Positions 1-64,000 of a stretch of DNA of 64,000 nucleotides are shown one piece after another. The notes below the pieces were generated by a model that saw only the letters and a list, made by a program, of their open reading frames with translations, was not told where the DNA came from and made no database searches. The stretch is from Antennarius striatus (Eukaryota; Chordata; Actinopteri; Lophiiformes; Antennariidae). Location: assembly GCF_040054535.1 (NCBI RefSeq), contig NC_090788.1, forward strand, positions 19,273,001 through 19,337,000. Reading direction: 5' to 3'. Position 1 is the stretch's first letter; each line of letters begins with the position of its first letter. Made by a program: the position numbers and the translations under genes.

Positions 1-151
1 GTCACCGGGAAGTGAAACCACACACATCAGAACCAATTAAACCCCACTAACAGTTGAGAGCTGGGGCCGAGTAGGGGTAATTATTACTATTCCCACTCCT
101 GTGACTGGGACGTCTTTTGCCAGCTTCAAGCCTCCTATTTAATATTTTTAC

Positions 152-1047
152 CCAGCAGGAATTGCTGCTTCATTCTTGTACCTCTCTGGCATTGAGCCTC
201 TCCCGTGCATCTCTCTGGGGTTCCTTTGTGACCCATAGTGCCCATGTTCTCCGTTACGCGGATGACAGAACGCTCCCGTGTCATTCCAGCGCCTCATTCC
301 GGGGCCTGAGTGCTCATGCGGTCTTTCTCTGGGGTTGTAATTCCCACGAGAGTCTCGACCCCGGTGCTCCTGACGCAGAAAATCTGACTGCCTTTTATGG
401 CCCCTGAAAGATCCCTGGTACAGTGGTGGAGGGCCCGGTCTCCTGTCAGCTGGATGGCTGTGAAAATGTCTTGGGGAGGGGGACCTGTGGCCTGACGTGT
501 GGCCATGGAATGGTGGGCCCCGTTGACTGTGGGGTCCTTGTGCAGGACTGCGAGAGGACGAATAGTGCTGGAAGTGAGGGAAGCGGTTCGGCCTGGATGG
601 AGAAGGCCTCCTCTGTGTGTGGTGTAGTTCCCTTTTCAGGTGGTATGTGTGAAAAGAATCCTGATTCTGGGACCTGAAGTGATTGAAACGTGACTCCCTT
701 TGCTGTCCCATCAGCGGGGCCCTTCTGGTAATTGGGGGCCGCCCTCTACCCCTGGACTCTCTAGGGTTAAAAGTGGACTTTTCTGAATATTCATGAACAT
801 CTCTTCGACTTTTGTAATTCCCTTCATTCGGACCGTTGTCATGACCATCTAGGTAAGGTCTAAAATAAAAGGGACAGACAGACACACCACACACACAAAA
901 GAACAGTTGATGGATTAGTAAATGTAACCTTTAAGCTCCCATTTCAAAGATCTTAACAGACCAAAGTACTAGACTTTAATGTCTGGGTGTAATTTGACAG
1001 TCTTACCTGGGCTTCAAGCGTGGTGGTCCAAAATGTGGTCGAACCAT
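152..1047 (-). CDS. Arg/His/Pro/Gly-rich protein, first two coding exons (partial gene)
   Basis: Two coding exons join in phase on the minus strand. Exon A (1068-1007) has an acceptor ending TACAG, an ATG at 1047 and a GTAAGA donor, and encodes MVRPHFGPPRLKPR. Exon B (859-152) follows a TTTTATTTTAG acceptor, continues as PYLDGHDNG, stays open for about 235 codons and ends at a GTAAAA donor, so the gene continues beyond the left edge. The product is low-complexity and basic, rich in Arg, His, Pro, Ser and Gly, with RG/RGR patches and no globular domain or membrane segment visible. This composition is typical of nuclear RNA-associated disordered proteins, but that is inference. I do not recognise the family. 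The apparent upstream methionine near 894 lies in the intron and is not the start. Confidence 0.6.
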
Positions 1048-2551
1048 TTTTGGTAATGAGTGAAAAATCTGTATAAAAAAATAAAATCATATTTTTACTG
1101 TATCATAAATCTAACTAATATTTGCTCTGCTCTGAAAACATTCTTAACACAAGTCTGAAGCCCCATTAAAGCAATGTTAAAAACTGAGAAAAACCTTTGC
1201 ATTTAAAAAACTACAAACAAAAAAAAATGCCTGTAATTGTAAGTATGAAAAATGAAAAGAAAAGAAACCCAGAAGTGTGCGTGATCAAGTAGTAGTCGGT
1301 TGATCTACAGTATGTGATTATGGCTACAGGAACTGCCATAGGCACAGGTGAAGCAGGGCTGTGCTGCCATTGTTTTCAGTGGAGTTGCACTTTACACATT
1401 TACACAACAGTGGTGGAATGAATGTTTGAATTTGGGTGCAATGGCCCTTGTTTAAATAGCTCTTGATCTAAGCAAAATCAATACTGCATCTGGCAGAGTT
1501 TGTCTTGAATCACTTTACATTTCTTGTTCTGTTTTAGAGCTGGGTGGTGATCTAACTATATAAGAGCACCTTTGCATATAAAAGCTGTTTTAAAAATACT
1601 CGGGAATGATTGGGATTTGGTCATTTTCAGATTAACAAGCACTACGCTTCAGAAAACTTGAGGAGCACACAGCATCTCTTTATGGACAACTTTCGTTCAC
1701 TGCTGAATCACCAGCTCCATTCAGTGTAAACAGATAGGTTGTCACTCAGGACAGAAGGGTTGGTAGGAACCAGGACCTACCAACAGCTGAGCAGTGATCA
1801 CAGCTGCTGTGTTAGCTGCTGGCATGAACTCAAATCAGGGCGTAGGAGGGAGTCTATTTTTTACTCCTTCAAACTCTCTACCGAGGAGACTAAGTTAGAT
1901 CGGTTTCCCGTCACGTATTATCCCAGCCAAAGCGTGAAAGTTTAGAAACCAAGGCCAAATATTTCAGTATGATGGTTCAACCGGGTCAACGCTGGATGGA
2001 TCGGGACCAAACGCGGGTTTTACAAATGTTAGGCCTCATGCAGACTTCTATTTTTTTTGGGGGGGGGGGAATGTTGGTTTGTTTTTATTTTTTTTAAAAC
2101 AAACAAAAAACAACCTTAGCGTGATTCCAAATTAGATTTTTTTTTTTACTCTAATCGCGTCGGCTCGGTTTCAGTCCTTATCAGCACTGACGAGCCTTTG
2201 GCTGTCAAAAGTTAAAGTCTCAGTTCAGTAAGAAAATTAAATCCGATGCTACGGCTGAGCAATCGGTGCAGTCCTGTCTGTAAAGTCCCATCGAATGTTA
2301 GTCTTGATTAGATTTAGCGTCACCATCACTGGAATGCGGGTTGACCCGTCGCTATCCTTATCTGCGTTTGCTCAGGCCTGTGTGTCACTCAGCCTTCGTT
2401 GTCACTTATGCTAGCCCTTAACGAGGTTGGGTGCAGAGACAACTGACATTCCTAAAACATTTTGTGACATTCAGGACACAAAATACCTAAATATGTCTCA
2501 AAACAATGACTTCTACAAAAATGCGAAACATCTTTCAACGACCTACTTACC

Positions 2552-2690
2552 AATAGCCTATAGCGGATCACACAAACGCGACGTCCGACACAGCTCAAGG
2601 CTTCTTTCGCTTCTTCTTCTTCGGCTTGCGCGTCTTCTTCCTCTGTGCTGTTGTTTAATGTCATTTAGTGTCCAGGTCGTTGCATTAGCG
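2552..2690 (-). other. Probable non-coding 5' exon of the Arg/His-rich gene
   Basis: On the minus strand a consensus donor (TTG|GTAAGTAGG) ends a stretch that could be the first, untranslated exon of the gene whose coding exons lie at 1068-152. The transcription start is not visible; the left boundary is the donor and the right boundary is a guess. A short open frame here (Glu-rich) does not join in frame to the ATG exon, so it is treated as untranslated. Confidence 0.35.
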
Positions 2691-2699
2691 CCACCTCCT

Positions 2700-4140
2700 G
2701 GACTCAACGACTCCTAGCAGATGATGAAAATTATCTCATAGACTCTCGATGTTTGAACACAGTCCTTTTCAGTCTGTTCAGATGGAATCCAACACAACAT
2801 CATTATTAGCTGTGGGTTTTTTTAAAATTGTTTTTAATATTCCGAGATAAAGAAAAATCACACAGACCCAGCAAACTGGAAGAATACATTGAACTCCATT
2901 AGACTTTTGAGTGATATTTCCAGCGAGACGTGCTTGAAGAAGCAATATTTGTCAACAAAAATTACGACTACCAAACTCGCCTCTTTCCTACCCTAGTAAT
3001 TCATGATGCCTGAAAACCATTCCTTTTGTTTAACGAGTTTATCCTGAGGGAACCGAGGCATCCATTCATTGTGTGCATCTGTGGCATTTTCAGTTCTCCA
3101 TACACTGTTTCACCTCAGACGCATTTTAGCAATTAAACCTTCAATTTAAGTTATTTGTTTGCATCACTTTAACTCACTTTACAGTATGTTTTCATTACCA
3201 TTTCATTTCCCAGCGAACAATGACGTTTATCCATCCACACTGCACACAGTGCTATGATTCTCTTTGTGTTGCCCTATTGGAGTGTGGCAGGAGGCGGGGC
3301 TGGGCCTGTGGGCGGAGCCTCATGTTCACACCTATGCCTCATTAGGCTGATCAGCCTGAGGCCTTTTAGTTCAGCTTCTCATCACTTTCAGTGTCAGAAG
3401 ATTTCCCCTCGCCTCCCCGCCTGCAGTTGGTATGGCTAGTGATGTCCGAATGGCGCCCCATGGGACTTCGAACACTTTGCGACATTTGTGCCGATAACTG
3501 TTTCATTTCTCGGCGCCCCATTCATTGTGAGAGTGGGCGCCCTCTTTGGCCGGGTGTGTGTACTGCAACCACACAACGATTGATCAGCCCAGAAAACAGC
3601 TCTTTAACGTTTCTTGTATTGCGTATATTTTCTGAATAAAAACCGAATATAATTTAATGTATTAATCTTTTCTCGATATATCGTAATCTCATAGGAAAAT
3701 GTTTCATGTTCATTAATCCTAGCAAGGTTCAATAAAGCAGTAAGAGATGTAGATTACATGTTCATGCATGTCTATGTAATATAAATATATACATGTGTGT
3801 TTGTGTGCGTGATTTATGTAGGATGATTATTGTCACTGGAAAAAAACAAGGTCTAGATTGTGGGATAAAAATCGGGATTCTGAGACGTCATTACAGCAGC
3901 ACCACCGGCTTCATTCTCACCAGAGAAGGTTCAAATCCTCTGAAAGCCTCACCTCACCATCATGATAGTTTTCACTGACAACCGTACCTAATGCCATGTT
4001 GGTAGAACTTTATGTAAACAACATGGAAGTATTGCTTTTATCAGTGGGCTTTGAAAATCATTTGAAAAGACCACGTGTCATGAAAACATCATATTTTGAA
4101 GTTAACATCACAGCTTCTGATTGCTTTCATCTCTGCAAAT
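2700..4140. other. Intergenic stretch without a supported gene
   Basis: No coding exon, RNA gene or recognisable mobile element was found between the Arg/His-rich gene and the first member of the tandem pair. It contains scattered GC-richer patches (about 3280-3560), but no open frame resembles a known protein. Confidence 0.5.
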
Positions 4141-4147
4141 GCAAAAT

Positions 4148-4155
4148 CTATAAAT
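4148..4155 (+). promoter_or_regulatory. TATA-like box upstream of tandem gene copy 1
   Basis: The motif GCAAAATCTATAAAT ends about 60 bases before the ATG at 4217. The same 15-base string, with more diverged flanks, precedes copy 2 at 8355-8369. Conservation of this string outside the coding frame suggests a core promoter that was duplicated with the gene. Confidence 0.4.
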
Positions 4156-4216
4156 TTCCACTCTGTATTCACCATCAACGCTTTCTGTAGTATTGAAGAA
4201 CGTGTCAGAAACAGAG

Positions 4217-5761
4217 ATGTCACCAGATGAGGATGATGACCCATTTGACAAGTTTGTGGAAAGCATATCAACACAAAGGGCAGAATTTACCAACATAGAA
4301 GTTGATATTATGTGTCCGCTCATTGAAAAGTTTGTCAAGCAGATAAATGAGGAACAATGGGAACAACTGAAATCCGGGAAACCCGATTATTCTCTTGACA
4401 TCATGTTGGCTGAGTTGATCCTGGACATAATGACAGTTGTGGCCTTTTCCATGATAGAGTCTTATAAGAACAATTTTATATCCGTCTCCATTGACCATGT
4501 TCAACGCTGTATGGGTGACATGATCTACAAGAGCTTCTCTCAAGCTATCAAAATGCCAACCAATACCATAACATTCCACTTCACACGTCTCACAAACTAC
4601 ATAAATACAGAAATCATGCAAATAGTCAATTCTAGCCTCTCCCCAAAGCCTGAGTATTTCACCGCAGCAAGCACCATCAACATTATAATTTCTCATACAA
4701 GGGAAATTTTGAAGGAATACAAACCCCAAACCCCGTGTCAACCATCAAAATGTATAACCGACATGTTTAAGAGCTATCCTGAAATTCAAAATACAAAAGA
4801 AAATTTCCAAAAGATTGTTTGCCAAGATATACAAAGAACAATTACAAAAGACCTTTTTGGTATGTTGTGTATTGCTTCAAAAGACATTTCACCAGACTTA
4901 ATGGAGACGTTTCAAACTGATTTCTCTCAGGGGGTTTGGTGTACCTCTGACATGATTGTAATGGAAAATCTTGTGAAAGAAACGGAGCCAAATGAAGATG
5001 CTACGCTAATTTCAGCAAATATTCAGAGCAAAATAGCAGATGTCTTTACAAAATACTTAATCAAAGCGTTAATTTATCGTATGACAAAGAAATTTTCAAT
5101 CAAACGAGATGGGAGAACTCGGCTGACAGACACAGTTGTAGATATGTTTGTTTCATGCAAGCCAGAAAAAGAAGAGGAATCAGAGTTGTCTGAAAAAACT
5201 GCAAAATACATCAAACTTATGGAAAAGCTTGCAATATTTGTCCCTGTTCGCAGTAATTTCTCACTGACCAACAGCTTTGATTTGGAGACATTGCCATGTG
5301 GGTCAAAAGATTATATAGCAGCAAACGCATGGATATTTATGGTCATGATGAATTGGTGGTTGGAAAGTCAGGTTACCCGTTACAGTAATAGGACTGCAAA
5401 CCGTGTGATGTCAATTCTTCCTGACCAAACATGTAAAGACCCACGAAATGCAATAATATTCAAAGATTATGTCAGAATGCTCATTGCACAGGTTGTGTGG
5501 AGGCTATGCCTCAAAGCGAACAAGTTCCCACCAAACAGAGACAGCATCGTGTCTCACTTGTTTGACATGTCATGGGCCGAAATTAAAGGTGAACAGAGTA
5601 AAATCAACTCGAACACCTTTGACAAACAACACAAGGCCATTCTCAAAAAAATGTATGACAAGTTTGGAAACTATAGTTCAGTCTTGAAGGCGCTGAATAA
5701 TGATGACCCCGAAGTTGAAAGTCATCTAGCAAAGATTGTAAAAAACCAACTGTTAAAGTAG
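4217..5761 (+). CDS. Uncharacterised intronless gene, tandem copy 1 (514 aa)
   Basis: A single uninterrupted reading frame of 514 codons. The first true ATG is at 4217 (context gagATGtca); the open frame reaches further upstream only through a TTG. The product is predominantly helical and hydrophilic with no signal peptide, and no catalytic motif or zinc-binding cluster that I recognise. Landmarks shared with copy 2 are FHFTRLTNY, IVNSSLSPKPEYF, FSIKRDGRT, an acidic KPEKEEESELS linker, VMMNWWLESQV and KDYVRMLIAQVVWRLC. The two proteins look roughly two-thirds to three-quarters identical by eye along their whole length, and neither has a stop or frameshift. That implies selection on a real protein. 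The function is unknown. It could be a fish-specific family, a retrogene-derived family, or a domesticated mobile-element gene. Confidence 0.75.
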   Translation: MSPDEDDDPFDKFVESISTQRAEFTNIEVDIMCPLIEKFVKQINEEQWEQLKSGKPDYSLDIMLAELILDIMTVVAFSMIESYKNNFISVSIDHVQRCMGDMIYKSFSQAIKMPTNTITFHFTRLTNYINTEIMQIVNSSLSPKPEYFTAASTINIIISHTREILKEYKPQTPCQPSKCITDMFKSYPEIQNTKENFQKIVCQDIQRTITKDLFGMLCIASKDISPDLMETFQTDFSQGVWCTSDMIVMENLVKETEPNEDATLISANIQSKIADVFTKYLIKALIYRMTKKFSIKRDGRTRLTDTVVDMFVSCKPEKEEESELSEKTAKYIKLMEKLAIFVPVRSNFSLTNSFDLETLPCGSKDYIAANAWIFMVMMNWWLESQVTRYSNRTANRVMSILPDQTCKDPRNAIIFKDYVRMLIAQVVWRLCLKANKFPPNRDSIVSHLFDMSWAEIKGEQSKINSNTFDKQHKAILKKMYDKFGNYSSVLKALNNDDPEVESHLAKIVKNQLLK

Positions 5762-6399
5762 GGAAACTGGTTCTTCACACATTCTTCTTCAACATCAATT
5801 TCTGACCCTAAAACTGGCCGGAGTGCTCCATAATTAAAAGTAAATTAAATTAGAGATAGTGGAAAAGAAACAATTCCTTATGTCACTAACATGCCACAAA
5901 TCTTGTGTTGAGGTGGCGTATCATCCGGAGTGTTCCCCGCTCAATGACAAGACTTATCAAAAAATTCAGCGTTATCTACTTCGATCAAGTTTGATTGTTT
6001 TACGCAGGTCTCAATAAACACATCAACATTATGCTATTTCAACACCAAAATGTACCTGTCCATTAAAAACACCAGGAAAAAAGATATGCTTCCCTTCTAA
6101 TGCATGTTTACTCTGGGCACTCCGGTTTTCCATTCTATATGATTGACAAAGCCATCAAAAAGAAAGTTATTTCAATCAATTTTGATGTTTTTTGCTGGTG
6201 TATTGAAACACGCAAAGCTGCAAAACTGAAATACAGCTCTCTGTGAAAAAACCATTGGTAAACACATCAAGATTCGAGGGGCAGAAAAAAAAAAGGCAAG
6301 ATTCCCCCATACGCATTTTCTCTGAACACCCTTGTTTTCCAATAGTTGATAAGATCGTAAAAAAAAAAATTGTTTTGTTTTGTTTTCTTACTTATTCAT

Positions 6400-6480
6400 T
6401 TAGTTTTCTGAATGCTTAATCCACTTTTGCGGGTCACTGGGTTTGCTGGAGCCTCTCCCAGCTGACTTACTGGTCTGCAT
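6400..6480. repeat. Fragment of the common teleost SINE-like repeat
   Basis: The string CTTAATCCACTTTTGCGGGT followed by CTGGAGCCTCTCCCAGCTGA is a diverged form of the repeat that recurs near 10.0, 19.9, 50.1, 56.2 and 62.3 kb in this window. Confidence 0.5.
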
Positions 6481-6609
6481 GTACAGCACATAGTGATTTA
6501 TTATCGTTCCCTAAATGTAGGTGAATCGTGAACTACATGAATGATACAAAAATAACTTTTGCATTTGTATTTGTAGGAAATAAAGACCAAATGAAATGTG
6601 TATTATATT

Positions 6610-6728
6610 GTATATATTTATTGCTAATGTGGTGATGGTGACTTAACTATAACATGATTCTGGCAGAGGCCATTCATTGAAGGTGCGCCTTATAGTCCAG
6701 TGTGCCTTATAATGCGGAAAATACTGTA
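6610..6728. mobile_element. Decayed MITE end (CAGTATTTTCC-type terminus)
   Basis: The segment ends with GTGCGCCTTATAGTCC ... GCGGAAAATACTGTA, matching the terminus of the complete element at 59109-59266. The opposite terminus is not recognisable, so this copy is partial. Confidence 0.55.
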
Positions 6729-7569
6729 ATCTAAATAACTAGACCAATACTATTGTTTTTTTATTCCATTTTGCATTGTAACTCAGTGAGTGACAGGTAT
6801 CCAGCCAATGATACGATGAATTTCACTGATGCTATGCAGCCAATCAGAGCATTGCCGGTCCTGCGTATGCGTCCTACCTATACACGCCGTGCAGGTTAGT
6901 TCATTCACGACTGGAAACGAACGGACAGCCAAGCCAAAGTAAAAAAGAAATGCGGTTCTTTTAAGATGGAATAGCTGTTGGAGTTTATGCAGATAAAAGA
7001 ACAAAGAGATGAAACCGGATGAGATTTTTCTTCTTTTTGAGAAAGTTCAAAGAAGCCATCAACCTGGACAAAGTGTGCAATCACATGAAAAATAAAGTGA
7101 AATTCTAGTCAGATCTGTGCATATTCTAGTGACATGTATTAAAAAAATATTTATTGATATTAATCATTTAATCCTGTTACTACTAGATAATTCATGGGTA
7201 GTGGAAATGCTAACAAATAAAAGGAGTAATTAAATATTTTACAAACAGAGTTAGAGCCATTTACACTATCACAAGCAACAGCACACACCATTGTAGAAAA
7301 TGTGAGTGTTTCAATGTGAACAAAATGTCTGAAAGGTGTGTATGTGTCATTTCTTCAAGAACAGGACCCTTAGCCAGGCCATGACTGGACCTCACCGGCC
7401 AAAGCAGGACACTCACATATAACACTACACATCTCATGAAGAACAAGATAATGAAAATTGCTGCTGTAATTTGATTCTTTTAATAAGCTATGTACCTTGC
7501 TATGATCCAAGGTTTTGAACAAGTGTGATACTGGTGTGTGTGGCCACAATATGCACATTTGATGTTGCT

Positions 7570-7935
7570 CACAGTGGTCCTCAGTGGGCAAGAACTGGGA
7601 TGTACCAGTCCATGTGCTTTTTGGGAGTCCTCTGCACAACCCATTGTACAAGGCCACTATGTCCTTTCACAGATTTGAAGATATTCGCCGTTTCTTACGC
7701 TTTGATGACAAGTGGACCAAAGCCTACCGACTGAAAACAGACCACATGGCAGCTTATCGCTACATATGGGACCTGTTCCTGGTCAACCGTAGGCACAATT
7801 TCATCCCATGATTACAGTGTTACATTGGATGAACAACTTGAGTCTTTCAAAGCCTGGCTTCTGCAGGACATGCCAAGCAAGCCTGGCTTGCAACAGAGCA
7901 GGTTATTGTCTGATCTGAAGTTCGAAGCAGATATT
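7570..7935 (+). mobile_element. piggyBac-type transposase fragment (dead)
   Basis: Conceptual translation gives MSFHRFEDIRRFLRFDD, then DHMAAYRYIWDLF, then a frame change into VTLDEQLESF and MPSKP. This is the order seen in piggyBac (DDE_Tnp_1_7) transposases, in which a DEQL-type aspartate motif and a MPxKP motif follow the FxxLRFD block. The frame is broken near 7811 and both ends of the protein are missing, so it is a non-functional relic lying between the two tandem genes. Confidence 0.75.
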
Positions 7936-7954
7936 TAAGCTACGACATTCTTCT

Positions 7955-8230
7955 TTTATTAATTACGTCACGCTTCAAAGCAGTGATGTACTGTATTTGT
8001 TAGTGTTCAAGTGTTCGTGTGTTCGTCCGTCCATCCCTTCAGGGATGAAAATGAGATGATGATGTTGACCTTGAGTAAACTAGGTCAAGGTCAAATTTCA
8101 ACTTTTGTACACTCAGGAACCGGATAAGATAGAAAGACGAGGGACAAGGCCAGTGTAAGACCAAAGATCAAAGCTACTGTTTTGATCTACCCATGCAATA
8201 GCTTTGATCTATGGTCAAAGCCAGATGTAG
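7955..8230. repeat. Interspersed repeat with nuclear-receptor-like DR0 motif, copy 1
   Basis: It shares CGCTTCAAAGCAGTGA, CACTCAGGAACC and GAAAGACGAGGGA with copy 2 near 16.05-16.3 kb, and its head with the reverse-oriented copy near 27.8-28.05 kb. It carries AGGTCAAGGTCA at 8082-8093. The family is not identified. Confidence 0.6.
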
Positions 8231-8362
8231 CACTGTCTCCCCAATAGATGTATGGAAGCTGTTCATGTCTGATGATATAGAAGATCACAGCTGGATGACC
8301 GAGAACCTTTGAAGACAACCTCAAAGCGTTGCAATCGCTAGGATCTTTGCAGTTGCAAAATC

Positions 8363-8369
8363 TATAAAT
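8363..8369 (+). promoter_or_regulatory. TATA-like box upstream of tandem gene copy 2
   Basis: TATAAAT lies about 80 bases before the ATG at 8448, within the string GCAAAATCTATAAAT that also precedes copy 1. Confidence 0.4.
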
Positions 8370-8447
8370 GTGCTGTTTTTGTATGCACGTTCATGAAGGT
8401 ATGCACAATCAATCTGCCAGAGGCAGATAAATCAATAAAAAATTATT

Positions 8448-9980
8448 ATGTCTTTTGAGAAAGTTCTGGAAAGCATAGCAGCGCAAAGGGCACCATTTAC
8501 AAACACTGAAGTTGGCATTTGTCCGCTCATTGAAAAGTTCTTAAGTCAAGTAACAGAGGAACAATGGGAATTACTGAGGTCTGGGAAAGCTGATTATGTT
8601 GTTGACATCCTGTTGGCTGAGTTACTCCTGAACATAATGACAGTTGTGTCCTTTGCCATGGTGAAGACTTATAAAAACAGTTATACATCTGTGTCCAGCG
8701 ACCATGTCCAACGCTGTGTGAGTGACATGATAAACAGGAGCTTTATTGAAGCTCTCAAAATTTCAATCAAAACCATAACATTCCACTTCACACGTCTCAC
8801 AAACTATGTAAATACAGAGATCATGCAAATAGTCAACTCTAGCCTCTCCCCAAAGCCTGAGTATTTTACCACACCAAGCACCATTAACATTATAATTTCT
8901 CATACAAGGGAAATTTTGAAGGGCTACAAAACCGAAATCCCATATCAACCATCAGAATGTATGGCGAACGTCATATACAACAACTATCCTGACATTGAAG
9001 ATTCTAAAGAAAATTTCCGAGAGATTGTTTGCCAAGATGCACAAAGAACAATCACGAAGGAGCTTTTTGGTATGTTGTATATCGCCTTAAAAGACCTTTC
9101 ACCAGACTCAGTTCGGACTTTTCAGTTTGACTTCTTTCATGAAGTTTTGTGTACCGCTGACATGATTGTAATGGAAACTCTTAAAAAAAAAACAGTGCTA
9201 AATGAGGATTATGAACTTTTTTTCACAAAGATTCTGGGCAAGCTTGATGCTCTTTTTACAAAATATTTTGTCAAAGTATTAGTTTATCGTATGACAGAGA
9301 ATTTCTCAATAAAACGAGATGGGAGAACTCAGCTGACAGACTTAATTATAGATATGTTTGGACCTTCACACAAGCCGGAAAAAGAAGAGGAATCGGAATT
9401 GTCAGACAAAACTACTAAATACATCAAACTTATGGAAGAGCTTGCAAAATCTGTACCTGTTCATAATGATTTCTCACTCATCAACAGCTTTGATTTGAAG
9501 GCATTTCCATGTGAGTCAAATGATTATATAACAGCAAACGCATGGATATTTATAGTCATGATGAATTGGTGGTTGGAAAGTCAGGTTAGCCATTACAGTT
9601 ATAGGACTGCAACCCGTGTGATGTCAATTCTTCCAGAGATTGACCAAACATGTGAAGACCCACGAAATGCAATGATATTCAAAGATTACGTCAGAATGCT
9701 CATTGCACAGGTTGTGTGGAGGCTATGCCTCAAGGTGAAGAAGTTCCCACCAAACAGGGAAAGCATTGTGTCTCACTTATTTGAATTGTCATGGGCCGAA
9801 ATTAAAGGTGAACAGAGTAAAATCAACAAGAACACCTTTGACAAGCAATACAAGGTCATTCTCAAAAAAATGTTTGCCAGGTTTGGCAGCTATAATACTG
9901 TCTTAAGGGCACTGAATACTGATGACCCTGACGTTGAAAGTTGTCTTGCAACGATTGTGAAAAAACAACTGTTCAAGTAA
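8448..9980 (+). CDS. Uncharacterised intronless gene, tandem copy 2 (510 aa)
   Basis: A single uninterrupted frame from ATG 8448 to TAA at 9978-9980, in the same orientation as copy 1 and about 2.7 kb after it. It aligns to copy 1 from ESIxxQRAxFTN near the N-terminus to the final lysine, with only small indels (for example an extra EI before DQTC). It lacks the acidic DEDDDPF N-terminal extension of copy 1. The conserved Trp-rich NAWIF...MNWWLESQV segment and FHFTRLTNY segment are nearly identical. No known domain was recognised. Intact frames in both copies argue against random decay. Confidence 0.75.
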   Translation: MSFEKVLESIAAQRAPFTNTEVGICPLIEKFLSQVTEEQWELLRSGKADYVVDILLAELLLNIMTVVSFAMVKTYKNSYTSVSSDHVQRCVSDMINRSFIEALKISIKTITFHFTRLTNYVNTEIMQIVNSSLSPKPEYFTTPSTINIIISHTREILKGYKTEIPYQPSECMANVIYNNYPDIEDSKENFREIVCQDAQRTITKELFGMLYIALKDLSPDSVRTFQFDFFHEVLCTADMIVMETLKKKTVLNEDYELFFTKILGKLDALFTKYFVKVLVYRMTENFSIKRDGRTQLTDLIIDMFGPSHKPEKEEESELSDKTTKYIKLMEELAKSVPVHNDFSLINSFDLKAFPCESNDYITANAWIFIVMMNWWLESQVSHYSYRTATRVMSILPEIDQTCEDPRNAMIFKDYVRMLIAQVVWRLCLKVKKFPPNRESIVSHLFELSWAEIKGEQSKINKNTFDKQYKVILKKMFARFGSYNTVLRALNTDDPDVESCLATIVKKQLFK

Positions 9981-10009
9981 AGAAACAGGTTCTTCATACA
10001 TTCTTCAGC

Positions 10010-10178
10010 ATCCGAATGGGAAACAAGAAGATGGACACCTGTCGCCCTTAAGTCAGTCGGGATAGACTCCAGCAACCCTTGTAACCTGCAAAAAGCAGAA
10101 GAAGCAGACAAGAAGATGAATGAGTGGCTGAATGAATGAATGAATGAATGAATGAATGAATGAATGAATGAATGAATG
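10010..10178. repeat. SINE-like tail with (GAAT)n expansion
   Basis: GGGATAGACTCCAGCAACCC is the teleost SINE-like repeat seen elsewhere in the window. It runs into a (GAAT)n array at 10129-10178. The array probably expanded from the repeat's tail. Confidence 0.65.
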
Positions 10179-10299
10179 ACTTAGAAAAACACATTATCCG
10201 TATATTATCCCTATCAACTGTCTTAATTGAAACGTGCAGGTAGTCAAACCGGAACCTTTCACAAACATTGTAGCTCATCGGACGAATTAGTTTAGAAAT

Positions 10300-10320
10300 C
10301 CGGAAATCGCACCGGAAGTT
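10300..10320 (+). promoter_or_regulatory. smg8: smg8 proximal promoter with ETS-like sites
   Basis: Two GGAA cores (TCCGGAAAT and CACCGGAAGTT) lie within 60 bases upstream of the smg8 start codon. There is no TATA box. This is typical of TATA-less housekeeping promoters; the function is inferred. Confidence 0.35.
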
Positions 10321-10355
10321 GGTGCGTCGTTATTTTTCTACCCCCCGAGTTCAAC

Positions 10356-13300
10356 ATGAAGGAAGCGAAGATGTCTGCGCCTGTGAGCATAGGAGACTTG
10401 CTCCAGGCAGACACGCAGGAGGACGGCGCCCACCGGGACGACGGGCTGTGTGTCGTTGGGGTGTTCGGGAAGAGCAACATGCAGTCGGGGCTGCCGAAGG
10501 AGTCTCTCATCAACGCGTTGGCGGACAAGAACATCTTCTCGCTGTTCGGCGGGCCGGAGGACGGCGGCGGCGCAGACAGCCACATCCAGGCCTTCTACAA
10601 CCGGGACTCCCAGGTGCTCTACCTGGTGCTGTCGTCCGTGTGCGACAGCCGGCAGCTGCTCCGCGCCTGCCGGGCTCTGAGCGCCGGGACCGGCCACTCC
10701 GACGCCCACGACTTCTGGAAAGGCCTCGACAAGCAGCACTGCCTCCATCTGCTCTATATGTTCTCCGTGTGCCACGTCCTGCTGCTCGTCCACCCGAACC
10801 AGACGTTCGACGTGTCCTACGACCGGCTGTTCCGGGCCCTGGACGCCCTCCGGCAGAAGGTCCTGCCTCTGTTTCGGGCTGCCATCAAAGACTGTCCGGT
10901 GTCCATAGAGTGGAAGGTGAACTGTCGGCCGTGTCCTCCGCGCCTGCTCTTCGTGTTCCAGATGAACGGCTGTCTTAAGGTCTGGTTATTTATTTGCAAC
11001 TAGATTTATAATTATATTTTATATATATATATATAATTTATAATTACTTCTAAGGTTTTGTCAAGTCTAGGTTTATTGTGTCAGTTCTAATTTCTGCAGT
11101 TGTATTTAATCATAATCAGAGGATATGTTTATTTGAATTGCTGATTTATTAGTACATTTTTCAAGTGGGATTAACACCCAACAGTTTGTATTCCACAAAT
11201 GTGAATACTTGCATTTTTTATTATGGGAACAGGAGCATTTAAATGAGTCGTTCTCACTGTTGCTTAGTGGAAGCTCAATGTGTCACAGTAGAAGAGCATT
11301 TTTTTTAAATAATCCGTCTGCCCGGCTATTGTTAGACTGAAACTGTAGCTGGGCTTTATTAGGTTTAACACCATAGCAAACAGAATGTATTGATACGCGA
11401 TCAGAGTGGAGACTTCTTGAAGTCCTGAGTTTTGAGGTGTTGCATCAAGTGCATCTTGTTTTTAAAAAAATATCCTGGAATTTGGGAATTTGTTTCCTGT
11501 TTTTTGGGGGGGGGGTTGTTTTTTGTCCTTAGGTGTGTAAATTGAAGAAAAAAGTTTTAAAAACTGTCTGAAAGGGAGCATGTTTTCTAAATTGTTGACC
11601 TACTTTTTCAAGTAGTAGTCTTTAGCAAGTTGAAGATATCTCGTAAAGTGCATCATATAAGCCTGAGAAGGCACACGTTTGTTTTATAAGTTGTTAATAG
11701 TCGTGTTTGTTTTTCCAAAGGTGTCGGGAAGCATGTCTGAGTCTGGAGGAAACCCTGACAAGCCTAAGAAGCACTCCCCCAGGAGGCGCCTGCAACATGC
11801 CCTGGAGGACCAGATTTATCGCATCTTCCGTAAGAGCAGGGTTCTGACCAACCAGAGCAGCAACTGCTTGTTCACCGTGCCAGCCAACCAAGCCTTCGTC
11901 TACATGGTCCCCACGGTGGAGGAGGACCCAGTGGGTGCCTTGCTCGGTCAGCTGAGGTCTGACTGTATCTTGAAAGAACACGACTCCACCGTCTCCATAT
12001 CGGGGCCCAGACGATATCAGCAGATCCGTCGTGCGGCTCGTCCATCTGGCTTCAGTAGCGACTCGGGCAGCATGTTGGCGGGAGGTCAGCTGACGGACTG
12101 CACCCTGAAGGAGTTCCTGTGGCAGCACATAGAGCTGGTCCTCACAAAGAAGGGCTTTGACGACAGCGTCGGCCGCAATCCACAACCTTCACACTTCGAG
12201 CTGCCGACTTTCTCCAAATGGGTCCAGGTTGCGTCCAGACTTCACCAGTTTCTGATTAGCACCACAGATGAAGAAATGGTCGAGCTGACCGCCAAAGTGC
12301 AAAGTCAGCTGAAGGTTTTAGAAGGTTTTCTCGATGCAGACACAAAGTTTTCTGAGAACAGATGCCAAAAAGCCCTGCCACTGGCTCACAGCGCTTACCA
12401 GTCCAACCTTCCCCATAACTACACCACCACGGTGCACAAGAACCAGCTTGCACAAGCCCTGCGGGTGTACAGCCAGCACGCCAGAGGTGTGGCTTTCCAG
12501 CGTTACGCTCTGCAGCTTCATGAGGACTGCTACAAGTTCTGGAGCAATGGTCACCAACTTTGTGAGGAGCGAAGCCTGTCGGACCAGCACTGTGTTCACA
12601 AGTTCCATCTGCTGCCTCAGCCAGGTACTGAGCTGCGTCAGGGTCGGCCAGGACAAACGTAATGAATGTCATGTACATCATGTATAACACAACAACTGTA
12701 GAAGTATTTCAGTGATTATCAGACAAAGCTGTACCTCACAACTCACTCAGGGTTTAACGCCGCAGAAAAATAACTTCTAAAATATTTGTGTAAATCCTTG
12801 TTTCCGCTCTGACGTTCATTTCTGTTTTTGCATTTATATTACATCAAATATAGTTGAGAGAAAACTAATAACAGATGTGGTGTTGATCCCTTCAGGAGAG
12901 AAACCCGACATGGACCGAAACCCACCCATCCTGACCCACAACAGCAGGGGGCGCTCCACCAGCTCCTGTAACTGCGGCAGGAAGCAGGCTCCACGCGAAG
13001 ATCCATTTGATATTCAGGCGGCCAATTATGACTTCTACCAGGTCAGGACGCCTTCCACACTCAGGAAGGCACAAGAAGCCTTCATTCAACTTTAAGTCAT
13101 TCTAAGACAGTCATTGGTTTATGTGTCACTTAGAAAGAAATGCATAAAGAACATGTTTGTGAACCCTGATGGGAGGTGAAGGAATCGATGGAAGTGTGGC
13201 GTGGATCTGGAAAGGGGAGGAATTTACAATTTTTGTGTAAATGCCCCTTGAACCTGATCATCCTGGGTGGAGGAGGAGGGGGAATTTTTCACTTTTTAAG

Positions 13301-15050
13301 CCTTGTAGAAGACATCTCTGGTGTTTGACTGCTCTCTGTTGTCTCACTGTGATATTCAGGTGTTCATTTAGTTTTATTTCAACACCCGTCCAGTGATGGC
13401 TGGTCAATCTGAGTGTCATCCAGTAAACACAGGACTGAAGTAGAAGCACAGACACAAAGCAAAAGGCTGCAGAGATGAAGTGTTGGAGTGACTGCTATCA
13501 GGCCGCCTGATGCATTACTAGATGCAGTCAAACCAACTGAGGAGACTCTGACCTCTGACCTCTGAAATTTGGTCGTCTTGGTCAGGTGGTCATTTTACAT
13601 AAAAGAGAGACTCGTAATCAAACAGATTGTTTCCAGGTTAAGAAGCTCTAATAATTTTAAATGTACAGAAAACAAAATCATTGACAGTCTCAGCCTGGTG
13701 GGGAGATGGTATAAAGATCAGAGGTTTCATATTCATTACTTATTGTGTTAGCAGTAGAGACGACGTCGCTCATGCCTTGATGTTTCCATCAATAAATCCG
13801 GTGTCTGTCCATCGATCGATGACGGGGATCTTTTCCATCACTCACACACCCAGCATTAACGTCGTCTTTCCCATTCTCACGTTACCGCACATTATTTTCC
13901 GTGTCTGTTTCTCTTCTTGAACAGATGCTGGAGGAGAAATGCTGCGCGAAGCTGGACAGGATTGAGTTTCCGGTGTTCCAGCCCAGCACCCCCGACCCCG
14001 CCCCGGCCAGCGACCAAGCTCAGCGACTCCCGTGCGAGGCCTCGGGGTCTGGTGAAGAGGGGAGGGTGAAGGAGCAAAGCACGGCCCAGAGCCACACCCC
14101 CGGAGACACCAGCCTGAGCCTGGCTCTCAGCCTGGGTCAGTCCACCGACAGCCTGGGCCCCTACGGGGAGGGGGACGGGCCCGAAGCCCAAGTGCCGCAA
14201 AAGAGGCCGAGCCTGGCCGATCGGCAGCCGTCCACCGTGGAGTACCTCCCTGGTATGATGCACTCCGGCTGCCCCAAGGGCCTGCTGCCCAAGTTCTCCA
14301 GCTGGTCGCTGGTCAAACTGGGACCAGCAAAGTCGTACAACTGCCACACTGGTCTGGAGCAGCCGGGCTTCCTACCCGGCTCGTCCTTCCTCCTGCCGTG
14401 GGATTTGGTGATTCGCTCTCGGTCAGAGGAGGACGCAGGACCGTCAGAGGCGTTGGATGGAAGCTCCTCGTGGCCGGCCCCCAATAAGACCCTGGTGGGG
14501 AAGCGGGGAAGCACCGGAGGACTGGGGAGGAGTCGCAGGAGGGACGATATGGCTCGTGTGTTCGTGGGGTTCGAGTATGAAGACAGCAGAGGACGGCGCT
14601 TCATTAGCAGCGGTCCTGACAAAATAGTGAAGGTCCTGGGGCCAGGGGGGGCCAAGGACCCCGCCACCAGGGTGCTAAACACCGACATGCCACTCTACAT
14701 CCTCTCGCCCTCCCAGGGCCGCGGTCTCAAGCCTCATTACGCCCAGCTGGCTCGCCTTTATGTGGTGGTGCCCGACGCGCCGCTGGAGGTTACGCTCAAC
14801 CCACAGGTGAGCAGCTCAAAGTGTTGAAGCACGGTCAAGTCAGCAGTGATAGTTCTAGATTTACACTTTATGAGCTTTATTTATTTAGTTTAGGGTCCAT
14901 AAGGTCTCACGTTATGTTCCCAATGTAAATACGACCACTGACATAAAATATTACATCAATAATAAAGAAGAAACGGTCACAAATAAAGGTATTTTATCTT
15001 GATTTGCAGGAATCGGTGTGTTTTCGACACCAACGTGTTGTTAATCCTCA

Positions 15051-15108
<58 letters not shown>

Positions 15109-15327
15109 TGTGTTCAGGTGCAGCCCGGTCCTCCTCCCTGCCCACTTTTCCACCCAGAACAAATGGATTTGGTGTTGCCGTCTGACGGTCTCTGGGTCCT
15201 GCGCTTCCCGTTCTCCTACGCCACAGATCGCGGCCCCTGTTACCCCCCCAAAGAGAACCAACCGCTCAGCAACTACAAAGTACTGCGAGGTGTCTTGAAG
15301 GCCACCACTGCTAACCCCCCGCAGTGA
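10356..15327 (+). CDS. smg8: SMG8, nonsense-mediated decay factor (SMG1 kinase regulator)
   Basis: Five coding exons: 10356-10979, 11721-12624, 12896-13041, 13925-14806 and 15118-15327. Phases are continuous and predict 921 residues (human about 991). In established biology SMG8 pairs with SMG9 and, through its C-terminal part, restrains SMG1, the PI3K-like kinase that phosphorylates UPF1. Near-identical blocks with human include NCRPCPPRLLF, KHSPRRRLQHALEDQIYRIF, DDSVGRNPQPSHFELP, ENRCQKALP, NCGRKQAPR, the STVEYLPGM block and PHYAQL. The N-terminal G-like domain begins LCVVGVFGKS. Two in-frame ATGs (10356 and 10371) could serve as start. The exon 1 donor is GTCTGG, a weak form. A (GT)n array abuts the last acceptor. 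Confidence 0.97.
15053..15107 (+). repeat. (GT)n microsatellite next to the last smg8 acceptor
   Basis: About 27 GT units end 8 bases before the AG of the exon 5 acceptor and take the place of a polypyrimidine tract. Confidence 0.95.
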
Positions 15328-16029
15328 GGTGACCTTCAGCATCCCGGACCTCGCTGCAGTCATTTTCCTCATGAAGGAGGCTGACAACAGTCCGTCTGTG
15401 GGACGATGGCCTCAACTCATGACACCGATGTTTACAACCAATGACAACCACTTCTATTTCCTCCAGACCCCCCCACCCCTTCACTTTCCAGACACCAGAT
15501 TGTGGGGAGCTGCTCGCTCTATTCATATATGTGGCTAAAACAACTAGAACATCTCCCCCCGTGTCACGCTGTCATTGTCCAGCTATGCGAGGTTGAGAAA
15601 ACCAGCGGGATACGTTACAACACTGAGAATGTCTGTTTTTTTCCATTTAAGTTTGCCTGAATAGTTACTGATAATTAAGCTGATGTCATGAGTTTTCTGC
15701 AACAAATCACTTAAAAGTTGCCCCATTCATTTCATGCACGCTGTTTTTGGCTATACGTTAGATTATTTGTTTCCAGAAGTGGGGATTGGCTCAAACATGC
15801 ATAATGCTTCACAGTAAAAACACATCTGTAATAATGTGTAAGATATGTACAGTAATCATAAAATTAAATAGTTCATAAAATAATAAATAGAATAATCGTA
15901 AAATTATGATTATAAAATGTGGCTTGAAATGTCAGAAAAATGTTAATAACAAGACTAAATATTGTTATAAACATGTAAATACATACATGTGTGTGTCATG
16001 TAAAGTCATGTATGAATAAATGCTGAAGA

Positions 16030-16330
16030 AATATATTTTTGCATCCCGCTTCAAAGCGGTGACGTATTGCGATTGTCAGTGTTGTGTCCGTCCGTTCGTA
16101 TGTCCACCTTCGCAACCGTTGCAGATAGAACGATGAAACAAAAAGCGTATTACTCAGGCAGCAAAGGGGATGAAAATGAGATGATGACCTCCGGAAAACT
16201 AGGTCAAGGTCAAACATCAACTTTTGCACACTCAGGAACCAGATAGAAAGACGAGGGAGAAGGCCAGCGTGTGTAAGACCGTAGATCAAGCTAGTGCTTT
16301 GCTCTACGACACTAGGTCAGCGCAAGAAAG
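16030..16330. repeat. Interspersed repeat with DR0 motif, copy 2
   Basis: Begins CGCTTCAAAGCGGTGACGTA and shares ACTAGGTCAAGGTCAAA, CACTCAGGAACC and GAAAGACGAGGGA with copy 1. The DR0 motif is at 16201-16212. Confidence 0.6.
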
Positions 16331-16380
16331 GACTCGAACCCGGGACCTGTTAGCTGTGAGGTGGCGCCTCTACCCAGCCT
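16310..16380 (-). repeat. tRNA-derived SINE fragment
   Basis: On the minus strand GGTTCGAGTCC is a tRNA B-box preceded by an A-box-like TGGGTAGAGGCG. This is a SINE head rather than a functional tRNA, since no cloverleaf is preserved. Confidence 0.5.
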
Positions 16381-17280
16381 GATGAACAACAATAAGAAGG
16401 CTGTCGGTGACGTCAGGCTCAGCACACAGGAATGTGGGTAATGACAGTCGGGTTAATGATAAAGCTCCTGACTCTTATTGTAGGTCATGTGGTCCAAACA
16501 CCCATCAGGACTTAAAGAAACATCCCGCACATTATAAAACACTTCAGCCTCTATCAGAGCCTGAACGCAACACGTTTCATTCACCTGCTTTGAACGCCTC
16601 ACGACCACTTCAGCTGCCAGCCTTCATCAGCCTCATCATCATCATCACCACGCTTAAAACTCATCATCAGACGCATCATTTCCAGTCCTTTTAGTGATTA
16701 GCCGTCTATCTGGTCTACTTGACCTGAAGGTCACCTCAACAACTGTCCTTTCAGTGTTGGAACTTCAACTCTTCAGCTTCCTGCCATCTTTTAGACTAAT
16801 TAATAAATGTCTTCCTTCTTTTTTTTACTACCACATTGACGGCTTTCAGTCTTTCCCATCTCTGCTGTCACACAAAGAATTTCCAGATCAGGACAACACA
16901 AACTGTTTCACATTGAAATAGGAAATGATCTCTTCCCAGTATTCATCTCCAGTTACAGATCAGAATTCAGTGACTTCACTGTTTATTTACGATGTCGTGA
17001 AGTTGTGTTGCCCTTCATAGCAGTCGTCTGGGTGCATGTGTAAAACAACAACACCGACAGAAGGAGCGTGAATGGGTGGGGCTGGGCTGAGTAGAAGCCA
17101 ACCCACAGGTGTGTTACCGTTTACGGCTCGACGTTGTCTTTCATTTCTCCTCAGCCCTCGATGAGACTGTGCCAAAGTTCAGAGCTCAAAATCAGAACAA
17201 AACGAGTAAGAAGACACGAGCTGGATGATCCCTGGAAGCGTCGAGTTACGGGTGGACTGACCCTGAGAAAGTGAGGACCA

Positions 17281-17345
17281 ACACCTGAGACCATTCCACA
17301 CCTGAAACCGTTCCACACCTGAAACCGTTCCACACCTGAGACCAG
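17281..17345. repeat. Three-copy 17-bp tandem repeat
   Basis: The unit ACACCTGAAACCGTTCC occurs twice exactly, once with GAGACCATTCC in place of GAAACCGTTCC, and then as a partial fourth unit. It lies about 750 bases upstream of the kcnj15 coding exon. Confidence 0.85.
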
Positions 17346-17479
17346 GCAGAGGAGCGGGGTGTGAGTATGAAGCACTGATTTATCAGGAATCAATGATTAA
17401 TTAAAGGAACATTCAGTCCTGAAACAGTTTACTGCCAAGTTAACCTTCAAGCTTGGTCGTTGTGTAAGAGATGGTCTTT

Positions 17480-17815
17480 GATTAGATAGATAGATAGATA
17501 GATTATTAATCCGAGAGGAAATTGTACTAAACAGATTAGACATGCAGTCTGTTATGGGTTTTATTTTACATATTATATTTTATCTGTTTTAGATTATTCT
17601 ATATTATTATTAATCACGGATAAACTTAAACCTTTTTTATTCACACAATAAATAATGTAATGTAAATTGTAAAAAATGTGTTTATTATTCCTTATTCATT
17701 ATTCCTTATTGCTTCTCTTCCACCTTTTAATGCACCGACACCGCGTCAAGTTCCCCGTGTGCTAAACTTCACTGTACCTGGAAATAAACTATTTTCTGAT
17801 TCTGATTCTGAATGG
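17480..17815. repeat. Retroelement-like 3' end remnant
   Basis: A (GATA)n run, TTATTAATCCGAGAGGAAAT, and a terminal AATAAACTATTTTCTGATTC with repeated CTGATT units resemble 3' ends of fish non-LTR elements. No coding part remains. Confidence 0.4.
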
Positions 17816-18100
17816 TCATAAATAAAAGCTGAGGTACTAGTACTTTATTGAAGTTTCAATATTCTATTTGAGAAAACATTTAAACATTATATTGATCATT
17901 ATTTTGCCATCCATCCATTTTGACAGCCACTGCAACCAGGTCTTAAAACCAGCGTTTTCTCTTTCAGTAGTGCTTCTCATTCATTAGTACAGTAATCTTT
18001 AAATGATGACATGATGACGACATATTGATCTTGTCTGTTTTGTCAGTCCTTCGTTGGCGTTGTCGAACTCAAACACCGGACTGAACTGGCTCAGATCATT

Positions 18101-19120
18101 ATGGTCACCAACAAGACTGAGGTCCAGCGGAGGATCGTGTCCAAGGACGGCCACAACAACGTGCGTATCGACAACGTGGAGGGCATGGTCAAGCTGTACC
18201 TGCACGACATCTGGACCACGGTGGTGGACATGAAGTGGCGCTACAAACTCACTCTGTTCGCCTCCACCTTCGTCATGACCTGGTTCATCTTCGGGGTCAT
18301 CTTTTACTTCATCGGCATGGGCAACGGGGACTTGGAGTCCGGCCTGAGTTCCAACCACACCCCCTGTGTGATGAACGTGGAGACCCTCACCGGAGCCTTC
18401 CTGTTCTCCCTGGAGTCTCAAACCACCATCGGGTATGGTTTCCGCTACATCTCAGAGGAGTGTCCTCTGGCTATCTTCACCCTGGTGGCTCAGCTCGTCA
18501 TCACCGGCCTGGCTGAGATCTTCGTTACCGGGGCGTTTCTAGCCAAACTGGCTCGGCCCAAGAAGCGAGCGGAGACCATCAAGTTCAGCCAGTCGGCGGT
18601 GATCTGCAGGCACCAGGGCCGACTGGTCCTGATGGTGAGAGTGGCCAACATGAGGAAGAGCCTCCTGATCCAGTGTCAGCTCTCAGGGAAGCTGCTCCAC
18701 TCCAATGTGACAGAGGAGGGCGAAAAGACTCAAGTCCACCAGAGCTCCGTGGATTTCTACATGGACTCCAGCGGCGAGTGTCCGTTCCTCATCCTCCCGC
18801 TCACCTTCTACCACGTTCTGGATGATCGCAGCCCGTTGGCGGGACTCAACGCTAAAAACCTCCTCACGCGTGACTTCGAGCTGCTCGTTACGCTCAACGC
18901 CACCATGGAGTCGACGGCCGCCACGTGCCAGAGTCGCACCTCATACGTTCCGCAGGAGATCCTCTGGGGTTACGAGTTCAAACCGGTGCTATTCAGCACC
19001 ACCGGGGGGCGCTATGTGGCTGATTTCAACTTTTTTGATAAGGTACAGGTGAGCAACGATGCAGCGTTCCTCAGTAACAACACAGAGAAGTTAAAGCTGG
19101 AGGAGGAGTATAAGAAGTAA
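18101..19120 (+). CDS. kcnj15: Kir4.2 inward-rectifier potassium channel
   Basis: A single coding exon of 339 codons, as is usual for KCNJ genes. An acceptor (TTTTGTCAG at about 18046) just upstream implies spliced 5' untranslated exons. The protein has M1 at about residues 49-72, the pore with TIGYGFR (GYG 111-113), M2 at about 125-150, the rectification glutamate in AEIFVTG (E139), conserved extracellular cysteines C89 and C121, and a cytoplasmic IRK domain with [11 protein letters not shown] and [11 protein letters not shown]. The N-terminal half ([23 protein letters not shown]) matches KCNJ15 better than KCNJ10, and synteny with vps26c/ttc3 supports this. It ends at LEEEYKK and lacks the about 20-residue tail with the SNV PDZ ligand of mammalian Kir4.2. 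It forms a tetrameric plasma-membrane K+ channel. Confidence 0.93.
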
Positions 19121-19698
19121 CAGAGGAAGCATCACTTTATGTTGTGTCTGATGGGTCAGCCTGGACTGTTGTTGAGTCTGGAAATCCACTCCAAATGTTT
19201 ATTGTCTTAAGTGATTTTAGTACAATTCTCTCAAAGAAGTCCTAAAATTTTCCAGCAGAATTGATAATGAGACATAACCTGCATGTTATCACTCAGTTTA
19301 TTCAATATCACATTGGTATATATTTTTCCAGTTTAAAAAATGCATTTTTAAAATGTTTTTATTGAGTACTGTATGTTAAAATCTCTTTGTTGCTGGTTAA
19401 AATATATCAGACTGTGTTTCACTACAAGTTTTTAGTTTCACCAACTGTCAAATATTTCCAAGGGTTTTTGAGAATTAATTATTTTGAAGCTACAGTTATA
19501 TTAGCTTATAGCTTATAGAAACCCACACAATGGTTCTATTTGTGTTGTGAGTTAAACAAGCATCAATCTAATATAAAAATATTTCTGACTAAATGGAACG
19601 TTGGATTTTCAGAAACTTTTAATATTTCTGCTCGCTTATAATTTCCACTTAGATAATTTAAGTTGCAACCAAGGTGTTAATTAGCACCAACCCTGATC

Positions 19699-19704
19699 AA
19701 TAAA
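19699..19704 (+). terminator. Candidate kcnj15 polyadenylation signal
   Basis: AATAAA lies about 580 bases after the kcnj15 stop codon. It is the first canonical hexamer downstream, but usage is not shown by sequence alone. Confidence 0.35.
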
Positions 19705-20980
19705 ACACCTTTTAATTAAATCTGTGTGGTAAATGATGTGAAACCTTTGTTATAACAGGAAAACAACCTTTTAAATATGTTGGGTTTAGTTCTCAGGATG
19801 AAGAAAAACAAACTCTCTAAAGATTAATATAATTGCTGAAGTGAATTAATGTTTGTTCATTTGATAAAAACAAAATTAATGTTCCATAACCTCTTTTGAA
19901 AACAGAAACTGGATATATTCCAGTTTCTGTTTCCATACCCTGGGGTTGGCTCCAGTTCTCATAGAGAATGGACGACGGGATGAATGGATGAATGGTGAAG
20001 TCATTTAAAGGACAAAACTGGTTCTTCCACCAGCTCCCCTGTCGTTGGTCTCCAGTTTTTGTTGTGGCAACAACACAGAGCAGCCAGTAGCTCCAACCAT
20101 GGGCGTGTGGATCAGAGAGGAATGACCTCTAGTCCAGAGCAGATGATTGTTGACCGTCAGACACAAACAGGTTTTAATCACCTGGAATAAACTTCCAGCC
20201 CATAATAAGAAATACCCATACAATATAACAGAATGTGAATCACTGCTTGGTATAATGTGAGGAGAACAGACATGCAGATGTTGGATGGGGATGGAGAAGG
20301 TTATATGATCACACTCAACTGTTGGATTGTCTTGGGTAAGAAGTCATCAGTGGATTCTGATGGGTTTATGAAAGGAGGATCGTCGACCGAGAATGAGTCG
20401 ATTATGTTTCAAAGTAGTTCTGGATGCAGACACAAAATCTGAATAACCCCAGTTTCTGTCACTTTTGCGAGATACTACATGTCTAGAAGTCTTTTAAATA
20501 CCATGAAAATAAGAACAATGATATTCAAATGTTCAAAATAAAAAAAATACATAAGGTTGAACAACATAATTTTCTACCTGTTATATCCAGATGATTATTT
20601 AGATTTTTTTGATTTGAACAGGAATATTGAGAAGGACTGCCGCAGCATCAGTGTCAAATCAACACAGTTCATAAAGATTGGATTTCATGTATGCGTGAAA
20701 GGTGAAAGAAGCTGAGTTCAGACTGGATCCAGATGCCCATTATTCCGGGAAATAATTTTGCTGATAATCAACAGTGATCACAAATAATTAGATAAAGACC
20801 TTTATTGTCCCAGGTCTTTTTAGGTGGTCCAGTATTTTTTTACTTTTCACGTATTTAGAAAGTACAGGGATGTGGAGGGATGTCTAGTTTGAGATAGTGG
20901 CGACCCATTCATTTTGAACCATTTAGGCCGGAGGACTTTTGGAGGAACACACGCCGAAGTTTTATTTTATTCTGAAGGAC
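19705..20980. other. kcnj15-vps26c intergenic region
   Basis: No gene was found. A fragment of the teleost SINE-like repeat (GGGGTTGGCTCCAGTTCTCA) sits at about 19925-20000. The remainder shows no recognisable feature. Confidence 0.5.
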
Positions 20981-20984
20981 CTAA

Positions 20985-21040
20985 ACCGGAAGTCATCTTA
21001 TTTACTACCCCTGCGGAAAACGGAGCACGGTAACCGGATG
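20985..21040 (+). promoter_or_regulatory. vps26c: vps26c proximal promoter with ETS-like sites
   Basis: ACCGGAAGT (20985-20993) and ACCGGATG (21033-21040) lie 85-140 bases upstream of the start codon in a TATA-less context. Confidence 0.35.
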
Positions 21041-21123
21041 TAGACGAAAACATTTCATTTCTTATTTGTTTTAATGACGACAGTCTTTAGTCAATTCGTT
21101 AAATGTTAGTCTGAAGGTCAGAA

Positions 21124-21617
21124 ATGAGCGTCACGTTAGATATAAGACTAAAAAGAGCTAATAAAGTTTACCATGAAGGGGTAAGTACGTAATGACAGTC
21201 AGCTGACGAGCTGACTGCTAAGCTAACCCATCTATCTGTGTTTGACTACAAATGTCTGGTAATGGTGGAGTTCATGAAGACATCAGTCAGCTGATGAGCG
21301 GAGAGTCATGCTGTCACCGTAACGCTGTCTGAAGGGGAAGGACAAACTGGTTCATGTGTTGTTTTCTCTTGTGCCTGTTTAGTGTTGCTATTGGTCAAAG
21401 ATGCCATTAAAAGTTAGTAAGGAATAAAAAAAAATTTTTCTTTCGAAGAGCATAAACTCACTAAGTAAATTTGTGAATAAATCCAATGTCATGTTTTAAA
21501 ATCCTTTGAGTGTACTTTAGTGGAAATACAGTCAAGGTTCCTCATCGGGTCCCAGCATGCATCCACCAAAGCCCAGGTGGCTGCAGCAGCTCCCACTGCA
21601 TCAGGTCCTTAGTGGTG

Positions 21618-21666
<49 letters not shown>

Positions 21667-22236
21667 TATGTGTGTGTGTAGGAAACGGTGGCTGGGGTCA
21701 TCCAGCTGGTGTGTAAGGAGGCGCTGCAGCATCAATGCATCTCCCTGAACATGGAGGGTCTGGTCAACCTGCAGCTGAGCTCCAAGAGTGTCGGTGTCTT
21801 CGAGGCGTTCTACAACTCTGTCAAGGTGAGCAGTGACCTGTTAACGTGTTGTTCAGAGGGTCTGTATAAAAATGCATTCTTCCCTAGGGATTAAATCGAG
21901 CGTCACAGAAACATCAGCCCGTCCTGAAATTGTATTTTGTGAAGAAAACAAGATATTTGTTTTGGTCTATAGAGAAAATGAACATTTATTCACCATGAAA
22001 ATAAAATGAAACACAATGAGAGAAGTGTTAATGGACTAGAGTGACTTTCTGTCTTGTTGCAGCCCATCTCACTGATCAGCTGTAACATCGAGGTGGCCAA
22101 AGCCGGAAAAGTCCCCGCAGGGAAGACCGAGATTCCCTTTGAATTCCCTCTGACCGCCAAAGGCAACAAGGTTCTGTACGAGACCTACCACGGAGTGTTC
22201 GTCAACATTCAGGTGAGCCAGCCTCATATCAGCACG

Positions 22237-22276
<40 letters not shown>

Positions 22277-23675
22277 ACAGAACAAGTTGACATTTAATTC
22301 CTTCATTTTTGTCTTTCCAGGTTTAGTTTATTGGTCTTTAATTTCTTTAAAAACTGTTTGCAAACTCAATTGGAGTCACAAAAATGAGTCCATCCTTTGA
22401 CCGCATCCTGCATGTAGAGAATGATCACAACATGTTGGGGAACATTCGAATATAAAGGAAAACAGTGTCTTAAATCCCGAGTGTCTCATAAAGACAAGAG
22501 TGAACAAATTAGTTGTGGAAAAGTCGGAGCTCATGGCGCTCAAAAGCCATACGACCGACATCGGATGTAAAAGCTGCCGTCTCCTCCTCAGTACTCCCTC
22601 CGCTGTGACCTGAAGCGCTCCCTGCTGACCAAAGACCTGAGCAGGAGCTGCGAGTTCATCGTTCACAGTCAGGTGAGAGCGACTGATGGTGATGAACTAA
22701 TTTAAAACAAACATGGCTTCTATTGAGTAATAGAAACAATATAAAAATATACAAATAACAAATAAAAGCTCTGTCAAAACAGAATTATTTAAATCTGAGG
22801 AAATTTGCTTGTGCAAAAGTCATGAGAAATAAGAATAAATGTCATTTTGCGTCCTCCGGCGTAACCTCTGATATTTGCTGTTTCTTTTGCAGCCACAGAT
22901 ATCTAAAGTTGTCCCCACTCCAGTCAACTTCACCATCACCCCAGACACCCTGCAGAACATGCGTGAGGTGAGACACTGGATTTCATTGACTGTCGTTCTA
23001 CTGAAGACGCTCTGACGGGAGGAACCTGTTCTACGCCCACAGAGGAGCGCTGTGCCGAAGTTTCTGATCAGAGGCCATCTGGACACCACCAACTGTCTGA
23101 TCAGCCAGCCGCTGACCGGAGAGCTGGTGGTGGAGAACTCCGACGTTCCCATCAAGAGCATTGAGCTGCAGCTGGTGCGAGTGGAGACCTGCGGTGAGTG
23201 AAGCTGCAGATGATTGGTCGAACAGTTAAGCGCTGCAGATCTTCTCAACGACGTCTCTGCGCTCAGGTTGTGCTGAAGGTTACGCCAGAGACGCCACAGA
23301 GATCCAGAACATCCAGATCGCCGAGGGCAACGTGTGCCACAGCTTCCCCATCCCCATCTACATGGTGTTCCCCCGGCTGTTCACCTGCCCCACGCTGGAG
23401 ACCACCAACTTCAAAGTGGGTCAGTAGGGGCCCTTAGTGGGTTCAGGTGTTCAGTCAGTCAATAAGTAGCAGCCAATCATAGGCAGAGTACGGTGGGATC
23501 GCGTCCCGGTACGTTGAATGAAAAGTTTCTCCCTCCAAAGGTTGTATAGACACGTGTGGAAGTTACACGTGTCGTCTTTCTTCCTGTTCTAGAGTTTGAA
23601 GTCAACGTCGTCATCGTGCTTCACGACGATCACCTGATCACAGAGAACTTCCCTCTGAAGCTGTGCAGAGTCTGA
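21124..23675 (+). CDS. vps26c: VPS26C (DSCR3), Retriever complex arrestin-fold subunit
   Basis: Eight coding exons: 21124-21180, 21682-21825, 22063-22212, 22592-22672, 22893-22967, 23043-23193, 23267-23419 and 23593-23675. The predicted protein is 297 residues, the same as human. In the cell VPS26C joins VPS35L and VPS29 in Retriever, which recycles SNX17 cargo from endosomes. Diagnostic blocks are KRANKVYHEG, KSVGVFEAFYNSVK, GKTEIPFEFPL, YETYHGVFVNIQ, QPLTGELVVE, the VETCGCAEGYARDATEIQN junction across exons 6/7, FPRLFTCPTLETTNFKVEFEV, and ITENFPLKLCRV at the C-terminus. The exon 7 donor is GTCAGT. The exon 2 acceptor is immediately preceded by a (TG)n array. The gene converges on ttc3, with about 780 bases between stop codons. 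Confidence 0.97.
21619..21679 (+). repeat. (TG)n array abutting the vps26c exon 2 acceptor
   Basis: An almost pure TG run, interrupted by TTTGTA, ends directly at the TAG of the acceptor before GAAACGGTG. There is no conventional C/T tract. Confidence 0.95.
22241..22272 (+). repeat. (CA)n microsatellite in vps26c intron 3
   Basis: About 16 CA units begin roughly 30 bases after the exon 3 donor. Confidence 0.95.
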
Positions 23676-24392
23676 ACGTCACGCCGGCAGGAACGTTTCC
23701 CTCAGACGCTCCTGTGGCAGTTTTTAAACTGCAGGATTCTTCCTCCTATGGACGTCGGATCTCATCTCCTTCATCATGTGAACTTTAGACCAGAAATCCT
23801 GTTAACCCACAACCACTCAGAAAATCATGTTCTAAATGTCACCAAAAGGATCGAAAGATTGTCTCTTTGTGATTGTTTTCTAATATTTCAGTTCAATTCA
23901 TGTAATTTTTAAGTAAAAATTTTTGTGGATGATGTGATTGAAGACTTTTTGCCTTTGGTAGAACTTAACACAATGATATGTTAATATTAAAAACAAAATT
24001 CTAATTAGTATTAATGTCACTTTTATATATATAAAAGGACACTGAGCAGCACGTCGTAAATCTGCTTACTGATGTGAGATCTGACCCCCTAGTCATCACT
24101 GCAATTTGCTCGGTTGTCATGGAGATGGAGGAAAATGATGATAGCAGCCTGTTAGCTTAGCATACAAAGTTAAAATACAGGGAAACCAATACCTATCTAT
24201 CCAAAAGTAAAACAAACACTAAGGAGCACATTTCTGGATTGAATATCTAGAAAAAAACCAGTGAAGGGAAACTTCACGTTTTGTTTCCAAGAAACTCCAG
24301 AACTAAACTGAACTTAATGTGAACCAACAAACAGAGGGAAGGAGAAACTGTTTATTGGTCTCAGGGTTGACTCTGTGAACATTTAATTAGGT

Positions 24393-24398
24393 TTTATT
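24393..24398 (-). terminator. ttc3: ttc3 polyadenylation signal
   Basis: AATAAA on the minus strand lies about 65 bases after the ttc3 stop codon (24462-24460), giving a very short 3' untranslated region. Confidence 0.6.
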
Positions 24399-24459
24399 GA
24401 ATGAAACGGCTAAAAAAAGCTAAAAGCAAACTTGATGTAAAGTGGGCGGAGCCTAGCCC

Positions 24460-24774
24460 TCACAGGGCTTTCCGTCTCCTCCCGTGCAGCGCAGGGAAAT
24501 CTTCATTCAGCAGCGTGTGCTCTCTGCAGGTGGGACAGGTGGTCTTCTCCTTCAGCCACGACTTAATGCACTGAAACACGGCAAAGATACGGAATCACTT
24601 TAACGCGTATTTGTTTGAACGGCTTTTAATTTTGTGTGTTGCTTTCAAAGCGCAAACTTAACATCACAACGGAGATGTTACCTTTTTGTGGAAGCTGTGT
24701 CTACAGTTCAGCACGCAGATGTCCTCTGGACTCATGTCATCGTGACAGATGATGCAGGGTTCATCCACGTTCAG
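24460..24774 (-). other. ttc3: ttc3 C-terminal RING-H2 domain exons
   Basis: The last two exons encode CIICHDDM, then LNCRHSFHKKC, then TCPTC. This gives the full C3H2C3 zinc ligand set in RING-H2 spacing, at about residues 1679-1718. Every ligand is present, so E2 recruitment should be intact. Confidence 0.93.
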
Positions 24775-27700
24775 CTGTGAGGAGGACAGAGACTCTCAGC
24801 GGGCAGCAGATCGTCTGACACGCCTGAACCGTACTTTTTCATGACGTCTTCCCTGAAACGGGACTGATCAGTGCGTGAAAGCCTTACTGCGGTTGTTGAT
24901 GTCGTGGTTTTCTGAGGTCTGGGGGTCTGCCAGACCGACGCCACTGGAGGGGGGTTGTCGCTCTGAGATGAAGATCCGTGTCCCACGCTGTTTGATTTGG
25001 CCGATTGAAGCTTCTCCTGGGGGGAAAAGAAACACATATTAACAAAAACATTCGTTGTCAGTCTATTCAGAATATCCTTTTCCTAAAATCATGCTTTTTA
25101 CTAAAATCCTCTCCCTCCTATTCCTGCTTCATCTAAACCCTGGAACTGACAGCTGAGTGATGCCAGTTCTCTTAGTGAGACATTACTGGTGTGTGGGTGT
25201 TGCTAAGCTACGGGACCAAACACCTGTCGAAATGATTCACTCTGCTCCATGGGGGCTGCTAGGGGTCTCTAGTTTGTGTGCCGGTATCTTGAACCAGTGA
25301 ATCCGGTTTCCCTACCTGGTGGTTCAGGATCAGTTGGGTCACCTTCTCCACCAGATCGAGGAAGGACATGTTGCTCAGGCTTCCACCGCTGGAGGAACGT
25401 AATTCCTGTACAAAAGCCATCAGTTCTGACCTGGACAAACAGAATGAACTTGTTTTTAGTGTCCTGAGGGTTCATGGAAGGAGAAAAAAAACTGTGGGGA
25501 CCTTTCCCAGACTCCAGACAGCTATTAGTTTGTCAAACATAAGGCCACTATGGCATCACCTCGTGTAGACTGGGAACATGGTGGTCAGCTGCTCCATCGC
25601 CTTGTCAAACACAGTGATGGACGGAGGCTCCTGGGTTCTGGGTGGAGTTTTGCGTAGCGTGTGAGCCGGAGCGCTAGGAGGAGATGGAACGCCTTTGTCT
25701 GATCCCAACAGCTGAAACGTTCACAGAAGACAGAAGTGTTTAATGAGGACTTTAGGTCATCAGTACCTTTAATGCTTCTGATTCAGAGCTGGAGAAATAC
25801 TGAACTTTAACCTTCATATCTGACATTAATCTTGAAAGGAGTGAATGGAAAAAAATAAAAACAAGTATCAGTAGCCGTCAGTTTTAATTTACAACTGGAC
25901 ACAATGGCTGCCTTCAGGGTCGACCACCCTCCGTCCAGACCAGCTCCACCTTCCACTGATTCCTTCTTCAGCACAGGCCGAACTCACCTCCATGTTAATC
26001 TGTTACAGTAAACAACTAAAAACACAATCTAATACAGAACGGTAAGAAGCCAGGGTCTAACGTCTCACCGCTGCAGCTTCTCCAGGCTGATCAGCGATGT
26101 CGACTGAAGGCAACACACTGACTCTGGCGCCGCTCTTCACCCGGTCCATCTGGTCCTGGTACTGCGCCTGGAGTGTGTGGAGACAGGGTTTACTAAACAT
26201 CTGGATCATCACACACACACACACACACACACACACAGCGGGTCGAGACACACCGCTACTGATCACCGATCAATCCTGGATACCAACACGAAAAATCTGT
26301 AACCCTCAGCTTCACGTACCTCTGCAGTAGAGATTTTCTTCTCGATTTCTTGGACAATGCCTCTCCAGGTGTTCCTGAACGCTTCCAGGTCTGGGTGTCT
26401 GGGGAGGACGAGGGTGGGTGGGGGGAGACATCAGGTGGAAACAAAGAGTTCTCCGACTCACGTTTGGATTCCACTCCTCTTACCTGTGTGCCCCCTCGTC
26501 CAGTTTGGTCAGCCAAGCCTTGGTGTTGGCCAGCTCTCTGTAGAGGCCGTATAAACCCTGATCACGACTACTTTCCACCAGTGACAACTGGAGGAGAAAA
26601 AACAAGCAACGGACCGAGTCAGCGATGGCTGGAACGTGTGCTATGGTGTTACGTTTTACCGCCACTTCCGGACTGACCTGAGCTCTCTGAGACCTCCGGG
26701 TGGCGGCGGCGAAAGAAGCTTCACAGCGTTTGAGCTCGTCCTCCAGACTCATTTTCTCAGCAGCAGACTGATTGCTGATCAACAAGAAGGAGAAAGGAGT
26801 GAAGAAAAAGTCTGGGGGGTGTTTTGGTTCAGCTGTCGCTCAGCACTGACCTCAACTCCAGGAAATCGTTCAGCTCTGCTTCATAGTTGGTTTTCTTCTC
26901 TCGGACCCTTCGAGCGAGACTGTGTGGGAATAAAGACAACCATCAGTGACGAGTGGCTGCTGGATGTAGATCCACCTGCTGAGGCTCTGATTGGTTGAAA
27001 GCACCAACATGTGACGTTCTGTGGAAACCTCTCTACAGAGGATACAAGCTTTCCAGGTCCCACCCCGGGATCCTTTCTGGAACTACAACCCGGACCAGGT
27101 GGTCTCCCTCACCTCCCCTGCTCCTCCACCAACTCCTCCATCTCCGCCTTGAGGCTCTTCAGTAACTCCTGGTTGGCTTTCTTCTCCTTCTGGTCCTTTT
27201 TCACCTCCTCTTCCAGCTTCTGCTGGAACAGCGCCAGCTCTTTATTGGTAACCTTGACAACAGAAATCAGTCATTTGTCGTTCATTTATTACGTCGATAA
27301 CTTCTCAACACATTCCAGACACAGCTGGTCGAGCCTACTTCTATGTTGGCGGTTATCTTCTGAAGGTCTTCCTCCATGACTGAGAGCTCTTCTCTGTTCC
27401 TGCTGCTGACAGAGTCATCTGGCATATCCTGGATCTGCTTCTCCAACTCCTTGATGCTCTGTAGTTTTTTGTTTATGTCACCCTGGAAAAGTAAAAAAAG
27501 ACCAAAAAAAAAAAAAGAATATGTTCAGTATTTTCAAGACTGAAGACAAAAGTAAAAGTCGGCGTTGTCCTTGTTAAGTATATATTAAAATGAAGAATGT
27601 ACAAGTGTTAGCTTACTAAAACCAAACCAAACAAGGCAGTCAGAGACTAACATCCCACAACATCCCTGAAATATAAATTTTTTTACCCTTTTTGCACCTT

Positions 27701-30700
27701 AAAAGACACAAAAGTGGTAAAAAACATTGACCTAATTTTCCAAAGGTGAAGGACATCATCACTGTTTTCTGACTCTGTCTTCCTGAAAATGTTGCTTTTC
27801 GTTTTGTGATTTTATCTCATCAGGTTTCAGAGATTTGTACCTAAAAAGGCGCAAATGTGAACATTTGACCTTGACCTAATTTTTCAAGGTCAAGAATGTG
27901 ATTTAATTTTCATCCCCTTGCCTCTCTGAATATAACGCCTTTCGTTTCGTCTTTCCAAAAAAATGTACAAAAGTTGAAATTTGACCTAGTTTTCACTGAC
28001 AATTACAATACATCACTGCTTTGTGGGATGTAATAAAGAAATGTAATCAACTCAGTCATGAAGCTATAAAGGAACTTACCAGGCAACTCTCAAAGGGCTC
28101 AACAGGCTCAGTATTCACCGATACACTCCTCATGTTCTCCCAACAGGTCTAGAAAAACGTCAAGACAGTTAAAGTCGACACACACGAACGTGACCGTGTT
28201 CCATCTGCTCCATGGACACACTGGATTCACCTGTGCTGCTGCGTGTCTCTTCGCAGCGCTGTCCTCGGACGTCACCGAGGCGACGCCACAAACAGACGGA
28301 TCATTTTCTGAAACGCCATCGTCAGCATCACTGAAATAGATGCTCCGTTTCTCGTAGCTGTCGTACAAATATCCAGCAGCTTGTTGTGGATGGTAACCGC
28401 TGGCCAGATGTGGAAAAGGAACATGCCAGGTGACTCCCATTGCTGGCTGGACGCATGGAGGAGGAGGGAGGGGGCCATACGCATAAAGATATGGAACCAC
28501 AGGAAAGACTTCATTGTTTGGAGGTGAATAATCATACGGGTTGCTTGTGGAGGGGGGAGTGTAAGAATCAGGAACTGCTGAGTAGGCATTATTATTCTCT
28601 AGTACATCTAGTACTTCTCCTTGATCCGGTCTGGATCCACACTCCGCCTCCTGCAGAGGAACGGCGTGCTTAGCCAGGCCGATAGAACGCCCTATTTTTA
28701 CGAAGCGTAGAGACTTCAACAAGAAGGGCTCAAAGCCGCCCGACTCGCTGATCTTCTGCTGGGCCATAGGAGGGAAGTATTTCAGTTCTCCCACCAGAAC
28801 GGGGTCGTCTGCGACCAGAGGACCACACTCCTCCAAGATCTGTGCAAAGTATCTGCAAAAGAACAGAGACGATCAGATATTCAAATCAAACTACATGCTC
28901 CACAAAAAAGAAAAGAAAAATGACTTATTCTTGCTCTGGATTCTGTTGGGTTTCTGTCTTTAAAAGCACTTTGAAATCAAAGCGCTGATGTGATTAAGCG
29001 GTTTATAAAACAAAGTTGATTGATTGATGATCAGGAATCAAATTGGATCACCTCACATGTAACTGAAACGAGAGCATCCTCCCACAAAAACCTCTTTGTT
29101 TTTTACATTTTCTGACTCGTCTGAATGTCCGCTGAGGGACATGAAGTTACTCCTGGGTGTCTCTCATACAGGAGTAACTTCATGTCTCTCAGAGACGCAC
29201 TCATTTGGCTGACTGAGGGTCATTCTGAGCTAAAAAATCTAAAAATGACACAAATCAGACGCACCGTGCAACTAATATCTCTCATTTAGCAGAAATTTGG
29301 TGATATAAAAGAAAAAAACAGAATAAAAGCTCCTACATCCGTGTGGAAAAACATCAGTCATAGCTGGGGTAAAGGTGGTTTTTAAAGTGTTCACTTTTAT
29401 ATTTATTTATTTTAATTCTGATACAGCACTCAGCAATTCTAAAACTGAAAAACCACACTTACTCATACAAACTTTCTTTTATTTGGTCAGAACTGCTGTC
29501 CAAAAACACGTTAGAGTGAAAACCGTGTCTGCTGTTGTACTGCTCTTCAAACTCGGCCACCTGCTCCTGAAGGTGACTGGGTACGCTGAACGGATCACCA
29601 GGGTGAAGGAACGATCTGCTGACAGGAGAGCTCAGCGTTATAAAACCAGTTCCACTTGGAAACAAAACCCAATCCGAGCTGCCACACAGCACCAACTCAC
29701 AAAGAGTCGTCTTCTAAAATGTTTTGATCCCATTCATCCGTTGGACCGGACCAAACGTTAACAGCCTGAGAGGAAGGGAAGGCAGAGCGTCAGAACGGCA
29801 CCAGAAAAACATCAAACCTTTACAATTAACAACTGTAAAGCAGATATTTCACCTTTTTCAATTTCTTTTTCCGGGTTCTCTTCATAGGAGAATTCTGAAA
29901 CAAGAACAAATGAATGTCTGTTTATATTAAGGGTGTGGAAGAAAATCAATCTGGTGAGGTTTTCAACTTTTATCAGGATTAGTCTCATGCAGACTTAACC
30001 CAGCTAATGAAGTTACAACCAATGAAACGTATCGCAGTCCTCAGTAGTGTGATTTTTGAAGAGTGTTGAGAACATTTAGGATGATTTAAGTGTTCACATG
30101 AAATAAACAAACTAAATGAACTCATCAAAATATCCCATTACTATCGTTGCTTCCCAAAAACATTAATTCTTAACAAAAATGGACCCATGAGAAATGCAGT
30201 TTGACTGAAAAATTACAAGTTCAGGTTGGATGAATCCTTTAAGAGTAAAAGATCAAATTCAAGGTGCCTGAATCAGCCCCCGATGCCTTCATCACCACAA
30301 CTAATTCCACAGCAACCAAAATATATTGCCAATTTAACCTAGACTGAATGGTTTATCATGATTATTTCAAGACCCAATCATATAATTTCATATATATTTC
30401 ATATATTATTTACATGGGTTATTTAGAATATAATTTTTTTTTCCAGATAGAAATAACAATTATTTTCTTCTCATCATCAGTAATGATCAAACTAATAACT
30501 TCATATCTGTATTTTAAAGAAAATGTCAATGTTCATGTTCATGAAAATCAAGAGAATGAAAGGTTAAGCGTTAGAATGGAAATCTAGACCTTTCTGTGGA
30601 TTACATTACATCAAACCTACTTGTGTTTACTACCCAGACCTGATGCTGGTCTCCATCTCTAATCTCTCAACAGGAAATTCAAATTTAGTCTCCAATTTAG

Positions 30701-33700
30701 TGACAACCAGGTTTCATTCAGCAAACCCAGGAAAATGCTCCTACATTTCTAGAGACTTACATTTTGAGGTTCATCAGACTTTTTTAAAACTGAACAATTT
30801 CCATCTGAAAAATAAGCAAAGGCAATTTTAGCGACAGAAGAGCATAAAGCAGAAACAAATAAATGTTTAAATTAAAATGTTAGCAAAGTTACATACCCAT
30901 TATATCAAAATATTCATCCAGTATAAAATGACAGGAGTCATAGTTATCTCTATGCTCCTCTAGAGCCCAAATAAAAAGTCTCATATCCTGTGGGGGGGCC
31001 TGTTTTAGGTATTCAGTCACCGTCAAACCAATGCTTGAAAACAGCTCCGGTCTGGTGCCGAGTTTTTCTACCACTGATTCCTGCAGAGGACTGAAGTCCA
31101 TCAAACCAGACAAGTCCAGCTGCTCCAGGTGTCCCGAGTGGCGCTCAACGAAACACGTAGCAGCATTCAGACCTGAAGGAAGCGGGACAGTCTTAACGTG
31201 TGTTCCTTCATTAAAGGAAGTCACTGAAGTCAACAGCAATCACACAGACTTCATATGATCTGAATAAATTCTGCATAATCATTGATAATGAAGTGAGTTT
31301 CAAACATGTTTCGTTTTATTTGCTGTTGTCAAATGCTGACCTGCACTGTTCAGCTGACACGCCCAGTTGTAGAGTTTAGGATTCAGATTAAGGCAGCTAC
31401 TGAGGAACTGGATGAGAACGCGGGCCCAAACCCGGTTCTTCCTCTGTAGGAGCACTTCAACAACCTGACCCACACTGTCCAGCTGTTCCATCTCCCAGTG
31501 GAGGATCTTCACCGCGAGCTGGTTCCCCTTCAGCGAGTCCAGCTCCAGCCAGGGCTTCAGGCTGCTGGTCAGGGCCGACACATGGAGGCCCTTCTCCTCT
31601 CTCAGCAGCTCCATGTTCTGGTTTATCTGCAGAAGAACCCTGTCCCTGTACAGGAGCCAGGCTGGAGCAGCAGAAAACAAAAAACAATACTTTTAAGAAC
31701 TAAAATGAGGCCCAAAATAAGATCTTTCCAGAGATGTTCTGGAAATGCAGCAAGGATTCATGGATGTCAAACTGAGCTGCTCCAGACTGTCACCGAGGTC
31801 CAGCTCCACAAAAACAAAAGGGATCTTCAACCTGAGTGCAGTCAGACACTGCTGTGCTCTGTACACGTGATAAAGTGAGGAGCGGTACCTCTCTGATGAA
31901 CCTGGGGGGCAGAATCTTCTTTCTGCTCCAGACTCTCATTATTGAGTTTCTGTGCTTCCTGAAACGCCTGCTTCCTCTGCTTCCTCTTGAGCCGGTGCTC
32001 TTCTTTTGATTTAACATTTTTTAGACTAAAAAAAGAAAAAGTTCAGTCATTTTTTGAAGTGTACTGCTGTGTGTGTGTTGTCTGATTTCAGGCTAGGACA
32101 ATAAAATCATCTTCCATACAAACCAGTTTAAAAAAGGCCAAATGATCCAGGCTCACCTTGTACATTTCTGCTTGACTTTTGGCTTCTTTGGAATCTCTTC
32201 TTTAAGGATGGCCACTTCAAACTAAAAATGAAAAGCCAGGTCAACACTGGTCAAGTGGTTCATGAGAAACTCACTGGCAGAAACCTTACCTACCTTACAT
32301 TTCACCATGCCAGTGGAACCAAAGATTTTGATACTACAGATTTCCCCTATGCAGTCTGGAGTAAAACACGGCTTCTGCACATAATCCTGTCCAACAGAAA
32401 CAACACAATGAAGAACTGAGGTGAAGGAAAGAACTAGCTTAGCCTTTGAAAAATGCTGCAACAGAATCGAAAAATATACTTTTTCATTTATTTCAAATTT
32501 GGATGTTGCCTTGAGGGTCTTCCAACATGTCGCGTGGTACTCAACAAAACAGTTCTGACAGCAGCGTATCTGAATGAATCCCTGCACGGAGATGTCCAGA
32601 AGTTTAAAATCTATCATGGTTTTTATTATTTTTATTAAATTAAACAGCCTTCTATATTTAATAGCTGCCGTTTACCTTAAAATCTGGATCTGTGAAGTAG
32701 ATTTCAGCTTTCAAATGACCGTGGCACTTATCAAATCGACAAATGGCATCAGGAATAGGAGGAAATGTACACAATTCAATAGCATTTTCCAATATTTCCT
32801 AAAAAAAAAAAAAAAAAAGGAAATGTAACTTAGATGAGCTTAAAGAGAGTGATTTCTGATAGGCTGTGCATGTGGTCCTACATTCAAACACAGACATATA
32901 ATCAAATATTCTTGTAATTCAAAAATGTGTAATTGTTTGTCAGATATAAACGAGCCTATGACGACAACATACCTTGAGATAATCTGACTGTGTTTCTTTG
33001 ACAACCTCTTTTGTTAAAGGCCAGGTGTGTTTACACGGTACTATTTGATACTTGACCATTTGTAAAGAATTTGAAAATTGCTCCAGAGCCATTGTAAACC
33101 TATTAGGGAAAGAGATTCATGTTTTAAAAATTTGAAACAGAACTGGAAAATAGGTCTGGTAGGACCAGAAATGACCTACCTGTTCTCTTTGACATAAATC
33201 CGCCCCAGGGCATAAAAAACAAGGCACTGAAACGTCCTCTCCTCGTAAGCTTGAATTTTGTCCAAAAGTCTTCGTGCCGCTCCAAGTTCCTGTTTTGAAC
33301 AAAGCAAAGATTGTGACACTGGAAAACATACGATAGTAAATGTTAATAGTTAAAGAGTTCAGTGCAGAATCAGTTTGATGAAACCAGCTTGAGGGTTTTG
33401 GGGAATTGTAGTTCATTTGTCTCGCTTTTGAACGAGGTCTCTCTACATCCACTAAGAAATATTACTAGATTGGGTGGAGCTACCTAGTTAGCATGCTAAC
33501 ATTAGTAGATGTACTTGTCATGGGATCAAAACGGTTCCTTCAGACCCCATTGATGAGTTGTTTTTTTTAAAGTTCTAAACCCTAAAACTTGCACCTTTAC
33601 ATTTCAGGAAAAACACACTGTGAAGCTAGATGTCAAAGATTGGGTTGTGTTAAAGTGATTGTTTAAATCACCATTGAGTATATACTTGAGAAAACAATCA

Positions 33701-36700
33701 TTCAATCGCTGAATATGGGTAGATAGCCACTAGCCGGGGACACATTTAATTCAACGGCGTAAAAAATTAAGATACCAAAGCATTCTTGTTGATCATCTGA
33801 AAAACCTCGACAACTGTTTATTGAAAATGTGAGTGGAGTGCCCAGTTATTGTTACCTCAGGCATGCCGATCTCTGTCAGGGCGGTTACACATCCATACAG
33901 CAGCAGCATCACATCCAGCGTGCAGAGTCCAAGTTCCTGACAAGACAGAATCTCAATCAATTAGTCTGTAAGAGATCGCAGTACATCACATAAGACACTG
34001 AGCTTTTATAAAGTTCTTAAACCACAGGAAGCTCCACGTCATTGTAGTGATTTGAGTGGGTTTTGACAACAGATAACTGATATAATGGACACCAAGCTTC
34101 ACAAAATATATTTATTTGTTTGGTATAGTCATGATTATCAAATCTTTTCTTGAAGCTGTCAGATAGCGCAGACAAAAACCCAACTGAAAGCAGGTTCATG
34201 CTGCACTTAAGTCTGAATTCTGTTGCAAACTGAAAGGTCAGGAATATCGTGTGCAAAGCAGACCAAACACACACTGTATAAACCAACGCTCCTCTTGACT
34301 GCTTTAATGGTGCTCACTGCTTCGGTCCTGTTAGCGTATGAGTGCTGTTACCTTGGGAGTGCTGGTGTCCAGTAAGGCCAGCGCCTGACTGAACGCCTGC
34401 TCAGCGTTACGACTCCGGAGGCCGACCAGAGCGGCACAGGCATCCTGAACCACAGACCTTAAGACCGCTGCTTTACTGCTGTCCACCTGCTGGTTCTGAA
34501 CAGAAAACAGAGCAAGTCAGTTCTCCTGCGACCCTGTACTGGAAACGTCTCACATGCTAATGATAAAGTCGAGCTGCCCACCTGCCTGACTTCACTTCCT
34601 GAATTACTCTTGCCCTCTGGTTTCTTCTTCGGTGTGGCGACAGACTGTCCTTTCCCATTCTTTGAAGAAACATCACTGAAAACACAGACGAGTAAATCAG
34701 GAGTTAAGTTTGGAATCCATCCATCAGGCTCAGTTCCTCCCACACCTCATGGCTGCTGCCATTCAGGACCCTGCTAAGCATTGCCTGCTAGCTGTCCAGC
34801 AACCTAAATATGACTTCAGGTGGGTTCTCACTGTATGGATACATCAGAGTAAGAGTTGTGAATGTAAGTTATCCTTATAAGGTCATATTAGCGTGTGTTT
34901 TCTCAGTTTCCGCTTTAAAACAAATATGGCCCTTATAAATACCGGCCGCAACGTTTCAACAAATAAAACATTAGTAGAGAATTAGGTACCGACTGTAAAG
35001 TTAAATGTGACGACTGCTGCTTTTGTTTGTGCGTTTATATAATAAGAAAAAAACACCAAAGACCAGACGTACAGTCGGTCCAGCTTTCCTTTCCTCACCA
35101 TTTGTGAAATTTGATGTATAACTGAATGTCTAAGAGGCAGAAAGTTTGTCTCCTAAGGACCCACGACATACAGTAGTTTATAGAAACATTTCATGTTAGT
35201 CCCAGGATTTCCACTCACCTTGTCGATGGTTTGCAATCTTTAGAACTGTCATCTACTTGTGAAGAACATTTAGCTTTGCCTGGAGAGAAAACATTGAGAT
35301 AAAAGGTTGAGTTTAGGATTTAAATTCAACTCTGCCCATCAGTAAAGTCATGAGAATCAAACCATAAACATGCCCCTGACTTTCTTTTGCTTAAACGGAT
35401 TACATAAAAACGACTTCTTTTGATGTCACATACATTACGGTGACACTTGTTCTCTGCATTAGACCCATCTGTAGGGAGCAGTAAACCTGTCGTGTGTGTG
35501 AGTGGCTGTTAAATGAAACTCACCTGGTTTCTTGTCCATTTTCTTTTGCAGGAACTGTAAGCACACATCAGTTTAGAGCCACGGCACACTTTTGTCATTA
35601 AAAATATTCACGAGGCACACCATGAACCAAAAATCTTCCACATGACACTTTATAGCCTGATATAGTTTATAGACAGTAATATATAGACAGTCTCTCAATT
35701 CATTCATATTAACTCGGTGTGGAGCCTGGTCTGTGTAGAATCTTGAACAAAGCAGTCAGGCTTAAATAGCTCACCTCACACAGATATGTTGTGGAAAATG
35801 GGTGCAATGTTACAATAGCTTTGTCTCCTAGGCAACAGTCAAACAAAGACTGTCCAAAGGTAGATCAGCAAAGCTTGGCTTTAAACCAAGGTTTTGGTTC
35901 AGTTCAGCTCGTTCCTCCTGCTCCTGCTAAGAGGAATGTTCATTGCAAATTAACATTTTCTGAAAAAACGGGTTCTGCCAACAGTCCACCCCGATTTTGA
36001 TTCTATACCAAGATGTCTAACACGCCTTTAGGGTCATTGCCACAAATAAACTACAGTCACTGTAACTTAAACTAATCGTTACCCACCTTCCTCTGTGGTG
36101 CCGTGCCGACCGGTGGATCAATATGATTTTCTTCTCCCACAGACTTTGGCTGTGGCTCCACTACGTGTGTTCTGTTAGAACTCTCTGATCTGTGGAAGAG
36201 AGAAAGTAGTTAAAACATCCATAAATTAATTTCTCACACACGCGCACACACACACACACACGCACAAACACAAACCTTTTACTGTGAGTCTTCTTCGGAC
36301 GTTCAACTGGAAAACAAAGCATATACGTATATGTTTGAATGCTGCATGTTTGCTCACAAACCCCTGTTGTACCTTCCTAGTCAGGAGTAGCCAGCCTAAT
36401 ACAAATGAGCCCAGGACCAGGTGGACGACTCATCCAAAAGGTCACGAAAAAACCCAGAACATCGTCAAAAGAACTAAACCCTCACTCGCTTCAGTTAAGA
36501 TCAGTTTTCTTGATGCCAGAAGAAAGAGACGGAAGAGACAAAATTGGCTTTCATTGAGAATTCCAAGTTAAAAAAAAACAGACAAAAAACAAATAAAATT
36601 AAACAAAATTTTTCTTACATTATAGAAAAAAAACAATAACAACAAAAAACAAAACAAAAACCCACAGTTCACAGGTGACAATACCTGGGAGGTCGGATAT

Positions 36701-39700
36701 TTCAGAGAGGAACTTCAGGTGCTGCTGTTCCAGGTCTTTGATTCCCTCCTGCTCATTCTTGCACAGATCCTGCGCTGAACGGTTAGCTTCAATAGCCAAT
36801 TTGACCTCCCCCAGCAAGAACAAAGCCTCACAATAACGATAATGACCCTGCAAAGACAAACCACAGTTCTGACTCCTAACTGTTCACCTTCCCAGAAAAA
36901 AATGTGACAAAGCAGGGCTAAAGAAAAAAACACAACTCAATATTTGTATTTAATGCTCCAGTTCACCAAAAATCAATTTCCCTAGAACTTTTCTGCAGTT
37001 GCCTGTAATAATAAGTAATATTAAATTGTATCAGACTGCCACAATAAATGTACGTCATGTCTCTGACAGCTAGACGGCATCAACACTGATGCTGCTGATT
37101 CTCTGGATCTCACGTTTCCTGCATCCACTGTTCGATCAGTCTCTGTGTCTTTATTACTCCTCTGCTCTACATTACTGTACATCATTTTTTAAAAACTATA
37201 CCTTTGCCCAAAGTGGTTTTATCAGAACAGCACATTTTCCATCACCAACAGCATTTCTGTAAAATAAATTACACATATGGTTAAAACAGTTCTAAAAACT
37301 TTCATGAACACTAACAATAAAATCAAGATGTTCTCAATAAACAGTGTTTTTTGAGGATTTCAGCACCAGAAATCGATTCAGAAGCATAAACAGACCAAAA
37401 ATGGTCATTTGGGAAATAGTTTGACAACACTGAAAAACGACTTCATCCCAAAGCACTCAGTAACTGCCAAGAAAAGAGGAGCACAAACAACACAAAACTC
37501 CTCATTTCTCTTAAAAGCACTAAATAATAAAAAAAAAAATTAAATACTTTTTTAAAAATGTGTGTATTTAAAGATGAGAGCACTTACAGATACATGTTAC
37601 ATCGCATAAAGCACAGGGCTCTGTTTCCATAAACGATGTGATTTTCAGGGCTGTGTGGAGGAAGGACAAGGAATTCAGTTACAAAAGTACCCCGACTGAA
37701 CATTTGTGATATCAAAACAATCTGATACCCCACAATGAACCTGGTTTCTAAGAAGCTCTGTTTCTGCTGGCAATGCTAAACAGACATTTCTCATATTGCT
37801 TCAATTTGATGGAGAACATATCAATTAGGTCCCAAGATCCCAGCTTCACAAGGACAAAGAAAACCTGCAGAGCCACCAGTGTTTTCCTTCATTTTACAGC
37901 TGTGTAAAATTAACTAGTGACTTCAGAATTATAAAAAGGCAAAATCATAAAATGTCAAACTGTTTATGATAATCAAAACAATAGTTTGGTTGAATCCTGT
38001 CAGACAGGATCCTGTTGAATAGCAACTTACTAAAGAGCGAGGGCTTTGGTGTAAAAATTCAGAGCATCTTCGTATTGCTTCCTCTGAAAGTTCTCGTTTC
38101 CTTTCTTCTTCATTTCTTCACTTAACTGGATGAAGGACAGGAGGAAACATTTAGCGACACCTCAGAATGTGAAGAGCCTGGTGTCACATATCTGATGAAA
38201 CACACCACGTCTGGGTTCTCCTTGGTTCATTATTCTGTTAACTTCTGACTTTTGGATGTTAAACACAACCAATTACTACTTATTGATTAGGTAAGCTGTG
38301 GTCTTACATCGACATGAAAGGGGGATGAAGGAACACACAGGGAATTCATCATCTTCATCAAGTCGGTACCCATCGCCAGCATGTAATTAATAACTGAAAC
38401 AAAAAGAGGAGAGTTGGTGTTCAAGATGCAGCACACCTCCAGGCTGTGGGGGGGTTTCCTCTACACACAGATTAAAGGCCTAACATGAGAGCAGCTGGTG
38501 TGAACGTCAGTGTAGCAGCAGAGCAGAGTGTGAACTCCAGTCTGAAGCGTGTCTCACATTCAGTGAAGATGAAACGTAACGCCAAGAAGCACATGTGAGT
38601 GTGGCCGAGCTGCCTGACACGGTGGCGGATGCCAGGTTCTCCTGTTCGCTCCAACCACTGGAGGGTCACCTCGACTGAATCCGGGCAACACTGACGACAG
38701 AAACAAACACATTCCGAGAGAAAAAAAACACCTCTTAACACTCTGGTTTACAGCGTCAAGAGAACAACCTGAAAAATGAACAACCACAATAGCTAGTGCT
38801 GTAGCAGTAGTAGTACTGCTGTGTTCTAGAGTAGTAGTACTACTACAGTCTACTAACATCATTGCTGGTTGCCAGGGCAACCCGTGGCTCTGACTGTGCC
38901 CTACTGCCGTCGTCTCCCACCATCTACTCTCAAATATCTGTCTTCCACTGCTGCTCAAACATCTCACCCTTACCATCTAACTCTTACCGTGTTCAGCAGG
39001 CCGGTTAGCCAGACGGCGCGTTTTGATTGGTTCTTGTTCAACTGGAACAGAGAAAAAAACAGGATTTTCAAGGAAAAGCAAAAACATCATCAACAAATGA
39101 CAATAAACAACACAATGTAATATTATTTTCCTCAATCTTCAAGGTCTGTGTTACGCGTTATCTATAATAAATTACAGATCCAGCCTTTTCTGCATCGTAG
39201 CACCGAAGCTCCCAACTGGCCACAGTTAAGATCATTATGGGGCGGCAGTGGATCAACAGTAGAGCGGGCCCCACCCTATGATCAGAGATCTGCGGTTCGA
39301 TTCCTGCCCCCACCTAGCCTTCCTCGGACACTGTACTGTATAGCTGAGTGTAAAGATAATTTCCTTGTTGGGAATAAAAAAGTGGACTTTCTTTTTCTTC
39401 TATTATGTAGAAACCACTGACTCTCTTACCGCCCACCCAACACTCACGTGCCGTCTATCCAACACTTTCTATCTTATACCTTCAAATTTGAATTTTTTTA
39501 GAAGCTTGACTGAAGCAGGAAGTTCCCGTATGAAACAAACTCAGGCAAAAGTGTGAATGAAATTAAAATTTCAGCTGGAAGGAAACCAGAGACTAGATTT
39601 AGGTCCAGTTCAAATGTTCTAGGAGCTGAAAACTGCGGGAGTTGTGACTGCCTTAACTGGTCATGACCTTAACAGCTACAAACTCGATGCTATCCAGACA

Positions 39701-41021
39701 ACTTAACCTTATCTTCACACAAACAGTTCCATAGTCCACATATCCATGTGTTTGAACAAAAGAGGCTTTACTTAATGATAACATGGTCAACTTACAGTTC
39801 CTTTCTCCAGGGCTCTGAAGATTGCTTCCACTATTTCTATCCTGTGAATGTTCTTCAGACTTAGATCTTCACTGTTAGGACAGGGAGACCATCACATTAG
39901 GCACTATGGTACAATCCAAATGTTTAATAGTACAAGTAATAATTTTTTGTAGTTTGAAAAAAAATTTTTAGGAAATTTTTTTTTTGTGCAATTATACATA
40001 CTTTGAATCAATTAGCCCAATAAGTAAAGCCCAGCAAGCAGTGGTACTGGACTCATCACGCCGCAACAGAATGGGAAGCCAGAATGAGAAGAGTTTCATC
40101 TGCTGTGCGGCCTCTGCTTTGGTCTCAGCAGAGACAAGGCTCCACTTATCCAACACCGCCTCTGCAGATGAAACAGGACAAAAACCCAGGTCTGAGCAGG
40201 ATTTTATGAATTATATGATACCCTACCTGGACTAAAAAAAGTCCCCATCTAGTTTTAATTGAGCAACACCTCAGATTTCAATCATACGAGCGTTCTGTGT
40301 GGCGTCTTCTCGCGCGATTACCTTAAACCGAACACTACTGTAGCCCCCAGTATGCTGGTTCACATTATAACAACACCACAGCAACACAGATGGACTGATT
40401 ACAAAAAAGAAATGCAAATTCCAACCTGTTTAATGATATTATAACATAATGATATGAATACTCTTTAAATAAATGTTCATTTGTCTGAATTATATTTCAT
40501 ATATCATGTTGATGTACTGCTAAAACCACATCAGAAAAAATATCAGCTTGATATTTCATATCCGTCAAACTTGCTGACCATTAACCATAGAAGTGACACA
40601 CGCATCATGGCTACTGCCTGCCATACCAGCCTGTGGGGGCAGTGTTCTGCATGGGGTTATTTCCACTGGTGAGGTTCAGGTCCAGGTCCAAAACACTATG
40701 AATTTGTGATTCCTCTAATTTCTAGGTCAATGTGCAACTGCAGGCTGATTATTTCTTTCTGCTTAAATTACATACAGATCAATTTCTACAAGTTCAGTCT
40801 GCCTGTCACTGTCAAAAGTAACAGGGTCTAGAGAAGTTATTACGCAGGTTGTATTAATCTGATATCTTTAATGTAGTTGTATTAATCTGATATCTTTAAA
40901 CAGAAACTGAAACCTGCTCAAGTAGTTTTCAACTGATGACAATTCTTCCCTTTGAACTTCACACTTTCCTTCAAAAAGCACAATCTTGGATAACTACGGT
41001 AGTCATATTTTACTCATGTGA

Positions 41022-41066
<45 letters not shown>

Positions 41067-41379
41067 TGTGTGTGTGTGTGTGTGATTTAAGCGAACAATT
41101 CTCATACATACACTATGATGAGGAAAGCTGCAACAATGCAGCCCTATTTTTTAATATGAATGATATACAAAGACATAAATGTCACTTACCTGACGGTCGG
41201 AACATAATATTTTCATTTTTTCCTTGAAGCGAGCTGAATTTCTATGGATAAAACAATAACTTGTTAATGGCTTAACAAGAATAAGGTAGAAATGACATTT
41301 TGATCATGAATCAATAACTCACAGCTGTGACGTCATCCCAGTCAGCAATGAACTCAAAATCAGGGTCCGTATTTGACAT
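24460..41379 (-). CDS. ttc3: TTC3, TPR and RING-H2 E3 ubiquitin ligase
   Basis: 45 coding exons, in transcript order: 41379-41323, 41241-41190, 40161-40002, 39871-39796, 39041-38988, 38690-38558, 38393-38308, 38125-38031, 37650-37588, 37256-37202, 36847-36685, 36306-36276, 36189-36087, 35554-35524, 35279-35219, 34675-34582, 34495-34352, 33936-33856, 33289-33180, 33099-32973, 32798-32676, 32581-32480, 32386-32294, 32221-32157, 32025-31889, 31661-31341, 31172-30897, 30804-30761, 29894-29853, 29765-29701, 29615-29463, 28852-28231, 28148-28080, 27482-27339, 27252-27113, 26919-26851, 26774-26678, 26587-26484, 26398-26320, 26167-26069, 25711-25560, 25430-25316, 25016-24888, 24774-24682, 24570-24460. 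They sum to 5,220 bases in unbroken phase, or 1,739 residues (human 2,025). Family knowledge: human TTC3 ubiquitinates phosphorylated AKT and is a Down-syndrome-region gene. Human-like blocks include PENHIVYGNRALCF, FPPIPDAIC, FTDPDFKGFI, WALEEHRDNY, DEYFDIM and VNTEPVEPFE. The N-terminus (MSNTDPDFEFIADWDDV) diverges from human. Short exons are the least certain. Confidence 0.95.
26210..26236 (-). repeat. (CA)n microsatellite in a ttc3 intron
   Basis: A run of CA dinucleotides lies just upstream, in transcript sense, of the exon at 26167-26069. Confidence 0.9.
26320..28148 (-). other. ttc3: ttc3 coiled-coil region exons
   Basis: Seven exons (28148-26320) encode Glu/Lys/Gln-rich helical heptad-like sequence (for example LQSIKELEKQIQ, LALFQQKLEEEVKK, KSLKAEMEELVEEQ). 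It corresponds to the human TTC3 segment between VNTEPYNPFEE and the region before the C-terminal RING. Confidence 0.85.
27700..28050 (-). repeat. Interspersed repeat with DR0 motif, copy 3 (reverse)
   Basis: On the minus strand it starts CCCACAAAGCAGTGATGTAT, matching the heads of copies 1 and 2. It contains AACTAGGTCAAATTTC and AAATTAGGTCAAGGTCAAAT; the DR0 motif is at 27866-27877. It lies in the ttc3 intron between exons 33 and 34. Confidence 0.55.
29134..29190. repeat. Near-perfect 22-bp inverted repeat with 13-nt loop in a ttc3 intron
   Basis: The left arm (29134-29155, GAGGGACATGAAGTTACTCC then TG) and the right arm (29169-29190) are reverse complements with one mismatch, which would be a G-U pair in the ttc3-antisense RNA. 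The loop is 29156-29168. Flanking bases can pair further with a bulge. Confidence 0.9.
36234..36272. repeat. (CA)n-rich microsatellite in a ttc3 intron
   Basis: An imperfect CACACGCGCACACACA run lies next to the donor of the exon at 36306-36276. Confidence 0.85.
36685..38125 (-). other. ttc3: ttc3 N-terminal TPR cluster exons
   Basis: Four exons encode residues about 207-330: MKKKGNENFQRKQYEDALNF, YGNRALCF and GHYRYCEALFLLGEVKLA. This is the classic W/L/G/Y/A/F TPR pattern in the same order as human TTC3. Confidence 0.9.
39236..39420 (+). repeat. tRNA-derived SINE in a ttc3 intron
   Basis: An A-box-like segment (GGATCAACAGTAGAGCGGG) and a B-box (GCGGTTCGATTCCTG) are correctly ordered. They are followed by a non-tRNA body and a short A/T-rich tail. 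It is inserted antisense to ttc3. Confidence 0.6.
41024..41084 (+). repeat. (GT)n microsatellite in a ttc3 intron
   Basis: About 30 GT/TG units with a single TATG interruption, about 105 bases downstream in transcript sense of the exon at 41241-41190. Confidence 0.95.
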
Positions 41380-42286
41380 GCTGTCCAACTCTGTAAGAAC
41401 ATTTGAATTAATCAAATCTACTTGACAAATCAGGTTGACAGGAAAAACTCAAGGGATTCAAGGGATTAAAAAACTGATCACTGGTCTGTCTGAGATTCAC
41501 TCCCTTCCACTCTCCCTACAAGGTCTGTCCACACTCAACCCCACATCCCATGTGTGATGAAGAGTTTAAAGAAATACCCACAGTGCACATTTCTACCTAA
41601 ACCCCTTGTTAATATAAACCAGATCAATAAAAATTAACCAAGACTGGGAAGAAAAGGCCTTCAGGCAGAATGCCAAAACAGGACACCTTGACCTGGATCA
41701 TGTTAAGAAACAAATATCAAAGGTGGTATGCTGGCTAACATATGTAACAACACAGAATCAGGATCAACATATCTGACTGCAAGGCTTTGATTAGGTTTAT
41801 TTGATCCTTTTTTAAATATCAGCATGTTTATGTTTCAGACAGATATTTAAAATTGCCAGAAATTTCAAAATTGCCAAGATATACAAGATTCGAAAACATA
41901 CATTCTTAGGTTTTGTGACAATTGTCTACTTATGAGGCTTGGTCACACTTGTGTAAGTAGTTTTGACTTTTAGAAGACATCACCAGAATGATCAGATTCA
42001 AGTGATTCCAAATAAAGTAACAGTAACATGGCATGAATATTCGGGAGCAGTCTTATCACAAAAGGTTGGCGTGCTGAGTAGCAGGAATGAGGTAATTTAG
42101 CTAAAGCCCTCTTGTTTTGATGCTGGCAGTGTAGCCTTTTGGCTAATGTAGTTAGCATACATCCAGTACTACTGTGATGTATGCTAACTACATTTTATTC
42201 GCCGTGAATTCGAAAACAATTGCGTGAGCCTGGATAACCATTAATGATTATGTATTTAAACATGAAGTGAACCGGAATTTGCTTAC

Positions 42287-42350
42287 CGTGTGATTAACGT
42301 GAGGAGAAAACTTCACTGTCGACTCATTTCGATCCGTTCATGTTTTGTGC
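42287..42350 (-). other. ttc3: ttc3 non-coding first exon
   Basis: A minus-strand donor (CACG|GTAAGC) at 42286 ends an ATG-free exon. The coding start is in the next exon (41390-41323, acceptor TTACAG). The transcription start is placed approximately. Confidence 0.5.
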
Positions 42351-42363
42351 GGAAACGAAACTT

Positions 42364-42432
42364 TGACGTCAGACGTCATCGTACGTTGTCAATAGTTTAA
42401 AGTCTCTTATTCTACCATTGGAGAACTTCCGG
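42364..42432 (-). promoter_or_regulatory. ttc3: ttc3 promoter with CRE, CCAAT and ETS-like motifs
   Basis: A palindromic CRE TGACGTCA (42364-42371) is followed at once by a second half site (GACGTCA, 42372-42378). An inverted CCAAT box lies at 42417-42421 and ACTTCCGG at 42425-42432. This is typical of a TATA-less vertebrate promoter. Confidence 0.45.
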
Positions 42433-42699
42433 TATGATGCGGAAGCGTAGTTTTTTTTAAAAAAAAAAACTTTATTTATAAAACAAAACCCAGCAGAATA
42501 ATGTCTGACAGCAGACTTTAACTTTTAAAAACATTAGAGACCAAGATCAATCAGCTTTAGCATTTTATATAAACTGGTAAGCAGATGTAATGTTAGCACA
42601 ATAACTGATTGCATAAAATATTACAAATTATAAAGATAATTTATTAAAAAAGACAGAAGAAAAGAACAGAGGTTTAAATAGGGATCAAGTTTTATAGGT

Positions 42700-43260
42700 T
42701 GTTTTAAACAGATTCTTCAGTCCCCTGTTTGGAGAGCTTGAGGGTCCTCTCCTCAGTGGAGGACTTTACATGGTGCCATCGGTTCCAATGCTTATCTCTG
42801 TTTTTAACCCAGCTGTGTCCACCCAGTGTCCCTCCTGTCCCCTTCGTGAGACAGTCTTTCATGCTTTTAAAGATTGTAAGAGACTTGCAGTGCTCTTCAC
42901 TCTTTTAACGAATGTTTTAAATCTGTTCAGTGAAAATTTTAATATCAGGAAATTTATTTATGGTGCTGGGTACAATACATTGAATCAAGGAAAGTGGCAG
43001 CTTTTAAATTTTATTTCTGGAGAGGCAAAACTCGCAATTTACGTGACCAGAAAGAGGAGAATTGAAAACAATAAATGACAAATGAAAATGACAAAAGACC
43101 TAAATATGTCCTATGCACTTTAGTTGATGATCAACTCACTCTTGCAAATTTCCTGATATAATGCACGGATTTTTAAATTGTATTTCTTTTTGTTGGTTTT
43201 TAGTATTTTTTAAGCAATTTAGCACTTTTCATCTAATGTAAAATTGTAAAATGTTTGAGT
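42700..43260 (+). mobile_element. LINE remnant (L1/Tx1-like 3' ORF end)
   Basis: The translation CPSCPLRETVFHAFKDCKRL followed by a KFIYGAGYN / LLNFISGEAKLAIY-type C-terminus matches the zinc-knuckle tail (zf-RVT region) of L1/Tx1-type reverse transcriptases. Only the 3' end is present. It lies between the divergent ttc3 and znf346 promoters. Confidence 0.65.
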
Positions 43261-43287
43261 GCGATTAAAAATCTCCTTCTCCTTCAT

Positions 43288-43300
43288 CGCGCATGCGCGC
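43288..43300 (+). promoter_or_regulatory. znf346: NRF1-like motif at the znf346 promoter
   Basis: CGCGCATGCGCGC fits the palindromic NRF1 consensus. It lies 29 bases before the chosen start codon. An in-frame ATG inside the motif (43293) probably belongs to the promoter or leader rather than being the main start. Confidence 0.5.
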
Positions 43301-43328
43301 TGAGACGTCTGTGGTTGTGACACAAATA

Positions 43329-46300
43329 ATGGCCGTCGCGATGGAGACGGATGCATTTCCTTTCCTGCCTTCGGGACCGGCGGAGAGTATGCCATGTTTA
43401 TTTTCTAATTTGCCGCATAAATTTCAAACGAGCCTCGTTGGCATTTGTGTTTTATTAATTAAACAGTGTTGCTGTCACCTAACAACAGGCTAGCATCATT
43501 AGCTGGAGCTGACAGGGACGGCTTTGACAGACCAGGCTAAGCCAAGCTAGCTGTAGCCGTTTGGGGCTCCAAGGTCGATGAGAGCACGAATGCATGAGAT
43601 GTTTTTTTTTGTTGCCGGTGATCGCGTCTGTTTTGAGGAGCGGAGACTCTGAGGGGAACGTTCGATTGAGCTAATCTAACGAGCGCATTCATCCAGGGTG
43701 GGCCACGCAGGAATGGTGCCTAGCTAACGCAGCGTCCACCCTGCCCTGTCTGTGCAGGAATGCCTCTTTAACACACGCAGGACCCGTTTGTGTGGTGGTG
43801 GGATATTGACTTTAGGTACTTGTTGTATATTTGAGTGTAAAGTGTTAAAACATGTGCGTGGCTGTTGTTGTTTCTGCCTCCTTGGCGCCGTCAGGATGCT
43901 GTGAGTGGCCCACATGGGTGACGGGTCTCTGTTTGCATCCCCGGGTTCATTTCAGTCCCTGCATGTTCTGTCAGTGCAGAGGTTGGGATCGAACATATGA
44001 TAAGTAATTAGTCTGAACGATTGATTTTGGCACATCCAAGAACTCGAAGTTTGTCCCATGAGATAATTTTGTCAGATGTAATTTTCTTACATTATTTGTT
44101 AGACTGTTTATGCGGGATATTCAGGAACTGCAAGTGTTGCTTGTGATGTTTTGTAGTGAAATTTTAAATGCAGTATAATATTTACAACTGAATACAACAT
44201 ATGTATTTTAGTTATGTGTAGAACAGGAATAACTCTTTAATACAGTACTTGCAAAATAAATCTGCACACTTTCTCCATGCTGACTACCTTGCAAAGTAAC
44301 ATACTGCATTGTTTTGGTGGTACTCGATAAGATTCATTCTTGCCTGATATATGTGATTTAAAATGATGGGATGTTGAGGATTGCATCCCTGCAGAGCACC
44401 GTTTCCCTAATTAAATTGTGTACAGTATTTGTCCAATACAGAGCATTCTGTTGCTGTTGGAGGTGGACTCTACTGTGCAGATTTACCATCCTGATGAATG
44501 AAAAGCTTCTCGTACGGAGTTATTGATCAGTTTATTGAAGAGATTATTCTGTGTGTGTGATGTAAATGCGTGTTCCCAGAATATGTAACTTCATTTGTCC
44601 TGTTTCTTTTTCTCCCTCTTTCTAGTAAATAAGATGATCAAGGAGCACAGCGACCTGTTTTCTGACTCCCAGTGTAAAATCTGCAGTGCTGTCCTCATTT
44701 CGGAGTCTCAGAAGTTAACTCACTATCAGGTCAGTGACAGTCTTCTGCTGCTGTTTCAGCATCAGGGAACTTTACTTTTTTTTTGATGCCATATTACTCA
44801 GCTTGATTATTAGTTAGAAGGTGTCATCGTCAAATGCGTTTTGCATTTCATTAATGGGATTATAATTAAAGAGTGATGCCCCATTAAAAGGAGTCATGGT
44901 AGTATTTATGAGGAAGGACCAGATCACTGGGCAATCCTCCAGTTCTCCATCCAGACAGACAACAAAATAACTGATAATGAAAAAAATATTCATGATGATT
45001 TTTCACTGCATCAAATCCCACAGGGACACAACAGAGGTTGAGATACAAGAGGTTAAAATATTTCTTGTATTTCTTGGATGGCATTCCAACAAGCCATAAT
45101 TTGTGATCAGAGTTCCTTTAGGAGCCTTGTAATATTTTGGAACTGGTATTAATGGCTCATACAAAAACGAATGGATGCATCTGTGTTTTTTTTTGTTATT
45201 TCTTATCACCAGCAAAACAACTATTTCCAACTTTTGATAACTGAATGACTGCTTTGTTACTGTTATTGTTGAGCCATGTGTAATAACCCAAATCAGTGTG
45301 AGCGAAAACTTAAGAAGAACTTAAGATGAAGAAGAACGAGTGAGAGCGAAAACTTAATCACTGTTTGTATATATCTTATGGGAGTGAATCTGTCGTTGTG
45401 CGCTTGGTTCTTTGCCTGTGCATGTACAGAAATTTCATGGCTACAATGAAAAACATGAGAACACTCTAGAAATGATGGAAATATGTTGGGTTGTGTGACT
45501 TTTGGTTGCTGTCCCCTGAGGGCCACACAAACCACAACTCCAGACACCAGTACATAGTTCCGTTGTGTGGAAAATTACTGGTTGAACAGTTTGCCAATGT
45601 CATTTGAACAGTTAATAGCATCATGTCATCCCTGGTGGGTCTGGACTCCAGTCATTATATCGTGTTTTTATACTACTGTATTTCCACATGTTGTGTTTTT
45701 TTTTTTTTTTAGAGATTTGGGGCACCACCACGCTGGAAGCCCAGATAGTTGACTAGAGTCCCAGACTTAACTGTTGACCAGAATGTGGCTGCAATGAATA
45801 TTTTTGGGGTTTAGCTGAGCTAAAAGAGGATTAACAAGATGAGATTAAACTTTTATCTGTACCAATAAAGTACTTTAAACTTAACTTACTGCTGAGTTTG
45901 AGCTGGAGCAGGTAAGCATTCGTTATATTAGTGCTGCTAGGCCGTATTTTTAATAGTTGACATGTACATAGTAATAATAGATCGATGACAGACATGGCTT
46001 GGTCAGTGCAGTAGATTCTGTGCTACTTAACCAGTCCGCTTGTCGCGTTCATTCCCAGTTCCCTCTGGGAGTCATCAGAATGCTGCTGTCTGTGGAGCTA
46101 CGCAGTCAAAAAAAAACTTTCCTCCTGCACTCGCTTCAGTGAGTTCCTGTGATGAATTTAGGCGCTGATGTTTTTCATCTGCTTCTCTTTTCAGAGTAAG
46201 AAACATGCCAACAAAGTGCGCCGGTATTTTTCTGTCCAAAACGAGGAGCCAGTGATCAAAAAACTGAAGACTACTTCATCTGTCAGTGTGAGTAAACTGT

Positions 46301-48346
46301 TCAGTTCGAATGTGAGCCAAACCAGCTTGAATCAGAACTCCACACATGAATTTGACAACCATGAGTGGAATCCAGCGAGACTGTGAGGCCCATTCATGAA
46401 CCTACAGAAGGCTGCCAACAAGGCCTTTGAAGGCCTTTCAAATATCAAAATGAGGATATTCAAACTAGTGTGTCATTAGTTCAGACATAACTTCTCATAA
46501 ACGCCACTTAAACATACGTATCTCGTCAGCTTTTCATGTTTGTTTTTAGAAAATACAGCTTTTAGTGTAAACAGTGAATTTAATCATCTACAGTTTTAAT
46601 GAAAAGTGGCTTTTAGGAGCCAGAGAACTGATGCCCACCAGCGACATCCAGGTTGACCTTCATTAATGGAGCAGAGGAAGACTCCTGTGACCATGAATGA
46701 TTTATGCCCCTCTGTTTTTTTGTATTACAGCCAGCCTGTAACAACAGAGATCCAGACTGGGCGAAGGTGTGTAATCTTTGTAAGATGACGTTCACCTCCA
46801 GTGTGGTGGCCGAGACGCACTACCAGGGCAAAGTCCACTCCAAGAACCTGAGGCTGAAAACTGTTGGTCAGCAGACCACAGGTTAGCTCACTTTTAAAAA
46901 GCAGTTGATGATTTTATTCATGTCAGATTCCTGTGTTTTCAGTGATCTCTAAATACCTGCTGACATTAGAAATGGAATTTCTCTTGTTTTTAAAAAATCT
47001 AATATGCACAAGATGATTTTGATGACCTATCTGGAGTAGCGTCCTCAAAGACCGTCCTGACTCGAGCGGCCCTCTACTCCAGCTCTTTCCTGCTTTATTT
47101 TCTAATATATGTTAATAATGGGACTTATTTCCATGTTTCCTTGTTTGTTTTTACTAATTCCTGACACAATATCTCTTGATCAACAGTAGCTTCTCAAACG
47201 CCACCAACGGCTCCCCCAAAGAAGAAACTTGCAGAGGATACGAGCAGTGAGCCTGCGATGGGCGACGACAAAAGCAACCCGGACCGTTTTTGCCCCATTT
47301 GCCAGGCCTCCTTTAACAACCCGCTCATGGCCCAGCAGCACTACGTGGGCAAGAAGCACAGGAAACAGATGACTAAGCAGAAACTGATGGAGACGTACGG
47401 CCCCGCCACGGCACCAGGTGAGACGCGCAACCACAGCCGTGAAGCTACGCCGCTACGCCCGGAGATTAACTATCCATTCTCTCTTCTTGTAGCTTCCACC
47501 CTCAAAGGCTACCCATGCACCGTCTGCAACATTGAACTAAACTCTGTGGAGCAGTACCAGTCTCATATCAGCGGGGCCAAACACAAGAACCAGTAAGTGT
47601 TCACATCTAAGGCCTATGTTGGAGATGCTGATCATCAGTTTTAGTGAAGTCCTCTTGTCTTTATGACAGTCAGCATGAGAGCTTTTAGTTTTTACTTGTT
47701 TAGTCAGTGCAGAGAAACAACTTTTAAAAGGTTTTTTTTTAAATGATATTTTTACATTTTTACCACACCAGTCAATCTCTCACATTATCTAATAAAAGGA
47801 GCCCAAACCACAAAAGAAGTTGTTTGCCTTGCCTTTGAATCTATGTGTCAACTATTCCAGTGGTATTAAGTTTAATGTGATTTTATGCCATTATTCCACA
47901 TGTGCGTTAAATGATCAGAAGATACACTACAAACATGACTAAGAGCCTCATAGCCCCGACCAAGGATTGATTTCTTGTCTCTTTTAAAAATACTTATTTT
48001 TGTACAAAACTGAGGTGTAACCCTCGCCCAGAGTTAGCAGTAATTCCCCCAGAGGCCTCATCATGCTCAGTTTTCACCTGTACCACACCTTCACAAACTC
48101 CTTCTAACCTAAACCCCTAACAAACAACAATATTAATCCCATTTCAGAGTGAAGAAAACGGGATTAAATACGGCAAACACTGAGAACAAAAATGCAGCAG
48201 AACAATCGTTTGAGGGGGACAACCAGTACACGACTGAAGACTTCAGCATTGTCCAGTACGGCATTGGAAACGACCTGTATGCAGCTGGGGATAACCAGTA
48301 CGCTCCAGAGGACACAGAGTACACAGAGGAGTACCAGTTTACTTGA
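43329..48346 (+). CDS. znf346: ZNF346 (JAZ), dsRNA-binding zinc-finger protein
   Basis: Seven coding exons in phase: 43329-43386, 44626-44729, 46195-46287, 46731-46881, 47187-47417, 47493-47592 and 48148-48346. They predict 311 residues (human 294). Four JAZ-type C2H2 fingers with long C-to-H spacing are seen: [20 protein letters not shown]...[39 protein letters not shown] with KKH, and [17 protein letters not shown]. The second half of finger 1 is encoded by exon 3. In known biology JAZ binds dsRNA through these fingers, is nuclear/nucleolar and shuttles via exportin-5. The ATG at 43329 has a good context (aatATGGcc). The C-terminal tail after finger 4 is acidic and Gln/Tyr-rich ([22 protein letters not shown]), unlike the human tail. 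Confidence 0.94.
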
Positions 48347-48576
48347 GGCCGGTCGTTTTGGTCGGGACACAACAACCAGCCCCTCCAGCCCCCCTAACAT
48401 CAACCTTCATGGACCTCTAGCTCCTGCCTGAGTCTCCCCCCAATAGGCCCCACCTGGACGTGTCTGAACCATAGGTCTGGACCTGCTACACCCCAACATG
48501 CTGTTTTATCATTTTGTGTTCCAGCTGAAGGGTTAAAGATTGTTTTTTGTTTTTTTTAAATCCATTTTCTCCGATG

Positions 48577-48582
48577 ATTAAA
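48577..48582 (+). terminator. znf346: Candidate znf346 polyadenylation signal
   Basis: ATTAAA lies 230 bases after the stop codon in a T-rich context. Later hexamers could also be used. Confidence 0.35.
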
Positions 48583-50055
48583 CAACACTTCCTTTGTAAA
48601 GACGGTCTCTAATACTTCTCCTGACTTCTGCTGCTTCTAATTACTGAGTAGAAATCATCAGAGTATATTCGAGCCAGGTACCTGAGGAAATCCATTCATG
48701 CTGATGTGATCAGTATTTTTAGAGATAAATGGTTTTTAAACCATTATTTTCAAACATTATTTTCTCTACAAGAGAAGCCAAAATTCACAAATTATGCTGT
48801 AAAATACAGTTATATACTTGACTGGGCATTCTGTGCCAGCCGTTGATATCCTGTTCATCTGACTCATTTTGGCCATTAATGAAAAATCTATTTAAGGATT
48901 GTGAAGGGCAGCTTTTGGTGTACATCATAGAATCAGTCATTTCCTGTTGGATTAAGATCAACCCAGAATCCAGGTGGGAACTTGTGGATAACCAGTAGAC
49001 TACATCTGTCACATCACGTCCTATCAGAATGCTGAACAGCTCGGTTGAAACCCACTCTGTTGATCAGCAAATGTTTCTCCTGACGGTACTGAGTAGGAAC
49101 GCTGGTCAGTGGAGAGAAGGGGGACGACCAGAAGCTGCTGAACCAATACCAACGCCCGGGAACGCAGCTGCAGCCAATGGGGATTCAAAGCTGCTCTCTG
49201 GTCCAATCTTAATCTCTTAACATGCATTTTGAAGAATTTGATGTCAATTTCTAAGAATGGCTTCCTTTTTAATTTAATCTGGGGATTCTGAATCCCAACG
49301 AGACGAGAGGGGTTATAGTGAAGTTCCTGGCAAACTGTTCTAATTACAGTGGCTTTAGTTTACACATTTTGTATGGTTGGATTATATACTTGTTTTATTG
49401 AATGGTGAAAACTGAACCATTTCCCCTTTGAATTGCCCAGAGAGGGGCTTTAAAGACTCCAGAAGAGGCTGATCGATGTTCTCTGAGCTTTGTAATTACT
49501 ATCAATAGCAGAAAATATATTAAACACAGATTACAAAAGTGATGTCAAATTAGGAAGTGATGTCAATGTTAGAAAAAGTTTTTTTTTTTAAATCCGTTTG
49601 TGCTCAAATGAAAGGATTGGTGGAATATTTTATTATTGAATGTCTTCATATTTCTGACAAAAGAAAATCTATTCTTTGGATGTAATTTGTACAAAGAGGG
49701 CTCCTCCATATTGCGTAGAACATGGTGTACAATAGACAAACGGCCGTTTCGTTTCCACCCCTGATAGTTTGTTCTGTGTGTTCTAGATGCTTGTGATGAA
49801 GAGTTGCTTTAAATATAAGTTGTGTATAACAGGAAAAATAATGCAACAAAGTTGTGCATTAAATGAAGATATGTTTGAAGGCGACTGGTTCTTTGGTTTC
49901 TAACAGAAACTTTACTTCTGGGTGGACCCTTAAGTAAAGCAGCAGACTGTAAGGTAAGGTTTGATTAACAGATGAGGTATTTAAAATGCATCATTTTATA
50001 ATAGTATGTTTATCTTGAAGTCTTGATCGTCTTCAATCGTGACAAGAACATTCAG
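48583..50055. other. Downstream flank of znf346, no gene seen
   Basis: There are no coding exons or named repeats. It may include an extended znf346 3' untranslated region. Confidence 0.45.
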
Positions 50056-50059
50056 ATAT

Positions 50060-50375
50060 TCTCTGTACCACTCATCCTGTTTAGGGTCTGGAGTGGATCC
50101 AATCCCAGTCTACAACTGGACGGGAGGCGGGGTTTATTGCTGGGTCAATGACAGACAACCAGTCACACTAACATTCAATTTAGAGTCATCACTTTACCTC
50201 TAATGCATGTGGTTGTGATGGGGGGGAGAAGTTGGAGAAGCCAGAAAGAACCCCCACACACAAGGGGGGTAACGTTCAAACTCCACAGAGAAAAGCCTCA
50301 GGAGGATTTGAACCCAGGACCTTCTTGCTGTGAGATGACAGTGCTACCCGCTGCTCCACCATGCTGACCTCAACA
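50060..50375 (-). repeat. Long copy of the common teleost SINE-like repeat
   Basis: It contains CTGGAGTGGATCCAATCCCA, the internal AACGTTCAAACTCCACAGAG segment, and GGATTTGAACCCAGGACC, an inverted tRNA B-box, ending CTGCTCCACCATGCTG. This is the most complete copy in the window. Confidence 0.7.
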
Positions 50376-50599
50376 ACCAGGACACACCGTAAAAATGACA
50401 CAAATGACTTCCTGATCCGGGGCTCTTCATGTGGTCAACCAGCAAACTACTCACAAAAACCATCGTCAACAACCTTGGTATGGTAACAATCACAAGAAGC
50501 TGCCCTACATACAGATGAAAGGACAACTTTAAATACTACAACTAGCCAAAAACATTACTGGTGTGTTTTTACATTCCTTGAGTTTCTATTTATATCAGA

Positions 50600-50705
50600 A
50601 GGAACATTGTGTTCCCTTCATTTATTCATTCATTCATCATGAAGCTGAGACAAGATGAGAAGTACAGGGTACACCCTGGATGAGATGCCAGCTCATCTCA
50701 GGGCA
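50600..50705. repeat. Teleost SINE-like repeat fragment
   Basis: A TTCATT run, then GGGTACACCCTGGATGAGAT and CCAGCTCATCTCAGGGC, matches the GTACACCCTGG part of the same family. Confidence 0.5.
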
Positions 50706-50719
50706 TGAAGAAACCACAA

Positions 50720-53650
50720 AAGTTCCTGAGTTCCTGTGGAATCAATGAAATCTGGTGGATCCAGATTGAATGAAGAGCCAAGCTACAGACACACAAGAAT
50801 TTCAGGCCCCTAAACATGACTGACTTATTTCCAGATCTGTGCATTGTTCCCTGAAAAATCAAAGAAAGGGTTGAAAAAATACAACAACAAAAAAAGGCAA
50901 AAGTAGTCCTAGATGAGCTCATTCTGGATCTTCATAGATATTTATTTAATAGGTTTTCTCCTGCTGAAAAATAAGTAACAAACACATGGATGAAAATGCA
51001 GGCTTGCAGGCTGAATCACCCCGACCACATGGGGGCGCTCAAACTCTTTGGACCGGATCAGCTCTTTCAGAACTCAGGTTCAAATGTTCTTCAGGAGACA
51101 AATCAAGCAGCTTTGCACACAAACTATTCTGCTTTTTATTTGACATTCCTGTTATTCTATGAATGTCTGTGCTTGAATCCAGAGGATGGTTATGTGATCA
51201 AAAACACAATGAGGTCCAGAAAGAAGACTCCAAGGCTTCAGGTGTGTTTTAGGCATACAGCGTCAGATGAAGGCCTCCAATCAGGGATCAGTGGACCTCT
51301 AGTGGTCTGCAGTATGGTCAGCAGCATGTGAGTGGTTTTTTTTCCGGAACCAGTGCAAAGACCAGTGCATCGAACCCATCAGGACCATCTAAGCATCAGT
51401 CAGTCAGTTTCTGTCTGATGTTTGACTCCTGATGAGACAAACTTTAAACACACACAGTCAATGCTACACTAAAAGACGGCTTCTTACCTCCTCTTCCTAA
51501 TGAATGAATGAAAAATTAACAATAGCTCAGTGTGGAGCAGCTAATGCTGTAACACAAACCTACTATTTCTATTAACATTTATTATTATTAACAGACACAC
51601 ACACACACACACACACACGAGTATAACTGTTTTATTTAGATAGCATTTCTGTAAAATGAAACCCCCACCACCACCATGACCCTGGGTGGCGTGCGGGGCA
51701 GGACGATTTGTCCTGGTCCCCTGCAGCCTGAAGGGCGTCCCTGTCATTGTTATTCAGCTAAAAGAGACAGGTTTAGTGTTCAAATGTGTCCAGTGTGGTT
51801 TTCAGACACGCCAACATTACAGAATCCTCTGAAAGATGAACCAACAACAAACTGTCTCCTACTGTCAGATGAATTTCCCGTCTTCCCTCAAACCGGGCTC
51901 TGGCTGCCAGAGAGTGTGTTTTGAGAGGACGTCCACCTGTCGGGGCTCTAAATGTCTTGTTGTCTGTCTGTGAGCCTCAGCGCAAATGTAATGACATGCA
52001 GGGTAAATGTTGCATCCAGATGTTTCTTTTCTCCTTTATGCTGAGAGGAAAAAGGACTCAGTCTAGGTAACGGCAGGGACATACATGAATGGAGTATGAA
52101 TATTATTATTATCATATTATTATCACACAATATACGCAGTGCAATAATCTGAAGTCTGATATTTTCCCCTCAAGAAGAGCGATAGGCACCAATGGAGCAA
52201 GTTTTGACATCTGCACTAATTCACTCATCTCAACAGGCATGATGACGATAAAACAAGTACACACTGAAATGTATTATAATTATAGGTTATTGTTAAACAT
52301 CTAAGTGCTTTTATGAGTGTAAATTAAATACATCTTCAGGCTGGAGTTGGGGGGGGGGGCTTACATCAGCAGGTTGGTGGTGTGAGAAGATACCAACTGG
52401 TCCAGATCAGTCTAAAAAATGTGTTTTTTTTGTCTCCATTTCCAAGCGGGCTGGTTCCATTCCTTTGGGTAGTGAAACATGCAATAACTGTTAATTCTGG
52501 CTGCCAGTGACTTGGTTGTCTTGTTAGGTGATATGGTGAACTCTCTGGTGAACTTTAAGTCCAACATATACTCAGTTTTAGCTCCAGGATGTTTTCACTA
52601 AAAACCTCTGGCTCATTAGAGGTTAAATGCCTCTCGGTGCTGACAGGCTGCACAGCTGCAGCTGGAAACAGCGTGAACAGAGCCGACCGGAACAATCCAA
52701 ATGTGGGTCAAACAGACGGAACAGTGAAGCTAGTCAGAGGTTCCCCCCAAAAAGCAGCAGATGGAATAATTCTCTAGATGTTTACGACAAGCTTTGTGCA
52801 CCGTTTTAACCTCATTATTTCACACCATATAAAAGAATTAAAATGATGATTTAACAGAGAATTATTGGTATTTTTGTACACTAAAGCTAACTCACCACAT
52901 CACTAAATGGTCTCTTCAATCAGAAATGGTTTCATCTTACATTAACTCAGATTACAGGGTCACTCACACCTGCCATACAATGTAGAACACCCCAGTACGT
53001 GGCTTTACTTTCCTTTGGCGTCTCGTTCCATTTCCTGTGGTATATAACCAGCTTCACTGGATTCAAAGACAAATGATTCTCACGAAGCTGCTGAGGGTTT
53101 TAACGGCGTCTGATCTTTGCCTCATCCGTCAGCAGGAAAGAGTTTCAAATCCAAACGCAATGATCATATAGTCTGACTCTGAAAATACCCAGGAAGGATG
53201 GCTTGAAAGCCTTCAGATGCTCGATGGGACTCAGGATATTTAAAACAGGGATTTGTAAATTCAAAGCAGACACCAGGGAGCTGATCTGTGCTTCCAGCTC
53301 CACTGGACTATTTTGGGATGGTCCATATATTTCTGATTTCTCACTATCCTGGTGGTCAACCAAACTATTTGAAGCTGAAACAACAGAAATAGTAGCAGAA
53401 TTACAGATGGGAAGCAAAATTCCGGTCTGCCTCCACATCACAACACGACTACTTGTTTGTGTGGTTTTTTTGCATCAAACTTGTGTTTCCGTGACTGAAC
53501 ATCAGCTGCTGTTGTTTTTGTGTGATCAAGCATTGTGTTGCATATTTTGCATATTTGTTTGCATGATGAGAAGAGAAGAGATGCTTTTTCTTTTTAATTG
53601 AACATGTTTGGTGAGCCACAGCCACATATCATTTGTTGTGGCCTTCAAGA
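50720..53650. other. Intergenic stretch with no supported gene
   Basis: Nothing recognisable apart from a (CA)n run at 51595-51618. The longest open frames (about 100-130 codons near 53.15-53.6 kb) lack splice signals or familiar motifs. Confidence 0.45.
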
Positions 53651-53654
53651 GCAT

Positions 53655-54065
53655 AAAAAGTCAGAGTGTCTAAAAATAAAAAGGTGAAACATGTGCTTTG
53701 ACCAAAACTACATTTCCCACAATGCAGTCATTTATCCAATTTTATCACTGACAAAAACGTTTTGAACAAAGTTAATGACCTAACTTGTGTTTGATATTGT
53801 TTTTATTTATTGATTTCAATAGTTTGATCCTTGATTGATGGAGTTCTGTGGGTTTAATAACCCGACAAATTAAAATGAATTATATTATAACAGAGAAACA
53901 AGCAAACATATATTGTCTTTACAACTGTAATGTTTGTAACTTGAATAAGTAATAAATCTAGAGGTATTTAACATTAAGGAGTAGTTATATTTATGTTACA
54001 TTACACTGAGTTACATTTAGTTACATTAACATCTGGCCCTTTGAGGACAGCCGTTATGCTGATGT
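53655..54065 (+). repeat. Interspersed repeat R, copy A (MITE-free)
   Basis: About 400 bases match the reverse complement of 59020-59600: GCTTTGACCAAAACTACATT, CTTGATTGATGGAGTTCTGT, GTAACTTGAATAAGTAA and CATCTGGCCCTTTGAGGACA. It contains ACTACATTTCCCACAATGCA, resembling a ZNF143/STAF site. The family is unidentified. Confidence 0.85.
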
Positions 54066-54280
54066 GGCCCTCGGTGAAAATAACTGACTCACTGGATTTA
54101 AAAAAAAGACATCAGTATGAAGGATGTTTGAGCAAATGAACAGTAGTGAAATAATAATCGACTGACTCTGTTTTAATGAAACAAATAAATAATAAATAAA
54201 TCATATTACAGGGTATTCTAATTAGCCTTTGTTAAAGCAGAGAACACACTTTAATTGTGGCCTATTGCAGTTTGAAGAGA

Positions 54281-54385
54281 CATCCGTCCATCCATCCATC
54301 CATCCATCCAGACACAGGAAGAACATACAGACTCCGCACAGAAGGGACTCGAACCCGCAACCTTCTAGCTACGAGACCAAATTCA
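54281..54385 (-). repeat. (CATC)n plus tRNA-derived SINE end
   Basis: A (CATC)n run at 54281-54310 is followed by AACATACAGACTCCGCACAG and GGGACTCGAACCCGCAACC, an inverted B-box of the teleost SINE family. Confidence 0.6.
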
Positions 54386-54589
54386 AAGCACCCATAGTGT
54401 GTTCCCACTATGGCAACACTATGACACACCCCTCTGCTCTGATTGGCTTGGAATGACAATGTTTCTCACAACATTTCTCAATTTTTTTTATTGTGGAATA
54501 ACTTTCTCTACATCTCTATTTACTGACACTAAAATATGTGAAGGGGGGGGAGGGTTGAGGTTTGTATTCTCTTCTTTCTCTTGATTCTT

Positions 54590-54907
54590 TATTAATCCCA
54601 CAAGGAGGAAATCTTTTTTTTTCTCGCTGTTGCCATCCCTATGGATTAGTGGGCAGCCTGTATGGCGACCATACAACACCGGATACTTCAACGTGTTGAC
54701 GAGGGGAAGTGGGGAGACTGGCCTCACCACATAACCCACCGCTGCCCTGATTTGTTGCAGTTGTACGGCCATGACTCCACATAACAACGTGATTGCTGCT
54801 GATTCAACACTCCAGTTCAGGAATAAATGAATGAATGAATGAATGAATGAATGAATGAATGAATGAATGAATGAATGAATGAATGAATGAATGAATGAAT
54901 GAATGAA
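54590..54907. repeat. Repeat-like sequence ending in a long (GAAT)n array
   Basis: It begins TTATTAATCCCACAAGGAGG, a common fish retroelement string, and ends in about 21 GAAT units (54821-54907). Six-frame openness across the array is an artefact of the repeat. Confidence 0.6.
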
Positions 54908-55214
54908 GCGTATTAAACAACACTGTTCCCTCAGGAGAAGTGATTGTCTGCTGTCCATCAGCAGCATCTAGAAGACTCTTTCCTCCACTTGTTGTTGCTA
55001 TGATTACTGCTGGGGGTTGTCATGGTGACTACCGATGCATATTGGTATTATAGCCCAACAGGAAAAACAGCCGGTACTTCCTGTTCTGTCTGTGTGGGCC
55101 TGTGTGGTGATGACATCCTCACGCCTGCCAATCAGAGGCAGAGGAGGGCGGGACACGTCTGGACCCCTATACATTCTGTACTGTACTTTGGCAGGCATCA
55201 ATAACACAACGGAG

Positions 55215-55216
<2 letters not shown>

Positions 55217-55307
<91 letters not shown>
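55217..55307 (+). repeat. (GT)n array 1 of three
   Basis: About 45 uninterrupted TG units. Confidence 0.97.
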
Positions 55308-55308
<1 letters not shown>

Positions 55309-55370
55309 GTCTTTTCAATGTGTTTCTCAGTCGTCTGCTGCAGGTGGCCGAGTGCTCAGGTTACGAGTGA

Positions 55371-55489
<119 letters not shown>

Positions 55490-55568
55490 ACTACCACCAG
55501 CATTTGCCCATCTGTCAAAAGATTTACTAAAGTAATCCATCGGCATTTTCAGATGTCATACATCCAGA

Positions 55569-55691
<123 letters not shown>

Positions 55692-56229
55692 CAGCTGGGA
55701 GCATGGGGTAAAACCTGCAGACCAACCAACGGGTTGCTGCAACAGTCAGACACCTGTTTGCCCCCCCCCACCTACCTCCCCCCACCGGACACTTGGTATG
55801 CGGGAGTGGGGCAGACAAAGGGGGGGGGGGCGTGATGCAGAAAAAAAAAATAGTGGAGGAGGGGGAGAAAACAGCTGGATCAACTGAACATTTCCGTTGT
55901 ATCTTTGGTCCGGTCTGCGCACAAACATTTAATTTCTGACCGACACAATCTGATGGTTGATGATCAATTATTGCTAAATAGACAATAATAAAACATCAAA
56001 CAAACAATGCACAACATTATGAGATGATTCTCAGAAACGTGTTTGTGTAACTATGCGCTTACTGGTAAAACAGGGACACAAATTTTTACTTTATCATCAT
56101 TTTCAGCATTTCAGAATTTGGCAACTATTTTTTATTTTTTTTTGAGTAATCAGCCTGATAATGGACTGATTATTTAAGCACTTTGGCACATTCAGTATAT
56201 TATCATAACTGTTTCATATCCATTCCACG

Positions 56230-56320
56230 ACATGAAATAACGAATTTATGAGCATGACCCATGCCCCGTGACCCACGAAAGCAGAGGAAGCGGTATGGGA
56301 AAATGAATGAATGAATGTTT
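56230..56320. repeat. Teleost SINE-like repeat tail
   Basis: CATGCCCCGTGACCCACGAA then GAGGAAGCGGTATGGGAAAA and a short (TGAA)n tail match the 3' part of the family. Confidence 0.55.
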
Positions 56321-58191
56321 CATATCCTCTTGTGTTGATCAAGCCAAACACTCAACAGTGATTATTCATAATCTGATCGCTCTATGTTTGTTCTTGAACA
56401 TAGTGTTTATAATCTGAACAGATTAACGGGACTCATATCGGTGCTGAGAGAAACAGAGCCGGCCTTTACTTCATGTCTGCAGACGTTTAGAAGACGTCTG
56501 ACTGAACTTCTCTAACTGCACTCTGCATTCAACGGGATGTCTGGCTGCTTCCAGGATCCATCCAGCGTCAGGTGTTTGCTGGGAGCCTCGGGACAAGACG
56601 CCGGGTCGCCTCCTGACTGGAGGAACTGTGCAAAAGCAGTTAGACGACAGGTGAGCGGTTACGCTCCCAGGCACGTCCCATTGATATTCTAACCTATTGC
56701 ACTTTCCCAGGGAGACGACTCCCGAGTGGAAACACATTAGAGCCTAACAGCCCCCTCCCCTTCCCGCCTGGCTTTGATCCTCTGTGTGCTGGGTGACGGT
56801 GGCTCCTGGACTGGCCAGACCAACAGAGACGGGGCTGCATGTGTGTCTGGAGGGAGGCTAGTGGTAAATGTACTACAGTATTTCTCTACGTGCATCTAAA
56901 GATACTTCATTTTTTATTTTATTTGTATTTTATTTGTAAATCTGCACATTTATAATATAGTTGTAATAGTTCTTATCACCAATGGGCTGTCAATTGAGAT
57001 ATTAGCTGCTCAAATGAAATAGTTCAAATAGCTGAGGGACATGCTTTAGCTAATCATCGCGCTGCTGTGGTTTTAAACATTGGTTCTCTTATTTGTTCTC
57101 CATCTCCTCATCACAGCCCAGTCTTTACAGATTCACCAGTATTCACCATATCATCACCCTGCTCTGCCTCAGCAGAGTCATCAGCCGCCACCACCACCAG
57201 TATCCAGACTCACTGCTGCTGTGGACAGACGTCCTTCAGTCTCAAACTGAATATAAATTTAAAATATCACTTAAACATTGTGATATTACTAGCAATTAAG
57301 TTAAACTGAAAATATCTTCTTCTTTTTTCTGCAACACATTTAAGGTACCATGAAAGGCAAGAGTCGGTCTAAGTATTGCAGATAATTTATGCAACAGATA
57401 AAACTACAAGGAATTAAAAAAACAACAACATTTATTTACTTAGAAAAGGAAACACAATAAAGAAAGTAAAAAATCTGTCTATTCTGTTGAGAGATGTCTG
57501 TGATGACTCACACCTTGCTGAGTCAGTAACTCCCACCCTCCAGTGAAAGTGACAACGGGACGAAGGTTTCCAGAGTTCTGCGAGACAATGACTTCCTTTC
57601 AGCAGGTCAGTGAAGCTCTGAACACACAAGCGCCATCTGAATCCAACACCTATTTTTGGCTGACCTCTGGGGTGTTGAAGGAGGCACGGGTCACCCCCCC
57701 ATCCCCCACCCCCCCACACAGGATGATGGTCTGCTGATATCCGCTCGCTGTGCTGGGCATCTTGCTCTCACCTGGAGGCGGAACTGTTCCAGGAAGCAGG
57801 ATTACAGTTTGCCAAATACTTTAGGTCATTAGTGTCCAATAAATGATTAAAGAATTAAAAAACAGGAGAAGAAATGCAACTAAAAAAAACACAATGGTTC
57901 CAATTCCATTCTGACGACTACAAAAATTCGAAGATATGCAATTTTATCTTCTTCCTCACTTCTTCCTTCCGTTTCTCTTTGATTTTTTTTTTAGCCTCAA
58001 TCCTTATGAAGGTAGGGAAGTGGTGGCGACAACAGGAAACTGACATATTACATATTACACTAAAACCACAAATTCAGCGATTGGTCGGTTGTGTGGAGGG
58101 GAGAGAGGTCACAGAAGTTTTTTTCACAGGTTCCTCTACATCTGCAGCTCTCTGTCGGAGTAGCAGTCATGAGGAGCTTTTGTGTTTCTAA
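56321..58191. other. Intergenic or 3' untranslated sequence
   Basis: There is no firm gene. A minus-strand AATAAA at 57431-57436 could end the transcript of the exon at 58640-58192. A plus-strand acceptor at about 57115 precedes a short Gln/His/Pro-rich open frame of uncertain meaning. Confidence 0.35.
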
Positions 58192-58640
58192 TCAGGTGGG
58201 ATGAACGGGTTGTGAGGCTTCAGAGCCAGAGGCTTTAGAGAATGGAGGGATCTTTTTGCCTTTGGAGCTGATAATCGCAGCTTCTCTCATTTCCCCTCGG
58301 CACAAACAGCTCCTCTGTGCATCTGTTACTTTCCAAGGGAGAGTTTTCACCTCCCTGGGGCAACGCTGAACCACCGTACTGAGAAATTGCTCCCCAAACT
58401 TCTCTTCACCGCTACTGGTGAACTTCAGCTGCCTTGTTTTTCCAGTTTCAGGTTGATGTTTTTTTCCTTGCAAGGTTTCTGAGAATTTAAAGAAAACAAC
58501 TATAAATGTAGTTTTAATGTCAATGAAAGCATCCCGTTGAGCTGCTTCCTTCAGAGCCACCTGGGCGAAAGCAATACATTCTAAACAGTTTGTGAGGCAC
58601 TCAGCCCACCGGTGCCGGGTGATAAGAGGCTTATGTCCTC
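58192..58640 (-). CDS. Candidate terminal exon of an unidentified minus-strand gene
   Basis: On the minus strand a long pyrimidine tract and TTTGCAG acceptor are followed by a frame open for 148 codons (entered with two bases of a split codon) that ends at TGA 58194-58192. It reads GHKPLITRHRWAECLTNCLE ... QVALKEAAQRDAF ... FKFSETLQGKKHQ ... CPREVKTLPWKV. Composition is protein-like and an AATAAA lies about 760 bases downstream (57431). I do not recognise the protein, and upstream exons would be at higher coordinates or outside the window. A chance open frame is possible. Confidence 0.35.
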
Positions 58641-59019
58641 CTGCAAAGACGAGGAGGAAGTGGAGGATGATGGGACATGAGGAGAGAGGGTGGGGGGGGG
58701 ACAGGAAAGGATGAGGGAATCCCTGATGCTGTGCTCCTCAGGAGATCACAGGACTCTGGGCTTACAGGAAGTCAAACTTGAGAGGAACTCTGATTGTCAT
58801 GGGAGGGGGGAGGTTTGAGTGGCATGTCTGGACCACGCTTTGCTTCAGACACCCAGAGCTTCCAGTGAAATTACATCTATTTATCCAGCTTCACCATTAC
58901 TTTTGTTGTTTTGTTGCAAAGTCTTGACAATATTTGGATAGCTTGTTTTAAAATTTGTCATATTTTTCTGTTAATCAGTAATAGATTTGTCTGATAAAAC
59001 TTTGTTTCAGGATACTGAA

Positions 59020-59600
59020 ACACGGCGTAACGGCTGTCTTTAAAGGGCCAGATGTAACTAATAAATGTAACTAAAAGTAACTCAATGTAATGTAAAATAA
59101 ATGTAACTACAGTATTTTCCACACTGTAAGCGCACTGGATTATAAGGCGCAGCTTCAATGAATGGTCTATTTTAAAACTTTTTTTCATATGTAACGCACA
59201 TTGGATTATAAGAAATTGGGAAAATTAAATGCGTTTAGGTGCGCCTTACAGTGCGGAAAATACTGTTCTCCTTAATGTTAAATAACTCTAAATTTATTTA
59301 CTTATTCAAGTTACAAACATTACAGTTACACTGATAAAATATGTTGGGGGTTTTTTTATTTCTCTGTTATAACAAATTCTTTTAATTTGTCAAATTATTA
59401 AACCCACAGAACTCCATCAATCAAGGCTCAAACTATTCAAGAGAATAAATAAAAATAATATCAAACACAAGTTAGGACATTAACTTTGTTCAAAATGTTT
59501 TTGTCAAAGTTTAAAGGGGCTTAATTACTGCATTGTGGGAAATGTAGTTTTGGTCAAAGCATAATTTTGACCTATATAATTTTAGACACTGATCTCACTC
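59020..59600 (-). repeat. Interspersed repeat R, copy B, with nested MITE
   Basis: The reverse complement aligns to copy A (53655-54065) over its whole length, including TGACCAAAACTACATTTCCC and GGAGTTCTGTGGGTTTAATA. It is split by the element at 59109-59266. Confidence 0.85.
59109..59266. mobile_element. MITE with CAGTATTTTCC terminal inverted repeats, TA target site
   Basis: The left end ACAGTATTTTCCACACTGTA and the right end TTACAGTGCGGAAAATACTG are inverted repeats. Copy A keeps the unoccupied site (AAGGAGTAGTTA). Comparison shows a TA duplication at one side, with one substituted base at the other. There is no coding capacity. Confidence 0.8.
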
Positions 59601-60218
59601 TGATCAAATTCTAGGGCATCTTAATGCTGCCTTTACAACCTCAGTGAGATCCAGACGGGGTCGGGGATATCGGGACCGAAAGCTGCACAGAGCAGCGACA
59701 GTCAGACAGTCTGTGGGGGGGGGGGTCAGACGGCTGGGATGGCAGACAGGCTGGCGGTGGGCGTCTCTCCGCTAACTAGGCCTGACAACTTCAATGCTGG
59801 CTCAGAGAGAGAGGACGGGGGGGTCAGAATGAGACCGTTTGATGTCCGGGTGTCCCTGTTTGCTTTTTTTCTTTCTTTAAGCCCTGTTGTATCAGAGTTT
59901 CCGAGCCGCTGGAGTTTGAACCTTTCCAGTAATTCACAGCGACAGTGAAAAACAAACCAGCTGATATCTTCCCGTCACAACCCCGTAAACTGATGCTAAC
60001 GCCACCTGTCTGATTGTGGGATTACCCAACGTGCTCTTTTTTGGTACGCTGAAGACTCATTCTGTATTGTGCGGCCGGAAAGGTCTGACTTTTTTGTAAA
60101 CGTAAGCCAGGAAATCCTGTGACGGCTTGCTAGCCTGGACGTTTATGCCCATTGTCTGGCCACTCACTGCTCCCATTGATGCTCTTCATCCAGCTGTAAA
60201 ATCTGGTGGGGTGCTGAA

Positions 60219-60219
<1 letters not shown>

Positions 60220-60254
<35 letters not shown>

Positions 60255-60292
60255 TTGTCTGTGCATGTGGGTGGTGGTGGTGGTGGTGGTGG
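60220..60292 (+). repeat. (GT)n followed by (GGT)n
   Basis: GT run at 60220-60252, then GGT units at about 60268-60292. Confidence 0.9.
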
Positions 60293-61149
60293 AGTGGGGG
60301 GGGGTTGAGTGGGTGGATGTATCCACTCTGAAAACAAGATGTCACCCCTCTTAGATGGGTCAGAGTGAGGTAAGAGAGCTCCAGTGATGCCATTGGACAG
60401 ATGAAAACATGTTGTGTTTGCTTCCTGTGTGCTTCCTCTGCGCCATACCCCCACCCTCAACCCCCTCTATCTGTGGCCGGAGCTATAGGTTTTCACCATG
60501 AACTTTCTCCCCCACCACGGATGTTCCTCACCGTTCAGAGAGGAGGTGCAGATTAGCATAACAGCCTCCACAGGAACTCTGTCAGCATTAAAACCAACTT
60601 CCTCTGGAAGTGGTTTTCTGTATAATCTGTTCCTCCCACTCCCTTGTCTAACCCCAGAATAGAAAACAGCGACACCCCCTCCAGCCCTCTATCTCCAGTC
60701 CCCCAACTTCTGCCTCCAGCCGTCCACTTCCAGCTCTCTACCTCCATCCCTCCATCTCCAGCCCTCCAGAAACCTCTGGGAGAAACACAGATGAAGAATT
60801 CTTCTCCCTAAACATACAATAGATGTTACAAAGACAGAGCACAACAATCAAAGATCATGATGGTGGAACTGAGTCTGGAAACAGGTTATTGAGGAGGTCT
60901 ACACAAGTGCAGTCCAGGAACTGAATGGTAATCAGGTCAGGATTCATGGTCACATCTTCACCAGAAGTCACCAGTGGAACCATCATGACCATGATATTAT
61001 ATAACTGAAAAAAATGTTGTCGATCTAGAGATTTTGTTTTATGTGGGAGTCATAGGACAGATCCCGATTAAAGATCACTCCCAAGCTTCTTGTAGTAGAG
61101 GTTACTAGAGGTTATAGAGGTGTCATCCTAATTTTGTTTACAGCATTCA

Positions 61150-62100
61150 TTAATGTATTTCTGGGGTATGAACAGTAGGGCCAAGGGAAATGGAAAATTC
61201 AATTCTGTCCGACTTGAAGCAAAAACCAGACCATCCACATTTTAATGTCTTCAAGAAAGGCCTGGATTTCAGTTGATCTGTTTGTGTTGTTGGGCTTAAA
61301 TGACAAATATATCTCGGTATCGTCTGCATAGAAGAGAAAATCACCATCATGGATTTTTTTAACCCTTTCATTGCTGACAGTCATCTGGGCCTGATGGCCT
61401 ATATATTATTTCTGCCATTTGCTCTGAGTTAAGCTGGATGCAGAAAAAACAATCATAACGTATAATTAAAACTAACTTACCAAATTTTATTGACTCCAAA
61501 TGTATTTTTCCTTCACATAAAAAATGTTTGATCAATTATAATTTCGGCAAAATAATGTTTTCTAGCTTCACAGGCAGCAGCCAGAGGGATGGTCTCACAC
61601 TCGGCAGTGGGTGGAATGTTGTCCGCGAGGCTTGAGACCTGTCAGCACATCTTTCCCTAACAATCTATCCAAACTTCGCCTGAGTACCTCTACACAGTTT
61701 TCAGTAAAACCTTCAAATTCTCTGCTCCTATCGTCATGGTATCAACGACACAAATTTTGCTTCCTACTACTGTAGTCGACCCTCACCTGTAGAGTCATGT
61801 CAGTTATCACGCCTGCAGACAGGATTAGAGAGAAAAGGGGTTGATATTACCTTAAACAAGCACAAAACGAGTGAAAAGAACTCAGTATAGATCTTTGTGG
61901 AACTGCAACGCTAACCTTTATTTAAAGAGAAGAACTGCTTATGGCACATACAAATTCTGTCTGATAAATAGAACTTAAACCAGCTTAAAGTTGTTATTTT
62001 AGTGAAAATAAAACTGCCTAATCTCTCTATTCAGATCTGATGGTAAATGGTGTCAAAGGCCACACTGAGATCCAATAGAAGTATGGATCACAGAACAAGT
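61150..62100 (-). mobile_element. Decayed L2/CR1-clade LINE reverse transcriptase
   Basis: Minus-strand translation reads FYADDTEIYLSFKP and QAFLEDIKMW near 61200-61350, which is the YADD catalytic motif region. Near 62030-62090 LLDLSVAFDTI, an upstream RT motif with one altered surrounding codon, is found in the correct order. Stops and frameshifts between them show it is dead. Confidence 0.65.
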
Positions 62101-62269
62101 ATGGATACTGCATCTGTATTAGAAGGTCACAAAAATACATAAATGCATCGACAGATATAAAAGGTAGCGTATATTCAAAATAAAAAAGTCGGTCTTGCAA
62201 AGTTTCCCTTTCAGATTTAATTGTAAATAAATATTAGAATGAATGTTAGTGTAAGACCTGCAGTACAGT

Positions 62270-62370
62270 GGCGACTTATCCAGGGTGTACCTGCCCTCCG
62301 ATTCACAGTCAGCTGTGATTGGCTCAAGCGTAAACCCGTTACCCAGATCCAGATGAGCGGCTGAAGATGG
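62270..62370 (-). repeat. Teleost SINE-like repeat fragment
   Basis: GTGGCGACTTATCCAGGGTG and TCAGCTGTGATTGGCTCAAG match the family in reverse orientation. Confidence 0.55.
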
Positions 62371-62835
62371 GACAAATTGTCTTCAAGAAAAACAACAAAT
62401 GATTTCAGAAAAATGAGATTCGATAACAGACGAAAGGAGAGTTATTGTCTGCTTTTGTTTTTTTGTTTGTTTTGGGGGGGGGGTTTGGGGGGGGGGGGGT
62501 CTTAGTTTGGTTCATATTGCGTGTCACCCAAACACAAAGCCTGAAACCACGTCTCAATGTGAAACACAATAAACCAGCCAACACAAACACCAGGAGGAGA
62601 CGAAGAAGGACAAGAGAAGAAAGCACATCCTTTGTTTATGGTAAAGAATTTCAGCTCCGCCACATTCCTCTGCAAAACCCATCCGGAGGATAATAAGACC
62701 GACTCTTTCCTTTAAAAAAAAAACAAAACCTGTTTTCCTTGCAGAGTCCTCCATATTCTCATGTTCCCCATCCAGATCAGGAAGCAGGTCTGAGTGCAGC
62801 GAACAGGTGGATCTGCAGCGCTCGGCGTCAGACTC

Positions 62836-62949
62836 TACATCTACATCTACATCTACATCTATATCTATATCTATATCTATATCTATATCTATATCTATAT
62901 CTATATCTATATCTATATCTATATCTATATCTATATCTATATCTATATA
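62836..62949 (+). repeat. Hexanucleotide array (TATATC)n with (TACATC)n edge
   Basis: About 19 six-base units. The first few are TACATC and the remainder TATATC, suggesting expansion of a mutated unit. Confidence 0.95.
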
Positions 62950-63250
62950 GCATTTGAGGTTAAACTAGCTCTGGTTTTGGACAAAGTGAAGAAGCACATC
63001 TTCATCCATCTCTCTGCTACCCAAAACTTCTCTGCAGAGAATCCAGCGGTCCCATTCCCAGTTGAAAGGTTCTGTGTGTGAATCCATGAACTACATGCAA
63101 ATGCAAAAGAAATCCATCTTTTCCAGAACCCCTTTGTTGCCGTCATCGATGAAACCCAACTTTCTTATCAGTTTGAGTCGGTCGAATTCAAGCTGGACAG
63201 TCTCGTTGATTTCTATGCTGCTCTCCCAAATGACATAATAGCTGGAAAGG
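62950..63250 (+). other. Possible coding relic, unidentified
   Basis: A frame just after the hexamer array reads [20 protein letters not shown] and ends in a stop. After a TTTTCCAG acceptor-like site, a second frame reads NPFVAVIDETQLSYQFESVE ... VDFYAALPND. It looks protein-like, but I recognise neither part. Confidence 0.2.
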
Positions 63251-63406
63251 GTTATTATTAATATTTACTGCTGGAAGACAATAAATGTTTACATTCAGGC
63301 ACCTCTGTGATCTTCACAGTTTTTCTGTTGCTGACCCCAGTCCCCCCCTTAGAGAAAGGAAAAATTATGTGGCCCTTACAGGAAAAAGTTTGGAGACCCT
63401 TGTGCG

Positions 63407-63410
63407 CACA

Positions 63411-63443
<33 letters not shown>
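63407..63443 (+). repeat. (CA)n microsatellite
   Basis: CA run with one ATA interruption. Confidence 0.95.
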
Positions 63444-63449
63444 TCGGGG

Positions 63450-64000
63450 TGGACAGAAAGCTCCGTGTGCCAGGACTTGACAGGAAACAGATCGGGGAAA
63501 GGGTCTGAGTGCATATTTTGGATATCAGGTTGGGTTTCAGCCTCTCGGCTCTGCAGCATCGAATAGATTTAATTATGGCAACAACCGCAGACCAAATCCT
63601 GTTAGCACGTTATTCACTACAGGATGTAAACTGTGTGTTTCACAACATCTATACTGTTCATAGTCGTCAGGAGGAACTGGTGACCTCGTTGCCTCAGGCC
63701 CCGTTTACACAATGCTTTGGTGAAAACTGATTGCATTTTAAAATGTTCTGCATTCTTGCCACTTCATTCTTAAATTGATGCTAATACACACAGACACACA
63801 AACATGCAATGCAGGAAACTACTTTCATCACTTCAAGGGAGATGAAGTTAGTAAAGCTTTACATGCTGCACAACTGCAAAAAAAGCTCTGCTTCAGTGTA
63901 CTATAAGTAATGTTTTGCAGATTACAAAGAACTCTATAACTAGTTATAACAAGATACTAAAAATCGTAACTATTTTTATGGTGGAATGCTGAGGAGGAAA
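63450..64000. other. Right-edge stretch with no supported gene
   Basis: No exon or RNA gene is seen. GGCCCCGTTTACACAATGC at about 63697-63715 resembles the terminus of a small DNA transposon, but no partner end was found. Confidence 0.35.

Follow-up and report, generated by a model that had tools for sequence, protein, structure and literature searches.

The window analyzed here is a 64,000-nt stretch of the genome of Antennarius striatus. Two neighboring open frames, A and B, and the elements around them are located in it as follows:

4149–4154, plus strand: TATAAA, a putative TATA box 68 nt 5' of the ATG of A
4217–5761, plus strand: gene A, intact single-exon frame of 514 aa (family member L001)
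6105–6133 (C13:19279105-19279133), plus strand: family 3' element, matching GGTTTACTCCGGGNACTCCGGTTTNCCAT with 2 mismatches and lying about 345 nt downstream of the stop codon of A
7952–8224, plus strand: part of a roughly 400-bp dispersed repeat, abundant in the genome, on the 5' side of B
8166–8209 (starts 8166, 8181, 8203), plus strand: three TTTGATC/GATCAAA sites upstream of B, within the dispersed repeat
8363–8368, plus strand: TATAAA, a putative TATA box 85 nt 5' of the ATG of B
8448–9980, plus strand: gene B, intact single-exon frame of 510 aa (family member L002)

The tandem pair of intact single-exon frames, 514 and 510 codons long, reported in a preliminary description of the locus, was confirmed from the ATG codons at 4217 and 8448; the open frames themselves extend over 4154–5761 (A) and 8439–9980 (B), both on the plus strand. 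The landmarks FHFTRLTNY, FSIKRDGRT, MNWWLESQV, and AQVVWRLC, named in the same description, were present in both products. A BLASTP comparison showed that 356 of 509 residues were identical (70%, 733 bits), and the aligned codons had 84% nucleotide identity, with 74, 66, and 102 differences at the three codon positions, respectively. The dN and dS values were 0.152 and 0.297 by the NG86 method and 0.164 and 0.239 by YN00. A drift model predicts 7.2 and 5.7 premature stops for the two terminal branches, about 13 in total for the pair, and none was observed; thus, chance is a poor account of the two frames. The statement that every recognized gene nearby is intron-rich was accurate only in part: the coding sequence of SMG8 (10356–14824) is split into at least three pieces, but both domains of the inward-rectifier channel gene at 18101–19117 lie within one open frame, and therefore not all recognized neighbors are intron-rich.

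Six-frame searches of the 548-Mb genome to which the window belongs, with three family members as queries (E 0.001 once, 0.01 twice), revealed 17 loci on eight contigs, namely 11 full-length open copies, two short copies, one double-length copy, and three broken copies (L012, L013, and L018). A match at C17:21160304 in the final search row (E 0.0095, one stop) was excluded from the locus count. All 14 open copies were intronless, in line with the initial view of a family of intact single-exon copies, and the frame lengths across the family were about 360–910 residues. The two short forms matched gene A at residues 30–178 and 426–512 only, and in the long form the N-terminal part was repeated. 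Since the three broken copies all stop at about the same place, an ancestral intron at the common breakpoint was considered; at L018, however, the match carries on beyond that point, stops included, and L013 runs into a repeat at it, and on the basis of these two copies the idea was dropped. It was observed post hoc that none of the 17 loci is more than 3.4 Mb away from the end of its contig. Simulation of this clustering on the eight contigs gave P values, likewise post hoc, of about 0.0001 for the maximum and about 0.0007 for the mean.

The family had been called unrecognized, and no relative was indeed found in Pfam (at the family cut-off), NCBIfam, PDB, or the phage, viral, and prokaryote sets; title, abstract, and word searches of the open-access literature returned no recognized description of it. 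One member, L006, resembled DUF4495 (PF14906) at frame residues 351–431 (E 3.2e-5), with 82 of 319 profile positions covered. However, its score of 23.6 bits is below the curated gathering cut-off of 25, and the other 12 of the 13 members tested had no match at E 1; on these grounds, DUF4495 was dropped as a family name. The gene org was also weighed, as a fish-only germ-cell gene, and rejected: in tongue sole it has six exons and 221 residues according to the available part of the report (PMC9369028), whereas the present family is single-exon with about 360–910 residues. The name “fibrous sheath CABYR-binding-like” was also tried and dropped, as it did not occur in the open-access papers searched. 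Structure prediction, which had been recommended as a check, provided models, but these were poor: AlphaFold2 gave a pLDDT of 36 for the window pair at full length and 59 for the C-terminal 149 residues. The Foldseek search of the latter model against PDB yielded 0 matches at E 0.001, and with a best E of 1.1 the match list carries no weight. The protein is predicted to be mostly helical, with conserved N-terminal (about residues 30–180) and C-terminal (about residues 365–512) parts. Its most likely role would be that of an adaptor or regulator inside the cell, and we would guess at a setting of arms race or sexual conflict, for example the germ line or early embryo.

Analysis of the coding sequences showed that the family is under coding constraint and that one seven-copy clade is under diversifying selection. 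Drift would be expected to produce about 156 stops in the 11 full-length copies, and 0 were observed, in copies that had been chosen as open; six of the 17 loci (three broken, two short, and one double) were left out of this count and of the site models. The M0 omega across these copies was 0.787, which fits better than an omega of 1 (2dlnL 24.3). The site models, run with our own code and relative branch lengths fixed from IQ-TREE, so that P-values are approximate, gave 58.7 for M7/M8 and 44.6 for M8a/M8; once gaps and the N terminus were trimmed, the M8a/M8 values were 20.2 and 16.7. Omega was 0.88 in the seven-copy clade (M8a/M8 19.3) and 0.59 in the four-copy clade of the window (M8a/M8 0.1), where the site models gave no support for positive selection. 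Only 11 of 528 sites had a posterior of at least 0.9, and of the seven sites above 0.95, four were at the poorly aligned N terminus.

A common arrangement was found upstream of the frames. The TATAAA of A sits in a 62-column block common to A (−122 to −62) and B (−140 to −79), and TATA[AT]A was present no more than 120 nt from the ATG at 14 of 16 loci, compared with 6 of 128 control pieces taken farther up. CTTTGAT or ATCAAAG occurred in the 220 nt before the ATG at 14 of 16 loci (33 sites, at least two at most loci), with A and B as the two exceptions. The start codons were picked by the analyst, and those of L008 and L011 were shifted before the 33 sites were counted; with the first start choice, 32 sites were found, against a mean of 1.2 and a maximum of 5 in 300 shuffles. 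There were 18 occurrences of CTTTGATC upstream of the family versus 0.16 expected from genome density, and the top upstream 8-mers were ATCAAAGG (11/16 genes) and CTTTGATC (10/16 genes). The upstream regions of paralogues share the TATA box and the CTTTGATC/CCTTTGAT sites. In the available portions of the sources, both top 8-mers appear as top TCF7L2 ChIP 8-mers of human cell lines (PMC3491396), and the CTTTGAT-type motif is assigned to TCF/LEF (PMC3491396; PMC7315491). Judging from its sequence, the upstream region of the family looks like a candidate target of TCF regulators of the Wnt pathway. TCF/LEF motifs are clustered at the promoters of the family, though not at those of A and B, and the window pair is best read as a tandem duplication in which the proximal TCF sites were lost or have decayed.

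The CTTTGAT clusters might, on the other hand, have no regulatory role and simply be left over from the abundant dispersed repeat, copies of which would lie close to family genes by chance. The repeat (compared as a set of 30 loci, 28 distinct places) is rich in CTTTGATC pairs, which number 1629 genome-wide versus 43 in the control, and the three TTTGATC/GATCAAA sites of B lie within it. However, L005, L006, L007, L009, and L010 have CTTTGAT sites and no repeat-set match in the last 220 nt, the single or double repeat matches at L003, L008, and L012 end upstream of the CTTTGAT sites, and several of the sites at these eight loci are aligned between paralogues beside the TATA box. We therefore regard chance proximity of the repeat as a rather doubtful explanation of the clusters.

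The preliminary suggestion of a retro- or transposon-derived family was not favored by our data. Its retro version, which derives the family from a single ancient processed copy or from a multi-exon parent that was retroposed repeatedly, agrees with the absence of introns from all 14 open copies. However, six-frame searches of this genome at E 0.001 and 0.01, in which the best candidates were scored and short exons could escape, found no intron-containing parent. Paralogues on different chromosomes also share the 3' element and TATA-box blocks upstream of the ATG, which extend to about −160 and include the TATA box, with transcript starts being putative. The GGTTTACTCCGGGNACTCCGGTTTNCCAT-type 3' element had 13 genome matches, 9 of them at family loci, against 0 in the control, and was present at 9 of 17 family loci. 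Since ordinary mRNA copies would lack such upstream and 3' sequences, a retro origin appears unlikely; an ancient retro step is nevertheless conceivable, because the transcript starts are putative and teleost hatching-enzyme genes, in the accessible part of the report (PMC6385490), are intronless copies that were relocated with their promoters kept.

It is still less probable that the frames were carried as cargo by a DNA transposon or virus, or that they encode a domesticated protein of such an element. The CTTTGATC-bearing dispersed repeat found no more than 500 nt upstream of B, L004, and L011, the end of broken copy L013 beside such a repeat, and a short reading frame at 7641–7808 that we take to be piggyBac-like would be in keeping with this. 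However, no transposase or viral relative was found, the short frame had no Pfam match at E 0.01, and L004 and B carry the repeat in opposite orientations. As regards terminal repeats, the 1.5-kb flanks gave strong matches to the repeat at 3 of 16 copies, on the upstream side only; no strong match lay in the 500 nt preceding 13 of 16 copies, and on the 3' side of intact copies the only hits were weak ones, single or double. L015 had no repeat match with low-complexity filtering on.

Taken together, we consider, with a probability of about 0.6, that A and B are real genes of an uncharacterized, intronless, partly fast-evolving family that is TCF/TATA-driven and was spread by DNA-level duplication. 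Each copy would be a self-contained transcription unit, in which a TCF/LEF-type factor may bind the clustered CTTTGAT sites about 50–170 nt before the ATG and the TATA box may set the start of an mRNA that carries a short leader and is not spliced; the copies would have spread by duplication of DNA, with the promoter carried along. The same module is also found ahead of a HIPK-like kinase and of a kelch-like frame. One genome match set contained 25 matches versus 12 in the control, 6 at five family promoters and 19 elsewhere, and the second contained 25 versus 10, a weak excess, with 6 exact. A speculative and rather unlikely extension is that one CTTTGAT+TATA module common to unrelated families (the present one, HIPK-like kinases, and kelch-like genes), several of them near chromosome ends, forms a Wnt/TCF-responsive regulon, probably of the germ line or early embryo, with new members possibly seeded by the site-array repeat. 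If this view of the family is correct, protein-coding genes with no known domain, partly under diversifying selection, would be linked by a promoter motif to a signaling pathway that is among the most intensively studied. They would allow a direct test of whether a co-regulated, fast-turnover set of fish genes is defined by the TCF/TATA module and not by homology of the genes, and of whether repeats spread such modules.

Single-exon genes have been described in other fish genomes. In the European sea bass, 34 of 312 single/multi-exon pairs share upstream sequence, according to the accessible part of the study (PMC8207432); those genes have multi-exon relatives, whereas none was found for the present family. 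The hatching-enzyme case is explained, in the available text of the report (PMC6385490), by retrocopying of promoter-containing transcripts. Hatching enzymes are a known protease with intron-containing relatives, unlike the family described here, for which neither a known domain nor a parent was found; the two have in common that they are intronless fish genes at several loci with promoter sequence kept.

The two neighbouring frames of the preliminary description proved to be intact, and the proteins encoded by them were 70% identical and carried all four claimed landmarks (FHFTRLTNY, FSIKRDGRT, MNWWLESQV, and AQVVWRLC). The genes are arranged head to tail, and SMG8, identified by Pfam Smg8_Smg9, begins approximately 0.4 kb past gene B. 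The following features of the window are considered:

4217-5761, plus strand: gene A (L001), single frame open over 514 codons
8448-9980, plus strand: gene B (L002), single frame open over 510 codons
7952-8224: dispersed repeat, upstream of gene B
16025-16324: dispersed repeat

The dN/dS of the pair was 0.51 (NG86) or 0.69 (YN00). An open stretch of 56 codons upstream of gene B (7641-7808) appears to resemble a piggyBac transposase fragment; a Pfam search of it at E 0.01 gave no match.

The window corresponds to C13:19273001-19337000 of a 548-Mb genome, whose gene content and repeats suggest a fish. A search of this genome with gene A (E 0.001) returned 21 rows, which were merged into 17 loci. 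Of these, eleven are full-length and open (L001-L011, with L011 and L014 being the same locus); two, both on contig C20 (L015, L016), are short forms of approximately 365 codons that align with gene A residues 30-178 and 426-512 only; one is a 910-codon frame on contig C7 in which the family segment occurs twice (L017/L019); and the remaining three are broken (L012, L013, L018). No clear additional locus in the genome was obtained with the full-length copy L009 (E 0.01, 19 rows) or the short form L015 (E 0.01, 23 rows) as the query, and no exon-split relative appeared among the best-scoring candidates of the genome searches, from which short exons could escape. As patterns spotted post hoc, all 17 loci are no more than 3.4 Mb away from the end of a contig, and seven loci lie within roughly the final 2.6 Mb of contig C5. 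Pfam searches with the two window proteins, ten proteins searched with details, and a 13-member alignment gave nothing above the cut-off; NCBIfam (four proteins) and PDB sequences gave no notable match, and no relative was found among viral contigs, prokaryote genomes, and phages. Identity with DUF4495, based on a single sub-threshold match in L006, was rejected.

The family is coding. On the nucleotide tree of the 11 full-length open copies, approximately 156 stops were expected under drift on the terminal branches and none was observed; since these copies were preselected as open and three other loci are broken, constraint is demonstrated for the 11 and not for all 17. The M0 omega was 0.787, which beat omega 1 by 2dlnL 24.3. 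Site classes above 1 were supported across all 11 copies (M8a/M8 44.6), also once columns with gaps had been removed together with the N terminus (20.2), and likewise the gap neighbourhoods (16.7), and individual sites with a posterior above 0.9 were few (11/528). The clade of L003 and L006-L011 alone gave M8a/M8 19.3 and omega 0.88, whereas in the window's clade (L001, L002, L004, and L005) such classes were unsupported (M8a/M8 0.1, omega 0.59). Thus, the fast diversification belongs to the other branch of the family.

The members also share flank elements. Pre-ATG sequences were compared at 16 loci, L018 being left out because its upstream sequence consists of N. In an unbiased count over the last 220 nt, ATCAAAG/CTTTGAT was the top k-mer, with 32 sites in 14 genes versus a mean of 1.2 and a maximum of 5 in 300 shuffles; shifting the start codons of L008 and L011 gave 33 sites at 14/16 loci. 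The leading 8-mers were ATCAAAGG (11 genes) and CTTTGATC (10 genes). The genome count of the latter, 25,680 in 548 Mb, corresponds to 0.16 expected in the upstream stretches, where 18 were observed. Within 500-nt flanks it occurred 24 times upstream (16 loci) versus twice downstream (15 loci), both times in a repeat of L013. TATA[AT]A was found within 120 nt of the ATG at 14 of the 16 loci, versus 6/128 control pieces farther up the same flanks. Two papers name CTTTGATC among the top 8-mers in human TCF7L2 ChIP-seq, with CCTTTGAT also in one cell line (PMC3491396), and as a canonical TCF7L2 motif, required for Wnt-driven expression of the gene studied there (PMC7315491).

Among the 16 loci, CTTTGAT was missing from the last 220 nt only in genes A and B; gene B has three sites farther upstream, within the dispersed repeat. 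Pairs of CTTTGATC numbered 1629 in the genome versus 43 for the reversed control (38-fold), and a dispersed element of approximately 400 bp around the motif was common to nearly all of the 30 loci compared (28 distinct places), L038 being an exception. This repeat is also present in the 500 nt preceding L004 and L011. Because the motif is abundant in this repeat, it is by itself no proof of regulation, and the case for regulation depends on copies in whose last 500 nt no match to the repeat set occurs, among them L005, L006, L009, and L010. The repeat, represented by the two window copies and L034-L063, has in some copies ends near ACATCCCGC and GCGGGATGT, and its interior contains arrays of CTTTGATC, TCF7L2-type sites.

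BLAST of the downstream flanks (15 loci) revealed a common block 150-510 nt past the stop in some of them. The pattern of this 3' element, with up to two mismatches, had 13 genome matches (control, 0), nine of them at family loci, including gene A. It resembles a widespread fish-genome sequence, to which two of the four non-family matches also look similar. Two further good matches away from known family loci lie at C6:25838542 and C22:11605282; these may be undetected family members or relics.

CTTTGATC followed by TATATATG within 34 nt had 25 genome matches versus 12 in the control, six of the 25 being at five family promoters. When at most one mismatch was allowed, a 17-base piece of the module (clustered CTTTGAT-type sites plus TATA box) gave 25 matches versus 10 in the control; six were exact, including one at L010 and one on contig C9. 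Three module-like loci among the non-family matches of the CTTTGATC/TATATATG combination were examined:

C9:23552400-23553440, minus strand (L083): family module, followed by a frame that contains a HIPK-like kinase segment
C7:23577150-23577900 (L084): CTTTGATC and TATATATG, followed by a BTB-BACK (kelch-like) segment
C5, 2 kb from L006 (L085): module present, no recognisable frame after it

The HIPK-like frame seems to hold an intron, and its catalytic loop, read as HGN, suggests a pseudokinase. At L084, the kelch-like frame, which breaks early, is preceded by a TATA box and densely spaced TTTGATC sites. Since the three loci were chosen for module likeness, no rate can be derived from them.

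A TCF factor would bind the upstream sites, the TATA box would drive unspliced transcription, and the copies would have multiplied by DNA duplication; tissue and protein role are guesses. An ancient retro step in the origin of the family is possible by analogy with the teleost hatching-enzyme genes, a precedent in being intronless with the promoter kept, for which PMC6385490 attributes promoter retention to retrocopying of transcripts that contained the promoter.
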